Shown: one piece after another, positions 1-64,000 of the stretch
Layout of the letters: each line of letters starts with the position of its first letter
Numbering within the stretch: position 1 is the first letter of the stretch
Translations under genes and position numbers: made by a program
Notes under the pieces: model-generated
Database searches by the model: none
What the model saw: the letters and a program-made list of their open reading frames with translations, nothing else
Told to the model about the DNA's origin: nothing
Assembly (NCBI GenBank): GCA_004963905.1
Contig: SUGL01000024.1
Span: 33,501-97,500 of the forward strand
Direction: 5' to 3'
Source of the DNA: Mesorhizobium sp.
GTDB lineage: Bacteria; Pseudomonadota; Alphaproteobacteria; Rhizobiales; Rhizobiaceae
DNA: 64,000 nucleotides

Positions 1-904
1 ACCCCGTCACTTCGCCGAACAGCATGTCCGGCGTTCCCGACATGCCCTCGCGCGAAGTCCGTTTGAGCAGCACCTGCTCGGGCCTGAGCATGATGCGGGC
101 GACGTCGCGCCGCTCGGCCGTGTCGACCGCGATGCGGCCGAGCGGCGAGATGGCAAAGCCGTCTGCGATCTTGGCCGGCACGATTATGGCATCGCCGAGG
201 AACTCGGCAACCATCCTGTCCTTGGGCTGGAAATAGAGCTCGCGCGGCGTGCCGACCTGCGAGAACAGGCCGTCGCGCATGACGGCCACCTGGCTGGCGA
301 AGGATAGCGCCTCGGCCTGGTCATGGGTGACCAGGATGGTGGTGATGCCTGCCTCTTCCAGAAGCTCGGCAACTGCCTTGCGCATGGATGCGCGCAAGCC
401 GGTGTCGAGCGCCGAGAACGGCTCGTCGAGCAGCATCAGCCGCGGCTTCATGGCCATGGCGCGGGCAAGTGCGACGCGCTGCTGCTGGCCGCCGGACAGC
501 TCGTGCGGCCGGCGCTTCAGCACCGCCTTGTCGAGGCCAACGATATAGGCGAGCTCGACGATGCGCTCCACGCGCTTGTCCTCGCCGCGCGCCATGCCGA
601 AACCGATATTGTCGGCGATGGTGAGATGCGGGAACAGCGCGCCGTCCTGTGCCACCACGCCGATGCCGCGGCGATGCGCCGGCACGGCTGCGCCGCCATT
701 GGCGAGCACCTTGCCGTCGAGCGCTATGCGGCCGCGGTCCGGCGCTTCGAAGCCGGCGATCAGCCTGAGCAAGGTGGTCTTGCCGCAGCCGGACGGCCCG
801 ACGATCGCGGTGCGGCTGCCGCTTTCGACGGTAAGGTCGACACCGGCGAGCGCGGCCACCTTGCCGTAATATTTCGCCACATCGTTGAGTTCGAGGAAGC
901 TCAT
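1..904 (-). CDS. fbpC: Iron(III) ABC transporter ATP-binding protein, C-terminus cut by window edge
   Basis: This is the ATPase subunit that powers ferric-iron import at the inner membrane. The reading frame runs off the left edge, so about 301 residues are visible out of about 350 usual for FbpC. Walker A (GPSGCGKTT, about residues 36-44), the Q-loop, the signature LSGGQQQR and Walker B with [12 protein letters not shown] are intact, followed by a TOBE-like C-terminal part. The ATG at 904 overlaps the TGA of the permease gene by four bases (ATGA), which fixes the start and indicates translational coupling. The partners are the permease and the binding protein immediately upstream. The sequence fits the Fe3+/spermidine-type ATPase family; iron is inferred from the binding protein in the same cluster. 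Confidence 0.9.
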
Positions 905-2475
905 CGTCCGGCCATCCGCTTCGACTGGACGTGGAGCATCAAGGTCATCGGCAGCGACATCGCGACCATGATCAAGGCGTAGGGTGCTGCGGAGGCGTAG
1001 TCGATCTCGCCGCTGTAGGACCAGAAAGCCATCGCCAGCGTGCGGGTGCCGTTCGGCGCCAGCATCTGGGTGGCGGTCAGTTCGTTGGTGATGCCGAGCG
1101 CCACCATCGCCATCCCGGCCGCCGCGCCCGGCGCCGACAGTCGGATCGTCGTCGCCCACAGCGCCCTGAGCGGCGGCAGGCCGAGACTGGAGGCGGCGCG
1201 CTCGAGCTCCACCGGGGCCTGCGCGATCGAGGCGCGCAGGCTTATCAGCGCGCGCGGCAGGAACATCAGCGCATAGCCGAAAAGGATGGTGAACAGCGTC
1301 TGGTAAAGCGGCAGCGCGATGCGCACGGTGATGGTCACCAGCGCCAGCGCGATGACGACGCCGGGCAACGATCCGACGATGTAGTTGCAGCTCTCGAGCA
1401 GGCGCTGCAACGGGCCTGGCGCGCGGATCGAGATCCAGGCCATGGGCATCGCGGCAATGGTGGCAAGCAGCGCGCCGGCGACGGCGAGGAACAGCGTCTG
1501 GCCGAGCGCCAGGCCGATTTCGTCCCAGCGCCAGATATCGGCGCCGCCGGCGAGCAGCCAGCGGCCGACGGTGACGAAGGGCACGCCGAGCGTGAGCAGC
1601 GCGGTGGCGGCGGGCAGCAGCAGGCAAGGCAGCGTGGCGCGGCCGAGCCGGACACGCTGCTGCTGGCGCGCCGCGCCAGAGCCGACGCGCGCATAGCGCT
1701 CCTCGCCGCGCACGACCACCTCCACGGCCAGCAGCACGAAACAGCAGGCGACCAGCACGGCGGCCAGCATGTTGGCCGCCGGGCCGTTGAAGGTCGACTG
1801 GAACTGGTCGACGATCGCCGTGGTGAAGGTGTCGAAGCGGATGAAGACATAGAGGCCGTATTCGGCAAGCAGATGCAGGCCGACCAGCAGCGAGCCGCCG
1901 CAGATGGCCAGCCTCAATTGCGGCAGCACGACACGCGCGAAAACGCGCCACGGGCCGAGGCCAAGGGCGGCCGCCGCGTCCTCCAGCGCCGGGTCGAGGC
2001 GGCGCAGCGCCGCGGCTATCGGCAGGTAGAGGAACGGAAAATAGGCGATGACGGAGACCAGCACGCCGGCCCAGAGCCCGTGCAGGCCGGGCACGAGACT
2101 GATCCAGGCGTAGCTATGGACGAAAGCAGGAATGGCGAGCGGCGCCACCGACAGCCACGACCACAGCCGGTTGCCGGGCAGGTCGCTGCGCTCGGTCAGC
2201 CAGGCGAGCGCCACCGACAGCACGATGGCGACCGGCACCGACACGACGACGAGCAGGACGGTATTGACCAGGAGCTCGCCGACACGCGGCCGGAAGATCA
2301 GTTCCAGCACCGTTCCCCAGCCGGTCTGGATCGCTGTCCAGACGATGAAGGCGAGCGGCAGCAGCGCAATCAGCGAAACGAGGGCGGCGGCAAGCGTGAT
2401 CCACGACGCGGACCGCCGGCTCTGCCTTGCGGCAGCCGGCAGGCCTGGACGCGTGAGATGGATCGCGGACGCCAT
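901..2475 (-). CDS. fbpB: Iron(III) ABC transporter permease (FbpB type)
   Basis: A 524-residue inner-membrane permease of the fused FbpB kind, with two homologous halves of about six membrane segments each. Each half carries an EAA loop that docks the ATPase: one near residue 165-190 ([15 protein letters not shown]) and one near residue 430-450 ([15 protein letters not shown]). A single-chain duplicated permease is typical of ferric-iron transporters of the AfuB/FbpB family, which also have one ATPase. It overlaps the ATPase gene by four bases. A gap of about 160 bases separates it from the binding-protein gene upstream; that gap contains a weak GC hairpin with a T-rich tail that may attenuate transcription. 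Confidence 0.9.
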
Positions 2476-2559
2476 CAGAAGGAATGTGCCGCCTTGAAGC
2501 GATGCGATGAACCGCCGATGCGGCCGGGAACGCAGATGATCGTCATCGACGAGGCCATC

Positions 2560-2610
2560 TCCAAAACAAAAGCGCCCCCGCGGAAAGCGAATTCCCGCAG
2601 GAGCACGGTC
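2560..2610 (-). terminator. Possible attenuating hairpin between fbpA and fbpB
   Basis: On the minus strand, a short imperfect GC stem (GCGGGAA paired with TTCCGC, one bulge) is followed by a T-rich stretch TTTTGTTTT. It lies in the gap between the binding-protein and permease genes, where partial termination commonly lets the binding protein be made in excess. The stem is short, so this is tentative. Confidence 0.3.
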
Positions 2611-2636
2611 GGTTGTCCTTTTAGGACGAACGCGAA

Positions 2637-3644
2637 CTAAAGCAAGCCGGCTTGCGTCATCAGATCGATGACCTTCTTGGAGTTCAACTTCACCGGGTCG
2701 ACTTTCGGCGCCTGCAGGTCGGCGAGCGGTACCAGCTTCGGGTTGGACTCCTCGCCCTTGCCGACCGCGTATTCATAGGATGTGCCGGTCTTCAAGACCT
2801 CCTGGCCGCCCTTGCCGGTGACCCATTTCAAGAAGGCCTGTGCTTCCTTCGGATGTTTGCTCGAGGCCAGAACGCCGCCGCCGGAGATCGACACGAACGC
2901 GCCCGGATCCTGGTTCTTGAAATAGTGCAGGCCGACGCTCTTGCTATTCTCGCCGGTCTTTGCCTGATCGCCGAAATAGTAATAGTGGTAGATTACGCCG
3001 CCATCGATCTCGCCGGCATTGACCGCCTTCATCACCGTCGAGTTGCCCTTGTAGGCGGTGGAGTTCTCCTTCATCGCCTTCAGCCAGTCGGCGGTCGCGG
3101 CCTCGCCCTTGAGCTCAAGCAGGGCGCTGACTATGGCCTGGAAGTCGGCGCCGGACGGCGAGGCGGCCCAACGGCCCTTCCAGCTCGGATCGGCGAGGTC
3201 GAGCAGCGACTTGGGCAACTGGTCTTCCTTGAGCTTGTCCTTGTTGTAGGCAAAGACGGTGCTGCGGGCGGCGACGCCCACCCACTTGCCGCTCGAGGGC
3301 TGGTATTCCTGCGGAACCTGGGCCAGCGTGTCGGCATCGACCGGCGCGAAAAGGCCGGCCGCCTCGACCAGCGCCATGGCGGGCGAATTCTCGGTCAGGA
3401 ACACATCGGCCGGCGATGCAGCACCCTCGGCGACGATCTGGTTGGAAAAATCGCTGTCGCCGCCATTGCGCAGCGTGACCTTGATGCCGGTTTCCTTGGT
3501 GAAGCCCTTCGCCCATTCCTTGGCGAGGCTCTCATGCTGGGCGTTGTAGACGATGATGCCGGCATCCTCGGCCAGGGCCGGCGCGGCGAGCAGGCTGGCT
3601 GTCAACGCAACAGCGCCGGCAAGGGTGGAAAGAGCATATTTCAT
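2637..3644 (-). CDS. fbpA: Iron(III) ABC transporter periplasmic substrate-binding protein
   Basis: A periplasmic binding protein of about 335 residues of the FbpA/AfuA (ferric-ion transferrin-like) family that hands iron to the FbpB/FbpC transporter. The N-terminus is a Sec signal peptide (charged MKYAL start, hydrophobic core, cleavage after APALA). The cluster of adjacent tyrosines in [12 protein letters not shown], about residues 210-221, matches the Tyr-Tyr iron ligand pair of FbpA proteins. I chose the ATG at 3644 because GAGGACC precedes it at ribosome-binding distance and it starts the signal peptide exactly; the frame is open 66 bases further upstream. It is the first gene of the iron cluster and lies behind an IRO-box-like sequence. 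Confidence 0.9.
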
Positions 3645-3701
3645 GGCATGGTCCTCGATCTTCGTGATCCGCCCCGGGAGGCGACTGCACCTACCAATAC
3701 C

Positions 3702-3716
3702 TGATAGCAATAGTCA
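3702..3716 (-). promoter_or_regulatory. IRO-box-like site (RirA operator) upstream of fbpA
   Basis: The sequence TGA-N9-TCA occurs 58 bases upstream of the fbpA start codon in an AT-rich patch. This is the consensus described for the iron-responsive operator bound by RirA in rhizobia. Only six bases are fixed, so chance occurrence in a given promoter is a few percent; the match to an iron uptake gene makes it credible. Confidence 0.5.
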
Positions 3717-3861
3717 ACATTGTGACGGTGGCTCATTCCGTCGCGGGGGCGTGAAAGCCGGCGCCGCGCGGACAATGCCATGTGATCGGGGTGTCGCGGA
3801 ACCTGCGGAGCGCATGGCGCTCCCCGATGGCCACTCGTTGTTTCAAGCCGGACAATCGCCG

Positions 3862-3897
3862 GTCGCACGGGGCCCGCAATACCGGGTCCCGTGCGAC
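3862..3897. repeat. Strong inverted repeat, 15-bp arms, downstream of the guanidine operon
   Basis: Arms 3862-3876 and 3883-3897 pair over 15 bases with one mismatch (G.U in one orientation) around a 6-base loop. It lies between the end of the minus-strand guanidine operon and the iron operon promoter. No T-run follows on either strand, so if it stops transcription it is not a classic intrinsic terminator. Apart from this, the small ORF 3919-3999 and the IRO box, I see nothing in 3645-4038. Confidence 0.6.
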
Positions 3898-3918
3898 GCG
3901 GTCGCCGGGCGAATGCGG

Positions 3919-3999
3919 TCAAAGCCGTTCGGCTCGTACCTTCAGGATCTGGTACAGCAGCTCTCGAATGCGCCGCCAGATCGTCAATGGCCTGGGCAT
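3919..3999 (-). CDS. Possible 26-residue small protein at the end of the guanidine operon
   Basis: An ATG at 3999 is preceded by the purine-rich GAGAGGCGGAG and opens a 26-residue frame, MPRPLTIWRRIRELLYQILK followed by six more residues, ending in TGA. The predicted peptide is basic and amphipathic-helical. It starts 40 bases after the stop codon of the HupE-like gene on the same strand. No family is recognised; the only support is the ribosome-binding site, the position and the plausible composition. Confidence 0.3.
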   Translation of the reverse strand: MPRPLTIWRRIRELLYQILKVRAERL

Positions 4000-4038
4000 G
4001 GCTCCGCCTCTCGTTCGTGCGATCCTTGAGCCGCCGGT

Positions 4039-4632
4039 TCAGATGAGCTGCGCGGCCAGCGCCACTCCGACCAGCGAGGTGCCGATCCCTGCCGCGCGGA
4101 TAGCCGCCGGCCGGCTCCGCAACGTCAGGGCGGCCAGCGCTCCGGTCGCGTGCAAAGCCGAGGTGCTGGCGAGGAAGCCGATCGCATAGGCCATGCCACC
4201 GACCGTCTCCGGAATCTCAAGACCATGGGCGTTGCCGTGGAAGAGGCCGAAGAGCGCCGTCAGCGTTGCGGCGAAGGCAAGCGGAAACGGCCTGGCGAGC
4301 GCGACCATGGCGCCGAAAAACATCAGCGACAGCGCGATCCCGGTCTCCAGCGACGGCAGGCCGATACCGGCGATCCCAAGCGTGGCCCCCGCGACCATCG
4401 CCGCAACGAAACACGCCGGCACGAGGATGGCGGCCCTGCCGCCGGTTCGCGCCGCAATGATGCCGACCGACAGCATCGCAAGCAGATGGTCGATGCCGGC
4501 CAGCGGGTGTTGAAGGCCGCTCAGAAGGCCGTGGACATGAAAGCCTCCGCTGTGAGCGAAGGCCAGTGACGGTGTGAGAGTTGCCGCGACCGCCGGAGCA
4601 AGCCTGGTGAGAACGGAAAGCATTCTGTTCAT
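4039..4632 (-). CDS. HupE/UreJ family nickel permease
   Basis: A 197-residue membrane protein of the HupE/UreJ family, secondary nickel (sometimes cobalt) permeases that accompany urease and NiFe hydrogenase genes. A signal-like N-terminus ends in PSLAFAHSGGFHVHG, and the family hallmark HPLAGIDHLLAM lies at about residues 42-53, followed by about six membrane segments. Histidines in HSGGFHVHG are likely metal ligands. There is no urease or hydrogenase gene nearby; instead it closes an operon with a metal-dependent ureohydrolase and a histidine-rich protein, so its probable job is nickel supply to that enzyme. The start at 4632 is used; a second ATG three codons in is an alternative. Confidence 0.85.
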   Translation of the reverse strand: MNRMLSVLTRLAPAVAATLTPSLAFAHSGGFHVHGLLSGLQHPLAGIDHLLAMLSVGIIAARTGGRAAILVPACFVAAMVAGATLGIAGIGLPSLETGIALSLMFFGAMVALARPFPLAFAATLTALFGLFHGNAHGLEIPETVGGMAYAIGFLASTSALHATGALAALTLRSRPAAIRAAGIGTSLVGVALAAQLI

Positions 4633-4681
4633 GGGTCTGAACCTTGTTTGAAAGAGGGAGGATCCGGGTCGAAACCGGCGT

Positions 4682-5218
4682 TCACTGTCCGGGCATAGCG
4701 ATTTCGGCCGCCGCGGACCTGTCGATCAGAAGTCGTGCCTCGCCGAAATCGAGAGGCCGCTGGCCATTGCCGTCATGGTAGACGAATGCCAGGCGGCGCC
4801 GGTGTGACGTCAGCCTCGCGGGCAGCGGGTTGTAGGTCACGCCGGCGCCGCCGATCAGCGGCATCACGGCGCCGACATCGACGATATCCTGCGTCTCGAC
4901 CCGCAGCAGGTGCAGCCGCCGGCCGTCGGTGGTTTCGCCGAGGAACGGAATGCCGGCGAGCCGCAGGAAACTGGATGGATCGGGTGCCCGCGCGAACCCG
5001 TCGAGAAAGGCTGTCTCAACGAGATCGAGATCGGTCGCGCGCGGGTCGGCCGGCTCGGGCGCATGCTCGCGCGGCAAATGCGGCGTCTGCCACTGCAACG
5101 GCTTGCCGGCCGGCCCGTTGTGGCCGACGGCGTGCGGATGGTGATGGTGGCCGGTCGGGCCGTGATGGTGGTGGCCGTCGCCATGATCGTGGCCGTGGTG
5201 ATGATGATCATCGTGCAT
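4682..5218 (-). CDS. Histidine-rich protein of unknown family, candidate nickel chaperone
   Basis: A 178-residue soluble protein with no family I recognise. The first 33 residues contain 17 histidines in HHHH blocks separated by G and D, the composition of nickel-storage tails in HypB, UreE and SlyD. After a proline-rich linker the remaining 120 or so residues (from about LDLVETAFLDGF) look like a folded alpha/beta domain with no obvious motif. The gene begins three bases after the stop codon of the ureohydrolase and is followed by the nickel permease, so it is probably an accessory protein that binds or inserts nickel. It is not HypA- or HypB-like: there is no zinc CxxC pair and no P-loop. 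Function is inference from composition and context. Confidence 0.7.
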   Translation of the reverse strand: MHDDHHHHGHDHGDGHHHHGPTGHHHHPHAVGHNGPAGKPLQWQTPHLPREHAPEPADPRATDLDLVETAFLDGFARAPDPSSFLRLAGIPFLGETTDGRRLHLLRVETQDIVDVGAVMPLIGGAGVTYNPLPARLTSHRRRLAFVYHDGNGQRPLDFGEARLLIDRSAAAEIAMPGQ

Positions 5219-5220
5219 GG

Positions 5221-6429
5221 TCAAAAGCTCGCCGGCTTGTCGATGATGGATTTGTGCTTGCCCAGCGTGCCATGGGCGACCATCGAGCCGAGCGCCTCGA
5301 CGACGACCCGCACACCGAACAGCGCGGTGATGTCCGAGGTGTCGTACGGCGGCGAAACCTCGACCACTTCCAGCCCGCAAATGCCGGGCGCCGAGACCAG
5401 CCCGAGCAGCTTCAGCGCCTCGCGCGGCAGGAAGCCGCCGGGCTCGGGCCAGCCCGTGCCTGGTACGAAACCACAGTCGACGCTGTCGACGTCGAAGGAA
5501 ATATAGACGGCGTCTGCGTCCTTCCACGCCAGATCGAGCGCGATCTCCGCGGTCTTCTCCAGGCCCATCTGCTCGATGTCCGAAATCGTCAGCACGTTGG
5601 TGCCGCGCTTCCTGGCCTCTGCCACGCCATAGCGGGGCACCTGCCAGCCGCCGATGCCAAGCTGCACCAGATTGGTGGCCGAGACGTTCGGCAGGTTGGT
5701 CGCCCAATACCAAGGCGTGGTGTGCATGCGCTCGTCGAGATCCTTTTCCTGGATATCGATGTGGCGGTCGAAATGGATGATGCCGATGCGCTTCGAGGTG
5801 ACGTCGGCGATGCCGCGCACGCAAGGAAACCCGATCGAATGATCGCCGCCCAGCATGATCGGCAGCGCGCCCGAGGAGGCGACGTGGCTGACACCCTTGG
5901 TGATCTGGTCGAAGCTCTTTTCGAGATTGGCCGGAATGGTGAAGACGTCGCCGGCGTCGCACAGCGTCATCTGCTCGCGCAGGTCGACGCCCAGCTCGTA
6001 GTTGTAAGGCGTGTAGAGTGCCGAGATGCGACGGATGCCCTGCGGCCCGAAACGGGTTCCCGGACGGTAGGTGGTGCCGCTGTCGAAGGGAATGCCCATG
6101 ACGGCAGCGTCGTATCGGCCGACATCGCGGACATTCTCGACATAGGGCGCCTTGAGGAAGGTGTTGATGCCGGCGAAATGCGGCAGCTCGCCGCGCGCGA
6201 AGGTCGGGATTGACTTGTCGGTGATCGAATCCGATCCGGGCAGGCCCATGTCCAGCGCCCATTGCTGTTCCTTGCGCCAGCCGTCCTCGGGCAGCTTTCC
6301 TTCCGCCTCGATCGACTTCCAGCCCTGCGTGTCGCGGATCTCGAAGTTGGGATGATGCAGGCGCTGGCGCGGCTGGCGATCAAACAGCCCGGCCCGGCGG
6401 TGCCGGCGCGCTCGAATGTCTCTGTGCAT
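5221..6429 (-). CDS. gdmH: Ureohydrolase, probable nickel-dependent guanidine hydrolase (GdmH-like)
   Basis: A 402-residue member of the arginase/agmatinase superfamily, predicted to hydrolyse guanidine to urea and ammonia. Metal ligands are all present: GGDHS (His197), DRHID (Asp221, His223, Asp225) and SFDVDSVD (Asp313, Asp315). It departs from agmatinase in a long N-terminal extension of about 80 residues, in HTTPWYWAT after the second metal motif, and in DCGFVPGTGWPEPGG where agmatinases have a Leu-Asp-Pro type sequence. These features, as I recall, match Synechocystis GdmH rather than agmatinase. The guanidine-I riboswitch at the head of the operon is strong independent support. The ATG at 6429 has GGAGG seven bases upstream. 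An agmatinase or guanidinobutyrase activity cannot be excluded. Confidence 0.8.
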   Translation of the reverse strand: MHRDIRARRHRRAGLFDRQPRQRLHHPNFEIRDTQGWKSIEAEGKLPEDGWRKEQQWALDMGLPGSDSITDKSIPTFARGELPHFAGINTFLKAPYVENVRDVGRYDAAVMGIPFDSGTTYRPGTRFGPQGIRRISALYTPYNYELGVDLREQMTLCDAGDVFTIPANLEKSFDQITKGVSHVASSGALPIMLGGDHSIGFPCVRGIADVTSKRIGIIHFDRHIDIQEKDLDERMHTTPWYWATNLPNVSATNLVQLGIGGWQVPRYGVAEARKRGTNVLTISDIEQMGLEKTAEIALDLAWKDADAVYISFDVDSVDCGFVPGTGWPEPGGFLPREALKLLGLVSAPGICGLEVVEVSPPYDTSDITALFGVRVVVEALGSMVAHGTLGKHKSIIDKPASF

Positions 6430-6442
6430 GAAAAAACCTCCG

Positions 6443-7252
6443 TTACGACGCCGTCGTCGCGATTGCGCTGTCCAGTCGGGTCGTCCCGACCATCGCGGCC
6501 ACTTCGGCCACGTCTCGTGCGGAAGCCCGGCTCTTGCGGTCGAGCTTCAGATCGTAGGTGATCGTCGCGCCGTAGGCGGACGGAAACTGGGGATCGTGGC
6601 GCACCTTGTCGAAGACAAGCACGCGGGTACCAAGCTTGAAGGCCTCGCCGATGTCGTGGGTGACCATGACCACGGTCATGCCGTGCTCGTTCCACAGCTC
6701 GGTAAGCAACTCGTGCATCTCGACGCGGATGCCCGGATCGAGCGCCCCGAACGGCTCATCGAGAAGCAGGATCTGCGGCCGGCCGAGCAGGGTCTGGGCG
6801 ATCGCCAGCCGCTGCTGCATGCCGCCGGAGAGCGATGCCGGATAGAGGTCGCGCGCATGAGCGAGGCCGACGCGCTCCAGCATGGTTTCGGCCTCCTGCC
6901 GCGCGCTTTTGCGCCTGGCGCCAAAGACGCGGCCGAAAGGTCCGCCGGAGCGGAAGTCCTCGACCAGCAGCAGATTCTGCAGCGCGGTCAGATGCGGAAA
7001 CACCGAGTAGCGTTGGAAAACGATGCCGCGCTGCGGCGTCGGTTCCGGCACGATCGGCCGGTCCCCGATGACGACCACGCCGCCGCTCTGCTGCTCCTGG
7101 CCGAGCAGGATGCGCAGGAAGGTCGATTTTCCGCAGCCGCTGGCGCCGACCAGCGACAGGAATTCGCCGGGCTCGGCGGTGACGCTCACGCGCTCCAGCA
7201 CGCGGGCGTCGCCGTAGCTCTTTTCCAGGCCGTGGACGACGATGCGGCTCAT
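6443..7252 (-). CDS. Guanidine (predicted) ABC transporter ATP-binding protein
   Basis: A 269-residue ATPase of the nitrate/sulfonate/taurine (SsuB/TauB) family. Walker A is GASGCGKST (about residues 36-44), the Q-loop FQRYSVFPHL, the signature LSGGMQQR and Walker B ILLLDEPFGALD, with the switch histidine in VTHD. The ATG at 7252 overlaps the permease stop codon (ATGA). It lies between the permease and the ureohydrolase gene and is under the same riboswitch, so the imported substrate is most likely guanidine rather than a sulfonate. Confidence 0.9.
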   Translation of the reverse strand: MSRIVVHGLEKSYGDARVLERVSVTAEPGEFLSLVGASGCGKSTFLRILLGQEQQSGGVVVIGDRPIVPEPTPQRGIVFQRYSVFPHLTALQNLLLVEDFRSGGPFGRVFGARRKSARQEAETMLERVGLAHARDLYPASLSGGMQQRLAIAQTLLGRPQILLLDEPFGALDPGIRVEMHELLTELWNEHGMTVVMVTHDIGEAFKLGTRVLVFDKVRHDPQFPSAYGATITYDLKLDRKSRASARDVAEVAAMVGTTRLDSAIATTAS

Positions 7253-8151
7253 TTGCCCGACCCCGGATGAGCCCAGGGGGAAACCATGTGCGAGAGCCGC
7301 GCGAGCAGCCAGTCGGTGGCGACGGCGAGCAGCGTTATCCAGACGACGTAGGGCAGGATGACGTCCATAGACAGGTAGCGCCGAACGAGGAAGATGCGGT
7401 AGCCCAGCCCCTCGGTCGAGGCGATGGCCTCCGCCGCGATCAGAAACAGCCAGGCCGGTCCAAGCGCCAGCCGCACGCAGGTGATGAGGCGCGGCATGGT
7501 TTGCGGCAGCACCAGCCTCAGAACCATGGTCCAGCTATTGCCGCCGAGCGTCTGTGCCTTGGCGATGAGCTCGGGTGGCAGTTCCATGACCCGGTTGGCG
7601 ATGTCGCGCACCATGACCGGCGCCACGCCAATGGCGATCAAGGTGATCTTGGCCGTTTCGCCGAGGCCGAGCGCGATGAACAGGATCGGCAACAGCGCCA
7701 AGGGCGGGATGACGCAGACAACGGTGACGAAGGGCAGGAGAAACGCCCTCACGCGCGGGATGAAGCCGATGGCGATGCCAAGCAAGAGCGCCGCCAGCGT
7801 CGCCATGCCGACGCCCGCGAACAGCCTGACCAGGCTGGCATAAGTGTCGGCCCACAGGATCAGGTCGCCGGAGCGCTTGTCCGGCACGGTCGCCAAATCG
7901 AAGAACGCCGACCACATCTGTGCCGGGGAGGGCAGCAGCTTGTCATTGGCGTTGACGGCCAGCCGTTGCGCCGAAGCGGACAGATAGGCCACGGCAACGG
8001 CCGCGAAGGGCAGCGTGCCAAGCAACACCGCTCCGCCACGCGAGACCGTGGCGTTGATCAGGCGAAGCCGCGTCTTCGGCACGCTGGGGGGCGGGCTGGC
8101 TGTGTTCGCGCCCGCCCCGGCTTGCACGGCACCGGTTCCTCTGGCCAGCAT
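7249..8151 (-). CDS. Guanidine (predicted) ABC transporter permease
   Basis: A 300-residue BPD-type permease of the SsuC/TauC family with about six membrane segments. The EAA loop that contacts the ATPase is visible as AKAQTLGGNSWTMVLRLVLP around residues 185-205. The frame is open far upstream through the binding-protein gene in another frame, which is a GC artefact; I chose the ATG at 8151, 12 bases after the binding-protein stop codon and behind AGGACCC. It is translationally coupled to the ATPase by a four-base overlap. Confidence 0.88.
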   Translation of the reverse strand: MLARGTGAVQAGAGANTASPPPSVPKTRLRLINATVSRGGAVLLGTLPFAAVAVAYLSASAQRLAVNANDKLLPSPAQMWSAFFDLATVPDKRSGDLILWADTYASLVRLFAGVGMATLAALLLGIAIGFIPRVRAFLLPFVTVVCVIPPLALLPILFIALGLGETAKITLIAIGVAPVMVRDIANRVMELPPELIAKAQTLGGNSWTMVLRLVLPQTMPRLITCVRLALGPAWLFLIAAEAIASTEGLGYRIFLVRRYLSMDVILPYVVWITLLAVATDWLLARLSHMVSPWAHPGSGK

Positions 8152-8162
8152 GACGATGGGTC

Positions 8163-9227
8163 CTAGAGCGTTCCGGCCGCCGCCTCCGCCATGAAGGCCG
8201 GGTCGAACCGCAGCTTGACGTTTCCGGCATCGCCCAGCGTCGAGCCGTCGGGGAAGCTCATGCCGATCACGTCGACGGTGGGCGCATTGGTGCCCAGAAT
8301 GCCGTGGCTGAACAGGAAGTTGCGGACGAGATCCATCGTCTTGGGCAGTTCGGCGCCCTTGGTGAACTCGACCGCCTTGGCCGGCTCGAAGAACATCGCC
8401 GTCGATGCGAGCTGGGCATCGAAGCCGGCAAGATCGGTGCCGGACGCCTTGGCCATCTCTTCCTTGGCCGCCTTGCCTTCGGGCGTGCCGGAGGTCATCA
8501 GGGCCATCGCTTCGTACCACGCGCCGACGAGCGCCTTGCCGAGCGCCGGATTGTCCTTCAGCGTCGCGGTGTTGACGACCATCAGGTCGATGATCTCGCC
8601 GGGGATCTGCGTCGAATCGAACACCTTGTGAGCGCCCGGCATGGCGACGATCTCCGAGACCAGCGGATTCCAGGTGACGACCGAGGTGACGTCGCCGGTG
8701 CCATAGGCGGCGACCATGTCGGCATCGGAGGTGTTGACCACGGTGATGTCCTTCTCGGCGAGCCCGACCGTATCCAGCGCGCGCGCCAGCAAGTAGTGCG
8801 AGACCGAGAGCTCGACGAGGTTGACCTTCTGGCCGGCAATGTCCTTGAGCGCGGTCTTGTCCTTGAGGATGACGGCATCGTTGCCGTTGGAGAAGTCGCC
8901 GACGATCAGCGCGGTGGTGTCGACGCCGCCTCCGGCGGGGATCGACAGCGCGTCCATATTGGTCATCGAGCAACCGTCGAAGCCGCCGGCAGTGTACTGG
9001 TTGATGCTTTCGACATAATCGTTGATGCGGGTGATCTCGACGTTGATGCCGTATTTGTCGGCCCATTTCTTCATGATGCCGCTGTCGGCGAGATAGCCCC
9101 ATGGCATCCAGCCGACATAGATCGACCAGCAGATCTTGAAGTCTTTCTTGGGCGCCGCTTGCGCGGCCGGGATCAAGGGAAGGCTGAGTGACGCGGCCAG
9201 GATGATTGCAGCCAGCTTGCGAAGCAT
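8163..9227 (-). CDS. Guanidine (predicted) ABC transporter periplasmic binding protein
   Basis: A 354-residue periplasmic protein of the NMT1/SsuA-like binding-protein family. A Sec signal peptide (MLRKLAAIILAASLSLPLIP, cleavage after PAAQA) precedes the mature part, which contains Trp-rich IYVGWMPWGYL and GGFDGCSMTNMDAL, positions that commonly form the ligand pocket in this family. The ATG at 9227 has AAAGGGG upstream; earlier in-frame starts would lie inside the riboswitch leader. It is the first gene after the guanidine-I riboswitch, which is why guanidine is proposed as ligand. Close homologues are often labelled taurine or nitrate binding proteins on family similarity alone. Confidence 0.88.
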   Translation of the reverse strand: MLRKLAAIILAASLSLPLIPAAQAAPKKDFKICWSIYVGWMPWGYLADSGIMKKWADKYGINVEITRINDYVESINQYTAGGFDGCSMTNMDALSIPAGGGVDTTALIVGDFSNGNDAVILKDKTALKDIAGQKVNLVELSVSHYLLARALDTVGLAEKDITVVNTSDADMVAAYGTGDVTSVVTWNPLVSEIVAMPGAHKVFDSTQIPGEIIDLMVVNTATLKDNPALGKALVGAWYEAMALMTSGTPEGKAAKEEMAKASGTDLAGFDAQLASTAMFFEPAKAVEFTKGAELPKTMDLVRNFLFSHGILGTNAPTVDVIGMSFPDGSTLGDAGNVKLRFDPAFMAEAAAGTL

Positions 9228-9245
9228 TGCGTACCCCTTTTTGCG

Positions 9246-9264
9246 GTCCGGATTGCGTCCGGAC
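9246..9264 (-). other. Leader hairpin just upstream of the binding-protein ribosome-binding site
   Basis: A perfect 7-bp stem (GTCCGGA with TCCGGAC) and a 5-base loop lie directly before the AAAGGGG ribosome-binding site. There is no T-run after it, so it is not an intrinsic terminator. It may belong to the expression platform of the riboswitch, exposing or limiting access to the ribosome-binding site. Confidence 0.45.
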
Positions 9265-9328
9265 TTTTGTTGGGGGTTCACGGAGCGCGCATCCGGGAGA
9301 GGTTCGCGCCAGCAAACCCGTGCAGGGT

Positions 9329-9436
9329 TCTCCCGGGATTTTGGCCCGCCGTGTTCCGCCGGATGCCTCAATGCATCCCTGGCGGTTGCGTCTCTCGGAC
9401 CAGCACCGTGATAGACACGGCCGGAACCCTAGACGC
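9329..9436 (-). ncRNA. Guanidine-I riboswitch (ykkC class) aptamer
   Basis: The minus strand carries the ykkC hallmarks in order: CTAGGGTTCCGG, then CTGGTCCGAGAG, then AAAATCCCGGGAGA. The secondary structure agrees: P1 pairs GCGTCT (9431-9436) with AGACGC (9388-9393); P2 is CCGTG/CACGG around TCTAT; P3 is CCGCC/GGCGG enclosing GGATGC/GCATCC. The conserved 3' element CCGGGAGA (9329-9336) can alternatively pair perfectly with TCTCCCGG at 9293-9300, which suggests a ligand-dependent switch between two folds. Guanidine-I riboswitches normally turn genes on when guanidine is present, here the importer and hydrolase. Confidence 0.92.
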
Positions 9437-9454
9437 TCTGCACGCCGGTCACGA

Positions 9455-9471
9455 AGCAAGGGCCATGCCAA
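9455..9471 (-). promoter_or_regulatory. Sigma-54 (RpoN) -24/-12 promoter of the guanidine operon
   Basis: The minus strand reads TTGGCATGGCCCTTGCT, which matches the RpoN consensus YTGGCACGRNNNTTGCW at all positions but one (C to T). The invariant GG and GC are separated by exactly ten bases. The expected start site, about 12 bases downstream near 9444, falls just ahead of the riboswitch P1 helix. This implies nitrogen control through an enhancer protein such as NtrC; I did not find a clear NtrC palindrome upstream. Confidence 0.7.
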
Positions 9472-9701
9472 TCTGAAAAGCACCGGCCCGAGGCTGTTTT
9501 CCCGGGTTCCGAAGCCGACCGCGGCATGCCTATGGCGCAAAAATCATCGCAGCGCCGCCGAAATAAGCAGTATCGTGTCGTGCGACCGTCTCGGATGCTG
9601 CATGGGCCGCGCCTTTTTCGCGAAACTTGAAAGGCGCGGCGGTCGTCGCAAACTTTCGTGATTTTCCGGTACTTTGGCTTGGACATTATTTCGCCGGCCA
9701 C

Positions 9702-9727
9702 GTAACAAACCGGGGCCGAGACGCGAA
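9702..9727 (+). promoter_or_regulatory. ECF16-type promoter, probable autoregulation of the sigma gene
   Basis: GTAACA at 9702-9707 and CGAA at 9724-9727 are separated by 16 bases. The Caulobacter SigF motif is, as I recall, GTAACC-N16-CGAA, so there is one mismatch. It lies 20 bases before the proposed GTG start of the sigma factor gene, as expected for an autoregulated ECF operon. Confidence 0.55.
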
Positions 9728-9746
9728 CATCGGGGGTAAACTTCTT

Positions 9747-10283
9747 GTGACCGGCAAGGACGAAGCCGAACTTTCCCGGCTGCTCAGGGCCGCGATCGCG
9801 GGAGACGAAAGGGCTTATGCCGACTTTCTGCACCGGATAGCCGCTCTCGTTCGCGGCTTCGTCCGGCGCAAGATCGTTCAGGGCGGGGTCGACCCCGAGG
9901 ATGTCGTGCAGGAAACCTTGCTGGCCATTCATGTGAAACGGCATACCTGGCGCGAGGACGCTCCGGTCCTGCCGTGGGTCTACGCGATCGCCCGCTTCAA
10001 GCTGATCGATGCCTTCCGCAGGCGGGGCCGGCGCATCGAGGTCGAGATCGACGAGATCGCCGAGACCTTCGCCGAGCCGGAGGCGGAGACGGTCAGCGAG
10101 CGCGACATAAACCGGGCGCTCGACGGCCTGCCGCCTTCGCAGCGCTCGGTGGTTTCCTCGATCTCGGTCGACGGCCACTCGATCGGGGAAACGGCGGCCA
10201 AGCTAGGCATCAGCGAGACCGCGGTGCGCGTTTCGCTGCATCGCGGCCTTGCCGCGATCGCCAAAAGGTTCGGACGACAATGA
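9747..10283 (+). CDS. ECF-family RNA polymerase sigma factor
   Basis: A 178-residue sigma-70 family protein with only regions 2 and 4. Region 2 runs from about ERAYADFLHRIAALV to VLPWVYAIARFKLIDAFRR, including DPEDVVQETLL; region 4 is LPPSQRSVV followed by a helix-turn-helix SIGETAAKLGISETAVRVSL. I start it at GTG 9747, which follows GGGGGT and begins at the conserved N-terminus; the frame is open 120 bases further upstream. The next gene encodes its likely anti-sigma factor one base after the stop codon. The pairing points to the ECF16-like SigF group that responds to metal and oxidative stress in Caulobacter. Confidence 0.85.
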   Translation: MTGKDEAELSRLLRAAIAGDERAYADFLHRIAALVRGFVRRKIVQGGVDPEDVVQETLLAIHVKRHTWREDAPVLPWVYAIARFKLIDAFRRRGRRIEVEIDEIAETFAEPEAETVSERDINRALDGLPPSQRSVVSSISVDGHSIGETAAKLGISETAVRVSLHRGLAAIAKRFGRQ

Positions 10284-10284
10284 C

Positions 10285-10923
10285 ATGAGAACCGAGGATC
10301 TCATCAAGGCGCTGGACGCCGATGCCCGCAACAAGGCGATGCCGCTCGGCAGGGCCTGGTGGCTGGCCGTCGGCGTGGCGGTGGCGGTCGCGGCGGCGGT
10401 CTTTTTCATGACCATCGGCCCACGCCCGGACATCATGCCGGCCATGCATACGATGCGCTTCATGTCGAAGTTCGTCTTCACCCTGGCGCTCACCGCCAGT
10501 GCCTTCGCCCTGATCCGGGCGCTGTCGACGCCCGGTGCGGCGAGCAGGCGGGCAAAGCTCTGGATGGCCGCCGCCCCCGTGCTCGTCGTGATCGCGGTGA
10601 TCCTGGAGCTTTTCGTCGTGCCCGAGGCCGAATGGGGCAGGCGGCTCGTGGGCTCCAACTGGATGATCTGCATGAGCTTCATCCCGCTGATCGGCATCGG
10701 CCCCCTGGCGATCTTCCTCGGCATGCTGCGCTACGGCGCCCCGACCCGGCCGGTGCTGGCCGGCGCGGTCGCGGGCCTTTTGGCGGGCGGATTGGCGGCG
10801 ACCTTCTATGCCGCGCATTGCTTCGACGATTCGCCGCTGTTCGTCGCCACCTGGTACACGATTGCGATCGCCTTCCTCACCGCGCTCGGCGCGCTAGGCG
10901 GGCGGTTTTTCGTCCGCTGGTAG
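10285..10923 (+). CDS. nrsF: NrsF-type membrane anti-sigma factor (DUF1109)
   Basis: A 212-residue protein with a short cytoplasmic N-terminus (MRTEDLIKALDADA) and six predicted membrane segments, the layout of the DUF1109 / NrsF family that holds ECF sigma factors at the membrane. Two cysteines in conserved-looking positions, MICMSF near residue 131 and AAHCFDD near residue 181, correspond to those needed for stress sensing in Caulobacter NrsF. It starts one base after the sigma factor stop codon, so the two are co-translated. Start codon ATG 10285 was chosen over an earlier in-frame ATG inside the sigma gene. Confidence 0.8.
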   Translation: MRTEDLIKALDADARNKAMPLGRAWWLAVGVAVAVAAAVFFMTIGPRPDIMPAMHTMRFMSKFVFTLALTASAFALIRALSTPGAASRRAKLWMAAAPVLVVIAVILELFVVPEAEWGRRLVGSNWMICMSFIPLIGIGPLAIFLGMLRYGAPTRPVLAGAVAGLLAGGLAATFYAAHCFDDSPLFVATWYTIAIAFLTALGALGGRFFVRW

Positions 10924-10947
10924 GGTTGCACACCGATCCTTAATCAT

Positions 10948-10967
10948 ACCGGCAATTGTTTGCCGGT
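10948..10967 (+). terminator. Hairpin after the sigma/anti-sigma pair
   Basis: ACCGGCAA and TTGCCGGT form a perfect 8-bp stem with loop TTGT, 25 bases after the anti-sigma stop codon. Only a weak TAT follows, so it is a possible rather than certain terminator. Confidence 0.45.
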
Positions 10968-11046
10968 TATCGGAGTGGCCGCCGCCGCTCACGCAACCAT
11001 TCCTTAAAATCGATCCGCCAGGGTTGCGGCAACGCGCGGCGGCGCA

Positions 11047-13026
11047 TTGGGTGGGATCGCATTTGTGGCGTGGTTGAGTTGGAAAGGTCCGCGGGCCGGC
11101 AAGCGCGCCGCGCCCGTCTTGATGGCAGCGGGGCTCGTTGCCCTGACTGCATCGATCCTGTTGCCGGCGCTGGAACTCGGCTCGGACGCGCTGAAGGTCT
11201 GCCTGCAGATATCCGTCGCCGTCACGGCCGTCACGCTGTTTGTCTCGGCGCTGTTCATCCGCAAGATCATCGATGACCGCCGGCAGATTGCCGAGAGCGA
11301 GCAACGCTTCCGCCGGGCCATGGAGGATTCGGCGATCGGCGTCGCCATTGTCGGCCTCGATGGCCGCATCGTTCAGGCCAATCCCGCCTTCGCCGACATG
11401 CTCGGATACACCCGCGCGGAAATCGAGGCGCTGACTTTCTTCCAGATCACGCATCCCGACGATCTGCAGATCGGCCGTGAGACGATGATGAGCTTGAAGG
11501 AAGGCAAGATCCATTCTTTCCATTTCGAAAAACGCTATCTGCGCAAGGACGGCACCCCGGTGTGGGCGCAGCTTGCCGGCTCGGTCATCCGCGAAGAGGA
11601 GACGGGCCGCCCCCTCTATCTCGTGTCGCAGATCGAGGACATCGATGCGCGCAAGCAGGCCGAAGCGCGCATCGCAGAGGCGGAGACGCGTTGGAATTTC
11701 GCGCTGACCAGCGCCGGACAGGGCGTCTGGAGCCTGGATATGCGCAAGGGCGGCACGACCTATTCCGAAACCTGGGTGAGGATGCTGGGTTATGCCGATG
11801 GCGAGCTCGACGGCGACCCCGACCGCTGGCTGACGATGATCCACCCGGACGACCGCGAGCTTGTCGCCGAGGCGGATCGGGCGCACCTTGCCGGCGAGAC
11901 GCCTTTCTTCGAGGCCGAGTTCCGGATGCGCCACAAGGACGGCCGCTGGGTCTGGATCCTCGATCGCGGCAAGGCGATCGAACGCGACGGCGAGGGCCGG
12001 CTGATACGCGCCATCGGCAGCTTGACCGACATCACCCAGCGCAAGGAAGCCGAAGAACGCCTCAAGGTTTCGGCGGCGATGCTGGCCGACGAAAAGGAAC
12101 GGCTCAGGGTGACGCTGCAGTCGATCGGCGACGCGGTCATCTGCACCGACGCCGCCAATCGCGTCACCTTCATGAACCCGGTCGCCGAAAAACTGACCGG
12201 CGTTGCCGCCAGCGAGGCGCTGGGCAGGGTGCTTGGCCATGTCTATTGGCCGGTCGACGAGGAAACCGGGCAGAGGATCGGCTTGACGCGACCTTCGGCA
12301 GCCGATCGCCATGACAGCGACCAGAATACCCGCGCCGTTCTCATCCGGCGCGATGAAACTCGCTGCAGCATCCGCCAGGTCGTGTCGCCGATCATGAACG
12401 ACCGCAACGATTTCTGCGGACTGGTCATCGTCTTCCAGGATTTCACCGATGCGCGCGCCCTGCAGCGACAGCTGGCCTACGCCGCAGCCCACGACGCGCT
12501 GACCGGGCTCGCCAACCGCTCGAGCTTCATCCGCACGATGGAGGAGCTGGTCGATCAGTGCCGGCTCGATGGCGGCGAGCACCAGTTCATGTTCGTCGAC
12601 CTCGATCATTTCAAGGCGGTCAACGACACCGGCGGTCACGCGGCGGGCGACGTGCTGCTGAAGCGCGTGGCCGATGCGATCCGCAACGTGCTTGGGCCCG
12701 AGGACATCGTCGCCCGTCTCGGCGGCGATGAGTTCGCGGTCGTTCTGAGGTCAGGCGCGCCGGCGCGGGCGGCGATCGCGGCGCGCTCCATCATCGATGC
12801 TATCCGCAACCTGAACTTCAGCTGGGACGGCCGTGCGCATTCGATCGGCGCCAGCATCGGGCTCGCACCGATCCGCGCCGGCTGCGGCGAGGTGGACGAG
12901 ATCATCGCCCGTGCCGACACTGCCTGCTATGCCGCAAAGGCGGCCGGCCGCGGCTGCGTTTCGGCAGCACCGGAAGAAGTCTCGAAGGCCGGGGCGACGC
13001 CTATACCGCTTGCCGCGGCATCCTGA
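11047..13026 (+). CDS. Membrane-anchored PAS-PAS-PAS-GGDEF protein, probable diguanylate cyclase
   Basis: A protein of about 659 residues predicted to make cyclic di-GMP in response to a signal sensed by PAS domains. Two membrane segments lie within the first 72 residues, followed by three PAS domains (about 85-205, 215-335, 340-475; the first two with PAC-like repeats) and a C-terminal GGDEF domain with an intact active-site RLGGDEF at 557-563. The upstream RxxD inhibitory site is absent, so product feedback through the canonical I-site is not expected. There is no EAL domain. The start is uncertain: TTG 11047 is the first start codon in the open frame; a later ATG at 11122 would remove the first membrane segment. 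Confidence 0.85.
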   Translation: MGGIAFVAWLSWKGPRAGKRAAPVLMAAGLVALTASILLPALELGSDALKVCLQISVAVTAVTLFVSALFIRKIIDDRRQIAESEQRFRRAMEDSAIGVAIVGLDGRIVQANPAFADMLGYTRAEIEALTFFQITHPDDLQIGRETMMSLKEGKIHSFHFEKRYLRKDGTPVWAQLAGSVIREEETGRPLYLVSQIEDIDARKQAEARIAEAETRWNFALTSAGQGVWSLDMRKGGTTYSETWVRMLGYADGELDGDPDRWLTMIHPDDRELVAEADRAHLAGETPFFEAEFRMRHKDGRWVWILDRGKAIERDGEGRLIRAIGSLTDITQRKEAEERLKVSAAMLADEKERLRVTLQSIGDAVICTDAANRVTFMNPVAEKLTGVAASEALGRVLGHVYWPVDEETGQRIGLTRPSAADRHDSDQNTRAVLIRRDETRCSIRQVVSPIMNDRNDFCGLVIVFQDFTDARALQRQLAYAAAHDALTGLANRSSFIRTMEELVDQCRLDGGEHQFMFVDLDHFKAVNDTGGHAAGDVLLKRVADAIRNVLGPEDIVARLGGDEFAVVLRSGAPARAAIAARSIIDAIRNLNFSWDGRAHSIGASIGLAPIRAGCGEVDEIIARADTACYAAKAAGRGCVSAAPEEVSKAGATPIPLAAAS

Positions 13027-13058
13027 ACGCCGCGCGGGAGGGCGTTCAATCGCTGGGT

Positions 13059-13937
<879 letters not shown>

Positions 13938-14019
13938 ACCTACCCCATCCCGTCTGGAGCGCTTTCCGCTTCTTCGAAGCACGGAAACGCTCCTATCTCT
14001 TTGTTTGTCGCAACTCCGA

Positions 14020-14050
14020 AAGCCGCTACGCACTTTTCCTGGAATTGCCT
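14020..14050. repeat. Rhizobial intergenic mosaic element (partial)
   Basis: The core CGCACTTTTCCTGGAATTGC type sequence matches copies near 24.7, 39.7 and 42.4 kb. Such elements (RIME/ABC type) are dispersed in intergenic DNA of Rhizobiales. It sits between the hbdA start and the etfA terminator. Confidence 0.6.
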
Positions 14051-14085
14051 GAGCCTTAAGCGGCCTGCTTTTTGTGCAGTGCAAA

Positions 14086-14123
14086 CTAAAAGGGCGGGGC
14101 GACTTCGTCTACCCCACCCTTTG
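14086..14123 (-). terminator. Intrinsic terminator after etfA
   Basis: On the minus strand AAAGGGTGGGG pairs with CCCCGCCCTTT over 11 bases (one G.U pair) around a 13-base loop, followed by a short T-run. It begins 28 bases after the etfA stop codon. Confidence 0.75.
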
Positions 14124-14150
14124 GATTTTAATATGCCTAAGCAGAAGGCG

Positions 14151-15080
14151 TCAAAGCGCCTTTTGCAGCGCCGGCAAGATGACGAAGAGATCGCCGACGA
14201 GGCCGTAGTCGGCAACCTGGAAGATCGGCGCCTCCTCGTCCTTGTTGATGGCGACGATGACCTTCGAATCCTTCATGCCGGCAAGGTGCTGGATGGCGCC
14301 GGAGATGCCGACGGCGATGTAGAGGTCGGGAGCGACCACCTTGCCGGTCTGGCCGACCTGCCAGTCGTTCGGCGCATAGCCGGCGTCGACCGCCGCGCGG
14401 GACGCGCCAACGGCGGCGCCGAGCTTATCGGCGACGGGCAGGATGACTTCCTGGAACTTCTCCGACGAGCCCAGCGCACGGCCGCCAGAGATGATGATCT
14501 TGGCCGAGGTCAGCTCCGGACGGTCGTTCTCGGAGAGCTTGTTCTCGACGAAGGAGGAGAGGCCGGGGTTGGCCGCGGCGCCGACCGTCTCCACCGAGGC
14601 CGAACCACCCTCGGGCGCGGCCGAGAAGGAAGCGGTGCGGACCGTGATCACCTTCTTGGCGTCGGTCGACTGTACCGTCTGGATGGCGTTGCCGGCATAG
14701 ATAGGCCGCTTGAAGGTGTCGGGCGAGACCACCTCGATGATCTCGGACACCTGCGCGACGTCGAGCAGGGCCGCGACGCGCGGCGCGACGTTCTTGCCGG
14801 CCGACGTGGCTGGCGCGACGATCGCGTTGTAAGAGCCGGCGAGCGACACAACAAGCGCGGCCAAGGGCTCGGCGAGACGCTCGGAGAGCTCGTCGGCTTC
14901 GGCCAGCAGCACTTTGCGAACACCTTTCAGCTTGGCGGCGGCGTCAGCGGCGGCCTTGGCGCCCTTGCCGGCAACCAGCACGTCGACGTCCGAGCCGATC
15001 TGGAGGGCGGCCGACAGCGCCTTGGCGGTCTGGTCGGAAAGGGTTGCGTTGTCGTGTTCGGCGATGAGGAGAATTGCCAT
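14151..15080 (-). CDS. etfA: Electron transfer flavoprotein alpha subunit
   Basis: The 309-residue alpha subunit of the FAD-containing electron transfer flavoprotein, which carries electrons from acyl-CoA and other dehydrogenases to ETF-quinone oxidoreductase. The N-terminal half is the ETF alpha/beta domain; the C-terminal FAD domain is recognised by [30 protein letters not shown] and [13 protein letters not shown] (about residues 200-285). It starts 24 bases after the etfB stop codon, so the two subunits are co-transcribed. It is followed by a strong terminator, although hbdA continues on the same strand beyond it. Confidence 0.95.
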
Positions 15081-15104
15081 TTTCCTGTTCCTTTCCTGAC
15101 CGCT

Positions 15105-15854
15105 TCAGAGCACGCCGGCTTCGTTCTTGAGCTTCTCGACGAGCTCGGCGACGCTCTTGACCTTGACGCCCGCCTTGCGGCCGCCCGGCTCCTCGGTCTT
15201 GATGACCTTGAGACGCGGCTTGACGTCGGCGCCGTAGTCGGCCGGGCTCTTCTCGTCGAGCGGCTTCTTCTTGGCCTTCATGATGTTGGGCAGCGAGGCG
15301 TAGCGCGGCTGGTTGAGGCGAAGGTCGGCGGTGACGATCGCAGGCATCTTCAGTTCCACCGTCTGCAGGCCGCCGTCGACCTCGCGCGTCACCTTGGCAT
15401 GATCGCCGGCGAGCTCGATTTTGGAGGCGAAGGTGCCCTGGGCCCAGCCGAGAAGCGCCGCCAGCATCTGACCGGTCTGATTGCTGTCGTCATCGATCGC
15501 CTGCTTGCCGAGGATGACGAGGCCGGGCTTCTCGGCTTCGACCACGCCCTTCAGCACCTTGGCGACGCCGAGCGGCTCGGTCTGCTCGTCGGTCTTGACC
15601 AGGATGGCACGGTCGGCGCCCATGGCGAGCGCGGTGCGGAGCGTCTCCTGCGCCTGCTGCGGACCGATCGAAACGACGATGATCTCTTCCGCCTTGCCGG
15701 CTTCCTTGATGCGGATCGCTTCCTCGACCGCGATCTCGTCGAACGGGTTCATCGCCATCTTGACGTTGGCGAGCTCGACGCCAAGTCCGTCGGCCTTGAC
15801 CCGGACCTTGACGTTCGCATCCACAACCCGCTTCACGGGCACAAGGATCTTCAT
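15105..15854 (-). CDS. etfB: Electron transfer flavoprotein beta subunit
   Basis: The 249-residue AMP-binding beta subunit of electron transfer flavoprotein. The family signature is seen in [13 protein letters not shown] at the N-terminus, [17 protein letters not shown] (about residues 36-52) and [18 protein letters not shown] (about 118-135), with the recognition-loop region around [20 protein letters not shown] near the C-terminus. The start ATG at 15854 follows AGGAGAGGTGAC. It forms the heterodimer with the adjacent alpha subunit. Confidence 0.95.
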
Positions 15855-15990
15855 TTTCTTGTCACCTCTCCTGAGATAGTCGGGCGCGCTATAGCAGTGT
15901 GCGCCTTGTCAGAGTTGTCGAAAGCCGACATTCCGGGCGGAATTCTGGCCTTCGACCGCCAAGAACCTTTTCCACCCCGATCTTTCGATT

Positions 15991-16037
15991 GTGCATCATC
16001 TTTTCCGAAAACCGGTTCCCACTTTTCGGGATCGTGC
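15991..16037. repeat. Rhizobial intergenic mosaic element, second type
   Basis: The stretch TGCATCATCTTTTCCGAAAA followed by CCGGTTCCCACTTTTCGGGA is an imperfect palindrome of the kind widespread between genes in Rhizobiales. The 250-base gap between rhomboid and etfB holds this element and the etfB promoter; I see no gene in it. Confidence 0.6.
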
Positions 16038-16103
16038 CCGGGGTGGCGTTTCCGTAGTGGCGGCAATCCGGCGCGTCAATATGCACGACGCACTCAAATC
16101 GGT

Positions 16104-16913
16104 TCAGTCCCGAGGCGACGCAGCGCCGCGGCCCCATTGCGGCGCCGGCTGCGCCGGGGTTTCGGGTGTTGCCCCTGACTCCGTCGGAACGGGCACCTGC
16201 TGGACATTCGGCGTGGGGTCCGGCTCGCCGTCGGCGCCGGCAAGCAGCGGCACGCCGCGGCTGCGCAGCACCAGAACAAGAACGGAGCCGGCGACGATGC
16301 CGCCGATATGGCAGGCCCAGGAAATCTGGTCCTCGCCGCCGGCGGCAAACATCACGATCTGGAACAGTATCCAGAGGATGAGCGGGATGAAGGCGGGGAT
16401 GCGCAGGGGAATGCGCGCAAAGGCCAATACCCAGACCTTAACCCGCGGATAGAGGATCAGATAGGCGGCGACCACGCCGGCGATGGCGCCGGAGGCACCG
16501 ATCAGCGGAACCTGCGAATCCCAGCCAACCAACCCTTGAACGAAAGCGCCCGCCGCCGCACAAGCGAGGTAGAAGATCAGGTAGCGGATATGGCCGAGCG
16601 CGTCCTCGACATTGTCGCCGAACACCCACAGGAACAGCATGTTGCCGCCGAGGTGGAAGATGTCGGCATGCAGGAAGGAATAGGTGAGATAGCTGAGGCT
16701 TTCGGGAATGACGACGAATTCGGGCGACAGCTCGACCTTGTCGTGGACCACCGAAGGGATGAAGCCGAGGCCAAGCACCGCGGCGTTGGTGAAGTTTTCG
16801 CCGCCGAGCGTAGTCGCGAAATAAACCAGCGCGTTCACGACGATCAGGCCGATCGTCACATATTGCAGCCGGATGTGGCGCAGCCTGTTGGTGTCATAGA
16901 GCGGGATGAACAT
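16104..16913 (-). CDS. Rhomboid family intramembrane serine protease
   Basis: A 269-residue rhomboid-like protease of the inner membrane that would cleave membrane proteins within or near their transmembrane segments. Six or so membrane segments are predicted. Hallmarks are HADIFHLGGNMLFLWVFGDN (residues 82-101), the nucleophile Ser141 in GASG, and His202 in ACHIGG as the catalytic partner. A proline- and alanine-rich tail of about 45 residues follows the last membrane segment. The ATG at 16913 is preceded by GGGAGGGTCC. It follows the adenosyltransferase gene with a 25-base gap; substrates are unknown. Confidence 0.9.
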   Translation of the reverse strand: MFIPLYDTNRLRHIRLQYVTIGLIVVNALVYFATTLGGENFTNAAVLGLGFIPSVVHDKVELSPEFVVIPESLSYLTYSFLHADIFHLGGNMLFLWVFGDNVEDALGHIRYLIFYLACAAAGAFVQGLVGWDSQVPLIGASGAIAGVVAAYLILYPRVKVWVLAFARIPLRIPAFIPLILWILFQIVMFAAGGEDQISWACHIGGIVAGSVLVLVLRSRGVPLLAGADGEPDPTPNVQQVPVPTESGATPETPAQPAPQWGRGAASPRD

Positions 16914-16938
16914 AGGACCCTCCCGCCATACCCGATTG

Positions 16939-17520
16939 TCAGCGGTTCTTGCCGGGAACCCATAGCACGTCGGCATTTCCATTGTCATTGACCGAGCGGG
17001 CGGCGACGAACAGGAAGTCCGAGACGCGGTTGATGTATTTCAGCGCCTCGCGGTTGATGTGCTCGGCCGGGTCCTGCGCCAGCGCCACCATGATGCGCTC
17101 GGCGCGTCGCGCCACTGTGCGCGCCAGATGCAGGGCGGCTGCCGCCGGTGTGCCGCCATTCAGCACGAAGGACTTCAGCGGCTGCAGGCGCTTGTTGAGA
17201 AGATCGATGTCCTTTTCGACGCGCTCGGTCTGCGCGGCGACGATGCGCAGCGGCTCGTAGTCGAGCGGCTTACCCTCGTCCGGCACCGCCAGATCGGCGC
17301 CGAGGTCGAAAAGGTCGTTCTGGATGCGCGAAAGCATGGCGTCGATCGCAGGATGATCCGCTCCGGTGTGCAGGCGCGCCATGCCGATGCAGGCATTGGC
17401 CTCGTCCACCGTGCCATAGGCCTCGACGCGCAGGTCGGATTTCAGCCGCCGCTCGCCGCTGCCGAGCCCGGTGGTGCCGTCGTCGCCGGTGCGGGTGTAG
17501 ATCTTGTTGAGCTTGACCAC
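16939..17520 (-). CDS. pduO: Cob(I)alamin adenosyltransferase, PduO type
   Basis: A 193-residue ATP:cob(I)alamin adenosyltransferase that makes adenosylcobalamin. The family signature KIYTRTGDDGTTGLGSGER (residues 5-23) binds ATP, and the conserved helix has VEAYGTVDEANACIG, FVLNGGTPAAAALHLART VARRAER and NREALKYINRVSDFLFVAAR. I start it at GTG 17520 behind GGAGAACG because it begins two residues before the conserved N-terminus; the frame extends 45 bases upstream. It lies in the same run of minus-strand genes as etfBA and hbdA. Confidence 0.9.
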   Translation of the reverse strand: MVKLNKIYTRTGDDGTTGLGSGERRLKSDLRVEAYGTVDEANACIGMARLHTGADHPAIDAMLSRIQNDLFDLGADLAVPDEGKPLDYEPLRIVAAQTERVEKDIDLLNKRLQPLKSFVLNGGTPAAAALHLARTVARRAERIMVALAQDPAEHINREALKYINRVSDFLFVAARSVNDNGNADVLWVPGKNR

Positions 17521-17542
17521 GTCGTTCTCCTTCCGGCGAACG

Positions 17543-17734
17543 TCATTTGCGAGTGAACCAGACAACCAGCAGGATCAGCGCCAGGGCCACGGCCTGCAGC
17601 AGAACGCGCGCCTGCATCAGCTTGTTGGAGGTCACGCCGGAGCCGCCGCGCATCATGTTGACGAGGCCGCGGATCAGCACGACGACCACGGCGGCCATGA
17701 CGATCAGGGCGAGAATTTTGAAGACGGTTGCCAT
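17543..17734 (-). CDS. Small twin-transmembrane protein, HIG1 domain
   Basis: A 63-residue protein with two membrane segments (about residues 5-24 and 44-60) joined by a basic loop NMMRGGSGVTSNKLMQARVL. This matches the bacterial HIG1 (hypoxia-induced gene 1) twin-transmembrane family, thought to associate with respiratory complexes. It ends 22 bases before the adenosyltransferase start and is commonly found beside it in Rhizobiales, so it is probably co-transcribed. Confidence 0.8.
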   Translation of the reverse strand: MATVFKILALIVMAAVVVVLIRGLVNMMRGGSGVTSNKLMQARVLLQAVALALILLVVWFTRK

Positions 17735-17758
17735 GGGCTGGCTCCAGTTCGGTTTCGG

Positions 17759-18646
17759 TCAGGCGCGCCTGGCGAGCACGCGGTAGAGCGCTGATGCCGG
17801 CAGGATGCGTTTGAGCACCACGCCGATCTTGGCCGGCACCGTTACCACATAGTGCGGGCGCGGGCGCTGTGACAGAAGCGCGTGGTGCAAGGCGGCGTGG
17901 ACGACCTCCGGCCCGGGCTTCAGCCGCGAGACGCTGCCGCCGGCCTGCAGCCGTGCAAGCTGTGCCTTGTAGTCGGCGCGGTGGGCGGAGCGCTCGATGT
18001 CGATGTTCTTCAGGAACCACGCCAGGCCGTTGCTGGCGATCTTCGAGGTCACCGGCCCCGGCTCGATCAGCGAAAGGTGGACGCCGCTGCCTTCGAGCTC
18101 CTGGCGCATGCACAGCATCAGGCCTTCGAGGGCATGTTTCGACGCCGAGTAGGCGCCGCGAAAGCGGACCGGAGCGAGCCCCAGGATCGAGGAGCAGTGG
18201 ACGAGGCGGCCGTGGCCCTGGCGGCGCATGACCGGCACGATGCGCCGCGTCAGATCGTGCCAGCCGAAGAAGTTAGCCTCGAACTGCTCGCGCAGCGCCT
18301 CCACCGGCAGGTCCTCGACGGCGCCGGGCTGTGCGTAGGCGCCGTTGTTAAACAGCGCGCCAAGCGTGCCGCCCGTGCGCTCCAGCACGGCGTCGGCCAG
18401 CGCGGCGATGGATGCCGGCTCACGATAGTCGAGATAGAAGGCCTCGATGCCGTCGGCCTCGAGAGCGGCGATGTCGGCCGGTTTGCGCGCCGTGGCGAAC
18501 ACGCGCCAGCCTTCCGCCCGCAACGCCCGCGCGCAATAGGCGCCGATCCCTGAGGAGGCGCCGGTGACGATGATGCTGCGCAACTGTTCAGCAGTGGGCA
18601 ACGTTGTCTGATCCCGGGGTTGCCATTTGCCGCAATCACTTCCCAT
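17759..18646 (-). CDS. Short-chain dehydrogenase/reductase
   Basis: A classical SDR-family NAD(P)-dependent oxidoreductase of about 280-295 residues. The cofactor motif TGASSGIG is at about residues 28-35, NNGA at about 100, and the catalytic Ser and YSASK near residues 152 and 165. The C-terminal extension with HYVVTVPAKIGVVLKRILP is typical of a subgroup in alphaproteobacteria whose substrate is unknown. The start is uncertain: ATG 18646 is used, but TTG codons at 18601 or closer to LRSIIVTG would give a more standard N-terminus. It is divergent from the YihY gene with only about 38 bases between starts. Confidence 0.8.
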   Translation of the reverse strand: MGSDCGKWQPRDQTTLPTAEQLRSIIVTGASSGIGAYCARALRAEGWRVFATARKPADIAALEADGIEAFYLDYREPASIAALADAVLERTGGTLGALFNNGAYAQPGAVEDLPVEALREQFEANFFGWHDLTRRIVPVMRRQGHGRLVHCSSILGLAPVRFRGAYSASKHALEGLMLCMRQELEGSGVHLSLIEPGPVTSKIASNGLAWFLKNIDIERSAHRADYKAQLARLQAGGSVSRLKPGPEVVHAALHHALLSQRPRPHYVVTVPAKIGVVLKRILPASALYRVLARRA

Positions 18647-18684
18647 ATTCGCGGCGTCGACACAATCGAGCGGAGCGCGGGTCC

Positions 18685-19536
18685 TTGCTCAGGAATATCG
18701 TCGCCGTCAAGCGCGTGCTCTACGATGCGATCGGCCATTTCACGACGGACGACGGCTGGGCGATGGCCAGCCATCTGGCGATCACCTCGCTGATGGCGCT
18801 GTTTCCGTTCCTGATCTTCGCCACGACGCTTGCCAGCTTCCTCGGCGCGCGCGCATTCGCCGACACGGCGGTGCATCTGGTCTTCGACACCTGGCCGGAG
18901 CAGATCGCCAAGCCGATCGCGCGCGAGGTGCAGAACGTGCTCACCGTGCGGCGCACCGACCTTCTGACCTACGGCGTGCTTTTGGCCGCCTACTTCGCCT
19001 CGAACGGCATCGAGGCGCTGCGCACCTCTCTCAACCGTGCCTACCGGGTCGCCGAGACGCGCGGCATCATCTACCGCCGGGTGCAGAGCATCATCTTCGT
19101 TTTGATCGCGACGGCCTGTTTTCTCGCCATCAGCGTGCTTCTGGTGTTCGCGCCGCTGCTCGCGCGGCTGGCCGAGGCGCAGTTTGAATGGATCAAGCCC
19201 TATATGGGCACGATCACGATATGGCGTTACGTCATCGCTTCGACGGTCATCGTCATCGGCCTTTTCGCCGTGCATATCTGGCTGCCGGCCGGCAAGCGCC
19301 GCTTCGTCTCGATCATTCCCGGTATCGTCTTCACGCTGATCGCCTGGCTGGCCGGTTCGACCATCTTCGCCATATATCTCGACCACTTCTCGTCCTACGT
19401 GACGACCTATGCGGGGCTCGCCTCCATTATGATCGCGGTGGTCTTCCTCTACATGATCTCGGCCATCTTCATCCTCGGCGGCGAACTCAACGCCTCGATC
19501 AGCCGTTATCTCGAAGCGCGCGCCCGCGTCGGCTGA
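18685..19536 (+). CDS. YihY/BrkB family inner-membrane protein
   Basis: A 283-residue membrane protein of the YihY/virulence factor BrkB family (formerly confused with RNase BN). Six membrane segments are predicted; family motifs include GWAMASHLAITSLMALFPFL near residue 25, ASNGIEALRTSLNRAY near residue 110, and IMIAVVFLYMISAIFILGGELNA at the C-terminus. Its molecular role is unknown. I start it at TTG 18685, behind GGAGCGCGGG, because the preceding residues of the open frame overlap the divergent SDR gene and look non-coding. Confidence 0.85.
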   Translation: MLRNIVAVKRVLYDAIGHFTTDDGWAMASHLAITSLMALFPFLIFATTLASFLGARAFADTAVHLVFDTWPEQIAKPIAREVQNVLTVRRTDLLTYGVLLAAYFASNGIEALRTSLNRAYRVAETRGIIYRRVQSIIFVLIATACFLAISVLLVFAPLLARLAEAQFEWIKPYMGTITIWRYVIASTVIVIGLFAVHIWLPAGKRRFVSIIPGIVFTLIAWLAGSTIFAIYLDHFSSYVTTYAGLASIMIAVVFLYMISAIFILGGELNASISRYLEARARVG

Positions 19537-19581
19537 GTCGATACCGGTCGGATGGAGGAACAGAGGAAACGAGGAATCGGA

Positions 19582-19680
19582 GAACTGAAGAATTGAAGAA
19601 CTGAAGAACTGAAGAAGAAGCGCGAAGCCAGGTGTTGGCGTCTTTTTCCCCAGTTCTTCAGTTCTTCAGTTCTTCAGTTC
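19582..19680. repeat. 30-bp inverted repeat made of a 9-bp tandem repeat
   Basis: Left arm 19582-19611 and right arm 19651-19680 are complementary over 30 bases with a single G.U-type mismatch, around a 39-base spacer. Each arm is itself a tandem array of the 9-mer GAAGAACTG. The structure lies between the convergent YihY and EamA genes and would act as a bidirectional terminator-like hairpin. The EamA stop codon lies inside the right arm, so the repeat encodes the end of that protein (EELKN). Confidence 0.8.
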
Positions 19681-20556
19681 CTCTTTCCTGGCCGGTCGGG
19701 CGGTAGCCAGACCGACGCCCAGCGTGGCTATCGCCATGCCGGCGATCTGCAGCGCATTTAGCGCTTCGCCGAACAGGGCCCAGGCGATGACCGCGGTGAC
19801 GGCCGGCACCAGGTAGAACAGCGAGGCGACCTTCGACATCTCGCCGTCCCTGATCATCACCATCAACAGGAAGATGGCGCCGACCGACAGCACCAGGACC
19901 AGCCAGGCCATGGCGAAGACGAGCTCGCCGTTGATGGTGATCGCGCGCGCCTCGAAGGCGAGCGACCCGAGGATCGTCACGATCGAGCCGCCGACATATT
20001 GCCACATCGTCGCCGAGACGAGGTCGCCGCCGGAGGCGAAGCGCTTCTGCCAGATCGTTCCGGCGGCCATGCCGAGCACCGAGACGAGCGAGGCCGTCAG
20101 CGTCGCCGCGGTCACCCCGCCGCCGATCATGCCGAGCTTCGGCCAGAGCACGATGACGACGCCCAAAAGCCCGACGGCGAGGCCCGCCCAATGGCGCGGC
20201 AGGATCGCCTCGCCCAGGAATTTGCCGGCAAGCACCGCCGTGATCAGCGGCTGCAGACCGACGATCAGCGCCGAAAGTCCGGCCGGCATGCCTCTATGGA
20301 TCGCCCAGAACACGCCGCCCAGATAGACGCCGTGCATGAGAACGCCGGCCACGGTCGCGTGAAGCGCCTCCTCGCGGCTCGCCCTGCGCGAGCCGAGCAG
20401 CACGGTCAAGCCCGCAAACAGGATCGCCGCCAGCACGAAGCGTATGGCGAGGAAGGTGAAAGGCTCCGCCCACGGCATGGCATAGCGCGCGCCGATGAAG
20501 CCGGTCGCCCACAGGACGACGAAAGAGGCGGGAATGAACCGCTTGATGCTGTGCAT
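19666..20556 (-). CDS. EamA/DMT-family transporter
   Basis: A 296-residue drug/metabolite-superfamily transporter with ten predicted membrane segments in two EamA repeats (from about FVVLWATGFIGARYAM and about TLTASLVSVLGMAAGTIWQK). Such proteins usually export amino acids or other small metabolites; the substrate cannot be read from sequence. I use ATG 20556, the start of the first membrane-domain lead-in; a TTG 45 bases upstream is in frame. The last codons and the stop lie within the 9-mer tandem repeat, so the C-terminus may vary between strains. Confidence 0.85.
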   Translation of the reverse strand: MHSIKRFIPASFVVLWATGFIGARYAMPWAEPFTFLAIRFVLAAILFAGLTVLLGSRRASREEALHATVAGVLMHGVYLGGVFWAIHRGMPAGLSALIVGLQPLITAVLAGKFLGEAILPRHWAGLAVGLLGVVIVLWPKLGMIGGGVTAATLTASLVSVLGMAAGTIWQKRFASGGDLVSATMWQYVGGSIVTILGSLAFEARAITINGELVFAMAWLVLVLSVGAIFLLMVMIRDGEMSKVASLFYLVPAVTAVIAWALFGEALNALQIAGMAIATLGVGLATARPARKEELKN

Positions 20557-20716
20557 TTTCGGGAGGAGCTCTGGCTGCGGGTGAAGAGTCAATGACGGCA
20601 ATTGCTCTAATGCCGTTCAATTCGGCAAGCAAAACGAAACGGTTGATCCATAAGCTCATTCGAATTCAACAAACGGTGCCAGAGGGGCATGGCGTTAAGG
20701 CACGCCATGGGCAGGC

Positions 20717-21004
20717 ATGCTTTTGCATCTCGGTACGACCTGGCTGCTGTTCGCGGTGGCGACCGTCGCCGTCTTCGGTTTCTTCTTCGGCACCGCGCTC
20801 GATGCCATCATGAAGGACGACGGCTTCGGCTCGACCGGAAACACGCTGCTCTTCACGCTGGGTTTCTTCGTTGCCGTCATGGTCGCAAACGAGCACGGCA
20901 TCACTTTCAGGGACCTCAAACTTGCTGTGGCGTGGGGCTTGAGCGGCGCTTTCGTGTTCATCAGCGTGATGGCGCTGATCAAGGCCGGGCTGGCTCGTTT
21001 GTAA
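20717..21004 (+). CDS. Small hypothetical membrane protein
   Basis: A 95-residue protein with three predicted membrane segments (about residues 8-28, 42-57 and 70-90). It has no motif I recognise. Coding is supported by composition and by the exact abutment of its TAA with the convergent GluQRS stop codon, with no overlap. The ribosome-binding site is weak (GGGCAGGC). The gene stands alone between EamA and gluQ. Confidence 0.65.
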   Translation: MLLHLGTTWLLFAVATVAVFGFFFGTALDAIMKDDGFGSTGNTLLFTLGFFVAVMVANEHGITFRDLKLAVAWGLSGAFVFISVMALIKAGLARL

Positions 21005-21880
21005 TCAAAGCCCGATCAGATGCCTGACGCCCTGCGGCGACACGCCCGCCTGCCTCAGCGCGGCAAGGCCGGTGTCCTTGAGGCTCTTCGACAATTTCCT
21101 TCCGTCCGGCCCAAGGATCAGGCGGTGGTGGAAATAACGCGGCGGCGGCAGGCCGAGCAATTCCTGGAGCAGGCGCTGCACGCCCGTCGCCGCGTAAAGG
21201 TCCCGGCCGCGCACGACATGGCTGACCCCCTGCAGCGCGTCGTCGACCACCACGGCAAGATGATAGCTGGTCGGGATGTCGCGGCGCGCCACGATGACGT
21301 CGCCCCAGGCCTGCGGCCTTGCCTCGACCGTGTCCGTCTCAGCCATGGTCCCGTCGGTGAATTCGATCCACGACAGGGCGCCCGCCATGCGCGCCGTGGC
21401 GGCTTCGACGTCGAGCCGCCAGGCGAAAGACATGTTGTCGGCAATGCGCCGCTTGCGCTCCTTCATCGGCAAGGCCTTGTCCAGAGGCGGATAGAGCGGC
21501 ACGCCGTCGGGGTCGCGCGGCCAGTCGCGGCCACGTTTCTCGGTCTCGGCAATGAAGGCGCGGATCTCGCCCCGGCTCATGAAGGCGGGATAAACCAGTT
21601 CCTCGGCGATCAGCCGGTCGAGCACGGCCTTGTATTCGGAAAAATGTTCGGACTGGCGCCGCACCGGCTCTTCCCAGGCGAGGCCCAGCCATTTCAGGTC
21701 GTGGTATATGCCGGCCTCGAATTCCGGCGTGCAGCGGGTGATGTCGATATCCTCGATGCGCAGCAAGAGCCGCCCGCCCGCCCGCGCCGCCATTTGCTGG
21801 TTGAGCAGTGCCGAATAGGCGTGGCCGAGATGCAATTCGCCGTTGGGGCTCGGCGCGAAGCGAAATGTCAGGAGCGTCAT
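21005..21880 (-). CDS. gluQ: Glutamyl-Q tRNA(Asp) synthetase
   Basis: A 291-residue paralogue of glutamyl-tRNA synthetase that has the catalytic domain but lacks the anticodon-binding domain; it attaches glutamate to queuosine at position 34 of tRNA-Asp. The class I motifs are FAPSPNGELHLGHAYSAL (residues 7-24, HLGH as the HIGH motif) and KLSKS near residue 265. The full-length GltX would be about 470 residues, so the shortness is characteristic and not a truncation. Confidence 0.9.
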   Translation of the reverse strand: MTLLTFRFAPSPNGELHLGHAYSALLNQQMAARAGGRLLLRIEDIDITRCTPEFEAGIYHDLKWLGLAWEEPVRRQSEHFSEYKAVLDRLIAEELVYPAFMSRGEIRAFIAETEKRGRDWPRDPDGVPLYPPLDKALPMKERKRRIADNMSFAWRLDVEAATARMAGALSWIEFTDGTMAETDTVEARPQAWGDVIVARRDIPTSYHLAVVVDDALQGVSHVVRGRDLYAATGVQRLLQELLGLPPPRYFHHRLILGPDGRKLSKSLKDTGLAALRQAGVSPQGVRHLIGL

Positions 21881-21960
21881 GTCTCAGGCGGCATTCGGGT
21901 TGAAAGGCGCTTCCGCCGGTTGATAGTTAGCCATCAATTGCCGATCTGGGAACAAGCAAC

Positions 21961-22620
21961 GTGCAACGCATCGCCTCGCTCGACGACATTGCAGCAGGGC
22001 TGGACGCGCTCTGCCTCATCGATCCGCGGCTGGAGAAGGTGCGCGGCATGGCGGGCGAAGTGCCGCTCCGGCTCTCGGAGCCGGGATTCGGCAGCCTTGC
22101 CTCGATCATCGTCTCGCAGCAGGTGTCCCGCGCCAGCGCCGATGCCATCTTCGGCCGGCTGACCAGGCTGGTCGACCCGCTGACGCCGGAAGGGATACTT
22201 TGCGCCGGCGAGGACATTTTTCGCGAGGCCGGCTTGTCGCGGCCGAAGCAGCGCGGGTTGATCGCCGTCGCCGAAGCCGTAGCCGCCGGGCTCGATCTCG
22301 ATCACCTCTGCTCGCTCGACGCCGGCGAGGCGATCGCTGTGATGACGGCCGTGCCCGGCATCGGCCCTTGGACGGCGGAGTGCTATCTGCTTTTCGCCGC
22401 CGGCCATCCCGATGTCTTCCCCGCGCGCGACGTCGCGCTGCAGACGGCGGTCGGCCATGCGCTGGGCATCGACCCCCGTCCGCCCGAGAAAACGCTGATT
22501 CGGCTGGCCGAATCATGGAGCCCGTGGCGGGGTGTCGCGTCGCGGCTTTTCTGGGCCTATTACCGCGAATTGAGGGGCAGGGACGCGGCGCCCCCTGTCG
22601 AAATAGCCAAAAAAGCATGA
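21961..22620 (+). CDS. alkA: DNA-3-methyladenine glycosylase II
   Basis: A 219-residue base-excision repair enzyme of the helix-hairpin-helix superfamily that removes alkylated bases. The HhH motif VPGIGPWTAECYLLFAAGHP is followed by the catalytic Asp157 in ARDVAL. N-terminal landmarks include SIIVSQQVSRASADAIF. The start is GTG 21961 behind GGAACAAGC; no earlier start is available without running into the preceding intergenic region. It lacks the AdaA/AraC domains seen in some AlkA fusions. Confidence 0.9.
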   Translation: MQRIASLDDIAAGLDALCLIDPRLEKVRGMAGEVPLRLSEPGFGSLASIIVSQQVSRASADAIFGRLTRLVDPLTPEGILCAGEDIFREAGLSRPKQRGLIAVAEAVAAGLDLDHLCSLDAGEAIAVMTAVPGIGPWTAECYLLFAAGHPDVFPARDVALQTAVGHALGIDPRPPEKTLIRLAESWSPWRGVASRLFWAYYRELRGRDAAPPVEIAKKA

Positions 22621-22730
22621 AAATCATGCATTTTTGACCGTTTCGCGGAACGACAATCCGCTTCACATCCTTGTCATGTCGGGCTTACAGTATCCGCGCC
22701 GTTCGGTTCTGGAACCAAGGAGGCCAACAC

Positions 22731-23288
22731 GTGACGGTTGCCGTATCTCCGGATGGGCTTCCCGCGCTGGTGCTGAATGCGGACTACCGTCCGCTCAGCT
22801 ATTACCCCCTGTCGCTCTGGTCGTGGCAGGACGCCATCAAGGCCGTCTTCCTCGACCGGGTCAATATCGTTGCCGAGTACGAGCACGCCGTTTCCTCGCC
22901 GACCTTCTCAATGAAGCTGCCGAGCGTGGTGAGCCTCAAGGCCTATGTGAAGCCGTCGCGGCATCCGGCCTTCACCCGCTTCAACGTGTTCCTGCGCGAC
23001 CGTTTCCAGTGCCAGTATTGCGGCACGACCGACGATCTCACCTTCGACCATGTCATCCCGCGCCATCGCGGCGGGGCAACGACCTGGGAGAATGTCGTGG
23101 CCGCCTGCTCGCCCTGCAATCTCAGGAAAGGCGGCATGATGCCGGCGCAGGCCAAGATGTGGCCGCTGCAGAAGCCCTATCAGCCGACGGTGCACGACCT
23201 GCACAACAACGGCCGCCTGTTCCCGCCCAACCACCTGCATGAAAGCTGGATGGATTATCTTTACTGGGATGTGGAGCTGGAGCCGTAA
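22731..23288 (+). CDS. HNH endonuclease domain protein
   Basis: A 185-residue protein with a C-terminal HNH nuclease domain. Two CxxC zinc knuckles (CQYCG and CSPCN) flank the HNH core FDHVIPRHRGG and WENVVAAC. The N-terminal part has ALVLNADYRPLSYYPLSLWS, shared by a widespread chromosomal family of HNH proteins found beside housekeeping genes rather than in mobile elements. The exact target is unknown. The start is GTG 22731 with a perfect AAGGAGG seven bases upstream, which rules out the longer open frame. Confidence 0.88.
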   Translation: MTVAVSPDGLPALVLNADYRPLSYYPLSLWSWQDAIKAVFLDRVNIVAEYEHAVSSPTFSMKLPSVVSLKAYVKPSRHPAFTRFNVFLRDRFQCQYCGTTDDLTFDHVIPRHRGGATTWENVVAACSPCNLRKGGMMPAQAKMWPLQKPYQPTVHDLHNNGRLFPPNHLHESWMDYLYWDVELEP

Positions 23289-23330
23289 GGTTCGGCACAA
23301 TCGACCAGCCATGCAAATTGTCGATCTTTG

Positions 23331-23524
23331 GCGCTGCCCCTCATCCGGCTGCCGCCACCTTCTCCCCGTATAGTGACGGGGAGAAGGGAACTGTCCGCGA
23401 CGCCGGCACTCATTCTGCAACGTCGATCATTGGCGAAACCATCGGTGACGGCGTCTTTCTCCCCGTCACTATACGGGGAGAAATGCCCGGCAGGGCAATG
23501 AGGGGCGGCGCCGACCGACGAAAT
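23331..23524. repeat. Inverted pair of a 60-bp Mesorhizobium-type intergenic repeat unit
   Basis: Two copies of a unit beginning GGCGC(T/C)GCCCCTCAT and ending in a CTTCTCCCCGTATAGTGACG-type hairpin lie in opposite orientation, at about 23331-23387 and 23455-23524. Each unit contains its own internal palindrome (TTCTCCCCGT with ACGGGGAGAA). Related single or partial units are at 31148-31177 and 34619-34679. It is MITE-like but has no target-site duplication that I can identify. It separates the convergent HNH and dsbB genes. Confidence 0.7.
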
Positions 23525-23576
23525 ATGATCAAAGCGCCTCGCATGAGGCGATCTCGATGCGACGTGTTTTAGGATC

Positions 23577-24095
23577 TCAGTCGCGCGAAAGGGCACTGCG
23601 GAAGGCGACGGTCGCCAGGATGAGGCTGGCGATGGCGTTCCAGCCGGCGAGCGACAGGCCGAGGATGCGCAGCGCCGCCTTGTCGCAGGACGGCGGCACG
23701 AATTTGTCGAGCGCGTCGAGCACGCCCTTGCCGCCGGTATCGACCGGGCCAGCGCCGGCCGTGCAGTCGGCTGGGCCTTTCCACCAGGCCCATTCGACGC
23801 CGGAATGGTAGACGCCGAGATAGAGGCCGTAGAGCATAAGGAGGCCCCCGATCGCCAGCAGCCCGCGCGTCACCCAGGCCGGCGCGCGCAGCATCGAGGC
23901 GATCGCCGCGACCAGCATCAGCGGTGCGCCGATATAATAGGGGGTGCGCTGCTCGAGGCAGAGATGGCAGGGGATATAGCCGCCTATGTACTGGAAGGCG
24001 AGCGCGGAGCCGACGGTGGCCGCCATGGCAAGCGCGAGAAACAGCGCGGCCCGCGTCCGCTGGCGTCCGGTGTCGGCATTCATGGTCGCTGTCAT
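23577..24095 (-). CDS. dsbB: Disulfide bond formation protein B
   Basis: A 172-residue inner-membrane protein with four membrane segments that reoxidises periplasmic DsbA and passes electrons to quinone. The first cysteine pair is in YIPCHLCLEQRTPYYIG (a CxxC just after the first membrane segment); the second pair is Cys111-like in PADCTAGAG and Cys137-like in VPPSCDKAAL, in the second periplasmic loop. The CxxC plus QR signature fits DsbB. It follows the YqaA-like gene on the same strand with a 25-base gap. Confidence 0.88.
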   Translation of the reverse strand: MTATMNADTGRQRTRAALFLALAMAATVGSALAFQYIGGYIPCHLCLEQRTPYYIGAPLMLVAAIASMLRAPAWVTRGLLAIGGLLMLYGLYLGVYHSGVEWAWWKGPADCTAGAGPVDTGGKGVLDALDKFVPPSCDKAALRILGLSLAGWNAIASLILATVAFRSALSRD

Positions 24096-24120
24096 CGGTC
24101 CTTGATCCGTTCGCTGGGCT

Positions 24121-24711
24121 TTATCCGTGGGCGTATCTGACGAGGATATAGAGCAAAATCAGGGCAGCGGCGCCGGCACCGACAATCGTTCCCAAACGCT
24201 TCTCGATGAACTCTCTTATCGACTCGCCGTAACGGCGCAGCAGCCAGGCAAGCAGCAGGAAGCGGGCGCCGCGCGCGACGATCGCAAGCCCGATAAACAG
24301 CAAGAGGTTGACGCCGATTACGCCCGACAGGATGGTCACCACCTTGATCGGCGGCAAATGCGCCGCGCCCGAGGTGATCAGCATCAGGATGATGAAGCCG
24401 ACGCCGGATGAGGTACGCAGCGCCTCGAACTCATCATACTTGCCGTAGAATTCGAGGATCGGCTTGGCGACCGCCTCATAAGCGTAGTGGCCGATGAACC
24501 ATCCGGCGATGCCGCCCAGCACCGAAGCGACCGTTGCGATCAGGGCGTAGCGATAGGCGCGGTCGGGCCTGGACAGCGCCATCGGCAGATAGAGCACGTC
24601 GGCCGGCACCAGGAAGACGGAGCTTTCGACGAAGGCGATGAAGGCCAGCCACCATTCGGCCGATTTCCTGGCCGCCAGCGACAAGGTCCAGTCGTAAAGT
24701 CCGCGAAGCAT
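24121..24711 (-). CDS. YqaA family membrane protein (DedA/VTT superfamily)
   Basis: A 196-residue membrane protein with about five membrane segments. The pattern ESSVFLVPADVLYLPMAL, then GGIAGWFIGHYAYE and GAAHLPPIKVVTILSGVIG, matches the YqaA branch of the DedA/SNARE-associated superfamily. Relatives of DedA are involved in lipid flipping and membrane homeostasis; the specific role of YqaA is not known. It is the first gene of a pair with dsbB. Confidence 0.8.
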   Translation of the reverse strand: MLRGLYDWTLSLAARKSAEWWLAFIAFVESSVFLVPADVLYLPMALSRPDRAYRYALIATVASVLGGIAGWFIGHYAYEAVAKPILEFYGKYDEFEALRTSSGVGFIILMLITSGAAHLPPIKVVTILSGVIGVNLLLFIGLAIVARGARFLLLAWLLRRYGESIREFIEKRLGTIVGAGAAALILLYILVRYAHG

Positions 24712-24730
24712 CGGCTCTCCTAATGCGGTT

Positions 24731-24777
24731 GACGCAATCCGGACGGAAACCGCTGCGCACTTTTCCCGGAATTGCTC
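24731..24777. repeat. Rhizobial intergenic mosaic element
   Basis: An imperfect palindrome starting GCAATCCGGACGGAAA and ending CACTTTTCCCGGAATTGC. The same element recurs at 39.7, 42.4 and, degraded, 43.3 kb. In the 324-base gap 24712-25035 it is the only structure I see apart from the unassigned promoter of the tRNA gene. Confidence 0.75.
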
Positions 24778-25035
24778 TAATGCATGCTACCCGAAGCACT
24801 TAGCGGTTTTGGGCAACGACAGGCAGGAAGACAAGAACTCAAAGCGCCGCAGCAGACGCTTCCGGCAGAGGGCGTTTCGTCGCGCCGTCTGTCTAGAAAG
24901 ATTTTGCGCGCCGCACAATGGCGGCGTCCTCACGAAACCGTAAGACGCGGCTGGCGCTCGCAAATCGGCAACAGGCCAGTTGACGAAAGGCCCTCGGCCC
25001 GTATAGTCCGCGCCCATCCAGGCCGCCCGGCCTGA

Positions 25036-25120
25036 GCCCCTATGGCGGAATTGGTAGACGCGCTCGACTCAAAATCGAGTTCCGCAAGGAGTGCTGGTTC
25101 GATCCCGGCTAGGGGCACCA
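25036..25120 (+). tRNA. tRNA-Leu (anticodon CAA)
   Basis: An 85-base tRNA with encoded CCA. The acceptor stem pairs GCCCCTA with TAGGGGC; the anticodon stem CTCGA/TCGAG encloses loop CTCAAAA, giving anticodon CAA that reads UUG. The T-arm has GGTTCGATCCC, and a long variable arm confirms a class II tRNA. No duplicated 3' end is present in the window, so there is no sign of an integrated element here. Confidence 0.95.
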
Positions 25121-25140
25121 AGACCGCCTTGGTCGCCAGG

Positions 25141-25611
25141 CTACCGCCGCCAGAAGTCACGGTGGGCAGCGAGAAGCTGGTCCTCGATTTCGGGGAAGGG
25201 GCCGTGAACCTCGATCTTCTTCTGCCCGGAGCCGAGCACAACGCGCGAGGACAGGCTCATCGTCGGGTTTTCGGGATGGTCCCCGGTCAGCGCGAGAAGC
25301 TTGCTCTCCTCGAAACCGTAGACCAGCCGGCCGATATTCGCCCAGTAGAGCGTTCCGGTGCACATCGCGCACGGCTCGCCCGTCGAGACCAGCGTGCAGG
25401 TCCAGAGAAACGCCGGCGAATAGGCCGCCGCCGCGCGCCGCGCAAGTTCGGTTTCGGCGTGATGCACGGTGTCGATATTGCCTTGGCGCATGAGGATCGC
25501 GTCGTCGGGGCCGACCAGCACCGCGCCGAACGGATGATGGCCATGCACGACCACGTCGCGGGCAACGGCATCTGCCGCGAGTAGGTGGGCGATCATCCGG
25601 TCGCGCGTCAT
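25141..25611 (-). CDS. Nucleoside deaminase family protein
   Basis: A 156-residue zinc-dependent deaminase of the cytidine/guanine/tRNA-adenosine deaminase superfamily. Zinc ligands are in HAETE (with the catalytic glutamate, about residues 52-56) and PCAMC (about 82-86). Length and the motif ALTGDHPENP toward the C-terminus suggest a guanine-deaminase-like or related free-nucleobase enzyme rather than TadA, but the substrate cannot be settled. The start ATG 25611 was chosen; 35 extra residues of open frame upstream look non-conserved. Confidence 0.8.
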   Translation of the reverse strand: MTRDRMIAHLLAADAVARDVVVHGHHPFGAVLVGPDDAILMRQGNIDTVHHAETELARRAAAAYSPAFLWTCTLVSTGEPCAMCTGTLYWANIGRLVYGFEESKLLALTGDHPENPTMSLSSRVVLGSGQKKIEVHGPFPEIEDQLLAAHRDFWRR

Positions 25612-25927
25612 ATCGCGCAGATTAAGGCACGTGAGGCGGCGCGGGAAGGGGCGGGAAGTTGTCTCGACGCGAAATTCCTCGCGGCCATCGGCCAGGGTCA
25701 CGCGGTGCCTGACCATCCTCGACCAGCCGCGCCATCGACGCCGACAGCGCTGCTGCAGTTCCCAGGCGGTAGTAGGTTGGAGCTACTGCGAATTCGGTAT
25801 CCCGTGCCTCTGGGTCGGACCTGCAAAGCGGGATAGAATGCCTGGCGATATGCGTCTCCGAACTGCGGAAATGCGTCGAAGCAATGGAATTCTGAGCCCT
25901 TCTTGTCCGGACGGTTGAGACGCAACC
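25612..25927. other. Intergenic stretch without recognisable gene
   Basis: Several overlapping frames are open on both strands here, but none has a recognisable domain, a good ribosome-binding site or consistent codon use. It may be the remnant of a gene or simply the promoter region between the divergent deaminase and the 93-residue hypothetical gene. Confidence 0.4.
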
Positions 25928-26209
25928 ATGGCAAAAAGAAAATCGCGTGCCAGGCCCAACGGCGATCTCGTAAAGCTGATGGCGACCAGGCCGCGAGCGG
26001 TTGCCCTTGCAGCGCTGCATGTGAGTGAGTCCGTGCTGCTCGAGCTCGAAGCATCCGAACTCTTGTCAGCCGCGGAGATTAGAGGGTTGCTCAGGGACGC
26101 GTCGACGACGTTGCGCAATGCCGCCGATGAAGTGGACAACCGAAGCTGTCTCGTTGCCAGCAAAATAGTCGAGTCGATGCGGGAAAACTTCAAGAGGAAC
26201 AAAAGCTGA
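25928..26209 (+). CDS. Small hypothetical protein
   Basis: A 93-residue, largely helical and soluble protein (MAKRKSRARPNGDLVKLMAT at the N-terminus) with no domain I recognise. Its codon use is a little less GC-biased than neighbouring genes. The basic start and heptad-like leucines (SVLLELEASELLSAAEIRGL) could support a coiled coil. It precedes the Crp/Fnr regulator by 161 bases on the same strand, but there is no evidence that they work together. Confidence 0.5.
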   Translation: MAKRKSRARPNGDLVKLMATRPRAVALAALHVSESVLLELEASELLSAAEIRGLLRDASTTLRNAADEVDNRSCLVASKIVESMRENFKRNKS

Positions 26210-26370
26210 CCGGTTTCGCCTCAAACGAAATTCAAATCCTGGTGTCGGCCATTCGGCGGGGCAGGTGCCATGTTCAACGAAAAAGAGGCGTTGTACTGAT
26301 CGCGTCGATTTGATGTACACTCAATCCGAGGGAGGAAGTTGGGGGAGGAAAATATTGGGCGGGGCAATAG

Positions 26371-27099
26371 ATGACATACTCTTCACATCCTTTTTTGCGG
26401 GCGAATGAGAATCGTCCAGTACACGCCGGATTCGACGACGACACTACGGCACTGATCAAGGCGCTTGGGTTCACGCCAAGGCGCTATGCGGCGGAGACGG
26501 TGATCGTCAGGCAGGGCGAGAACAAAGATCGGATGTTCGTCGTCGAGTCAGGCTGGGGCTGCATTGCTCATGAACTCGCCGGCGGGCAACGACAGATCCT
26601 GGATTTCGCCCTGAAGGGCGATATCGTGCTGCCTCAGTTCAACGGAGGCGGCGCTCTCGAGACGTTCGTGGCTCTAACCGACCTTTCGGTGCTGGTCGCT
26701 TCGACCAAGACATTCGCTCTTGCCGCCATGAAATCGCCTCCGCTCTTTTCCGTTATTCTCGAGGCACTCGTGCAAAACGGAGCGGTGATCGCCCAGCATC
26801 TCACCAATGTCGGACGGCGCAGCGCGCTGGGACGGTCGGCGCATCTGTTCCTCGAACTGATCGCGCGTCTGGAACGGGTCGGCGCGGTCAACCACGACAG
26901 CTTCGAATGTCCTCTCACCCAGTACGATCTCGCGGATGTCCTCGGCCTCACTCCGATCCATGTCAATCGGATGCTGCGGGAGTTGCGCGAGCGCAAGTTC
27001 CTCGAATTCCGGCATGGCCATGTTCGCATGCTCGATCGGGCGGGGCTGATAAAGTTTGCCGGGTTCGCGGGCGAATATGTCGAAAATTACGGCGCCTGA
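26371..27099 (+). CDS. Crp/Fnr-family transcriptional regulator
   Basis: A 242-residue regulator with an N-terminal cyclic-nucleotide-binding fold (about residues 25-145, including VIVRQGENKDRMFVVESGWG) and a C-terminal winged helix with CPLTQYDLADVLGLTPIHVN and RMLRELRER (about 180-212). The cysteines that hold the Fe-S cluster in FNR are absent, so it is not an oxygen-sensing FNR of that kind. The effector is unknown. The ATG at 26371 follows GGGGGAGGAAAATA by a somewhat long spacer. Confidence 0.85.
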   Translation: MTYSSHPFLRANENRPVHAGFDDDTTALIKALGFTPRRYAAETVIVRQGENKDRMFVVESGWGCIAHELAGGQRQILDFALKGDIVLPQFNGGGALETFVALTDLSVLVASTKTFALAAMKSPPLFSVILEALVQNGAVIAQHLTNVGRRSALGRSAHLFLELIARLERVGAVNHDSFECPLTQYDLADVLGLTPIHVNRMLRELRERKFLEFRHGHVRMLDRAGLIKFAGFAGEYVENYGA

Positions 27100-27148
27100 A
27101 GGGCGCTCCAAGCCTGCCGTCAACGTGGGCCTCGGCTGGAGCGCGCGC

Positions 27149-28381
27149 CTACCGCATATTCCCCGTGTGACCCTGCGAATATCGGCCGGGCTGCGGCCAC
27201 ACCGTAAGCCCATGCGGCTCGACGCCGACGCGGATCTTGGTCACCGCGCCTGACGTCGTGTCGATCATATAGACCTCGCTGTCGAATCGGCCGGACAGCC
27301 AGAGCTGCTTGCCGTCGGCGCTGACATTGCCCATGTCGGGGCTGCCGCCGTCCGGGATCGGCCACTGCGCGACGACCTGGCGCGTGGCGAAGTCGATCAC
27401 CGTCACGCTGCCCGGCCCGTTGGCGCGGCCCTGCTCCATCTTGTGCGAGCCGCGGTTCGAGACGTAGAGCCGCTTGCCGTCGCGGCTGACGACAAAGCCG
27501 TGCGCGCCTATGCCCGTCGCGATGAAGCCGATTTCCTTGAAACTGTCGCCATCGATGAGGAACACGCCGTCATTCATCATGTCGGCGACGTAGAAGATCT
27601 TGCCGTCGGGCGACAGCCTGATGTCCTGCGGCATGCCCATCTTCGACAGATCGAGATGGCCGAGCACCTTCCGGTTCTTCAGGTCGATCTTGGCCAGCCC
27701 GCCATCGCCATATTCGCAGGTGAAGATCGCGTAGGAATTGTCGGCCGAGAAATCGGCGTGGTTGATGCCGGGGCAGGTCGGGGTCGGGATGATCGATTTC
27801 AACGCCATGGTCTGCGGGTCGCGCAGGTCGAGCTGCTTCAGGGCCTCGTCGACGATGATGGCGGCGCTGCCGTCGGGCATGAAGTACATGTTGTAGGGGT
27901 CGTCGACCGGCACCTGCTTGCCGGGCTTGGCGGTCGTCGGATCGATCGGCGTCAGGCTGCCGTTCCTGCCGGTGCCGTTGTTTGCCACCCAGAGCGTCTT
28001 CAGGTCCCAGGACGGAACGACGTGCTGCGGCTTGCTGCCGACCGGAAACCTGTCGACCTCCTTCAGCGTCACCGGGTCGACGACGGAAACGCTGTTCGAG
28101 GAGCGGTTGGGCACGTAGACGCGCGACAACGCACCCGCCGTGGCCGGGCTCATATGGCCGGCGGTGGTGTGGACGTAGATGTCGACGAGCGAAGGCGGAG
28201 GCTCGCTGCAATCCTCGGGGCAAGTATCGGCCAAGGCCCGGGCCGGAAGCATGGCGAGCAGGGCGAGCGGCGTACAGAGGCGGGCGAAGCGCAGGAAGGT
28301 TTCGATCATCGGGAAATGCATTGTGGTGGAGGTTGGCCGGACCCGGCCGCCGGATGCCATAGCCGGTGTGCAGCCTTTCAT
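27149..28381 (-). CDS. Secreted beta-propeller protein, YncE / cytochrome d1-like fold
   Basis: A protein of about 385-410 residues predicted to be exported and to fold as a seven-bladed beta-propeller. Repeated motifs of the YVTN/NHL kind are visible: RVYVPNRSSNSVSVVDP, TLWVANNGTG, KIFYVADMMNDGVFLID, KRLYVSNRGS and KQLWLSGRFDSEVYMID. No heme-binding CxxCH is present, so it is not nitrite reductase. The frame begins at ATG 28381 directly after the stop codon of the upstream acetyltransferase gene (AAAAGGCG site, coupled); ATG 28321 or 28309 would give a shorter signal peptide and is equally possible. Role unknown. Confidence 0.75.
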   Translation of the reverse strand: MKGCTPAMASGGRVRPTSTTMHFPMIETFLRFARLCTPLALLAMLPARALADTCPEDCSEPPPSLVDIYVHTTAGHMSPATAGALSRVYVPNRSSNSVSVVDPVTLKEVDRFPVGSKPQHVVPSWDLKTLWVANNGTGRNGSLTPIDPTTAKPGKQVPVDDPYNMYFMPDGSAAIIVDEALKQLDLRDPQTMALKSIIPTPTCPGINHADFSADNSYAIFTCEYGDGGLAKIDLKNRKVLGHLDLSKMGMPQDIRLSPDGKIFYVADMMNDGVFLIDGDSFKEIGFIATGIGAHGFVVSRDGKRLYVSNRGSHKMEQGRANGPGSVTVIDFATRQVVAQWPIPDGGSPDMGNVSADGKQLWLSGRFDSEVYMIDTTSGAVTKIRVGVEPHGLTVWPQPGRYSQGHTGNMR

Positions 28382-29662
28382 CTAGCGCCTTTTCAACAGG
28401 CTCCGCATGCGGTTGCGCAGGATGCGCGCCATGTTGCGGGTCTCGCGGTAGAGGTGGAGCTGCGAGGCCGCCTGGCGGGCCAGCCGGTCGGCGTCGGGCG
28501 TCAGGCCGACCACCAGCGTGCCCATCGGCTTGCGCTCCGTCCACAGCCGGCTCATCACCGGATGGTCGGGCACCGCGCAGGAATCGGTCATGACGATGTT
28601 GGGGTCGTCGAGGTGCTGCTTCGTCACCTCGATCATCAGAAGCGTGCCCGGCGAATAGGCGGAGAGCGCCTCGTCATAGGCCGTCTTCCAAGTATAGGCG
28701 ACACCGGCCTCGACGAACACCACGAGGCAGGCGATGGTGCGGCCGTCGAGCGTCAGCGAATGGATGCGGCACATGTCGTGCTCGGCGAGCCGGTGCACGG
28801 CCTCGCGGGCGAAGGCGGCGCGGTAGCGGTCGATCGCCATGGCCGTGCGCTCGCGGCCCTTCCAGCCGGCGGCCTCCAGCGTCAGGAAGCCCTCGATGGC
28901 GTGGCGGATCTCGTCCTGTCCGCGCGCCACGACATGCTCGAGCTTGCCGAGGTCGGCGAGGCGCCGCTTCAGGCGGCGGAATTCGCGATGGTGATGCGAG
29001 CGCAGCGAGGCCTTGAGATAGCCGTCGCCGTCGGCGTCGCTTTCCAGCACCGGGCGCTCGACCCTGCCGGTGGTGACCAGGGTCAGGCCGCGGCTGTCGG
29101 CAAAGGAGGTGAGCAGGCTCGTCACGGGACCGTCCAGCCGCATGTCGGGCAGCACGAACACCTTCGGCAGTTTGAGATGCGGCCTCCCCAGCATCGAGAA
29201 GAAATCCTCGATGACGCCGACCGGATCGTCGCGGTCGACCAGCGGCGTGCCGAGCGGACCGAACGGGCTCGACCATGTGCGCATGACCGGTACGCCGAGC
29301 GGGATCGCCGGCCGCTCGACCGAGAACGGCACCAGAAGCCGCAGCCGGTTGCGGAACTCGTCGCCGTCGCGGATCACGGCCAGCCGCACCTCGCGGTCCT
29401 CGAGCCTCGGCATGGCGGGGGCCAGGAAGCGCGGGTTGAAGAACACGTTGGGCTCGATCGTGCGGGCGCTGAGATAATCGAGCTCCTCGACGAGGTCGAA
29501 GCCCGCGGATGCCGGATAGATCGCGAGCTTGCGCTCCGGCCGGTTGTTGGCGAAGAGCTCGATATGGGCGGGATCGGCCTCCCTGGCGAGGCCCGCAAGG
29601 CCCGACACCATGGCGCCGGCCGGGCCGCCGCTGGTCTCCTCAAGCAACGGAACGGCGGCCAT
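28382..29662 (-). CDS. GNAT-type acyltransferase of the CelD/FemAB-like (BioF2-like) family
   Basis: A 426-residue protein with the acetyltransferase domain of the CelD/BcsL type in its C-terminal half (about residues 185-380, with HHHREFRRLKRRL, FLTLEAAGWKGRE and LMIEVTKQHLDD). Members modify polysaccharide or lipid-linked sugars. The ATG overlaps the stop of the flippase gene by four bases (29659-29664 region), so the two are co-translated, and the propeller gene follows with no gap. The cluster therefore looks like a surface-polysaccharide module. Confidence 0.75.
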   Translation of the reverse strand: MAAVPLLEETSGGPAGAMVSGLAGLAREADPAHIELFANNRPERKLAIYPASAGFDLVEELDYLSARTIEPNVFFNPRFLAPAMPRLEDREVRLAVIRDGDEFRNRLRLLVPFSVERPAIPLGVPVMRTWSSPFGPLGTPLVDRDDPVGVIEDFFSMLGRPHLKLPKVFVLPDMRLDGPVTSLLTSFADSRGLTLVTTGRVERPVLESDADGDGYLKASLRSHHHREFRRLKRRLADLGKLEHVVARGQDEIRHAIEGFLTLEAAGWKGRERTAMAIDRYRAAFAREAVHRLAEHDMCRIHSLTLDGRTIACLVVFVEAGVAYTWKTAYDEALSAYSPGTLLMIEVTKQHLDDPNIVMTDSCAVPDHPVMSRLWTERKPMGTLVVGLTPDADRLARQAASQLHLYRETRNMARILRNRMRSLLKRR

Positions 29663-31065
29663 CAGGCGATTTCCTTATTTGCAAGCACGAAAATCGCCAT
29701 GACGATGCCGAGCTTGCGCCAGACGGTGAAGGACAGCGCGCCTGCCTCGAAGATCATGGCGAGGCTGGTGGCGATCGCGGCGCCCCAGAGGCCGAAGAGC
29801 GGGATCAGGATCACGTTGAGACCGATGTTCAACGCAAGCGTCATGGCGTAGACGGCGGCGCAGATATTCTGGTTGCCGCTCATGGTGAGCAGGCTTTCGC
29901 AAGGGCCGACGGCGCCGCGCGCGACGACCCCGAAGACGAGCAGAAAGAGCAGCGGATAGCCGGCGGTGAATTCCGGGCCGAACAGCACCAGCATCGGTTC
30001 GCCGAGCGCGAGCACCAGCAGCGCCATCGCCAGCGACGGCCAGAAGGTCCAGGAGACGGTCTCGCGGGCGAAGGCGGCGAGCCTTTCCGGCTCGCCATGG
30101 GTGAACTGCGCATAACGCTGGGCAACGCCCGCCTTGACCGCGAAATAGACGAAGTGCACCAGCGCCAGCGTCTTCACCGTGGCGAAATAGACGGCGACGT
30201 CGTTGGGGTCGAGATAGGCGCCGACCATCAGCACGTCGGCATTGGTGAGCAGGAAGAAGAAACTCTCGACCAGGAAGATCGGCAGCGAGACGAGGAACCA
30301 CCGGCCGAAATGCACGGTCATCGGACCGGCCGGGATCTTCTTGTCCATGCGGGAGGTCACACCCATCAGCTGGCCGAGCGTTGTGACATAGGTAGCGGCA
30401 ATCGAGGCGAAGATGGCGGTCTTGGCATCGGGGGCGTAGTTCAGGGCGAGCATTGCCGCCATGAACGCCAGGATCAGCACCGGCCGCACCAGATAGGTCG
30501 GCGACAGCGCGAACAGCGCCCATGAATTCGCCCGCGCCAGCCCCTGCAGGAGATCGCCCATCGCGATCATCGGCAGGCAGATGACGCCGAGGATGAAGGG
30601 GATGACGTAGTAGCTCTCTATCCAGGGCGAGGCGAGCCAGACGCCGAGCGCCCCGAGGCCGGCGATCACCGTCGAGGCGACAAGCACGAACAGCCGGCTC
30701 GCCAGGACGATGCCGCGCAGTTCGGCGAGCATGCCGCGCTCGCGATACTCGGGAACGAAGCGGATGACCGAGGTGTGGAAGCCAAGGCAGGCAAGGTTGC
30801 CGACGATGACCATCGTCACCCAGACCAGCACGAAGATGCCGTATTCGAACGAGCCCATCCAGCGCGCCATCAGCACCTGGCTGACGAAGGCAATGACGGC
30901 GCTGATGATGCGGATGGAAAAGGCGATCAGCGACATGCGGCCGGCTTCGCCGCGTTCGTCGGCGGTGAACAGCACGGCATCGATGCGGCCAAGCAGCGGG
31001 CGCATGCGCAGCGCCCAGCGCTGCGGCAGGAACCGCCCGGCAGTCGTAGCCGCGGAAAAGCGCAC
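29662..31065 (-). CDS. Polysaccharide flippase (Wzx/MATE-like oligosaccharide exporter)
   Basis: A 467-residue membrane protein with 12-14 predicted membrane segments, matching the polysaccharide transport (PST)/RfbX family that flips lipid-linked oligosaccharides across the inner membrane. Typical stretches are SLIAFSIRIISAVIAFVSQV at the first segment and AAIATSLAMIFEAGALSFTV at the last. The start is GTG 31065, behind AAAAGGGAGAG; an open frame reaches ATG 31122 but has no ribosome-binding site. It is the first gene of the flippase / acyltransferase / propeller unit. Confidence 0.8.
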   Translation of the reverse strand: MRFSAATTAGRFLPQRWALRMRPLLGRIDAVLFTADERGEAGRMSLIAFSIRIISAVIAFVSQVLMARWMGSFEYGIFVLVWVTMVIVGNLACLGFHTSVIRFVPEYRERGMLAELRGIVLASRLFVLVASTVIAGLGALGVWLASPWIESYYVIPFILGVICLPMIAMGDLLQGLARANSWALFALSPTYLVRPVLILAFMAAMLALNYAPDAKTAIFASIAATYVTTLGQLMGVTSRMDKKIPAGPMTVHFGRWFLVSLPIFLVESFFFLLTNADVLMVGAYLDPNDVAVYFATVKTLALVHFVYFAVKAGVAQRYAQFTHGEPERLAAFARETVSWTFWPSLAMALLVLALGEPMLVLFGPEFTAGYPLLFLLVFGVVARGAVGPCESLLTMSGNQNICAAVYAMTLALNIGLNVILIPLFGLWGAAIATSLAMIFEAGALSFTVWRKLGIVMAIFVLANKEIA

Positions 31066-31147
31066 CCCGAATACTCTCCCTTTTCCGCCTCTTTCCAGCG
31101 GTCCGGTGTATTCGAAACACATTAAGAAACGGTTGGGTGGAGTGCTT

Positions 31148-31177
31148 CCTTCTCCCCGTCACTATACGGAGAGAAGG
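31148..31177. repeat. Partial copy of the 60-bp intergenic repeat (hairpin core)
   Basis: An imperfect palindrome CCTTCTCCCCGTCACTATAC followed by GGAGAGAAGG. It is the hairpin end of the unit seen twice at 23.3-23.5 kb. It lies between the DUF1127-like gene end and the flippase start. Confidence 0.65.
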
Positions 31178-31189
31178 AAGGGGCGCGCA

Positions 31190-31399
31190 TCAGCGGTGAT
31201 GCCACCAATATTCCCAGTATTCGCGCGGCATCTCGCGGTCATCGAGGCCGATATCGCGTCTCAGATAATCGTCCCGCGGCGGCAACCGGCGGCGCCGGTT
31301 TCGCATAGGCGAAAGCAGCGCCGCCACGGCCCGCCGCATGAAGCCGCGCCGTGGCGTGAGGATATCCGCGGGGGCGGATATTCCCTCGCTGTCCGGCAT
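31190..31399 (-). CDS. Small DUF1127-like protein
   Basis: A 69-residue basic protein ending in PPRDDYLRRDIGLDDREMPR followed by an aromatic tail. The segment YLRRDIGL resembles the core of DUF1127 (YjiS-like) proteins, some of which act as small RNA-binding regulators in rhizobia and Agrobacterium. The upstream open frame overlaps the DUF4242 gene and is not coding; ATG 31399 follows AAGGCGGACC. Assignment to the family is tentative because the C-terminus EYWEYWWHHR is unusual. Confidence 0.55.
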   Translation of the reverse strand: MPDSEGISAPADILTPRRGFMRRAVAALLSPMRNRRRRLPPRDDYLRRDIGLDDREMPREYWEYWWHHR

Positions 31400-31463
31400 G
31401 ACATCAGGTCCGCCTTCGGCAGGGACGATCCGAAGCGCATTGCTGCGTCCCTCTGCCGTTCGA

Positions 31464-31736
31464 TCAGCGATAAAAGTAGGGGTCGAGGACCCGCACCTCC
31501 GTGATCTTGTCGACGGGAAGCGAATTCTTCTGCGCCGTGCTGCGGATCGCCTCGGGCGAGGGCGCGTCATAGACGCAGAAGCTCTTCGACTTGTCGGGTG
31601 AAACGAAGGACTGCACCCAGGTCACGCCCTTTTCGGCGTTGCGGGCGATGACGCCGCCCATCGCGGTCGCGCCGGCATCATTCATCGGCACGTTGAGCCC
31701 TTCGGGAAATGTACGTTCAACCAGATAGCGAGGCAT
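31464..31736 (-). CDS. DUF4242 domain protein (SCO4226-like)
   Basis: A 90-residue protein that matches DUF4242 along its full length, with a ferredoxin-like alpha/beta sandwich expected. Landmarks are PRYLVERTFPEGL at the N-terminus, GVTWVQSFVSPDKSKSFCVY in the middle and PVDKITEVRVLDPYFYR at the end. The best studied member, Streptomyces SCO4226, binds nickel; whether this one does is not known. The gene is divergent from the large LuxR-type regulator, which is a likely controller. Confidence 0.85.
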   Translation of the reverse strand: MPRYLVERTFPEGLNVPMNDAGATAMGGVIARNAEKGVTWVQSFVSPDKSKSFCVYDAPSPEAIRSTAQKNSLPVDKITEVRVLDPYFYR

Positions 31737-31824
31737 GTTCGGTTTTCCTTTGGTGATTGAATCACGCTCGGTTCGAGCGCAGCCGGACTAAAACCACGCT
31801 CGCAAAATCCGCGCATCGGAACCT

Positions 31825-31860
31825 TTCCCCATATTGGGCGGGACGATTCCCCATGTTAGG
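31825..31860. promoter_or_regulatory. Two direct repeats, 22 bp apart, in the DUF4242/LuxR divergent promoter
   Basis: TTCCCCATATTGGG (31825-31838) and TTCCCCATGTTAGG (31847-31860) are near-identical and spaced 22 bases apart, two DNA turns, so a protein could bind both on the same face. The first is itself a palindrome (CCCATATTGGG). They lie about 90 bases upstream of the DUF4242 start and are good candidates for the LuxR regulator's operators. Confidence 0.55.
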
Positions 31861-31887
31861 AACGTTATTTGTGGAGAGAGGCACTTC

Positions 31888-31907
31888 AATGTGTGGAAGT
31901 TCACATT
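31888..31907. promoter_or_regulatory. CRP-like palindrome AATGTG-N8-CACATT
   Basis: AATGTG (31888-31893) and CACATT (31902-31907) are a perfect 6-bp inverted repeat with 8 bases between. Written as TGTGT-N6-TCACA it differs from the CRP consensus by one base. It lies 73 bases before the LuxR-type regulator start codon. Confidence 0.5.
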
Positions 31908-31980
31908 ATTGAGTGCCCATCCGGACTATCGAGGCGGCGTCCCGCCGCGGTGAAATCCTGACTTCGCGAAAGAAACAAAA

Positions 31981-34596
31981 ATGCTTCTGGAAAGGCAGAC
32001 GCAGCTCCAGCAATTGGAAGCCCTTCTGGCGGATGCGATGCAAGGCTGCGGCCGCGTCGCGGCGCTGTCGGGCGAGGCCGGCGCCGGCAAGACGGCGCTG
32101 GTCGAGGCTTTCGTGGACCATGTGGGCGTGGATCATGTTGGTGTGGATCGCGCGGGGCAGGGGGTAACCTTGCTGCGCAGCGCCTGCGAGGACCTGTCGA
32201 TCCCCGATCCGCTGGGACCGCTCTACGACCTCGCCCGCGAGGCGCAGTGGGAACTGCCGCGCGCGATCGACGACCGGCAGGGGCAGAAGCTGCCGTTGTT
32301 TTCCGATGCGCTCGACGTCTTCGAGGCCAAGGGTCCGAGCCTGCTCGTCATCGAGGACCTGCATTGGGCGGATGACGCGACGCTCGATTTCGTCCGCTTC
32401 CTCGACCGGCGCATTGCAAACTCCCACATCCTGCTCTTGGTCACGGCGCGCACCGATCGCAGCGAGGGGCAGGCGCGCGTGCGCCGGGCGCTCGGCGAGA
32501 TCCCGGCCGGCAATGTCGCGCGTATCGAGGTGCCGCTGCTCAGCGAGGCCGCCGTGCTGTCGCTCGCGGAACAGGCCGATCGCGACGGCGACGCCATCTA
32601 CCGGGCCACCGCCGGCAATGCCTTCTTCGTCACCGAGCTGCTCGCCGCCGAAAGCGACAGCGCGCTGCCGGCGAGCGTGCGCGACGCGGTGCTGGCACGG
32701 GCCGAGCGGCTGTCGCCCGGCGCCCGCTCAATGTTGGATGCGGTATCCGTGTTTCCGCGCCGCGCCGATGCCTGGGCGCTCAGCGGCCTGTGCGGGATCG
32801 CCGCCGCCGGCCAACTCGCCGAATGCGTCAGCCAGGGCCTGCTCGAGGATTTCGGCGACGGCTACGCCTTCCGGCACGAGATCGCCCGCCGGGCCATCGA
32901 GATGTCGCTGACGCCGAGCCGACGGCGCGAGTACAACCAGCGCGCACTGGCGGCACTGCAGGAGAACCCGGATGTGGCCACCGCAAGGCTGGTGCATCAT
33001 GCGGTGGAGGCGCAGAACCTGGAGGCCGTGCGTGAACTCGCGCCGATCGCCGCGCGCGAGGCTTCGCATGTCGGCGCGCATCGGGATGCCGCCGGCTATT
33101 ACGAAGTCGCCTTGCACTATGCCGACGCCCTGCCGATGGAAAGCCAGGCTGCTCTTCACGAAGGCCATGCCTTCGAGTGCCATCTCATCGGTCGCGTCGA
33201 CGCGGCCATGGAGGCACAGGGCGAAGCGCGCCGGCTGCGGCAAGCGCTGGGCGACAGGCTAAAGGAAGGCGACAGCCTCAGATGCATGTCGCGCTTCGCC
33301 TATCTCATCGGCGATCGCGAGGCCGCGGACCGGTTCGGGAAGCAGGCCGTCGAGCTGCTGGAAACGGCGCCCGACAGTGCCGAGCTTGCCATGGCCTACT
33401 CGAACCTGTCGCAGCTGGCGATGCTGGCGGAACGGCTCGAGGAAACGCTTTCGCTTGGAGCCAAGGCCGTCGAGCTGGCGGAGCGACTGAACCGGCCGGA
33501 CATCCTTTGTCACGCGCTCAACAATGTCGGGGCAGCCGGACAATGGCTGGATTTCGCCAAAGGGCGGCGCGACCTCGCCCGCAGCCTGGGGATAGCGCTT
33601 GCGGGGAATTTCCAGGAGCATGCGGCGCGCGCTTTCACCAATTGCGCCTGCGTCGAGATGAACCGGATCAACCTCAACGAGGCGGAAGCCCTTCTCGACC
33701 GTGGCATCGCCTATTGCGTCGAGAACGATCTCGCGACCTGGCGCGACTACATGCGCGGCGTACAGGCGCAGCTGTTGCTGCGGCGCGGCCTGTGGAACGA
33801 CGCGGCCGCGATCGCGCATGACGTCATCGACAACGAGGCAACGACGGCGCTGGTGCGCTACCCCTCGCTGGTGGCGCTGGCGAGGCTGCGCATCCGGCGC
33901 GGCGATCCTTCGGCCGAGCCGATGCTGGATGAGATGAGACGGTTCCTGGACAAGGGCATGGAGCTGCAGCGGCTGGCGCCTTACGCGATGGTGATGGCCG
34001 AGCTTGCATGGCTCGAGCAAGGCGACAGGGAAGAGGCGCTGCGCCTGATCGACCTGGCCGAAAGTCTGTCGCCGACGCGCGCCGTGTTCGGCGAGCTGGC
34101 GACCTGGCGGCAGCTGCTGGCGCCTGACAGCGATCCGGGCGAGACCGACGGCATGGCGGAGCCGCATCGCCTTCTGCTTGCCGGCGACTGGCAGGGGGCC
34201 GCGGCACTCTGGGCTGGGATGGAGGCTCCCTTCGAGCGCGCGCTCGCCCTGCTGCAGGGCGACGAGGCGGCACTGCGCGAAGCGCTCGACATTTTCGAAG
34301 GGCTCGGCGCGAGGCCGGTGGCGCAGCATGTGCGCGGCATGATGCGGGAGAGCGGCGTCAGCCATATCGCACGGGGACCAAGGCAGGCAACGCGCGCCAA
34401 CCTCGCCGGCCTGACCCAGCGCCAGATGGAAGTCCTGCAGCTGATCGAGCGTGGCTTCTCCAACAAGAAGATCGCGGCGCATCTGACCATCTCGCCGAAG
34501 ACGGTCGATCATCATGTATCAGCGGTGCTGGAGAAGCTGGAAGCCGTCTCGCGTGGCGAGGCGACGGCCGCGGCGCGGGCGTCGGGGCTGTTGTAA
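31981..34596 (+). CDS. Large ATP-binding LuxR-family regulator (LAL/MalT-like)
   Basis: An 871-residue transcription factor of the LAL/MalT type. It has an N-terminal P-loop ATPase with Walker A GEAGAGKTAL (residues 30-39) and Walker B LLVIEDLHWADDA (about 120-132), a long helical TPR-like middle region (about 330-780), and a C-terminal LuxR helix-turn-helix starting LTQRQMEVLQLIERGFSNKK (about 811-870). Such proteins multimerise with ATP and an effector to activate transcription. The divergent DUF4242 gene is the probable target. The ATG has only a weak ribosome-binding site (CGAAAG). Confidence 0.88.
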   Translation: MLLERQTQLQQLEALLADAMQGCGRVAALSGEAGAGKTALVEAFVDHVGVDHVGVDRAGQGVTLLRSACEDLSIPDPLGPLYDLAREAQWELPRAIDDRQGQKLPLFSDALDVFEAKGPSLLVIEDLHWADDATLDFVRFLDRRIANSHILLLVTARTDRSEGQARVRRALGEIPAGNVARIEVPLLSEAAVLSLAEQADRDGDAIYRATAGNAFFVTELLAAESDSALPASVRDAVLARAERLSPGARSMLDAVSVFPRRADAWALSGLCGIAAAGQLAECVSQGLLEDFGDGYAFRHEIARRAIEMSLTPSRRREYNQRALAALQENPDVATARLVHHAVEAQNLEAVRELAPIAAREASHVGAHRDAAGYYEVALHYADALPMESQAALHEGHAFECHLIGRVDAAMEAQGEARRLRQALGDRLKEGDSLRCMSRFAYLIGDREAADRFGKQAVELLETAPDSAELAMAYSNLSQLAMLAERLEETLSLGAKAVELAERLNRPDILCHALNNVGAAGQWLDFAKGRRDLARSLGIALAGNFQEHAARAFTNCACVEMNRINLNEAEALLDRGIAYCVENDLATWRDYMRGVQAQLLLRRGLWNDAAAIAHDVIDNEATTALVRYPSLVALARLRIRRGDPSAEPMLDEMRRFLDKGMELQRLAPYAMVMAELAWLEQGDREEALRLIDLAESLSPTRAVFGELATWRQLLAPDSDPGETDGMAEPHRLLLAGDWQGAAALWAGMEAPFERALALLQGDEAALREALDIFEGLGARPVAQHVRGMMRESGVSHIARGPRQATRANLAGLTQRQMEVLQLIERGFSNKKIAAHLTISPKTVDHHVSAVLEKLEAVSRGEATAAARASGLL

Positions 34597-34618
34597 CGCG
34601 AAAGAAAATCGCCAACGC

Positions 34619-34679
34619 TGGCGCTGCCCCTCATCCGCCCTTCGGGCACCTTCTCCCCGTTCAACGGGGAGAAGGAAGA
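34619..34679. repeat. Full copy of the 60-bp intergenic repeat unit, also a terminator-like hairpin
   Basis: Begins GGCGCTGCCCCTCATCCGCC and ends with the palindrome CCTTCTCCCCGTT/AACGGGGAGAAGG (stem 11-13 bp). It lies exactly between the convergent LuxR regulator and secA and probably terminates both. Same unit as at 23.3-23.5 kb. Confidence 0.75.
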
Positions 34680-34684
34680 GGGGG

Positions 34685-37417
<2,733 letters not shown>

Positions 37418-37681
37418 CCAATGGTCCTTTCGATAGCAATTTTAGCCGTTTGCGACAGGCGCCTGGCGGGCCTATCAAATCCGCGTGAATGCGGACAAAC
37501 GCAAAAAGCGCCCGGAAAACGGTTCTGGACGCCAAGTCGTTGGACAGATAAGAGGGGGCTCAACTGATGTCAACGCCGCGTTAGCCCTAGGGGCAGCGCC
37601 AAATTCCGCCACAATCGGACTGATCTGGAACCTTTCCGCTCAAGCGATCCTTATTGGCAATCCCCATTGGAGTTTATCTTG

Positions 37682-38599
37682 ATGTCCCTGCTGTTCCGCC
37701 GCGCGTCGCTCGCCAGCCTTGGCCTGGCCTTCGGGCTCTCGGCACTTTCACTGTCGCCGCTGATGGCGCAGGAAACCAAGCCAGCCCAGCCGGACGCCGC
37801 GGCTCCCGCCGCAGCGCCGGTCGACCCGAACGCCATCGTCGCCACCATCAACGGCGAGAAGCTGACCGAGGCTGATCTTGCGCTCGCCGAAGGCGAGCTG
37901 TCGCAGCAGTTCCAGCAGCTGCCGCCGGAACAGCGCCGCGCCGCCGCCCTTTCGGCCGCCATCGAAATCCGCGTCATGGCCAAGAAGGCGGTCGACAGCG
38001 GTCTCGACAAGGATGCCGATTTCCAGCGCCGGATGGCGTTCCTGCAGCAGCGCGCCCTGCATGGCGAGGTGGTCGAGAAGGAGGTCGTCAACAAGGTGAC
38101 GGACGCCGAGGTTCGCGCCCGCTACGACCAGGAAATCGCCAACACGCCGCCGGTCAATGAAATCCACGCCCGTCACATCCTCGTGAAGACGAAGGAAGAG
38201 GCCGAGGCGATCATCAAGCAGCTCGACGGCGGCGCCGATTTCCAGAAGCTCGCCAACGAGCATACCAGCGACCCGAGCGGCAAGTCGAACGGCGGCGATC
38301 TCGGCTGGTTCGGTCCCGGGCAGATGGTGCCGGAGTTCGACAAGGCGGCCTTCGCGCTCGATGTCGGCAAATACTCCAAGGAGCCGGTGCAGTCGCAGTT
38401 CGGCTGGCACGTCATCAAGGTCGAGGACAAGCGCGCCAAGCAGCCGCCGGCCTTCGACGACGTCAAGGACCAGGCCAAGCAGGCCGTCATCCGCGACAAG
38501 TATTTCGCCATGGTCAAGGAATTGCGCGGCGCCGCCAAGGTCGATATCCCGGACGGAAAGCTGAAGGCCGCGGTCGACACGCTGGAAAGCGGCAAGTAA
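37682..38599 (+). CDS. Peptidyl-prolyl cis-trans isomerase, parvulin type (PpiC/PrsA-like)
   Basis: A 305-residue exported foldase. A signal peptide (cleavage about after SLSPLMA, residues 20-25) is followed by an alanine/proline-rich linker, an N-terminal SurA-like helical part, and a parvulin domain (about residues 160-265) with EIHARHILVKTKEEAEAIIK, GGDLGWFGPGQMVPEFDKAA and SQFGWHVIKVED. ATG 37682 is preceded by TTGGAG. Divergent from secA: both serve protein export. It is followed by a strong terminator. Confidence 0.9.
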   Translation: MSLLFRRASLASLGLAFGLSALSLSPLMAQETKPAQPDAAAPAAAPVDPNAIVATINGEKLTEADLALAEGELSQQFQQLPPEQRRAAALSAAIEIRVMAKKAVDSGLDKDADFQRRMAFLQQRALHGEVVEKEVVNKVTDAEVRARYDQEIANTPPVNEIHARHILVKTKEEAEAIIKQLDGGADFQKLANEHTSDPSGKSNGGDLGWFGPGQMVPEFDKAAFALDVGKYSKEPVQSQFGWHVIKVEDKRAKQPPAFDDVKDQAKQAVIRDKYFAMVKELRGAAKVDIPDGKLKAAVDTLESGK

Positions 38600-38623
38600 T
38601 CCGCTCTCGCTTGGGAACTTTGC

Positions 38624-38655
38624 AAAGGGCGCCTTCGGGCGCCCTTTCGCGTTTA
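38624..38655 (+). terminator. Intrinsic terminator after the parvulin gene
   Basis: AAAGGGCGCC pairs perfectly with GGCGCCCTTT around a TTCG tetraloop (38624-38647), followed by CGCGTTT. The stem begins 25 bases after the stop codon. Confidence 0.85.
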
Positions 38656-38708
38656 AAGCGCGTCGCGCTTTTGCACGTGTCCTTGCCCTAGGCGTGGGGC
38701 GCCGTTTT

Positions 38709-39029
38709 TCATTGCCTTGTGTGCACAGCCAGATGGACTCCGGTGGCCTTCTGCAAGTGGCTGATGACGGAAAACAGGTTGCCTGCCGTGGGGTTGCCTG
38801 CAGCGCTGAACATCCGCATGAGGCTTTTTGGTGGCTTGCCAACGTCCTCGGCGAGTTCCTCGAAGCCAATGGTCGCGTTGATATAGTCGCGCAATACGAG
38901 CTTGCCCGTGTCGACATCTCCATTGAGGAGCAGCTCGACGGCTTCACCGAGAAGGGCAGCGCGAAATGCCATATCGGTGTCGGCACGTGCCTTGACAGTC
39001 TCCTTGAAGTCGCGGGTCAGAGGCATCAT
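38709..39029 (-). CDS. HigA/addiction-module antidote-like HTH protein
   Basis: A 106-residue helix-turn-helix protein resembling the COG3636 (HigA-type) putative addiction module antidotes. The N-terminus MMPLTRDFKETVKARADTD and the sequence INATIGFEELAEDVGKPPKS LMRMFSAAGNPTAGNL are characteristic of that group. No toxin gene (RelE/HigB type) is beside it, and a TetR gene follows upstream on the same strand. The start at 39029 has AAAGGGCGAT before it. It may be a solitary regulator rather than a functional antitoxin. Confidence 0.7.
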   Translation of the reverse strand: MMPLTRDFKETVKARADTDMAFRAALLGEAVELLLNGDVDTGKLVLRDYINATIGFEELAEDVGKPPKSLMRMFSAAGNPTAGNLFSVISHLQKATGVHLAVHTRQ

Positions 39030-39089
39030 TATCGCCCTTTCTTTCGCTGCCGGTACTCTTGCCATCGGCCTTGGCGGCCTTGACGGCGG

Positions 39090-39689
39090 CTAGGGGCGGT
39101 CGCGAAGGATGCCGCGCGCCAGGTAGCGGACCACGGTCCGGATCGTCGCCTCGTCTTCATCGAGGCGGTTGGTCAGAAGATGCCGCCACGCATAGGAGGC
39201 GATCAGGTCGGCCACGATCTCGGCATCGACGTCAGCCGCCACCTCGCCGCGCGCCTTGGCGCGCTCGATCATCAGGCCGGTATGGGCGCGGCGCCCTTTC
39301 GCATAGTCGGCGAGCGCCGCCGCCGCGGTCTCGTCGGACTGCGCTTCGGCGATCAGCGACCGGAAGACGTTGCCGGACGAAGTGTCGCGCCAGTGCGCGA
39401 ACAGATTCGCCAGGAAGCCGGCGAGATCTTCCTCGAGCTTGCCGGCATCGGGCACCTCGACGCGTTTTTGCCGCTGGTAGACTTCGATCAGCAGCGCCGC
39501 CTTGCTCGGCCACCAGCGATAGATGGTCGGTTTGCCGGCCCGCGCCCGCCGCGCGACCGCCTCGATCGAGAAGCCGGAATAGCCCGCCTCGCTCAGCACC
39601 GCCTCGGCGGCCTCGATGATGGCGTCGGCGCTTTCCGGGTTTCGCCTGGCGCCGATCGACTTGCGCCCCGGGGCGGCAACTTCGCCCAT
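39090..39689 (-). CDS. TetR/AcrR-family transcriptional regulator
   Basis: A 199-residue repressor with the TetR DNA-binding domain at the N-terminus (IIEAAEAVLSEAGYSGFSIE to AGKPTIYRWWPSKAALLIE, about residues 20-65) and a C-terminal ligand-binding domain of the TetR_C_16/PsrA-like kind. The target is unknown; the gene is divergent from argJ but separated by a mosaic repeat, so it need not control it. The open frame extends much further upstream, but ATG 39689 behind AAGGACGACG is the natural start. Confidence 0.88.
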   Translation of the reverse strand: MGEVAAPGRKSIGARRNPESADAIIEAAEAVLSEAGYSGFSIEAVARRARAGKPTIYRWWPSKAALLIEVYQRQKRVEVPDAGKLEEDLAGFLANLFAHWRDTSSGNVFRSLIAEAQSDETAAAALADYAKGRRAHTGLMIERAKARGEVAADVDAEIVADLIASYAWRHLLTNRLDEDEATIRTVVRYLARGILRDRP

Positions 39690-39711
39690 ATCGTCGTCCT
39701 TAGATTGTCTT

Positions 39712-39762
39712 GACGCAATTCCGGACGGAAAGACCGCTTCACACTTTTCCTGGAATTGCTTT
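39712..39762. repeat. Rhizobial intergenic mosaic element
   Basis: The imperfect palindrome GCAATTCCGGACGGAAA to CACTTTTCCTGGAATTGC is the best-preserved copy in the window. It lies between the tetR and argJ starts. Confidence 0.8.
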
Positions 39763-39936
39763 AGCCGATGAATCTTCCGCTGATCATATTGGGTCCTGAG
39801 GCGAAACGAAACGGATCGTTTTAGATCGCGGCGTGACCTGTGAAGCCCATGAAATGCGGCCAGAACGCCTCTTGCGCCGGCGCGCGCTATCGGGCAAACC
39901 GGCCTTCCTTTCGCGTTCTGCCGCTTCGGGGTCCCA

Positions 39937-41178
39937 ATGTCCGCAACGATTTCGCCGCTCGCGCCGAAGAAATATCCGAAAATGCCGGCCATCGAGGGCG
40001 TGCGCATCGCCACCGCGGAGGCCGGGATCAAGTACCGGAACCGCACCGACCTGCTTGCCATGGTCTTCGATCCGGGCACGGCCGTCGCCGGCGTCTTCAC
40101 CCGCTCGAAATGTCCCTCGGCACCGGTCGACTACTGCCGCCAGAACCTGCCCGCCGGCAGGGCGCGCGTGCTGGTGGTGAATTCCGGCAATGCCAACGCC
40201 TTCACCGGCAAGAAGGGCAAGGCCTCGACGGCGCTGACGGGCGAGGCGGCGGCGAAGGCCGCCGGCTGCTCCGAGAGCGAGGTGTTCCTGGCTTCGACCG
40301 GAGTCATCGGGGAGCCGCTCGACACCAACAAATTCAGCCACCTGCTGGCCGGCCTGGTGAAGGATGGCAAGCCGGATCTGTGGACCGAGGCTGCGAAGGC
40401 CATCATGACCACGGACACCTATCCGAAGGTGGCAACCCAGACGGTGAAGCTCGGCGACGCCGACGTCACCATCAACGGCATCGCCAAGGGGGCCGGCATG
40501 ATCGCGCCCGACATGGCGACGATGCTCTCCTTCATCGCCACCGACGCGCCGATCGCAGCCCCCGTGCTGCAGGATCTCTTGTCGCGCGGCACCGCCAAGA
40601 CCTTCAATGCCGTCACCGTCGACAGCGACACCTCGACCAGCGACACGCTGCTCATCTTCGCCACCGGCAAGGCAGCCGCGCGTGGCGCGCCTGCGATCAG
40701 CGACCCAAAGGACGCGCGGCTCGGCGCCTTCCGCCGCGCGCTCGGCAAGGTGCTGAAGTCGCTGGCGCTGCAAGTGGTGCGCGACGGCGAGGGCGCGCGC
40801 AAGCAGGTCGAGGTGACCGTCACCGGGGCCAAGTCCGCCCGCTCGGCCAAGCGCATCGCGCTCTCGATCGCCAATTCGCCGCTGGTCAAGACGGCGGTCG
40901 CCGGCGAGGACGCCAATTGGGGCCGCGTCGTCATGGCCGTCGGCAAGGCCGGCGAGCCGGCCGACCGCGATCGGCTGTCGATCTGGTTCGGCGACAACCG
41001 TCTGGCGCATGAGGGCGAGCGCGATCCGGACTACTCCGAGGAAGCGACGTCGGCCTATATGAAGCGCGACGATATCCGCATCCGCGCCGACATCGGCATC
41101 GGCCGCGGCAAGGCGACGGTGTGGACCTGCGACCTCACCAAGGAATATGTCGCCATCAACGGCGACTACCGGAGCTGA
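39937..41178 (+). CDS. argJ: Bifunctional ornithine acetyltransferase / N-acetylglutamate synthase
   Basis: A 413-residue arginine-biosynthesis enzyme that recycles the acetyl group from N-acetylornithine to glutamate. The self-cleavage site is in [15 protein letters not shown], with Thr195 as nucleophile after Ala194, generating the alpha and beta chains. C-terminal [16 protein letters not shown] is the typical end. The stop codon overlaps the start of the GNAT gene (TGATG), and mutT overlaps that in turn, so the three form one operon. Confidence 0.95.
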
Positions 41179-41954
41179 TGGCGCCGGTGTCTAGGCATCC
41201 GGCGAGCGTGTTGGCGGTCGTGCGCCGCTATGAGGCGGCGGGCTTTCGCGCCTGGCCGGCGGCGGCCGTCCACTACGACGGGACCTGGGTGGTGCGGCTG
41301 ACGGCCGGCCACCCGGCGAAGCGCCTGAATTCCGTCAATCCGCTCGATCCGGGCGATACCCATGCCATCGCCGAACGCATCGTGCGCGCCAGCCGCCGCT
41401 TCGACGCTTACGGCCGGCCGCTGACCTTTCGCATGTCGCCACTTTCGGGGCAGGTGCTGTCGAAGCATCTCGACGAGGCGGGCTGGAGTCGGTTCGACGA
41501 ATCGCTGGTGATGCGGCTGCCGCTCAAGGAGGCGCAGCTCGACGCCGCGATGGACCAGATTCCGCTGAAGGACATCAGCCGCTTCATCGGCGCGGCGATC
41601 AAGACGAACGGCTCGGACGTCGCGCTGCGGCCCGGCCTGTCGGAGGTCATCGGCGCCATTCAGCCGGAAGCGGGGCTGTTTGCGCTCGAAGACGGCGAGC
41701 CGCTGTCGACGCTGATCTGTGTCCATGACGGCGACCTCGCGGGACTGTTCGAGGTCGCCACCGAGAAATCGGCACGCAAGAAGGGCCATGGCCGCAACCT
41801 CATCCTGTCGGCGCTGAAATGGGCGCGGCTGCGCGGCGCGCGCGAAGCCTGGCTGCAGGTCGAGGCCGGCAATGTTCCGGCGCTGTCGCTCTATCGGTCG
41901 CTCGGCTTCGAGGAAGTCTATCGCTACCACTATCGCCGGCCACCCGGCGCATGA
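41178..41954 (+). CDS. GNAT-family N-acetyltransferase
   Basis: A 258-residue protein with a single GNAT domain in its C-terminal half (about residues 150-255), shown by LAGLFEVATEKSARKKGHGR, where GHGR is the acetyl-CoA loop, and AWLQVEAGNVPALSLYRSLG. The N-terminal half is divergent but resembles a second, degenerate GNAT fold. ATG 41178 overlaps the argJ stop codon. The substrate is unknown; co-occurrence with argJ and mutT is conserved in Rhizobiales. Confidence 0.85.
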   Translation: MAPVSRHPASVLAVVRRYEAAGFRAWPAAAVHYDGTWVVRLTAGHPAKRLNSVNPLDPGDTHAIAERIVRASRRFDAYGRPLTFRMSPLSGQVLSKHLDEAGWSRFDESLVMRLPLKEAQLDAAMDQIPLKDISRFIGAAIKTNGSDVALRPGLSEVIGAIQPEAGLFALEDGEPLSTLICVHDGDLAGLFEVATEKSARKKGHGRNLILSALKWARLRGAREAWLQVEAGNVPALSLYRSLGFEEVYRYHYRRPPGA

Positions 41955-42373
41955 GCGAGATCAAGCCGACAGGAAAGCGCCTGCTCCTCGTCGCGGCCTG
42001 CGCGCTGGTCGACGCCGACCGGCGCGTGCTTCTGGCGCAGCGCCCTCAGGGCAAGCAGCTCGCCGGCTTGTGGGAGTTCCCAGGCGGCAAGGTCGAATCC
42101 GGCGAGACGCCCGAGGAATGCCTGGTGCGGGAGCTGCATGAGGAGCTGGGTATCGAGACCGAGATCCCTTGCCTGGCGCCGCTCACCTTCGCCAGCCACA
42201 GCTATGACGATTTCCACCTGCTGATGCCGCTCTATGTCTGCCGGAAGTTCCGCGGCATCGCGCAGCCGAAGGAAGGGCAAGGCCTGAAATGGGTCAGGCC
42301 GCGCCAGATGCGCGACTATCCGATGCCGCCGGCGGACGCGCCGCTGATCCAGTTCCTCATCGATCTGTTGTGA
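41951..42373 (+). CDS. mutT: (Deoxy)nucleoside triphosphate pyrophosphohydrolase MutT
   Basis: A 140-residue Nudix hydrolase that removes oxidised 8-oxo-dGTP. The Nudix box starts GGKVESGETPEECLVRELHE and continues ELGI (about residues 37-60) and is complete. QLAGLWEFPGGK just before it is typical of MutT. The start overlaps the preceding stop codon (ATGA), and the longer open frame upstream is a shadow of the GNAT gene. Confidence 0.92.
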   Translation: MSEIKPTGKRLLLVAACALVDADRRVLLAQRPQGKQLAGLWEFPGGKVESGETPEECLVRELHEELGIETEIPCLAPLTFASHSYDDFHLLMPLYVCRKFRGIAQPKEGQGLKWVRPRQMRDYPMPPADAPLIQFLIDLL

Positions 42374-42430
42374 TCGTCGGAGCAGTTCGCGTTTCCACCG
42401 GACGCCGAACTGCTCCGACGATTCTTGTTT

Positions 42431-42475
42431 TACGCGATTCCGGACGGAAAACCGCTGCGCACTTTTCCTGGAGCA
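42431..42475. repeat. Rhizobial intergenic mosaic element
   Basis: Starts ACGCGATTCCGGACGGAAA and ends CACTTTTCCTGGAG. It lacks the final GGAATTGC of other copies, so it is slightly truncated. It lies between mutT and the small hypothetical gene. Confidence 0.7.
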
Positions 42476-42597
42476 GCGGCGAGCTGCCTTTGCCTCGCCT
42501 GTTTTAGGCAGCGTTAATGGAAGATTTATCTCGACATGGAAGATTGAGGCGAAGTCGTCCGCGCGGCGGCATGCCCGATTTTGTTTGGAGCCATTCC

Positions 42598-42915
42598 ATG
42601 AGCCTCGAGAGAGACTGGGACGCGATCCGGCCCGACCGCACGTTCCGCGCCGCCGATGCCGGCATGGGCATTTTGCGGATCACCTTGCTTTTCGGGTCGG
42701 CCGCAGTGGCGCTGGCACTGATCGCCACGCCTTTCCTCGACAGCCAGCCGCGATCGCAAACCGCGCGTGACGGTTTGGCCGGCGGGCTCGACATGACCAG
42801 CACCGGCTCGATCGGCCACCGCAACACTTACACGCTGCGGCGAAGCGTGCTGCAGCCGCTGCCAAGTTCCGTCTGCGTGATCCGCAACGATGGCAGCCGC
42901 TATGGCGATTGCTAA
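42598..42915 (+). CDS. Small hypothetical protein with one membrane segment
   Basis: A 105-residue protein: N-terminal soluble part (MSLERDWDAIRPDRTFRAAD), one membrane segment (about residues 25-45) and an outside tail ending VCVIRNDGSRYGDC with two cysteines. No domain is recognised. It lies 121 bases before a Flp pilin gene on the same strand, and the order is familiar in rhizobial genomes. The ATG at 42598 has GGAGCCATTCC before it. Confidence 0.65.
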   Translation: MSLERDWDAIRPDRTFRAADAGMGILRITLLFGSAAVALALIATPFLDSQPRSQTARDGLAGGLDMTSTGSIGHRNTYTLRRSVLQPLPSSVCVIRNDGSRYGDC

Positions 42916-42939
42916 TTGGGGCGATTGCTAATTGGTTAA

Positions 42940-43036
42940 TAAATTCAGCGAGAAGAGGCCATTTCATCCCCCGTTAAGCTTTTGCCGTTAACCTTTCTTA
43001 ACGGGTAGGCTCTATGGTTCCCGACAAGAGGGATCG
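42940..43036 (+). promoter_or_regulatory. AT-rich Flp pilin promoter with CtrA-like TTAA repeats
   Basis: The sequence upstream of the pilin has several TTAA units: GTTAAGC, then GTTAACCTTTCTTAACGG. TTAA-N6-TTAA resembles, but is one base shorter than, the CtrA consensus TTAA-N7-TTAA. CtrA control of Flp pilin genes is known in alphaproteobacteria; this is a suggestion only. Confidence 0.3.
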
Positions 43037-43225
43037 ATGACCATGAAAAACCTGCTGCAGCAGTTCATAGAAGATGAATCGGGTGCCACGGCCATTGAAT
43101 ATGGTCTGATCGTCACCGTGTTGTCGCTGGTCATCATCGGCGGCATCGGCAAGGCCGCGGATGCACTCCAGTGGTTGTTCTCCGACAACAACAGCAGACT
43201 TGCCAATGCCTTCGCCCAGCACTGA
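43037..43225 (+). CDS. flp: Flp-family type IVb pilin
   Basis: A 62-residue pilin precursor. After a short leader it has the Flp hallmark ESGATAIEYGLIVTVLSLVI (about residues 14-33), with cleavage expected near G16-A17 and the conserved Glu and Tyr of the mature N-terminus. The C-terminus SDNNSRLANAFAQH is typical. No tad/cpa assembly genes are in the window; they would have to be encoded elsewhere. MTMKN or MKN may be the start. Confidence 0.9.
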   Translation: MTMKNLLQQFIEDESGATAIEYGLIVTVLSLVIIGGIGKAADALQWLFSDNNSRLANAFAQH

Positions 43226-43282
43226 CTGACTAGAAGCAGTCCAGCGTGGCTAGGGTCGCTTAACTGCTCTAACTATTTGTCT

Positions 43283-43330
43283 TTACGGAAATTTCGGACG
43301 GAAACTGTTTCACCTTTTCCGGGAGTTACT
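43283..43330. repeat. Degraded rhizobial intergenic mosaic element
   Basis: ACGGAAATTTCGGACGGAAA and CACCTTTTCCGGGAGTTAC are recognisable but diverged relatives of the elements at 24.7, 39.7 and 42.4 kb. It lies between the pilin and the methyltransferase end. Confidence 0.55.
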
Positions 43331-43335
43331 CCTGA

Positions 43336-44208
43336 TCAATGCCCCGTCGGCTTCTCCAGGATCGTCTTCAGCGAGACCTTGGCCGAGCCAGGCTTGAGTG
43401 GCTTCTGCTGCGAGGCGTCGGGCGCCCAGCCGGACATCCACACGATTGAAAAGCTCGCCCGTATGCGGCCGTCCGGGTCCGAGAACCGTTCGGCATAGAT
43501 CTCGGCGGCGCGGGCGAACAGCCGCCTGGTGGCCGGACGCCGGCTACGGTCGAAAAGCGGGCTGGTCTCACCCATAGCGCGCAGATCGGCGGCAAGGCCG
43601 AAAAGCGAGGAGTAGCGCACCGTGACCGTCTCGACGTCGGCGACCGGCAGCGCCAAGCCGGCACGCTGCAGCAACGCGCCGGCGTCGCGCACATCGGTGA
43701 ACGGAAGGACGCGGGGGCTCGCGCCGCCATGAAGCTCGGTCTCGGCGGCGAGCAGGCTTTCGCGCAACTCGGCAAGGGTGCCGGCGCCGGCAAGGGCGCC
43801 GAGGAACAAGCCGTCGGGCTTCAGCGCGCGGCGGATCTGAGCCAGCACGCCGGGGATGTCGTTCATCGCCTGCAGCGACAGCAGCGAGACGACAAGGTCG
43901 AGACTTTCGGCTTCGAACGGCACGGTCTCCGCCCGGGCGACCAGGCCGGGTTCGCCGGCAAGGAAGACGTCATCCGTCTCCACGCGAACGATATCGGCCA
44001 CCTTGCCGCTGTCGGCGAGCACCCTGGCCGCCGCCGATGTCTGGCAGAACAGCGCAGCCGCCTTGCCGAACCTGCGCTCGACGGCGCCCAGCCGGTCGGC
44101 AAGGTCTTCCGCCGCCCGTCGCATTAGGAAATCGGCGCCATCGACGGGGTGCGTGAGGGCCCGACGCTTGTGCGCTAGCCAAAGCTGCGTGTCGATCAAG
44201 GGCTGCAA
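43336..44208 (-). CDS. SAM-dependent methyltransferase (BioC/NDUFAF5-like)
   Basis: A 290-residue class I methyltransferase. The SAM region is partly degenerate (VRVETDDVFL, LDLVVSLLSLQAMNDIPGVL, RRALKPDGLFLGAL at about residues 75-155). The family is the alphaproteobacterial counterpart of NDUFAF5, a complex I assembly factor, and is distantly related to BioC. The gene is divergent from comF with 34 bases between the starts, an arrangement conserved in Rhizobiales. Substrate not proven. Confidence 0.8.
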   Translation of the reverse strand: MQPLIDTQLWLAHKRRALTHPVDGADFLMRRAAEDLADRLGAVERRFGKAAALFCQTSAAARVLADSGKVADIVRVETDDVFLAGEPGLVARAETVPFEAESLDLVVSLLSLQAMNDIPGVLAQIRRALKPDGLFLGALAGAGTLAELRESLLAAETELHGGASPRVLPFTDVRDAGALLQRAGLALPVADVETVTVRYSSLFGLAADLRAMGETSPLFDRSRRPATRRLFARAAEIYAERFSDPDGRIRASFSIVWMSGWAPDASQQKPLKPGSAKVSLKTILEKPTGH

Positions 44209-44242
44209 TGGGTTATTCCTGTTGTCCGCGCATGCCGGACCG

Positions 44243-45073
44243 ATGCTATGGTGGCGCGGGGTTTTTCTTCACGTGGCCGATCCGGTGCACAAGATCAAGA
44301 CCATTGCAATCAAGGACATGGCGCGGCAGGCGTTGGGCTGGCCGGCGCGCATGCTGTTTCCGCCGGTCTGTGCCGGTTGTCGGCGCCACGTCTCGCAGCC
44401 CGGCGTGCTGTGCGGCGCCTGCTGGCCGAAGCTCCGGCTGCTGGAGAAGCCCTGGTGTCCGGTGATGGGCACGCCCTTCACCCATGACATGGGCGAGGGC
44501 TTCCTCTCCGCCGAGGCGATCGCCGATCCGCCGCCCTTCGAGCGGGCGCGGGCGGCGGTGGTCTATTCAGGCGTTGCCCGCCAGATGGTGCAAGGGCTGA
44601 AATACCAGGATCGCACGGATCTCGCGCCATGGATGGCACGCTGGATGATGCGCGCCGGCGCCGAACTGATCGCAGAAGCCGAGGTGGTGGTGCCGGTGCC
44701 GCTGCATTGGCGGCGATTCTTCCGCAGACAGTTCAACCAATCGGCTGAGCTGGCGCGCGCGGTGTCGAAACTCAGCGGCCTGCCGTTTTCGCCGGCGGCG
44801 GTCAGGCGCGTAAAACTCACCCGCCAGCAGGTCGGGCTGGAGCGCCACGAGCGCGAGGAGAATGTGCGCGCCGCTTTCCGCGTCCCACCCGAGGCCGAGA
44901 TCGAGATCGCCGGCCGCAGGGTGCTCGTCATCGACGACGTCTACACCACCGGCGCCACCGTGCGGTCGGTGGCCAGGGCACTGAAGAGGGGCGGCGCCGG
45001 GGCGGTCGACGTGCTGACCTTCGCCCGCGTCCTGCCGGGGGACTTTCGGGCCGATGAGTCCGCGACTATATAG
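44243..45073 (+). CDS. ComF-family phosphoribosyltransferase-like protein
   Basis: A 276-residue ComF/GntX relative. N-terminal zinc cysteines are in CAGCRRH and CGACW (about residues 50-75); the C-terminal phosphoribosyltransferase domain has VLVIDDVYTTGATVRS (about residues 228-243), the PRPP-binding loop. Role in DNA uptake or another process is unknown. The open frame extends far upstream through the divergent methyltransferase, which is an artefact; ATG 44243 or GTG 44273 are candidates. Confidence 0.85.
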   Translation: MLWWRGVFLHVADPVHKIKTIAIKDMARQALGWPARMLFPPVCAGCRRHVSQPGVLCGACWPKLRLLEKPWCPVMGTPFTHDMGEGFLSAEAIADPPPFERARAAVVYSGVARQMVQGLKYQDRTDLAPWMARWMMRAGAELIAEAEVVVPVPLHWRRFFRRQFNQSAELARAVSKLSGLPFSPAAVRRVKLTRQQVGLERHEREENVRAAFRVPPEAEIEIAGRRVLVIDDVYTTGATVRSVARALKRGGAGAVDVLTFARVLPGDFRADESATI

Positions 45074-45149
45074 ATTTGGTTGAGTTGTATTTGTGCATGT
45101 CGTTTTCGCGCAATCGTCGGGCGACGTGCATCGGCAGGACTTCTGATTG

Positions 45150-45413
45150 ATGGTCGATGTGACGATCTACACCCGGATGATGTGCGGCTATTGCACCGCC
45201 GCCAAGCGACTGCTCGAGCGCAAGGGCGTGGCCTATACCGAGCACGACGCTTCGTTTTCGCCGGAATTGCGCCGGGAGATGATTTCCAAGGCGCATGGTC
45301 GGACCACCTTTCCGCAGATATTCATCGGCGAGACGCATGTCGGCGGCTGCGACGACCTCCATGAGTTGGAGTCGCAGGGCCGGCTGGATATGCTGCTTGC
45401 CAACGGGAGATGA
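45150..45413 (+). CDS. grxC: Glutaredoxin 3
   Basis: An 87-residue dithiol glutaredoxin with active site CGYC (residues 12-15), cis-proline in TFPQIFIGE and GGCDDLHELE near the C-terminus. The CGYC replaces the usual CPYC, which is common among Rhizobiales Grx3. The stop codon overlaps the start of the nitrilase-family gene, forming grxC-nitrilase-DUF1178. Confidence 0.9.
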   Translation: MVDVTIYTRMMCGYCTAAKRLLERKGVAYTEHDASFSPELRREMISKAHGRTTFPQIFIGETHVGGCDDLHELESQGRLDMLLANGR

Positions 45414-46282
45414 CGATGAGTTCCTTGAAGGCAGCGGCAGTGCAGATGCGTTCGGGCACCAGCCCGGAGCGCAACGCGGCCGATATGGAACGGCTGGTGC
45501 GCGAGGCAGCTCACCAAGGCGCGACCTATGTGCAGACGCCGGAAATGACCGGCGCTCTCGTTCGCGACAAGCAGGCGGGCGCCGCCGCCTTCACCACCGA
45601 GGACAAGGACGTCGTCGTTTCGACGGCGCGGAAACTGGCCAAGGAGCTCGGCATCTATCTGCATGTCGGCTCGACGGCCATCCTGCGCACCGACGGCAAG
45701 CTTGCCAACCGGGCGTTCCTGTTCGCGCCCGATGGCGCCACGGTCGCCAATTACGACAAGATTCACATGTTCGATGTCGACCTCGACAACGGCGAAAGCT
45801 GGCGCGAATCCGCCTCCTATGAGCCGGGAACGGAGGCCGTCGTCACCACGATCGCTGGCGCAAGGCTGGGCTTCGCCGTCTGCTATGACCTGCGCTTCCC
45901 GCAGTTGTTCCGCTCCGAGGCGCTGGCAGGGGCGGAGGTGCTTTCGGTGCCTGCCGCCTTTACCCGCCAGACCGGCGAGGCGCACTGGCATGTGCTTCTC
46001 AGGGCACGCGCGATCGAGAACGGCGCCTATGTCATCGCCGCCGCGCAGGGTGGCCTGCACGAGGACGGCCGCGAGACCTACGGCCATTCGCTGATCGTCG
46101 ATCCGTGGGGCCGCATCATCGCCGAGGCCGCGCATGACGAGCCGGGCGTGATCGTCGCCGAGATCGACCCCGCACAGGCGGCCGCCGCGCGCCGCAAGAT
46201 ACCCAATCTCAAGAACGCGCGCGATTTCACCGTCAATGCCGGCGAGGGCGAGGCGCCGCGTCTGAAGGGTGCAGCCTCTTGA
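45410..46282 (+). CDS. Carbon-nitrogen hydrolase (Nit1/deaminated-glutathione amidase-like)
   Basis: A 290-residue nitrilase-superfamily amidase with the complete triad: Glu45 in TPEMTG, Lys117 in YDKIHMFD and Cys158 in VCYDLRFPQ. This spacing and the DLRFPQLFR sequence are typical of the Nit1/NIT2-like group that hydrolyses deaminated glutathione or omega-amides. It follows grxC with overlapping codons, which would fit glutathione repair, although the substrate is inferred. Confidence 0.88.
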   Translation: MTMSSLKAAAVQMRSGTSPERNAADMERLVREAAHQGATYVQTPEMTGALVRDKQAGAAAFTTEDKDVVVSTARKLAKELGIYLHVGSTAILRTDGKLANRAFLFAPDGATVANYDKIHMFDVDLDNGESWRESASYEPGTEAVVTTIAGARLGFAVCYDLRFPQLFRSEALAGAEVLSVPAAFTRQTGEAHWHVLLRARAIENGAYVIAAAQGGLHEDGRETYGHSLIVDPWGRIIAEAAHDEPGVIVAEIDPAQAAAARRKIPNLKNARDFTVNAGEGEAPRLKGAAS

Positions 46283-46704
46283 TCCGCTTTTCGCTTATCT
46301 GCGAGCACGAGCACGAGTTCGAAGCCTGGTTTCGCAGCAATGACGACTTCGATACGCAGAAGAAGCGCGGGTTCGTCGACTGCCCGACCTGCGGCTCGCA
46401 TAAGGTCGAGAAGGCATTGATGGCGCCGGCCGTCTCCACCTCGCGCAGGCAGGAAAAGATGGCTTTGGCCATGGGCGAGGCGCAGAAGCAGGCGCTGGCG
46501 CAGCTCAAGGCGCTGGCCGACAAGGTGCGCGAGAACGCCGACTATGTCGGCGACAAGTTCGCCGAGGAGGCGCGCAAGATCCATTTCGGCGAAACCGATC
46601 CGCGCGGCATCTACGGCGAGGCGACGCCGGAGGAGGCGCAAAGCCTCGCCGAGGACGGCGTCGAATTCATGCCGATTCCGAGTTTTCCGGAGGATCGGAA
46701 CTGA
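46279..46704 (+). CDS. DUF1178 family protein
   Basis: A 141-residue protein of the DUF1178 family, with a zinc-ribbon-like CPTCGSHKVEKALMAPAVST (about residues 37-56) after an N-terminal SLICEHEHEFEAWFRSNDDF. The C-terminus FAEEARKIHFGETDPRGIYG is strongly conserved in the family. Function is unknown. The TTG at 46279 overlaps the stop codon of the nitrilase gene. Confidence 0.85.
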   Translation: MIRFSLICEHEHEFEAWFRSNDDFDTQKKRGFVDCPTCGSHKVEKALMAPAVSTSRRQEKMALAMGEAQKQALAQLKALADKVRENADYVGDKFAEEARKIHFGETDPRGIYGEATPEEAQSLAEDGVEFMPIPSFPEDRN

Positions 46705-46823
46705 ACGCAAAGCAGCAGCTGGCGACCGACAGGGCAGCGGACAATTTTTGAGACGCCGGCGGGAAGGATCGCTACGGCTTTCATCCGGCGCCGCTGTATC
46801 CTTGGACGATGTCGCGTTGCCCC

Positions 46824-47309
46824 CTAGCTCAGGCTCCCGATCAATTTCGCAAGCAAGTGCGCGAGCGTTTCCCGCTCCGGGCCGGTCAGTCCGGAGAGGA
46901 TCTCGTGTTCGTTGGCGACATGGGCGGCGAGCGTCTCGTTGGTCAATGCGAGACCTTTTTCGGTCAACTGCACGACCACACCGCGCCGGTCGCTGGGATG
47001 CGGCGCGCGCTGGATCAGGCCGGCTTTCTCCAGCCGGTCGAGCCGGGCGGTCATGGCGCCGGATGTGACCATCGTCGCCTCGTAAAGCTCGGTCGGCGTC
47101 AGGGCATAGGGCGCGCCGGAGCGGCGCAGCGTCGCCAGCACGTCGAATTCGCCTTGCTGCAATCCGAAGCGGGCGAAGAGCGGCGCCAGCCGCTCTCGCG
47201 AGATCAGCGACGCGGCTTCGCTCAACCGGCCGATCACTCCCATCGGCGAGACGTCGAGGTCCGGCCGCTCCTTTTGCCACTGCTCGATCGCTCTCGCCGC
47301 ACGATCCAT
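46824..47309 (-). CDS. MarR-family transcriptional regulator
   Basis: A 161-residue winged-helix regulator. The DNA-binding part is LTPTELYEATMVTSGAMTAR LDRLEKAGLIQRAPHPSDRR (about residues 67-106), with the typical DRR wing. It is divergent from the EamA transporter and probably represses it. ATG 47309 follows GGTGAGGCAC; an earlier ATG at 47336 lies inside the probable operator and would add nine residues. Confidence 0.88.
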   Translation of the reverse strand: MDRAARAIEQWQKERPDLDVSPMGVIGRLSEAASLISRERLAPLFARFGLQQGEFDVLATLRRSGAPYALTPTELYEATMVTSGAMTARLDRLEKAGLIQRAPHPSDRRGVVVQLTEKGLALTNETLAAHVANEHEILSGLTGPERETLAHLLAKLIGSLS

Positions 47310-47324
47310 GTGCCTCACCGCAAA

Positions 47325-47345
47325 GTATCTTGACATTAAGAATCT
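47325..47345. promoter_or_regulatory. Probable MarR operator between the regulator and its transporter
   Basis: The sequence ATCTTGACATTAAGAAT contains the inverted repeat TCTT-N6-AAGA. It is AT-rich and overlaps the possible upstream start of the regulator. MarR proteins of this group bind such TTGACAT-type palindromes. Confidence 0.5.
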
Positions 47346-47412
47346 TTGCGTTATCTTACCCTAAATTGGAGCGACCGCCAAGCGCGACCTCGGCAGCGAC
47401 AGGACCATTTCG

Positions 47413-48327
47413 ATGAAACTCCTCTGGGATTCGGCACTCGGGCTTCTGATCGTCACCGGCGGACTGCTCGGCATGACGCTGCCTTTCGGCAAGCTTGCGA
47501 CCGCAGCCGGCGTGCCGGCCATGGTCTGGGCCTTCGTCATCTCGCTCGGCGCCGGCGGCGTGCTGCTGGCAGCGCTGCTGCTGCTTGGCCAGCGCATCCG
47601 GCTGACGGCGCGCAAGCTGCGCTATTTCTTCGTCACCGCGGCGGTGTCCTATGCCTTTCCCAATCTCTTGATGTTCTCGGCCATCCCGCATCTCGGCGCC
47701 GGCTACACCGGCATCATGTTCACGCTGTCGCCGGTCATCACGCTGGTGTTCTCGATCCTGCTCGGCGTGCGGCGGCCCAATCTGCTTGGCGTCGTCGGGA
47801 TTGCCGTCGGTTTTGTCGGCGCAGTCATGGTGGCACTTACGCGCGGCGAGGCCGATCAGCCCGCCGATTATTTCTGGGTGGCGATCGGCCTGCTGATCCC
47901 GGTCAGCCTCGCCGCCGGCAACATCTACCGCACGGTCGACTGGCCCGAGGACACAGGCCCGATCGAGCTCGCCGTCGGCAGTCATCTGGCGTCTGCAACC
48001 TTGCTTCTCCTCGGCATCCTGACGCTGTTCGGCTGGCAGGCATTCGTTCCGCTCGGCGGCGTGCCGCTGATCGTCGCCGGACAGGTGGCGTCGGCTTCGG
48101 CGATGTTTGCCTTCTTCTTCCGGCTGCAGGCCGTCGGGGGCCCGGTCTATCTCAGCCAGATCGGCTATGTGGCGGCAGCGGTCGGTCTCTTTGCCGGCAC
48201 GATCTTCCTCGGCGAGCACTACCAGTTGCTGACCTGGCTGGGCGCGGCCATCATCACCGCCGGCGTGTTCATCACCACCAAGGCGCAGAGCCTGCCAAGC
48301 ATTAAGATGCAAAGCCAGGCGGCGTAA
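47413..48327 (+). CDS. EamA/DMT-family transporter
   Basis: A 304-residue inner-membrane transporter with ten predicted segments and two EamA repeats. It begins MKLLWDSALGLLIVTGGLLG; the second half starts around YFWVAIGLLIPVSLAAGNIY and ends with AAAVGLFAGTIFLGEHYQLL. It is likely an exporter of an amino-acid-like or toxic compound under the control of the divergent MarR gene. ATG 47413 has only a weak ribosome-binding site. Confidence 0.85.
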   Translation: MKLLWDSALGLLIVTGGLLGMTLPFGKLATAAGVPAMVWAFVISLGAGGVLLAALLLLGQRIRLTARKLRYFFVTAAVSYAFPNLLMFSAIPHLGAGYTGIMFTLSPVITLVFSILLGVRRPNLLGVVGIAVGFVGAVMVALTRGEADQPADYFWVAIGLLIPVSLAAGNIYRTVDWPEDTGPIELAVGSHLASATLLLLGILTLFGWQAFVPLGGVPLIVAGQVASASAMFAFFFRLQAVGGPVYLSQIGYVAAAVGLFAGTIFLGEHYQLLTWLGAAIITAGVFITTKAQSLPSIKMQSQAA

Positions 48328-48354
48328 GGGGGGCGAGCGCTTCAGCCGGCCCGG

Positions 48355-49104
48355 TCAGACCGAGACTTTTTCGGCCAGCACCATGTAGTTGACGTCCATG
48401 TCCTTGGACTTCTGCCAGCGGTCGGCCAGCGGATGGTAGATCACGCCGGTGCGGTCGATCACCGTCAGCCCCGCCGCGCCAAGCGCCTTTGCCAGTTCCT
48501 CGGGCCGCACCAGCTTGCCGAACTGGTGGGTGCCGCGCGGCAGCCAGCGCAGCACGTACTCGGCGCCGATGATGGCAAGGCCAAGCGCCTTCAGCGTGCG
48601 GTTGATGGTGGCGACGAACATGATGCCGCCAGGCCGGACCATCTGGCCGCATTTGGCGACGAACAGATCGACATCGGCGACATGCTCGACCACCTCCATG
48701 TTGAGGATGACGTCGAATGTCTCACCGGCGTCGGCAAGCGCCTCGGCCGTGGTGGCGCGATAGTCGACGCTGACGCTCGCTTCCGCCGCGTGCAGCTTGG
48801 CGACCTCGATGTTGGTGGCCGAGGCGTCGGCGCCGACCACCTCGGCGCCAAGCCGGGCCATCGGTTCGCACAAAAGTCCGCCGCCGCAGCCGATGTCGAG
48901 GAAGCGCAGCCCCTCGAAGGGCCTGGCCGCGCGCGGATCGCGACCGAAGCGCGTGGCGACCTGATCGCGGATATAGGCAAGCCGCACAGGGTTGAACTTG
49001 TGCAGCGGCCGGAACTTGCCGCTCGGATTCCACCACTCGGCGGCAAGGGCGGAAAAGCGCTCGACTTCTGCGGCATCGATGGTCGATCGGCGGGGCTCTG
49101 GCAT
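48355..49104 (-). CDS. ubiG: Ubiquinone biosynthesis O-methyltransferase
   Basis: A 249-residue SAM-dependent methyltransferase that carries out both O-methylations in ubiquinone synthesis. The SAM motif I is [20 protein letters not shown] (about residues 66-85), and [14 protein letters not shown] and [18 protein letters not shown] are diagnostic of UbiG. ATG 49104 follows GAGGAGACC. The frame is open 33 codons further upstream without conservation. Confidence 0.93.
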
Positions 49105-49236
49105 GAAGCGGGTCTCCTCGAACGCTGGGAAGTCGGGGAACGCTAGGAAGTCGGGTCCCCGGCGCAGAAAGTCAAGGCAGGTTTTTTCCACTGCTGTCAG
49201 CAAGCCGCCCGAAGCCTTGCCAGGACACGATTGCCG

Positions 49237-49533
49237 TCACCTCGACAGCGCAACGGCAGCATGGCTCATGCTGACGCTTGCCGGTTCGATCGCCCGCATG
49301 GCCTCGCAGTCGCCGATCTCGGCCATGATGCGCTGCGCCGCCGCCTGGGCCTGTTCGAGGCTTTGCCAGCGCACCACATCGATCCAGCCTCCATCCTCGC
49401 GCTTGCCGAGATGACGGCTGAGAAAACCGGGTTGGCGCGCGAGCCAGTCGGTGACGGCGCCATTTTGGGCGACAAAATCGGCCACGGCCTCCGGCTTGAG
49501 GCGGAAGCTGACGATTTCCAGCGTCTCGGTCAT
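49237..49533 (-). CDS. ABM-like small protein
   Basis: A 98-residue protein of the antibiotic-biosynthesis-monooxygenase / dimeric alpha-beta barrel type, with LEIVSFRLKPEAVADFVAQN at the N-terminus and GGWIDVVRWQSLEQAQAAAQ in the middle. Members include heme-degrading and quinone-modifying monooxygenases, but most are uncharacterised. ATG 49533 has GGAGG upstream. Divergent from lysC. Confidence 0.75.
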   Translation of the reverse strand: MTETLEIVSFRLKPEAVADFVAQNGAVTDWLARQPGFLSRHLGKREDGGWIDVVRWQSLEQAQAAAQRIMAEIGDCEAMRAIEPASVSMSHAAVALSR

Positions 49534-49748
49534 GAGTTCCTCCATGCGATTGTCTCAGCCTTATCGCATTGCGGCGCAGGAATCTGTCAGGAGACCTCAA
49601 AGCCGGCCAAAGCCTCTTCTCCTGCGCCCTCGCTTGCGAAGCCTTGATGTTTTGGCTAAGGAGGCCGCGCATTTCCGCGGCTCGGCCTTGCCGGGCGCTT
49701 CGTTCGGTTCCGGCCTCAAGCCGGCTCAATCAAAGGCATCTCGCTTCC

Positions 49749-51002
49749 ATGGCGCGCATCGTGATGAAATTCGGCGGAACTTCGGTCGCCGACATCGCCC
49801 GCATCCGCAACGTGGCGCGGCATGTCAAACGCGAGGTCGATGCCGGTCACGATGTCGCCGTGGTGGTTTCGGCCATGGCCGGCAAGACCAACGAACTGGT
49901 CGCCTGGACGCGTGAAGCTTCGCCCATGCACGATGCGCGCGAATACGACGCCGTCGTCGCCTCGGGCGAGCAGGTCACCGCCGGCCTGCTGGCGATCACA
50001 CTGCAGAACATGGGCGTCCATGCCCGCTCCTGGCAGGGCTGGCAGATCCCGATCAAGACCGACAACGCCCACGGCGCGGCGCGCATCCTCGATATCGACG
50101 GCGCGTTCCTGATCAAGCGCTTCGGCGAGGGCCAGGTGGCTGTCATCGCCGGTTTCCAGGGCATCGGCCCGGACAACCGCATCGCCACGCTCGGCCGCGG
50201 CGGCTCCGATACCAGCGCGGTGGCCATTGCGGCCGCAGTCAAGGCCGACCGCTGCGATATCTACACCGATGTCGATGGCGTCTACACGACCGACCCGCGC
50301 ATCGAGCCGAAGGCGCGGCGGCTGGCCAAGATTTCGTTCGAGGAAATGCTCGAAATGGCCTCGCTCGGCGCCAAGGTGCTGCAGGTGCGGTCGGTCGAGC
50401 TTGCCATGGTGCACAGGGTGCGTACCTTTGTGCGGTCGTCCTTCGACGATCCCGACGCGCCCGGAATGGGGGATTTGCTCAATCCGCCCGGAACGCTCAT
50501 TTGCGACGAGGAAGAGATCGTGGAACAGCAGGTCGTCACCGGAATTGCCTATGCCAAGGACGAAGCGCAGATTTCGCTGCGCCGCGTCGGCGACCGCCCC
50601 GGCGTCGCCGCCGGCATCTTCGGCCCGCTGGCCGAGGCCAACATCAATGTCGACATGATCGTCCAGAACATCTCCGAGGACGGCAAGTTCACCGACATGA
50701 CCTTCACCGTGCCTTCCGGAGACGTCGACAAGGCGCTGGCCGTGCTGGAAAGGCTGAAGGCCGATGTCGGCTACGACGTCGTGCAGTCGGAAGCCGGCAT
50801 GTCGAAGGTCTCGGTCATCGGCATCGGCATGCGAAGCCATGCCGGCGTCGCGGCCACCGCCTTCAAGGCGCTGGCCGACAAGGCGATCAACATCCGGGCG
50901 ATCACGACATCCGAGATCAAAATCTCGATACTGATCGACGGTCCCTACACGGAACTTGCAGTTCGTACTTTGCATTCCGTCTACGGGCTCGATAAGCAAT
51001 AG
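49749..51002 (+). CDS. lysC: Aspartate kinase
   Basis: A 417-residue aspartokinase for the lysine, threonine and methionine pathway. The kinase motif KFGGTSVAD is at residues 7-15, GRGGSDTSAVAIAAA at about 150-165, and YTDVDGVYTTDPR nearby. Two C-terminal ACT domains (from about residue 265) suggest feedback control by lysine or threonine. ATG 49749 starts the family N-terminus; the frame is open 180 bases upstream without homology. Confidence 0.95.
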   Translation: MARIVMKFGGTSVADIARIRNVARHVKREVDAGHDVAVVVSAMAGKTNELVAWTREASPMHDAREYDAVVASGEQVTAGLLAITLQNMGVHARSWQGWQIPIKTDNAHGAARILDIDGAFLIKRFGEGQVAVIAGFQGIGPDNRIATLGRGGSDTSAVAIAAAVKADRCDIYTDVDGVYTTDPRIEPKARRLAKISFEEMLEMASLGAKVLQVRSVELAMVHRVRTFVRSSFDDPDAPGMGDLLNPPGTLICDEEEIVEQQVVTGIAYAKDEAQISLRRVGDRPGVAAGIFGPLAEANINVDMIVQNISEDGKFTDMTFTVPSGDVDKALAVLERLKADVGYDVVQSEAGMSKVSVIGIGMRSHAGVAATAFKALADKAINIRAITTSEIKISILIDGPYTELAVRTLHSVYGLDKQ

Positions 51003-51084
51003 CAAGAACTGAGTCAGTTGTTGCGTGAGCGCCGGCCGCGGGAGAAACTGCGGCGGGCATGTGTCCATTGGAGAAGAAGCCGCG

Positions 51085-53355
51085 ATGCGTGACACGGCCG
51101 GTGGCCCGCGCGTTCTGCTGAAACGGCTCCGCGAGCTCATGCAGGAGCCGCTGGAGCCGCAGGAGCGGCTCGACCGTATCGTGCGCGATATCGCCTCCAA
51201 CATGGTCGCCGAGGTGTGCTCGCTCTATGTGCTGCGCGCCGATTCGGTGCTCGAGCTGTACGCCACTGAGGGTCTCAACCCCAATGCCGTCCACCTGGCG
51301 CAGCTGAGGCTCGGCCAGGGCCTGGTCGGCACGATTGCCGCCAGCGCGCGGCCGCTCAACCTCTCCAACGCGCAGGAACATCCGGCCTTCGCCTACCTGC
51401 CGGAGACGGGCGAAGAGATCTACAACTCCTTCCTTGGCGTGCCGGTGCTGAGGGCGGGGCGCACGCTGGGCGTCCTGGTGGTGCAGAACAAGACCATGCG
51501 CCACTATCGCGAAGACGAGGTCGAGGCGCTGGAAACGACGGCGATGGTGATCGCCGAAATGATCGCCACCGGCGATCTCTCCCGACTCACCCGTCCCGGA
51601 CTGGAACTCGATCTCAGCCGCCCGGCCAGCTTCACGGGGCTTTCCTTCAACGACGGCGTCGGGCTCGGCCATGTCGTGCTGCACGAGCCGCGCATCGTCG
51701 TCACCAACCTGTTCAACGAGGACAGCGAGGAGGAGGTCCGCCGCCTCGACCGGTCGCTCGGTTCGCTGAGGCTCTCCATCGACGACATGCTGGAGCGCCG
51801 CGACGTCGCCTTCGAGGGCGAGCATCGCGAGGTGCTCGAGGCCTATCGCATGTTCGCCAACGACCGCGGCTGGGTGCGCCGGCTGGAAGAGGCGATTCGC
51901 AACGGCCTGACGGCGGAAGCCGCGGTCGAGAAAGTGCAGAGCGACATGCGCGCCCGCATGCTGCACATGACCGACCCTTATCTGCGCGAGCGGATGAGCG
52001 ATTTCGACGATCTCGCCAACCGGCTGCTGCGTCAGCTGATGGGGCGCGGGCCGGAGGATGTCGCGGCCTCGTTGCCCAAAGACGCCATCATCGTCGCCCG
52101 CTCGATGGGCGCCGCCGAACTGCTCGACTACCCGCGCGACAAGCTGCGCGGCCTGGTGCTGGAGGACGGCGCCGCGACCAGCCATGTCGTCATCGTCGCG
52201 CGCGCCATGGGCATCCCGGTCGCAGGCCAGGTCAAGGGCGCCGTCTCGATGGCGGAAAATGGCGATGCCATCATCGTCGACGGCGAGGAAGGCACAATCC
52301 ACCTGCGCCCGCAGTCCGACCTCGAGGCCGCCTATGCCGAAAAGGTCCGCTTCCGGGCGCGGCGGCAGGAAGTCTACCGGGAGCTGCGCAAGAAGCCGTC
52401 GCTGACTAAGGACGGCATTCAGGTCGATCTCCTGATGAATGCGGGTCTTGCGGTCGACCTGCCGCAGCTTTCGGAATCGGGGGCGGCCGGCATCGGCCTG
52501 TTCCGCACCGAGTTGCAGTTCATGGTCGCCTCGACCTTCCCGCGCGCCGAGGCGCAGGAGCGGCTCTACCGTGACGTGCTCGACGCGGCGGGCGGCAAGC
52601 CGGTCACCTTCCGCACCATCGACATCGGCGGCGACAAGGTGCTGCCCTATTTCAAGGGTGCGGTGCAGGAGGAAAACCCGGCGCTCGGCTGGCGGGCGAT
52701 CCGGCTCACCCTCGACCGCCCGGGCTTGCTCAGGACCCAGATCCGCGCGCTGCTCAAGGCTTGCGGCGGGCGCGAGCTGAAGCTGATGCTGCCGATGGTG
52801 ACCGAACTTTCGGAAATCGCGCAGGCGCGCGAGATCATCGATCGCGAGGTCCGGCACCTGTCGCGCTTTGCGCATCATTTGCCGACCAGCCTCAAGCTCG
52901 GGGCGATGCTGGAAGTGCCGTCGCTGCTGTTCCAGCTCGACGAGCTGATGAAGGCGGTCGACTTCGTTTCGGTCGGCTCCAACGACCTTTTCCAGTTCAT
53001 CATGGCGGTGGACCGCGGCAACACGCAGCTTGCCGACCGGTTCGACACGCTGTCGACGCCGTTCCTGCGCGTGTTGAAGACGATCGCCGATGCCGGCGCG
53101 CGCAACCACACCCCGGTGACGCTTTGCGGCGAGCTGGCCGGCAAGCCGATCTCGGCGATGGCGCTGATCGGCCTCGGCTTCCGCTCGATCTCGATGTCGC
53201 CGGCTTCGATCGGCCCGGTCAAGGCGATGCTGACCGAGCTGCCGCTGCAGGAGCTGGAAGCCTTCTTCAAGGACAATCTGATGGCGCCCGCCCAGGGGAC
53301 GCCGATGCGGGCGCTGCTGCAGGCCTTTGCCGACGATCGCTCCATTCCGCTATAG
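51085..53355 (+). CDS. ptsP: Phosphoenolpyruvate-protein phosphotransferase, nitrogen PTS
   Basis: The 756-residue enzyme I(Ntr), first step of the nitrogen phosphotransferase system. An N-terminal GAF domain (about residues 15-150) distinguishes it from sugar PtsI; GAF of PtsP binds glutamine in enteric bacteria. The active histidine is His367 in DGAATSHVVIVARAMGIP, and the PEP-binding barrel includes GIGLFRTELQFM, VSVGSNDLFQFIMAVDRGN and CGELAG. It starts 83 bases after lysC on the same strand, an order widely conserved in Rhizobiales. Confidence 0.95.
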   Translation: MRDTAGGPRVLLKRLRELMQEPLEPQERLDRIVRDIASNMVAEVCSLYVLRADSVLELYATEGLNPNAVHLAQLRLGQGLVGTIAASARPLNLSNAQEHPAFAYLPETGEEIYNSFLGVPVLRAGRTLGVLVVQNKTMRHYREDEVEALETTAMVIAEMIATGDLSRLTRPGLELDLSRPASFTGLSFNDGVGLGHVVLHEPRIVVTNLFNEDSEEEVRRLDRSLGSLRLSIDDMLERRDVAFEGEHREVLEAYRMFANDRGWVRRLEEAIRNGLTAEAAVEKVQSDMRARMLHMTDPYLRERMSDFDDLANRLLRQLMGRGPEDVAASLPKDAIIVARSMGAAELLDYPRDKLRGLVLEDGAATSHVVIVARAMGIPVAGQVKGAVSMAENGDAIIVDGEEGTIHLRPQSDLEAAYAEKVRFRARRQEVYRELRKKPSLTKDGIQVDLLMNAGLAVDLPQLSESGAAGIGLFRTELQFMVASTFPRAEAQERLYRDVLDAAGGKPVTFRTIDIGGDKVLPYFKGAVQEENPALGWRAIRLTLDRPGLLRTQIRALLKACGGRELKLMLPMVTELSEIAQAREIIDREVRHLSRFAHHLPTSLKLGAMLEVPSLLFQLDELMKAVDFVSVGSNDLFQFIMAVDRGNTQLADRFDTLSTPFLRVLKTIADAGARNHTPVTLCGELAGKPISAMALIGLGFRSISMSPASIGPVKAMLTELPLQELEAFFKDNLMAPAQGTPMRALLQAFADDRSIPL

Positions 53356-53364
53356 CATTTTGCC

Positions 53365-54444
53365 ATGATCAACCTGCCCCGCGACCGCATGGATCAAGTC
53401 GTCAAGCGTTTCGACATGCTCGAGGCGCAGATGTCGGCCGGGCCGTCGGCCGACGCCTATGTCAAAATGGCGTCGGAATATGCCGACATCCAGGAGATGG
53501 TGGGCAAGATCCGGGCGCTGCGCGCCGCCGAGCAGGAGCAGACCGACCTCGAAGCGATGCTTGCCGACAAGGCCACCGACGCCGACATGCGGGCGCTGGC
53601 CGAGGCGGACCTGCCGGAGGTGGAGCAGCGCATCGAGGCGCTGCAAAAGGACATCCAGATCCTGCTACTGCCCAAGGATGCCGCCGACGACAGGAACGCC
53701 ATCCTCGAAATCCGCGCCGGCACCGGCGGCGACGAGGCGGCATTGTTCGCCGGCGATCTGTTTCGCATGTATGAGCGCTATGCGGCCTCGCGCGGCTGGC
53801 GTTTCGAGGTCGTTTCGGCCAGCGAAGGCGAAGTCGGCGGCTACAAGGAGATCATCGCTTCGGTGTCGGGCAAGGGCGTTTTCGCGCATCTCAAGTTCGA
53901 ATCCGGCGTGCACCGCGTGCAGCGCGTGCCGGAAACCGAGGCGGGCGGTCGCATCCATACCTCGGCGGCGACGGTGGCGGTGCTGCCCGAGGCGGAGGAG
54001 GTCGATATCGATATCCGGCCCGAGGACATCCGCATCGACACGATGCGTGCTTCAGGCTCCGGCGGCCAGCACGTCAACACCACCGATTCGGCGGTGCGCA
54101 TCACGCATTTGCCGACCGGCATCATGGTGGTGCAGGCGGAAAAGTCGCAGCACCAGAACCGGGCGCGCGCCATGCAGATACTCAGGGCCCGGCTCTACGA
54201 CCTCGAACGCAGCCGCGCGGATGAGGAGCGCTCGGAGTCGCGAAAGTCGCAGGTCGGCTCGGGCGACCGGTCGGAGCGCATCCGCACCTATAATTTCCCG
54301 CAAGGACGCGTCACCGACCACCGCATCAACCTCACCCTCTATAAGCTTGACCGGGTGATGATGGGCGAGCTCGACGAGGTGATCGACGCGCTCATCGCCG
54401 ATCATCAATCGAAGCTGCTCGCCGACATGGGCATTGATGGCTGA
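53365..54444 (+). CDS. prfA: Peptide chain release factor 1
   Basis: The 359-residue RF-1, which ends translation at UAA and UAG. The GGQ catalytic motif is at residues 233-235 in [17 protein letters not shown]. The stop-codon recognition region is in [20 protein letters not shown]. The methylation target of PrmC, the GGQ glutamine, is present and prmC follows directly with an 8-base overlap, so enzyme and substrate are co-translated. Confidence 0.97.
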
Positions 54445-55306
54445 AATGCTGCCCCGCGCGCTCGGGCCACTGCTGCGCGCGGCGAGGGTGCGGCTCACCG
54501 CTGCCGGCATTGCCGATCCGGCGCTCGATTCCAGGCTGATCGTCGAGCATTTTTCCGGAACGACCCGCGCCCAGGCCATCTCAGAGCCTGGTCATCCAGT
54601 CGATGCAACCGCTTTGGCCGCGGTCGAGGCGGCCCTGAGGCGTCGCGTCGCAGGCGAGTCGGTGCACCGCATCCTCGGCTACCGCGAATTCTACGGGCTG
54701 CGGCTGGCGCTGTCGCCGGACACGCTGGAGCCGCGCCCGGACACCGAGACGCTGGTCGACGCGGTCCTGCCCTTCGCCAAGGCAACGGCCGAAAGACTCG
54801 GCGAATGCCGTATCCTCGACCTCGGCACCGGAACCGGCGCCATCGCGCTGGCGCTGCTCAGCGCCGCTCCGGCCGCGACCGCCACCGGCGTCGATGTTTC
54901 CCACGGCGCGCTGGCGACCGCCACGCGAAACGCCGAGGATCTGGGGTTGGGCGGGCGCTTCCAGGCCTTGCATTCCGACTGGTTCGAAAAAGTTTCGGGC
55001 CGATACCATTTAATTGCCGCGAACCCTCCCTATATACCCAGTCGAGACATTGGAAATCTGCAGGACGAGGTCCGCGATTTCGATCCACGCCGAGCCCTCG
55101 ACGGTGGTGTGGACGGTCTGGTCCCCTACAGGATCATCGCCGGAGAGGCGGAAGGGTTTCTGGAAGCACAGGGCAAGGTAGCGGTCGAGATCGGCCATAC
55201 GCAGCAAAGCGAGGTCACTTCGATCTTCGCCGCAGCCGGCTACAGGCTGGCGGAAGCGCGGCGCGATCTCGGCGGAAACGACAGGGTTCTGGTGTTTGAG
55301 CGTTGA
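54437..55306 (+). CDS. prmC: Release factor glutamine methyltransferase
   Basis: A 289-residue N5-glutamine methyltransferase that modifies the GGQ glutamine of release factors. The N-terminal helical domain is followed by SAM motif [15 protein letters not shown] (about residues 130-144) and catalytic [10 protein letters not shown] (from Asn196). [12 protein letters not shown] before the SAM site is typical. ATG 54437 overlaps the prfA end; a TTG three bases earlier is an alternative. Confidence 0.95.
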
Positions 55307-55617
55307 AACCCCTGATGCAGTGCGAAAAAACGCTTGGCAACATTAGGGAATGCAGCTAGGTTCCCGCTTGACCGGATGAGACGAAGCAGGCAGTGCTCTT
55401 AGCGATTCGGTTTTCCTTGGAAATAGCTGCCTCCTTGTGCAAACGACGCCCACGCTTCGTGCGGGAATCGTCCGGCAAGTGATGTAACCGGAACAGGATG
55501 GCACGTGGCGCCAACGCAATCGATGCGGGCGAACGCCGGTGAAAAAACGAAACGGTCGGCTGCATGAGCGCCACCGTTCGCGAAGAGTTTTAGAAAAATT
55601 CACATGAAGAGAGTCGA
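55307..55617 (+). other. 311-base leader upstream of the DUF4167 gene
   Basis: No open frame with a good start is present. The stretch CCCACGCTTCGTGCGGG may form a small imperfect hairpin, and the region could be a structured 5' UTR or promoter, but I recognise no RNA family in it. Confidence 0.35.
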
Positions 55618-56622
55618 ATGAGGCCACAACAGCAGAACAGGCGCATGCGCGGTCGCAACAACAATGGCGGCGGTGGCAACCAAAACCGCAAGGGACCCAA
55701 TCCCCTGACGCGCAACTACGAGAGCAACGGTCCGGATGTGAAGATCCGCGGGTCGGCTCAGCAGATCGCCGAAAAATACGCCGCACTCGCCCGTGACGCG
55801 CAAAGCTCCGGCGACCGGGTGATGGCGGAGAACTATCTCCAGCACGCCGAACACTATAATCGCATCATCGCCGCCGCGCAGGCGCAGATGCCGATCCAGA
55901 ACGCCGCCCAGCAGAATCGTGACGAGTTCGACGACGACGTCGATGAGGATCGCGACGAGTTCGACACCGTGGGCAACGCCAATTCCGGCGAGGCCGCGGC
56001 GAACGGCTCCGGGCCGCAGCCTGTGATCGAAGGCACGCCGGCAGAGCTCGGCTTCAACCAGGAAAACGGCCGCGACAACAACAGGCGCGACAACAACGGC
56101 CGCGACAGGCACCGCGACCGCCGCAATGGCGGCTATGGCCAGTACGGCCAGAATGGTCAGCGCGGCGACAATGGACAGCGCGATGGGGGCCAACGCGGCG
56201 ACAACGGCCAGCGCGGCGAACATGGCGGCCAACAGTTCGACCAGAATCGCCGCAGCGAGGCACAGGCACAGCCGGAGGCTTCCGCAGAAGCTGCAGCCGA
56301 GCCGGCTCCGCTGTTCGACAGTTTCTCGCCGGCGGGCCTTGCCGCCCAGGCCGAGCGCAACGAAGCCGGCGCGGACAATGGCGGCGGGCGTCGGCAGAGA
56401 CGTCCGCGTCGCGGTCGCGGCAATGCCGAGCAGGGCTATAGCGCCGAGCAGGGCAATGCCGACCGGGGGGACAGCCCCGCCGATGACGGCAACGCCGCGG
56501 ACAACGGCAACGATGCGGTAGCCGCTGCCGCCGAACAGGCAAGTGCGGCGCCGAGCGAGAGCGTTGCCAGCGAGCCGGCAGGCGGCACCAGCGAACCGGC
56601 GGTCGCCGACGTAAATAACTGA
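55618..56622 (+). CDS. DUF4167 domain protein, low-complexity C-terminus
   Basis: A 334-residue alphaproteobacterial protein. The DUF4167 domain is at the N-terminus (about residues 20-95: NPLTRNYESNGPDVKIRGSA and YAALARDAQSSGDRVMAENY). The rest is disordered: Asn/Gly/Arg-rich repeats (NGQRGDNGQRDGGQRGD), then Ala/Glu-rich with RRQRRPRRGRGN. Such proteins are suspected to bind RNA; no function is established. ATG 55618 follows AAGAGAG. Confidence 0.85.
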   Translation: MRPQQQNRRMRGRNNNGGGGNQNRKGPNPLTRNYESNGPDVKIRGSAQQIAEKYAALARDAQSSGDRVMAENYLQHAEHYNRIIAAAQAQMPIQNAAQQNRDEFDDDVDEDRDEFDTVGNANSGEAAANGSGPQPVIEGTPAELGFNQENGRDNNRRDNNGRDRHRDRRNGGYGQYGQNGQRGDNGQRDGGQRGDNGQRGEHGGQQFDQNRRSEAQAQPEASAEAAAEPAPLFDSFSPAGLAAQAERNEAGADNGGGRRQRRPRRGRGNAEQGYSAEQGNADRGDSPADDGNAADNGNDAVAAAAEQASAAPSESVASEPAGGTSEPAVADVNN

Positions 56623-56656
56623 TCCCGGCAACCGGTCCGGTCCATTTCAGGCCATT

Positions 56657-56690
56657 CGAACGGCGGAGAGAAATCTCCGCCGTTTTCGTT
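56657..56690 (+). terminator. Intrinsic terminator after the DUF4167 gene
   Basis: AACGGCGGAGA pairs perfectly with TCTCCGCCGTT around a GAAA loop (56659-56684), followed by TTCGTTTG. It begins 37 bases after the stop codon. Confidence 0.85.
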
Positions 56691-56700
56691 TGTGCGCATC

Positions 56701-56806
56701 CAAAGCGCGTCGCACAGAAGCGGTTTCAGGCGACGCGCTTTAGGCCTTTGTTTCATGCATGTCGTTTTCCCAAAACCGCCGCGCACTTTTTGGGCAACAT
56801 GCACTA
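56701..56806. repeat. Composite rhizobial intergenic mosaic element
   Basis: It combines two parts: AAAGCGCGTCGC with a complementary GCGACGCGCTTT, and TGCATGTCGTTTTCCCAAAA with TTTTGGGCAACATGCA. Together they make a larger mosaic element of the RIME/ABC type. It lies between the DUF4167 terminator and the clpB promoter; nothing else is in that 337-base gap except the RpoH-type promoter. Confidence 0.75.
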
Positions 56807-56837
56807 GAATATTCTGCTTTGACCGACATCAAGGCGT

Positions 56838-56866
56838 CTTGAGAGACTTGGGCCCATACACCATAT
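56838..56866 (+). promoter_or_regulatory. RpoH-type heat-shock promoter of clpB
   Basis: CTTGAG at 56838-56843 and CCATAT at 56861-56866 are 17 bases apart. This fits the rhizobial RpoH consensus CTTGAA-N16/17-CCATAT with one mismatch, at the expected place before a heat-shock gene, 94 bases before the start codon. Confidence 0.65.
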
Positions 56867-56959
56867 CTCGGCTGAACAGGGCTCGGCTCGAATGAGCGGG
56901 TCCGTCACCGCAATCTGATCCGGTGCCGCAAAGCGGGCCGGTGACGGAAGGAGACACAT

Positions 56960-59566
<2,607 letters not shown>

Positions 59567-59590
59567 TCCGAGCCGGAGTGCATCCACAAG

Positions 59591-59631
59591 AGCGCGTCGC
59601 ACCGGATCGGTGCGGCGCGCCCTTGCTTTTT
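59591..59631 (+). terminator. Intrinsic terminator after clpB
   Basis: GCGCGTCGCACC pairs with GGTGCGGCGCGC (12 bp, one G.T) around a 5-base loop at 59592-59620, then CCTTGCTTTTT. It begins 25 bases after the stop codon. Confidence 0.85.
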
Positions 59632-59686
59632 GATGGGGCCATACCGCAAAACCGATACCGGTCTCGTCGGAAGGGGCGCGATTCCA

Positions 59687-60046
59687 ATGAAGCTCGAGGA
59701 CTATAACGGCTTCTGTGCCTCGCTGCCTGCCACGACGCATGTCGTGCAATGGGGCGGCGCCCATGTCTGGAAGGTCGGCGGCAAGGTGTTCGCGATCGGT
59801 GGCCATGACCGCGAGGGCGAAGTCTTCGTCACCTTCAAATGCTCCGACATGGCCTATGACGTGCTGAAGGAACAGCCGGGTTGCCGGCCCGCGCCCTATC
59901 TCGCCTCGCGCGGCATGAAATGGATCCAGCGTCAGACAAGCCAGAGCGTGGATGATGCAGCGCTGAAGGACTATTTGCGCGAAAGCCACCGCCTGGTCGT
60001 GCTGAAGCTGACGAAACTGGTCCGCAGCGAACTGGGGCTGCGCTGA
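59687..60046 (+). CDS. MmcQ/YjbR family protein
   Basis: A 119-residue protein of the YjbR/MmcQ family with a CyaY-like fold. Landmarks are YNGFCASLPATTHVVQWGGA at the N-terminus, VWKVGGKVFAIGGHD in the middle and the C-terminal YLRESHRLVVLKLTKLVR. Function is unknown; a DNA-binding role has been suggested for the fold. ATG 59687 follows GGAAGGGG. Confidence 0.85.
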   Translation: MKLEDYNGFCASLPATTHVVQWGGAHVWKVGGKVFAIGGHDREGEVFVTFKCSDMAYDVLKEQPGCRPAPYLASRGMKWIQRQTSQSVDDAALKDYLRESHRLVVLKLTKLVRSELGLR

Positions 60047-60188
60047 CATTCGGTTCGGGATCATGGTGAAACGCCGGAAATCCGCCATCTTCATGCCCGG
60101 TTCATGTTGGAACCTTAATTTTGGTAACTGGTTTGGCGGCAAGAGATTCGGTTGCCAAGACCCTAGTCGCCCGGAGAGCCTGACCCAC

Positions 60189-61721
60189 ATGCTGCGCACG
60201 ATCTTTTCCCTTTCGGCACTCGCGGCCGGGCTGGTTTCTTCTGGCGCGCTCGCGGCGCCGGGTCTGGAAGGCGCGCAGCAGGCGGTTCGGCCCGCTCAGC
60301 ACGGCGCGCTCCTGCTCGCCCAGGACGGCAATATCGACATCTACTACGACGCCAGGGGCAACCGGGTGCTGGTCGATGCCGACACCGGCAAGGTCATCGC
60401 CATCCAACCGCCGCAGAGCAGGCTCGATCGCCGGGCGCTGCGCCGCCAGCTGCGGATGCAGGAACTCGGACGCGCGCCGGTCGAGGACGACGACCGCTAT
60501 TATCTCGACAATCCCGACGACATGGCCCGCTTCCGCCGCAAGCAGCTGGAAGAGAACGGCAGGGTCATTCCGCCGCCGGTCGACGAGAACGATCCCTATG
60601 GCGACAATTCCGTCGAGGCTTATCCGCCGGCCCCGAATGACGAGGGTTACGCCACCACCTATCCGGAGGCGCCGAAGTCGGACACCATCAGCCGCCAGCC
60701 GCTGAACGAGGCGTCGATCGAACCGCAGCCAGGCCAGGGGGATGTGCTGCAGACCAGTCCGGATACAGCTCTGCCACCGGACACGGGCGGCAAGGCCACC
60801 GTCGATCCGTCGCTGTCGCTAGGCGTGCGCCAGGACGTGGCCGAACTTCAGGTGCTGCTCGATCGCGCCGGCGCCTCGCCGGGCGTCATCGACGGGCGCT
60901 TCGGCTCCAATGTCGACAAGGCCTTGGCCGCCTACAACCAGATCACCGGCAGCAATTTGAAATCGACCGACTCGGTCGGCATCAAGGCCGCGCTTGAGCA
61001 ATCGGGCGGAGACGCCTTCGCCTCCTACACGATCACGCCCGAGGACGCGGCCGGCCCATATGTCGCCTCGATCCCGGAAGATTACAGCCAGAAGGCCAAG
61101 CTGGACCGCATGGGCTACACCTCGGTTACCGAGGCGCTCGCCGAACGTTTCCATATGGACGAAGGCTATCTGAAGTCGATCAACAAGGGGCTCGACTTCA
61201 ACCGCCCCGGCACGATCATCAAGGTCGCCAATTTCGGCAAGCTGGTGTCGACGCCGGTCGCCCGCATCGTTGCCGACAAGGACAAGAAAGAAGTCTTCGC
61301 TTATGACGCGGGCGGCAAGCTGGTCGCGGCCTATCCGGCCACCATCGGCTCGGCCGATACGCCGTCGCCCACCGGCATCCATGCCGTGTCGCGCATCGCG
61401 CTCGACCCCAACTACACCTACAACCCCAACATCAATTTCAAGCAAGGCCAGAACGACAAGATCCTGACCATCCCGCCGGGGCCGAACGGTCCGGTCGGCT
61501 CGGTCTGGATCGCGCTCGACAAGCCCACCTACGGCATCCATGGCACGCCCGATCCCTCCAAGATAGGCAAGACCGAAAGCCATGGCTGCGTGCGCCTGAC
61601 CAACTGGGACGCGCGCGAGCTTGCCAAGCTGGTGTCGCCGGGCGTCACCGTCGAATTCGTCGGCGGACCAACGATCGCGGATGTCGGCGGGACCTCAACC
61701 GATGATTTTACGCAGCAATGA
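60189..61721 (+). CDS. L,D-transpeptidase (YkuD domain) with peptidoglycan-binding region
   Basis: A 510-residue exported cell-wall enzyme. A signal peptide (cleavage after GALA, residues 19-22) is followed by a long proline/acidic-rich region, a PG_binding_1 domain (about 220-265, LQVLLDRAGASPGVIDGRFG), and a YkuD catalytic domain (about 360-495) with YGIHGTPDPSKIGKTESHGC, catalytic Cys467. It probably makes 3-3 cross-links or attaches lipoprotein. ATG 60189 follows GGAGAGCC. Its stop codon lies 27 bases beyond that of the convergent TMEM175-like gene. Confidence 0.92.
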   Translation: MLRTIFSLSALAAGLVSSGALAAPGLEGAQQAVRPAQHGALLLAQDGNIDIYYDARGNRVLVDADTGKVIAIQPPQSRLDRRALRRQLRMQELGRAPVEDDDRYYLDNPDDMARFRRKQLEENGRVIPPPVDENDPYGDNSVEAYPPAPNDEGYATTYPEAPKSDTISRQPLNEASIEPQPGQGDVLQTSPDTALPPDTGGKATVDPSLSLGVRQDVAELQVLLDRAGASPGVIDGRFGSNVDKALAAYNQITGSNLKSTDSVGIKAALEQSGGDAFASYTITPEDAAGPYVASIPEDYSQKAKLDRMGYTSVTEALAERFHMDEGYLKSINKGLDFNRPGTIIKVANFGKLVSTPVARIVADKDKKEVFAYDAGGKLVAAYPATIGSADTPSPTGIHAVSRIALDPNYTYNPNINFKQGQNDKILTIPPGPNGPVGSVWIALDKPTYGIHGTPDPSKIGKTESHGCVRLTNWDARELAKLVSPGVTVEFVGGPTIADVGGTSTDDFTQQ

Positions 61722-62327
61722 GCCGCGCAGCGCGGCGGCATAGATCAGCTGCACGAGCAGGATGAAGGCTATGCTTGCCAGCGGGGTGATCAGGCAAAGT
61801 GCCGTGCCGATCGCCCAAAGGGTCTGCGCCTTGACGATGCGCTGATAGACGGTGCGCTTCGTTTCCTTATCGACGTCCTCTGCCAGCATGCCGTTCCTGT
61901 CGGCGTACCACCGGCTCGCGAACAGCGTGGCGCCGAGCATCAGAAGGTTCAGCCAGTAGACGACCACCGCGACCCGGAATTCGAGGAAGTCGGCCAGCAG
62001 GTCGGTGGAGAACGGCAGCAGCGCGATGAAGGCGAGAAAGCAGAGATTGAGGGTGGCGAGCCGCCGGTCCGATTTCGCGATCAGGCCATGCTGCGCCTGC
62101 TGGCCGAACCAGAAGATGGTCAATGTCAGAAAGCTCAGCGCATAGGTCAGAAAACGCGGCGCGAGCGCCAGGATCGCGGCAAGCAACTCGCTCTCCGAAT
62201 GCACCGCCTCATGCGCCGGCACCCTGATCTCCAGCACGATCAAGGTCAGCGCGATGGCAAAGACGCCGTCGGTTATGCCGACGATGCGTCCACGCCCTTC
62301 GGCTGACGGTTCAAGCGGCCGCTTCAT
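61695..62327 (-). CDS. TMEM175/DUF1211 family potassium channel-like protein
   Basis: A 210-residue membrane protein with six predicted segments. The signature RIVGITDGVFAIALTLIVLE (about residues 15-34) matches the RxxxFSDxxFAI motif of TMEM175 potassium channels. Bacterial forms with a single repeat assemble as tetramers. The gene is convergent with the L,D-transpeptidase gene and overlaps its 3' end by 27 bases. ATG 62327 follows AAAGGGGAAG. Confidence 0.85.
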   Translation of the reverse strand: MKRPLEPSAEGRGRIVGITDGVFAIALTLIVLEIRVPAHEAVHSESELLAAILALAPRFLTYALSFLTLTIFWFGQQAQHGLIAKSDRRLATLNLCFLAFIALLPFSTDLLADFLEFRVAVVVYWLNLLMLGATLFASRWYADRNGMLAEDVDKETKRTVYQRIVKAQTLWAIGTALCLITPLASIAFILLVQLIYAAALRGSLLRKIIG

Positions 62328-62498
62328 GGCTTCCCCTTTATAGCGCAGTTCCGGCGACGGGCCGGAACCTAGCACGCGACGCTTCGTTTGCATCATGATT
62401 GCCGTCTCCCTGGCCATGCGGCCAGTGCAACCTGGTTTCAAGAACAGCGATCCTCTGGCCGGTTGTTGCGCACACGCCGGAGAGCTAAGCAGACATTC

Positions 62499-64000
62499 AT
62501 GGCGTCCTCGAACGAAACCACCGCCGATTCGCTTTCGACAGACCAGCGCGCGAACGGCACCTTCTGCCCGCAGACGCGGCGCAAGTTCGTGCTGGTCGCG
62601 GCGATCCTTGCCTCGGCGCTCGGCTTCATCGACGGCTCGGTCCTGGCGATCGCCATGCCTGCGCTGCGCGTCGATCTCGGCGCCAGCCTGGCGGAGGCTC
62701 AGTGGATTTCCAACGCCTATGCGCTGACGCTTTCGGCGCTGATTCTGGCGGGTGGTGCGGCCGGCGACCGATTCGGCCTCAGGCGGGCTTTCGTGATCGG
62801 CATCGCGCTCTTCATCGCCTCCTCGCTCGCCTGCGCGCTGGCACCCGATCCGGCGGTACTAATCGGCTTCCGCGCCATCCAGGGCATCGGCGCGGCCATC
62901 ATGGTTCCCGGCAGCCTCGCCATCATCGCCAAGGCCTATCCGAAAAAAGAACGCGGCCGGGCGATCGGCATCTGGGCGGCCGCTTCGGCGCTGACGACGG
63001 CGCTTGGTCCGGTGCTTGGCGGCTTCGTGCTTTCGACTTTCGGCAATGGCGTCTGGCGCGCGATATTTGCCGTCAACCTGCCGCTCGGACTGATTTCGAT
63101 CTATCTGCTGCTCGCCAAGATACCGGCCGACCAGCCGACCGAAAAGCGCAGCCTCGACCTCGGGGGCGCCGCGCTTGCCACACTCGCCTTCGGGGCGCTG
63201 GCCTACGGGCTGACCGCAATGAACGCCGAGGGCGGCGGGATGATGTCCGGGCCGGCAATCGTCGCCGGCGTCGTCCTGCTTGTGGTCTTCATCTTCTACG
63301 AGCGCTGGCAGCGTGAGCCGATGATCGATCTCGGCCTGTTTCGCATCGGCGCGTTCGCCGGCGCCAATCTCGCGACCTTCTTCCTCTATTTCGCGCTGTC
63401 GGCGAACCTCTTCTATCTGCCGATGGTCCTGATCGCGGGCTGGGGACTGAGCTCGGCCGAAGTCGGCTTCATCTTCCTGCCGCTGTCGGCATCGATCGCG
63501 CTGCTGTCGGGCCCGGTCGGCCAGTGGTCCGATGGGATCGGCCCGCGCCTGCCGATCGCCGCCGGCAGCTTCGTCGTCGCCATCGCCTTTGCGGGCATGG
63601 CCCTGCTCGCCCAGGCCGGCATCCACAATTTCTGGACCGGGACCTTTCCGCTGATGGCCGTGATGGGGCTCGGCATGGCGCTCGTCGTGTCGCCGCTGTC
63701 GACGGCGGTCATGACCTCGGTCGAGGACAAGGATACGGGCGCCGCATCAGGCATCAACAACGCCGTCTCGCGCGTCGGCGGGCTGATCGCGGTGGCCGCT
63801 ATGGGTTCGCTCGCGGCTTTCGTCTATGCGCGATCGACCGGCAGCCCAGCCGGCATTCCCGGTTTCGGCGAGCCGCCCACGTCCGCACTCGCGGCCGATC
63901 TCGATGCGTTGAGGATTGCGGCAGGCGATTCGGCTTTTGCCGCGGTTGCCGCCGTCACGGCGCTGCTTTGCCTGCTGTCGTCGATCATCGCCTGGTTCAC
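62499..64000 (+). CDS. MFS transporter, DHA2/EmrB-like, cut by the right edge
   Basis: A major facilitator of the 14-segment DHA2 family (EmrB/QacA-like exporter), about 500 residues visible. Motif A-like GDRFGLRRAFVIGIALF lies near residue 90, motif C-like GPVLGGFVLSTFG near residue 165, and VSPLSTAVMTSVEDKDTGAA near residue 400. It is likely a drug or metabolite exporter. The frame continues past the window end. ATG 62499 follows GGAGAGCTAAGC. Confidence 0.85.
   Translation, partial: MASSNETTADSLSTDQRANGTFCPQTRRKFVLVAAILASALGFIDGSVLAIAMPALRVDLGASLAEAQWISNAYALTLSALILAGGAAGDRFGLRRAFVIGIALFIASSLACALAPDPAVLIGFRAIQGIGAAIMVPGSLAIIAKAYPKKERGRAIGIWAAASALTTALGPVLGGFVLSTFGNGVWRAIFAVNLPLGLISIYLLLAKIPADQPTEKRSLDLGGAALATLAFGALAYGLTAMNAEGGGMMSGPAIVAGVVLLVVFIFYERWQREPMIDLGLFRIGAFAGANLATFFLYFALSANLFYLPMVLIAGWGLSSAEVGFIFLPLSASIALLSGPVGQWSDGIGPRLPIAAGSFVVAIAFAGMALLAQAGIHNFWTGTFPLMAVMGLGMALVVSPLSTAVMTSVEDKDTGAASGINNAVSRVGGLIAVAAMGSLAAFVYARSTGSPAGIPGFGEPPTSALAADLDALRIAAGDSAFAAVAAVTALLCLLSSIIAWF

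Follow-up and report, generated by a model that had tools for sequence, protein, structure and literature searches.

How might a soil bacterium supply nickel to a probably nickel-dependent, guanidine-splitting enzyme when the usual nickel-loading proteins appear to be missing? The question is raised by an operon in a 64,000-nucleotide stretch of a Mesorhizobium sp. genome (GCA_004963905.1, contig SUGL01000024.1, positions 33,501 to 97,500; hereafter the window). The original prediction, made from the sequence alone, placed a guanidine-assimilation unit on the minus strand at 3919-9471, with a guanidine-I riboswitch, an ABC importer, a GdmH-like ureohydrolase, a histidine-rich protein and a HupE/UreJ permease. 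It inferred that the HypA/B-like proteins which serve Synechocystis GdmH are replaced here by different proteins, giving a self-contained module for guanidine import, hydrolysis and nickel loading.

The first step is to ask whether this unit exists as described, and our analysis confirms that it does (Table 1). The riboswitch precedes six closely packed genes: three importer subunits, the hydrolase, the His-rich protein (which we call HisR) and the permease. The unit runs from 9443 to 4039, so the predicted interval encloses it with a little extra sequence at both ends. The gaps are 11 nt from substrate-binding protein to permease, 13 nt from ATPase to GdmH, 2 nt from GdmH to HisR and 49 nt from HisR to HupE, while the permease and ATPase genes overlap by 4 nt. 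That the genes form one transcript is inferred from this spacing and the shared strand.

Table 1. Features of the guanidine operon, with positions in the window
Position	Strand	Feature	Basis of assignment
9328..9443	-	Guanidine-I riboswitch aptamer	Rfam RF00442, 79.3 bits against a gathering score of 63, E 1.8e-12, full-length model match
9228..9327	-	Leader between aptamer and first ATG; inferred expression platform, in which a hairpin with flanking CCCC/GGGG could hide the ribosome-binding site	9443-9200 folds with z -3.0 against shuffles, aptamer included; sequence read
8163..9227	-	Substrate-binding protein of the NitT/TauT type, probable guanidine-binding protein	TIGR03427, 554.5 bits against a cut-off of 333.9; PF13379
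7249..8151	-	ABC permease	PF00528; ATG read at 8151
6443..7252	-	ABC ATPase	PF00005
5221..6429	-	Guanidine hydrolase, GdmH clade	PF00491; best PDB matches 7esr/7oi1 (E 8e-161) and 9fek (E 2e-154), next guanidinobutyrase at 5e-50; tree and motifs
4682..5218	-	HisR: His-rich N-terminal tail (19 His before the core in the window copy) plus a predicted folded core; proposed nickel chaperone of GdmH	No Pfam or NCBIfam match; conserved next to gdmH; structure models; His count
4039..4632	-	HupE/UreJ metal permease	PF04955, 171.6 bits against a cut-off of 23

The next step is to establish what the hydrolase is, and a phylogeny against characterised enzymes had been named beforehand as a way to check this. 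In our tree it falls in the GdmH clade (support 100/99) with Synechocystis GdmH and N. inopinata guanidinase, and apart from guanidinobutyrase, guanidinopropionase, proclavaminate amidinohydrolase and the genome's own paralogues. However, note that the outgroup branches are long and that no characterised agmatinase was in the tree (1wog was compared by E-value only). The window enzyme has the arginase-family metal-binding motifs GGDH, FDRHID and FDVD, as well as GTGWPEPGG. All 34 clade members have Arg in the DRH motif and ERMH, and 33 of 34 have GTGWPEPGG. At locus L111 (L numbers denote individual loci) the GTGW motif is GTGT, so that protein may not be a guanidinase. Trp305/313 is discussed in PMC11410670, and its place in this motif comes from our own alignment.

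It could be argued that the enzyme hydrolyses another guanidino compound, since we saw no metal or activity data for any alphaproteobacterial member, and its guanidine-specific, nickel-dependent activity is therefore an inference. We consider this alternative very unlikely, because the enzyme has the clade and active-site motifs of the two tested guanidinases and because the riboswitch recurs at related loci. Among 80 related loci, a guanidine-I riboswitch lies upstream on the same strand in 72 by a loose pattern and, by Rfam, in 4 of the 8 others; it was also found by Rfam in 5 of 7 diverged loci.

If the metal is nickel, which proteins load it? No HypA was found in the window's genome, and its only match to a HypB model is below cut-off and lies in the urease cluster, so other proteins must do the loading. 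HypA was likewise not found in 19 of 27 HisR genomes, nor in the 80 related loci when searched with one E. coli query, but eight of the 27 HisR genomes do encode it. The original prediction is therefore partly supported: the clade of the hydrolase and the failure to find a HypA/HypB pair hold up, while nickel loading by the His-rich protein is inference only. The module is also not self-contained, as the urease genes found lie on another contig. Moreover, the prediction treated HupE and the His-rich protein as equal, yet only the latter is a constant partner of gdmH.

This constancy is clear from the 80 related loci, in which HisR lies directly behind gdmH in 79, whereas a complete importer was found in 62 and HupE in 41 (loci cut by contig ends count as lacking the importer or HupE gene). 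The 80th locus has a HisR copy about 7 kb away on the other strand. These loci are the closest relatives and are not independent, so we also examined two wider samples. In a class sample, all 7 of 289 genomes with GdmH (E <= 1e-100) have HisR next to it, as do all 7 of 398 genomes with GdmH (E <= 1e-80) in a phylum sample. Together these are 12 distinct genomes, the window's own among them, and at least four of the 12 appear to be among the 80 loci as well. Of 72,556 plasmid records, 11 have GdmH and 7 have HisR, and those 7 are exactly the alphaproteobacterial GdmH carriers. Outside Alphaproteobacteria, GdmH was represented only by four actinobacterial records, each checked for HisR over about 15 kb, and by two published enzymes in the tree. 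Any claim that HisR is confined to Alphaproteobacteria therefore rests on a small outside sample without cyanobacterial or Nitrospira genomes. HisR without GdmH was seen once, as a fragment in one genome (L117:7118-7360) with a stop inside the matched stretch and no GdmH in the 16 kb examined, and we treated it as a remnant.

The urease accessory proteins might instead load GdmH, with HisR as a side player, because the genome has a urease cluster with UreD, UreF, a UreG-type GTPase and its own HupE. However, those genes are on another contig from this riboswitch, and HisR accompanies gdmH in all 12 distinct genomes of the two samples, so we regard this as unlikely.

Some of the neighbouring genes point towards nickel. 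HupE lies near about half of the 80 loci, and nickel transport has been reported for R. leguminosarum HupE (Brito 2010, cited in PMC12537917), so for the window's HupE it is an inferred function. In 10 of 12 importer-less loci that we looked at, the riboswitch lies directly before gdmH-hisR, and five Ancylobacter loci have nikR-hupE just upstream. In contrast, no HupE was found near 39 of the 80 loci. In ten such loci we read by eye the next two same-strand genes behind HisR from a crude gene caller (one only, where it found one), and none looked like a nickel transporter.

HisR could be a nickel store or detoxification buffer for the nickel brought in by HupE, rather than a specific loader of GdmH. 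Its long, length-variable His tail would fit this (a median of 15 His before the WQ motif, or in the first 40 residues where there is no such motif, in 78 sequences). However, HisR follows gdmH and not hupE, being present in 38 of the 39 loci where no HupE was found nearby, diverged members with few His (L120, L121) are still kept beside gdmH, and it has a conserved core that is predicted to fold. We therefore think that this reading is unlikely.

What, then, is HisR? It matches no Pfam or NCBIfam family, the models of HypA and HypB included. The core is well predicted but gave no convincing fold match in the PDB (best E 0.2 for the full model; best E 0.09 and TMq 0.35 for the core model), which is not proof of a new fold. 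The core has no near-invariant His or Cys. Initiator methionine is removed before Pro or Ala, and the predicted mature protein has histidine at position 2 in 83 of 88 sequences, or in 30 of 31 representatives under 70% identity, against 28% His in the rest of the representatives' tails. HypA nickel binding needs the N-terminal amine and His2 (PMC5557546), so HisR meets this criterion as a resemblance only and not as membership of the family. Note that tail positions 5 and 7 are also His in 20 of 31 representatives, so His2 is the peak of a His-rich stretch and not a lone site. Neither feature is strictly needed, because in L120 the tail is lost except for one His, and L119 has neither His2 nor a long tail.

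The His2 count depends on the choice of start codons. Accepting any in-frame ATG that carries the motif gives 82 of 87, and in 76 of these it is the first ATG. For six sequences (L042, L059, L069, L096, L098, L115) the start was moved to a later ATG that carries the motif, and for L064 to a later ATG that does not; for L096 and L098 the deposited annotation starts at the same codon. L011 (runs of N), L066 (broken N-terminal frame) and the L117 fragment were left out of the HisR alignments and the count, and L081, L112, L113, L114 and L123 were left out of the count because they repeat the sequence of the window or of other loci.

Alternatively, HisR may be a structural or regulatory subunit of the hydrolase whose His residues are secondary, as its core has invariant non-metal residues, it is a constant neighbour of gdmH and some members have lost the tail. 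However, His2 is kept where the tail is lost or short (L120, L121), and nickel genes cluster around part of the loci, so this too seems unlikely. Co-evolution did not help to decide how closely HisR follows GdmH. Pairwise distances of the two correlate at r 0.91 over 30 loci, against 0.25-0.32 for GdmH with importer genes, but within the main clade the value is 0.45 against 0.34-0.52 for importer genes. The first value therefore reflects the deep split, and we do not use it as evidence.

Our preferred explanation, held with moderate confidence, is that HisR is a single-protein nickel chaperone of GdmH. In this view, the riboswitch controls an importer that brings guanidine in and GdmH, which splits it to urea and ammonia, with a urease coded elsewhere finishing the job. 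GdmH needs a two-metal centre, which contains nickel in its characterised relatives. The nickel would enter through HupE and be handed over by HisR in place of a HypA/HypB-type pair: the free amino end and His2 would form the transfer site, as in HypA, the tail would be a reservoir and the core would dock on GdmH. Our analysis shows the gene layout, the riboswitch class, the GdmH clade, the constancy and specificity of HisR beside gdmH in the genomes sampled, the failure to find HypA in this genome and the conservation of His2 in predicted starts. The single transcript, the substrate, induction by guanidine, and nickel binding, docking and delivery by HisR are inferred. A bolder reading, which is possible but which we hold only tentatively, is that HisR is a new family of GTPase-free, single-protein nickel chaperone tied to the alphaproteobacterial branch of GdmH, with a core fold not found in the PDB. 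It would have arrived independently at HypA's N-terminal X-His nickel site, kept across an M-H to M-(P/A)-H change by removal of the initiator methionine.

Hydrogenase and urease are matured by multi-protein, GTP-using nickel systems. A single small protein that loads a guanidinase would be a much simpler maturation system. It could help to make active recombinant guanidinase and to trace which soil and plant-associated bacteria use guanidine as nitrogen. It would also give a function to a family annotated only as hypothetical protein in the two annotated records that we saw.

The riboswitch, importer and GdmH are known biology, and HisR is the new part. UreE, HypB and other nickel proteins also have a His-rich stretch (HypB is called His-rich in PMC11399263), but HisR has no Pfam or NCBIfam match to them, and its only matches, at E 0.056 or weaker, are to His-rich transporters and the like. 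HypA shares the histidine at position 2 next to a free N-terminal amine (PMC5557546), but there is no sequence match, HypA's four-Cys zinc site has no counterpart in the HisR core and HisR has a long His tail, so any likeness would be convergence. The N. inopinata operon combines the riboswitch with a GdmH-clade enzyme but uses an APC permease. That guanidinase is active although no nickel chaperones were found in its genome, and its loading is stated to be unclear (PMC11410670), which counts against a need for HisR, although that finding did not include a search for HisR. The Synechocystis operon has the riboswitch, ABC importer, GdmH and nickel-loading genes, and its two accessory proteins (GhaA/GhaB) load nickel into GdmH (PMC12186494, PMC11271267). 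That pair is of the HypA/HypB type, whereas the proposed loader here is one small protein that matches neither family and has no GTPase family match. Finally, the metformin hydrolase cluster already provides a published case of HupE beside a nickel ureohydrolase (PMC11399263). Chaperones were not needed for metformin hydrolase activity in cell extracts with added nickel, which also counts against our reading, though they were needed for growth (PMC11271267). That cluster differs in using hypA and hypB, and its enzyme is heteromeric and distant from the window enzyme (E about 5e-37).

The features of the window discussed here are collected in the table along with the three loci of other genomes (handles beginning with L denote individual loci, those beginning with G denote genomes) that bear on them. 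The operon is one tight minus-strand unit of a guanidine-I riboswitch, a substrate-binding protein, a permease, an ATPase, a ureohydrolase, the His-rich protein (HisR) and a HupE/UreJ permease, with the genes either overlapping by 4 nt or lying 2 to 49 nt apart. The observation behind the original prediction, that these parts are present in one minus-strand unit, therefore holds. The substrate-binding protein belongs to TIGR03427, which is named a putative urea ABC transporter binding protein, and it scores far above that model's cut-off. Another ABC import unit follows the operon, consisting of a permease with two transport domains and a substrate-binding protein with weak, below-cut-off likeness to 2-aminoethylphosphonate binding proteins, but nothing in our analysis ties it to guanidine. 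Divergent from the riboswitch is an ORF that, judged by eye, reads like an ECF sigma factor, and it is followed by what, also by eye, reads as a membrane protein.

Coordinates of the operon, its neighbours and related features in other loci
Feature	Sequence	Positions	Strand
Guanidine operon, riboswitch to HupE/UreJ permease	window	9443-4039	-
Second ABC import unit	window	901-3710	-
ORF resembling an ECF sigma factor	window	9627-10283	+
MacB-like ABC exporter (by eye) and orphan HisR core fragment	L117	4306-7360	
HisR distant from gdmH, Jiella endophytica	L057	17263-17763	-
Riboswitch, gdmH, symporter, formamidase and urease genes, Rubrobacter indicoceani plasmid	L095	6783-14391	

The best solved relatives of the hydrolase are 7esr/7oi1 (Synechocystis GdmH) and 9fek (N. 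inopinata guanidinase), which are about a hundred orders of magnitude in E-value ahead of guanidinobutyrase (the identities of 7OI1 and 9FEK are stated in PMC11410670). In a tree of 42 sequences, 34 form a GdmH clade with support 100/99. This clade contains the window's enzyme and both tested guanidinases, and none of the guanidinobutyrase, guanidinopropionase, proclavaminate amidinohydrolase or the genome's five other arginase-family genes, although there are long branches among the outgroups and the tree contained no characterised agmatinase. The alphaproteobacterial members form a subclade of 28 (100/99), and all 28 have HisR beside gdmH.

HisR is the constant partner of gdmH. In the 80 best GdmH loci of the GTDB collection, which have 79 to 99% identity to the window and so are not independent, HisR is directly behind gdmH in 79, while a complete importer was found in 62 and HupE within 4 kb in 41 (loci cut by contig ends count as lacking the gene). 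The single exception, L057, has a HisR about 7 kb from gdmH on the opposite strand. Wider samples gave the same picture: in 289 genomes drawn from the class, 7 have GdmH and 8 have a HisR match, and the 7 coincide and lie side by side. The eighth (L117) is an orphan fragment of the HisR core without GdmH, which follows what reads by eye as a MacB-like ABC exporter with a His-rich stretch. In 398 genomes drawn from the phylum, 7 have GdmH, all of the same class, and all 7 have HisR adjacent. Two genomes are in both samples, so the total is 12 of 12 distinct genomes with the window's own included, and four others (G440, G365, G649, G107) also appear to be among the 80, which leaves seven new ones.

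In 72,556 plasmid records, GdmH occurs in 11 (E <= 1e-80) and HisR in 7 (core query, E <= 0.01). The 7 are the alphaproteobacterial GdmH carriers, and the 4 actinobacterial ones also lack HisR by profile search within about 15 kb. The Rubrobacter indicoceani plasmid locus L095 carries a guanidine-I riboswitch, gdmH, a sodium:solute symporter, formamidase and urease genes together, without HisR.

The riboswitch is also common in relatives of the operon. A loose pattern finds it upstream on the same strand in 72 of the 80 loci, and Rfam adds 4 of the 8 others (L029, L033, L035 and L038, but not L043, L050, L077 or L078). Of 7 diverged loci, Rfam finds it in 5, the exceptions being L118 and L121. 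In 10 of 12 importer-less loci that we looked at, mostly Ancylobacter, the riboswitch sits straight before gdmH-hisR, which makes gdmH-hisR the minimal riboswitch-controlled pair. Of the remaining two, L043 showed no riboswitch and L049 only one about 7.5 kb upstream.

We next looked for the usual nickel-loading proteins. In the window's genome (450 contigs, completeness 100), no HypA was found. A HypB model hits once, below its cut-off (80.8 against 121.2 bits), at a UreG-type gene in the urease cluster with UreD, UreF, urease alpha and another HupE. Of 27 HisR genomes tested, 19 have no HypA and 8 do. With E. coli HypA as the query, no HypA was found within the 80 loci, while two HypB hits there score about 31 bits and one more, in L118, scores 26 bits. 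HupE is reported as a nickel transporter in R. leguminosarum (Brito 2010, as cited in PMC12537917), and the window's genome (contigs C155 and C333) has three HupE/UreJ genes: the one in this operon, the one with urease and one more of unassigned context. In 5 Ancylobacter loci, NikR and HupE stand just upstream of riboswitch-gdmH-hisR. The NikR of one of these, L033, is above NCBIfam's cut-offs for the NikR equivalog models, and the other four are similar to it.

HisR itself has a His-rich tail predicted with low confidence (median 15 His in 78 sequences) and a core of about 100 residues predicted with high confidence (mean pLDDT 88.8 and pTM 0.76 for a model of the core, with the full-length protein also modelled). 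No Pfam or NCBIfam family matches at E 0.001, and at E 1 only a few His-rich or unrelated families do, in a minority of members. Searches of the PDB returned no sequence match (best E 0.74) and no convincing fold match. Across 31 representatives, the near-invariant core residues include F71, F75, D80, L85, R86, P91, G116, P120, Y129, P133 and Y147 (window numbering), none of which is His or Cys, so the core looks like a docking domain rather than a metal site. Before the core, H33 (26 of 31), N34 (26) and H47 (28) are conserved too. A partial literature search found no earlier description of HisR, and a mention of this small gene in the founding GdmH paper (10.1038/s41586-022-04490-x), the 2017 guanidine riboswitch paper or the 2021 guanidine utilisation paper cannot be excluded.

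The predicted N-terminus of HisR resembles that of HypA. Of 87 locus sequences, 73 have an in-frame ATG giving M-H and 9 have one giving M-(A/P)-H, and in 76 of these 82 it is the first ATG. The initiator Met is normally kept before His and removed before Ala or Pro, so the predicted mature protein has His at position 2 in 83 of 88 sequences and in 30 of 31 representatives under 70% identity, while the rest of the representatives' tails has 28% His. Position 3 is His in 3 of 88, but positions 5 and 7 are His in 64 and 66 of 88, respectively. Six start codons were moved by hand to the motif, two of which agree with deposited annotation, and a binomial figure calculated for this pattern ignores ancestry and should not be read as a probability. 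In L120, the tail has gone but P-H-D remains. Bradyrhizobium members (L056, L073 and L064) begin M-R-H or M-G-R-H, which would place His at mature position 3, the pattern of ATCUN copper/nickel sites. HypA binds nickel with the amine of residue 1 and His2, and inserting one residue before His2 makes it deficient (PMC5557546). The likeness is striking, but it rests on sequence and predicted starts only.

We propose the following mechanism: guanidine enters, the riboswitch allows expression, HupE (where present) raises nickel, and HisR holds nickel on its tail and amino end, docks on GdmH by its core and fills the metal site. Of this, the analysis establishes the gene layout, while all steps beyond it, including induction, nickel transport and binding, docking and delivery, are inferred. 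The original prediction had also claimed that the nickel need of the hydrolase is met here by different proteins from those of Synechocystis. This interpretation is partly supported: it remains the best reading, but with HisR rather than HupE as the key.

The operon is a guanidine-assimilation unit of the sort already described, and its one new part is HisR. For the N. inopinata enzyme, the loading route is called unclear and the purified enzyme was under-loaded (PMC11410670). GdmH of Synechocystis is nickel-dependent and is activated by two nickel-loading proteins of its operon (PMC12186494, PMC11271267).
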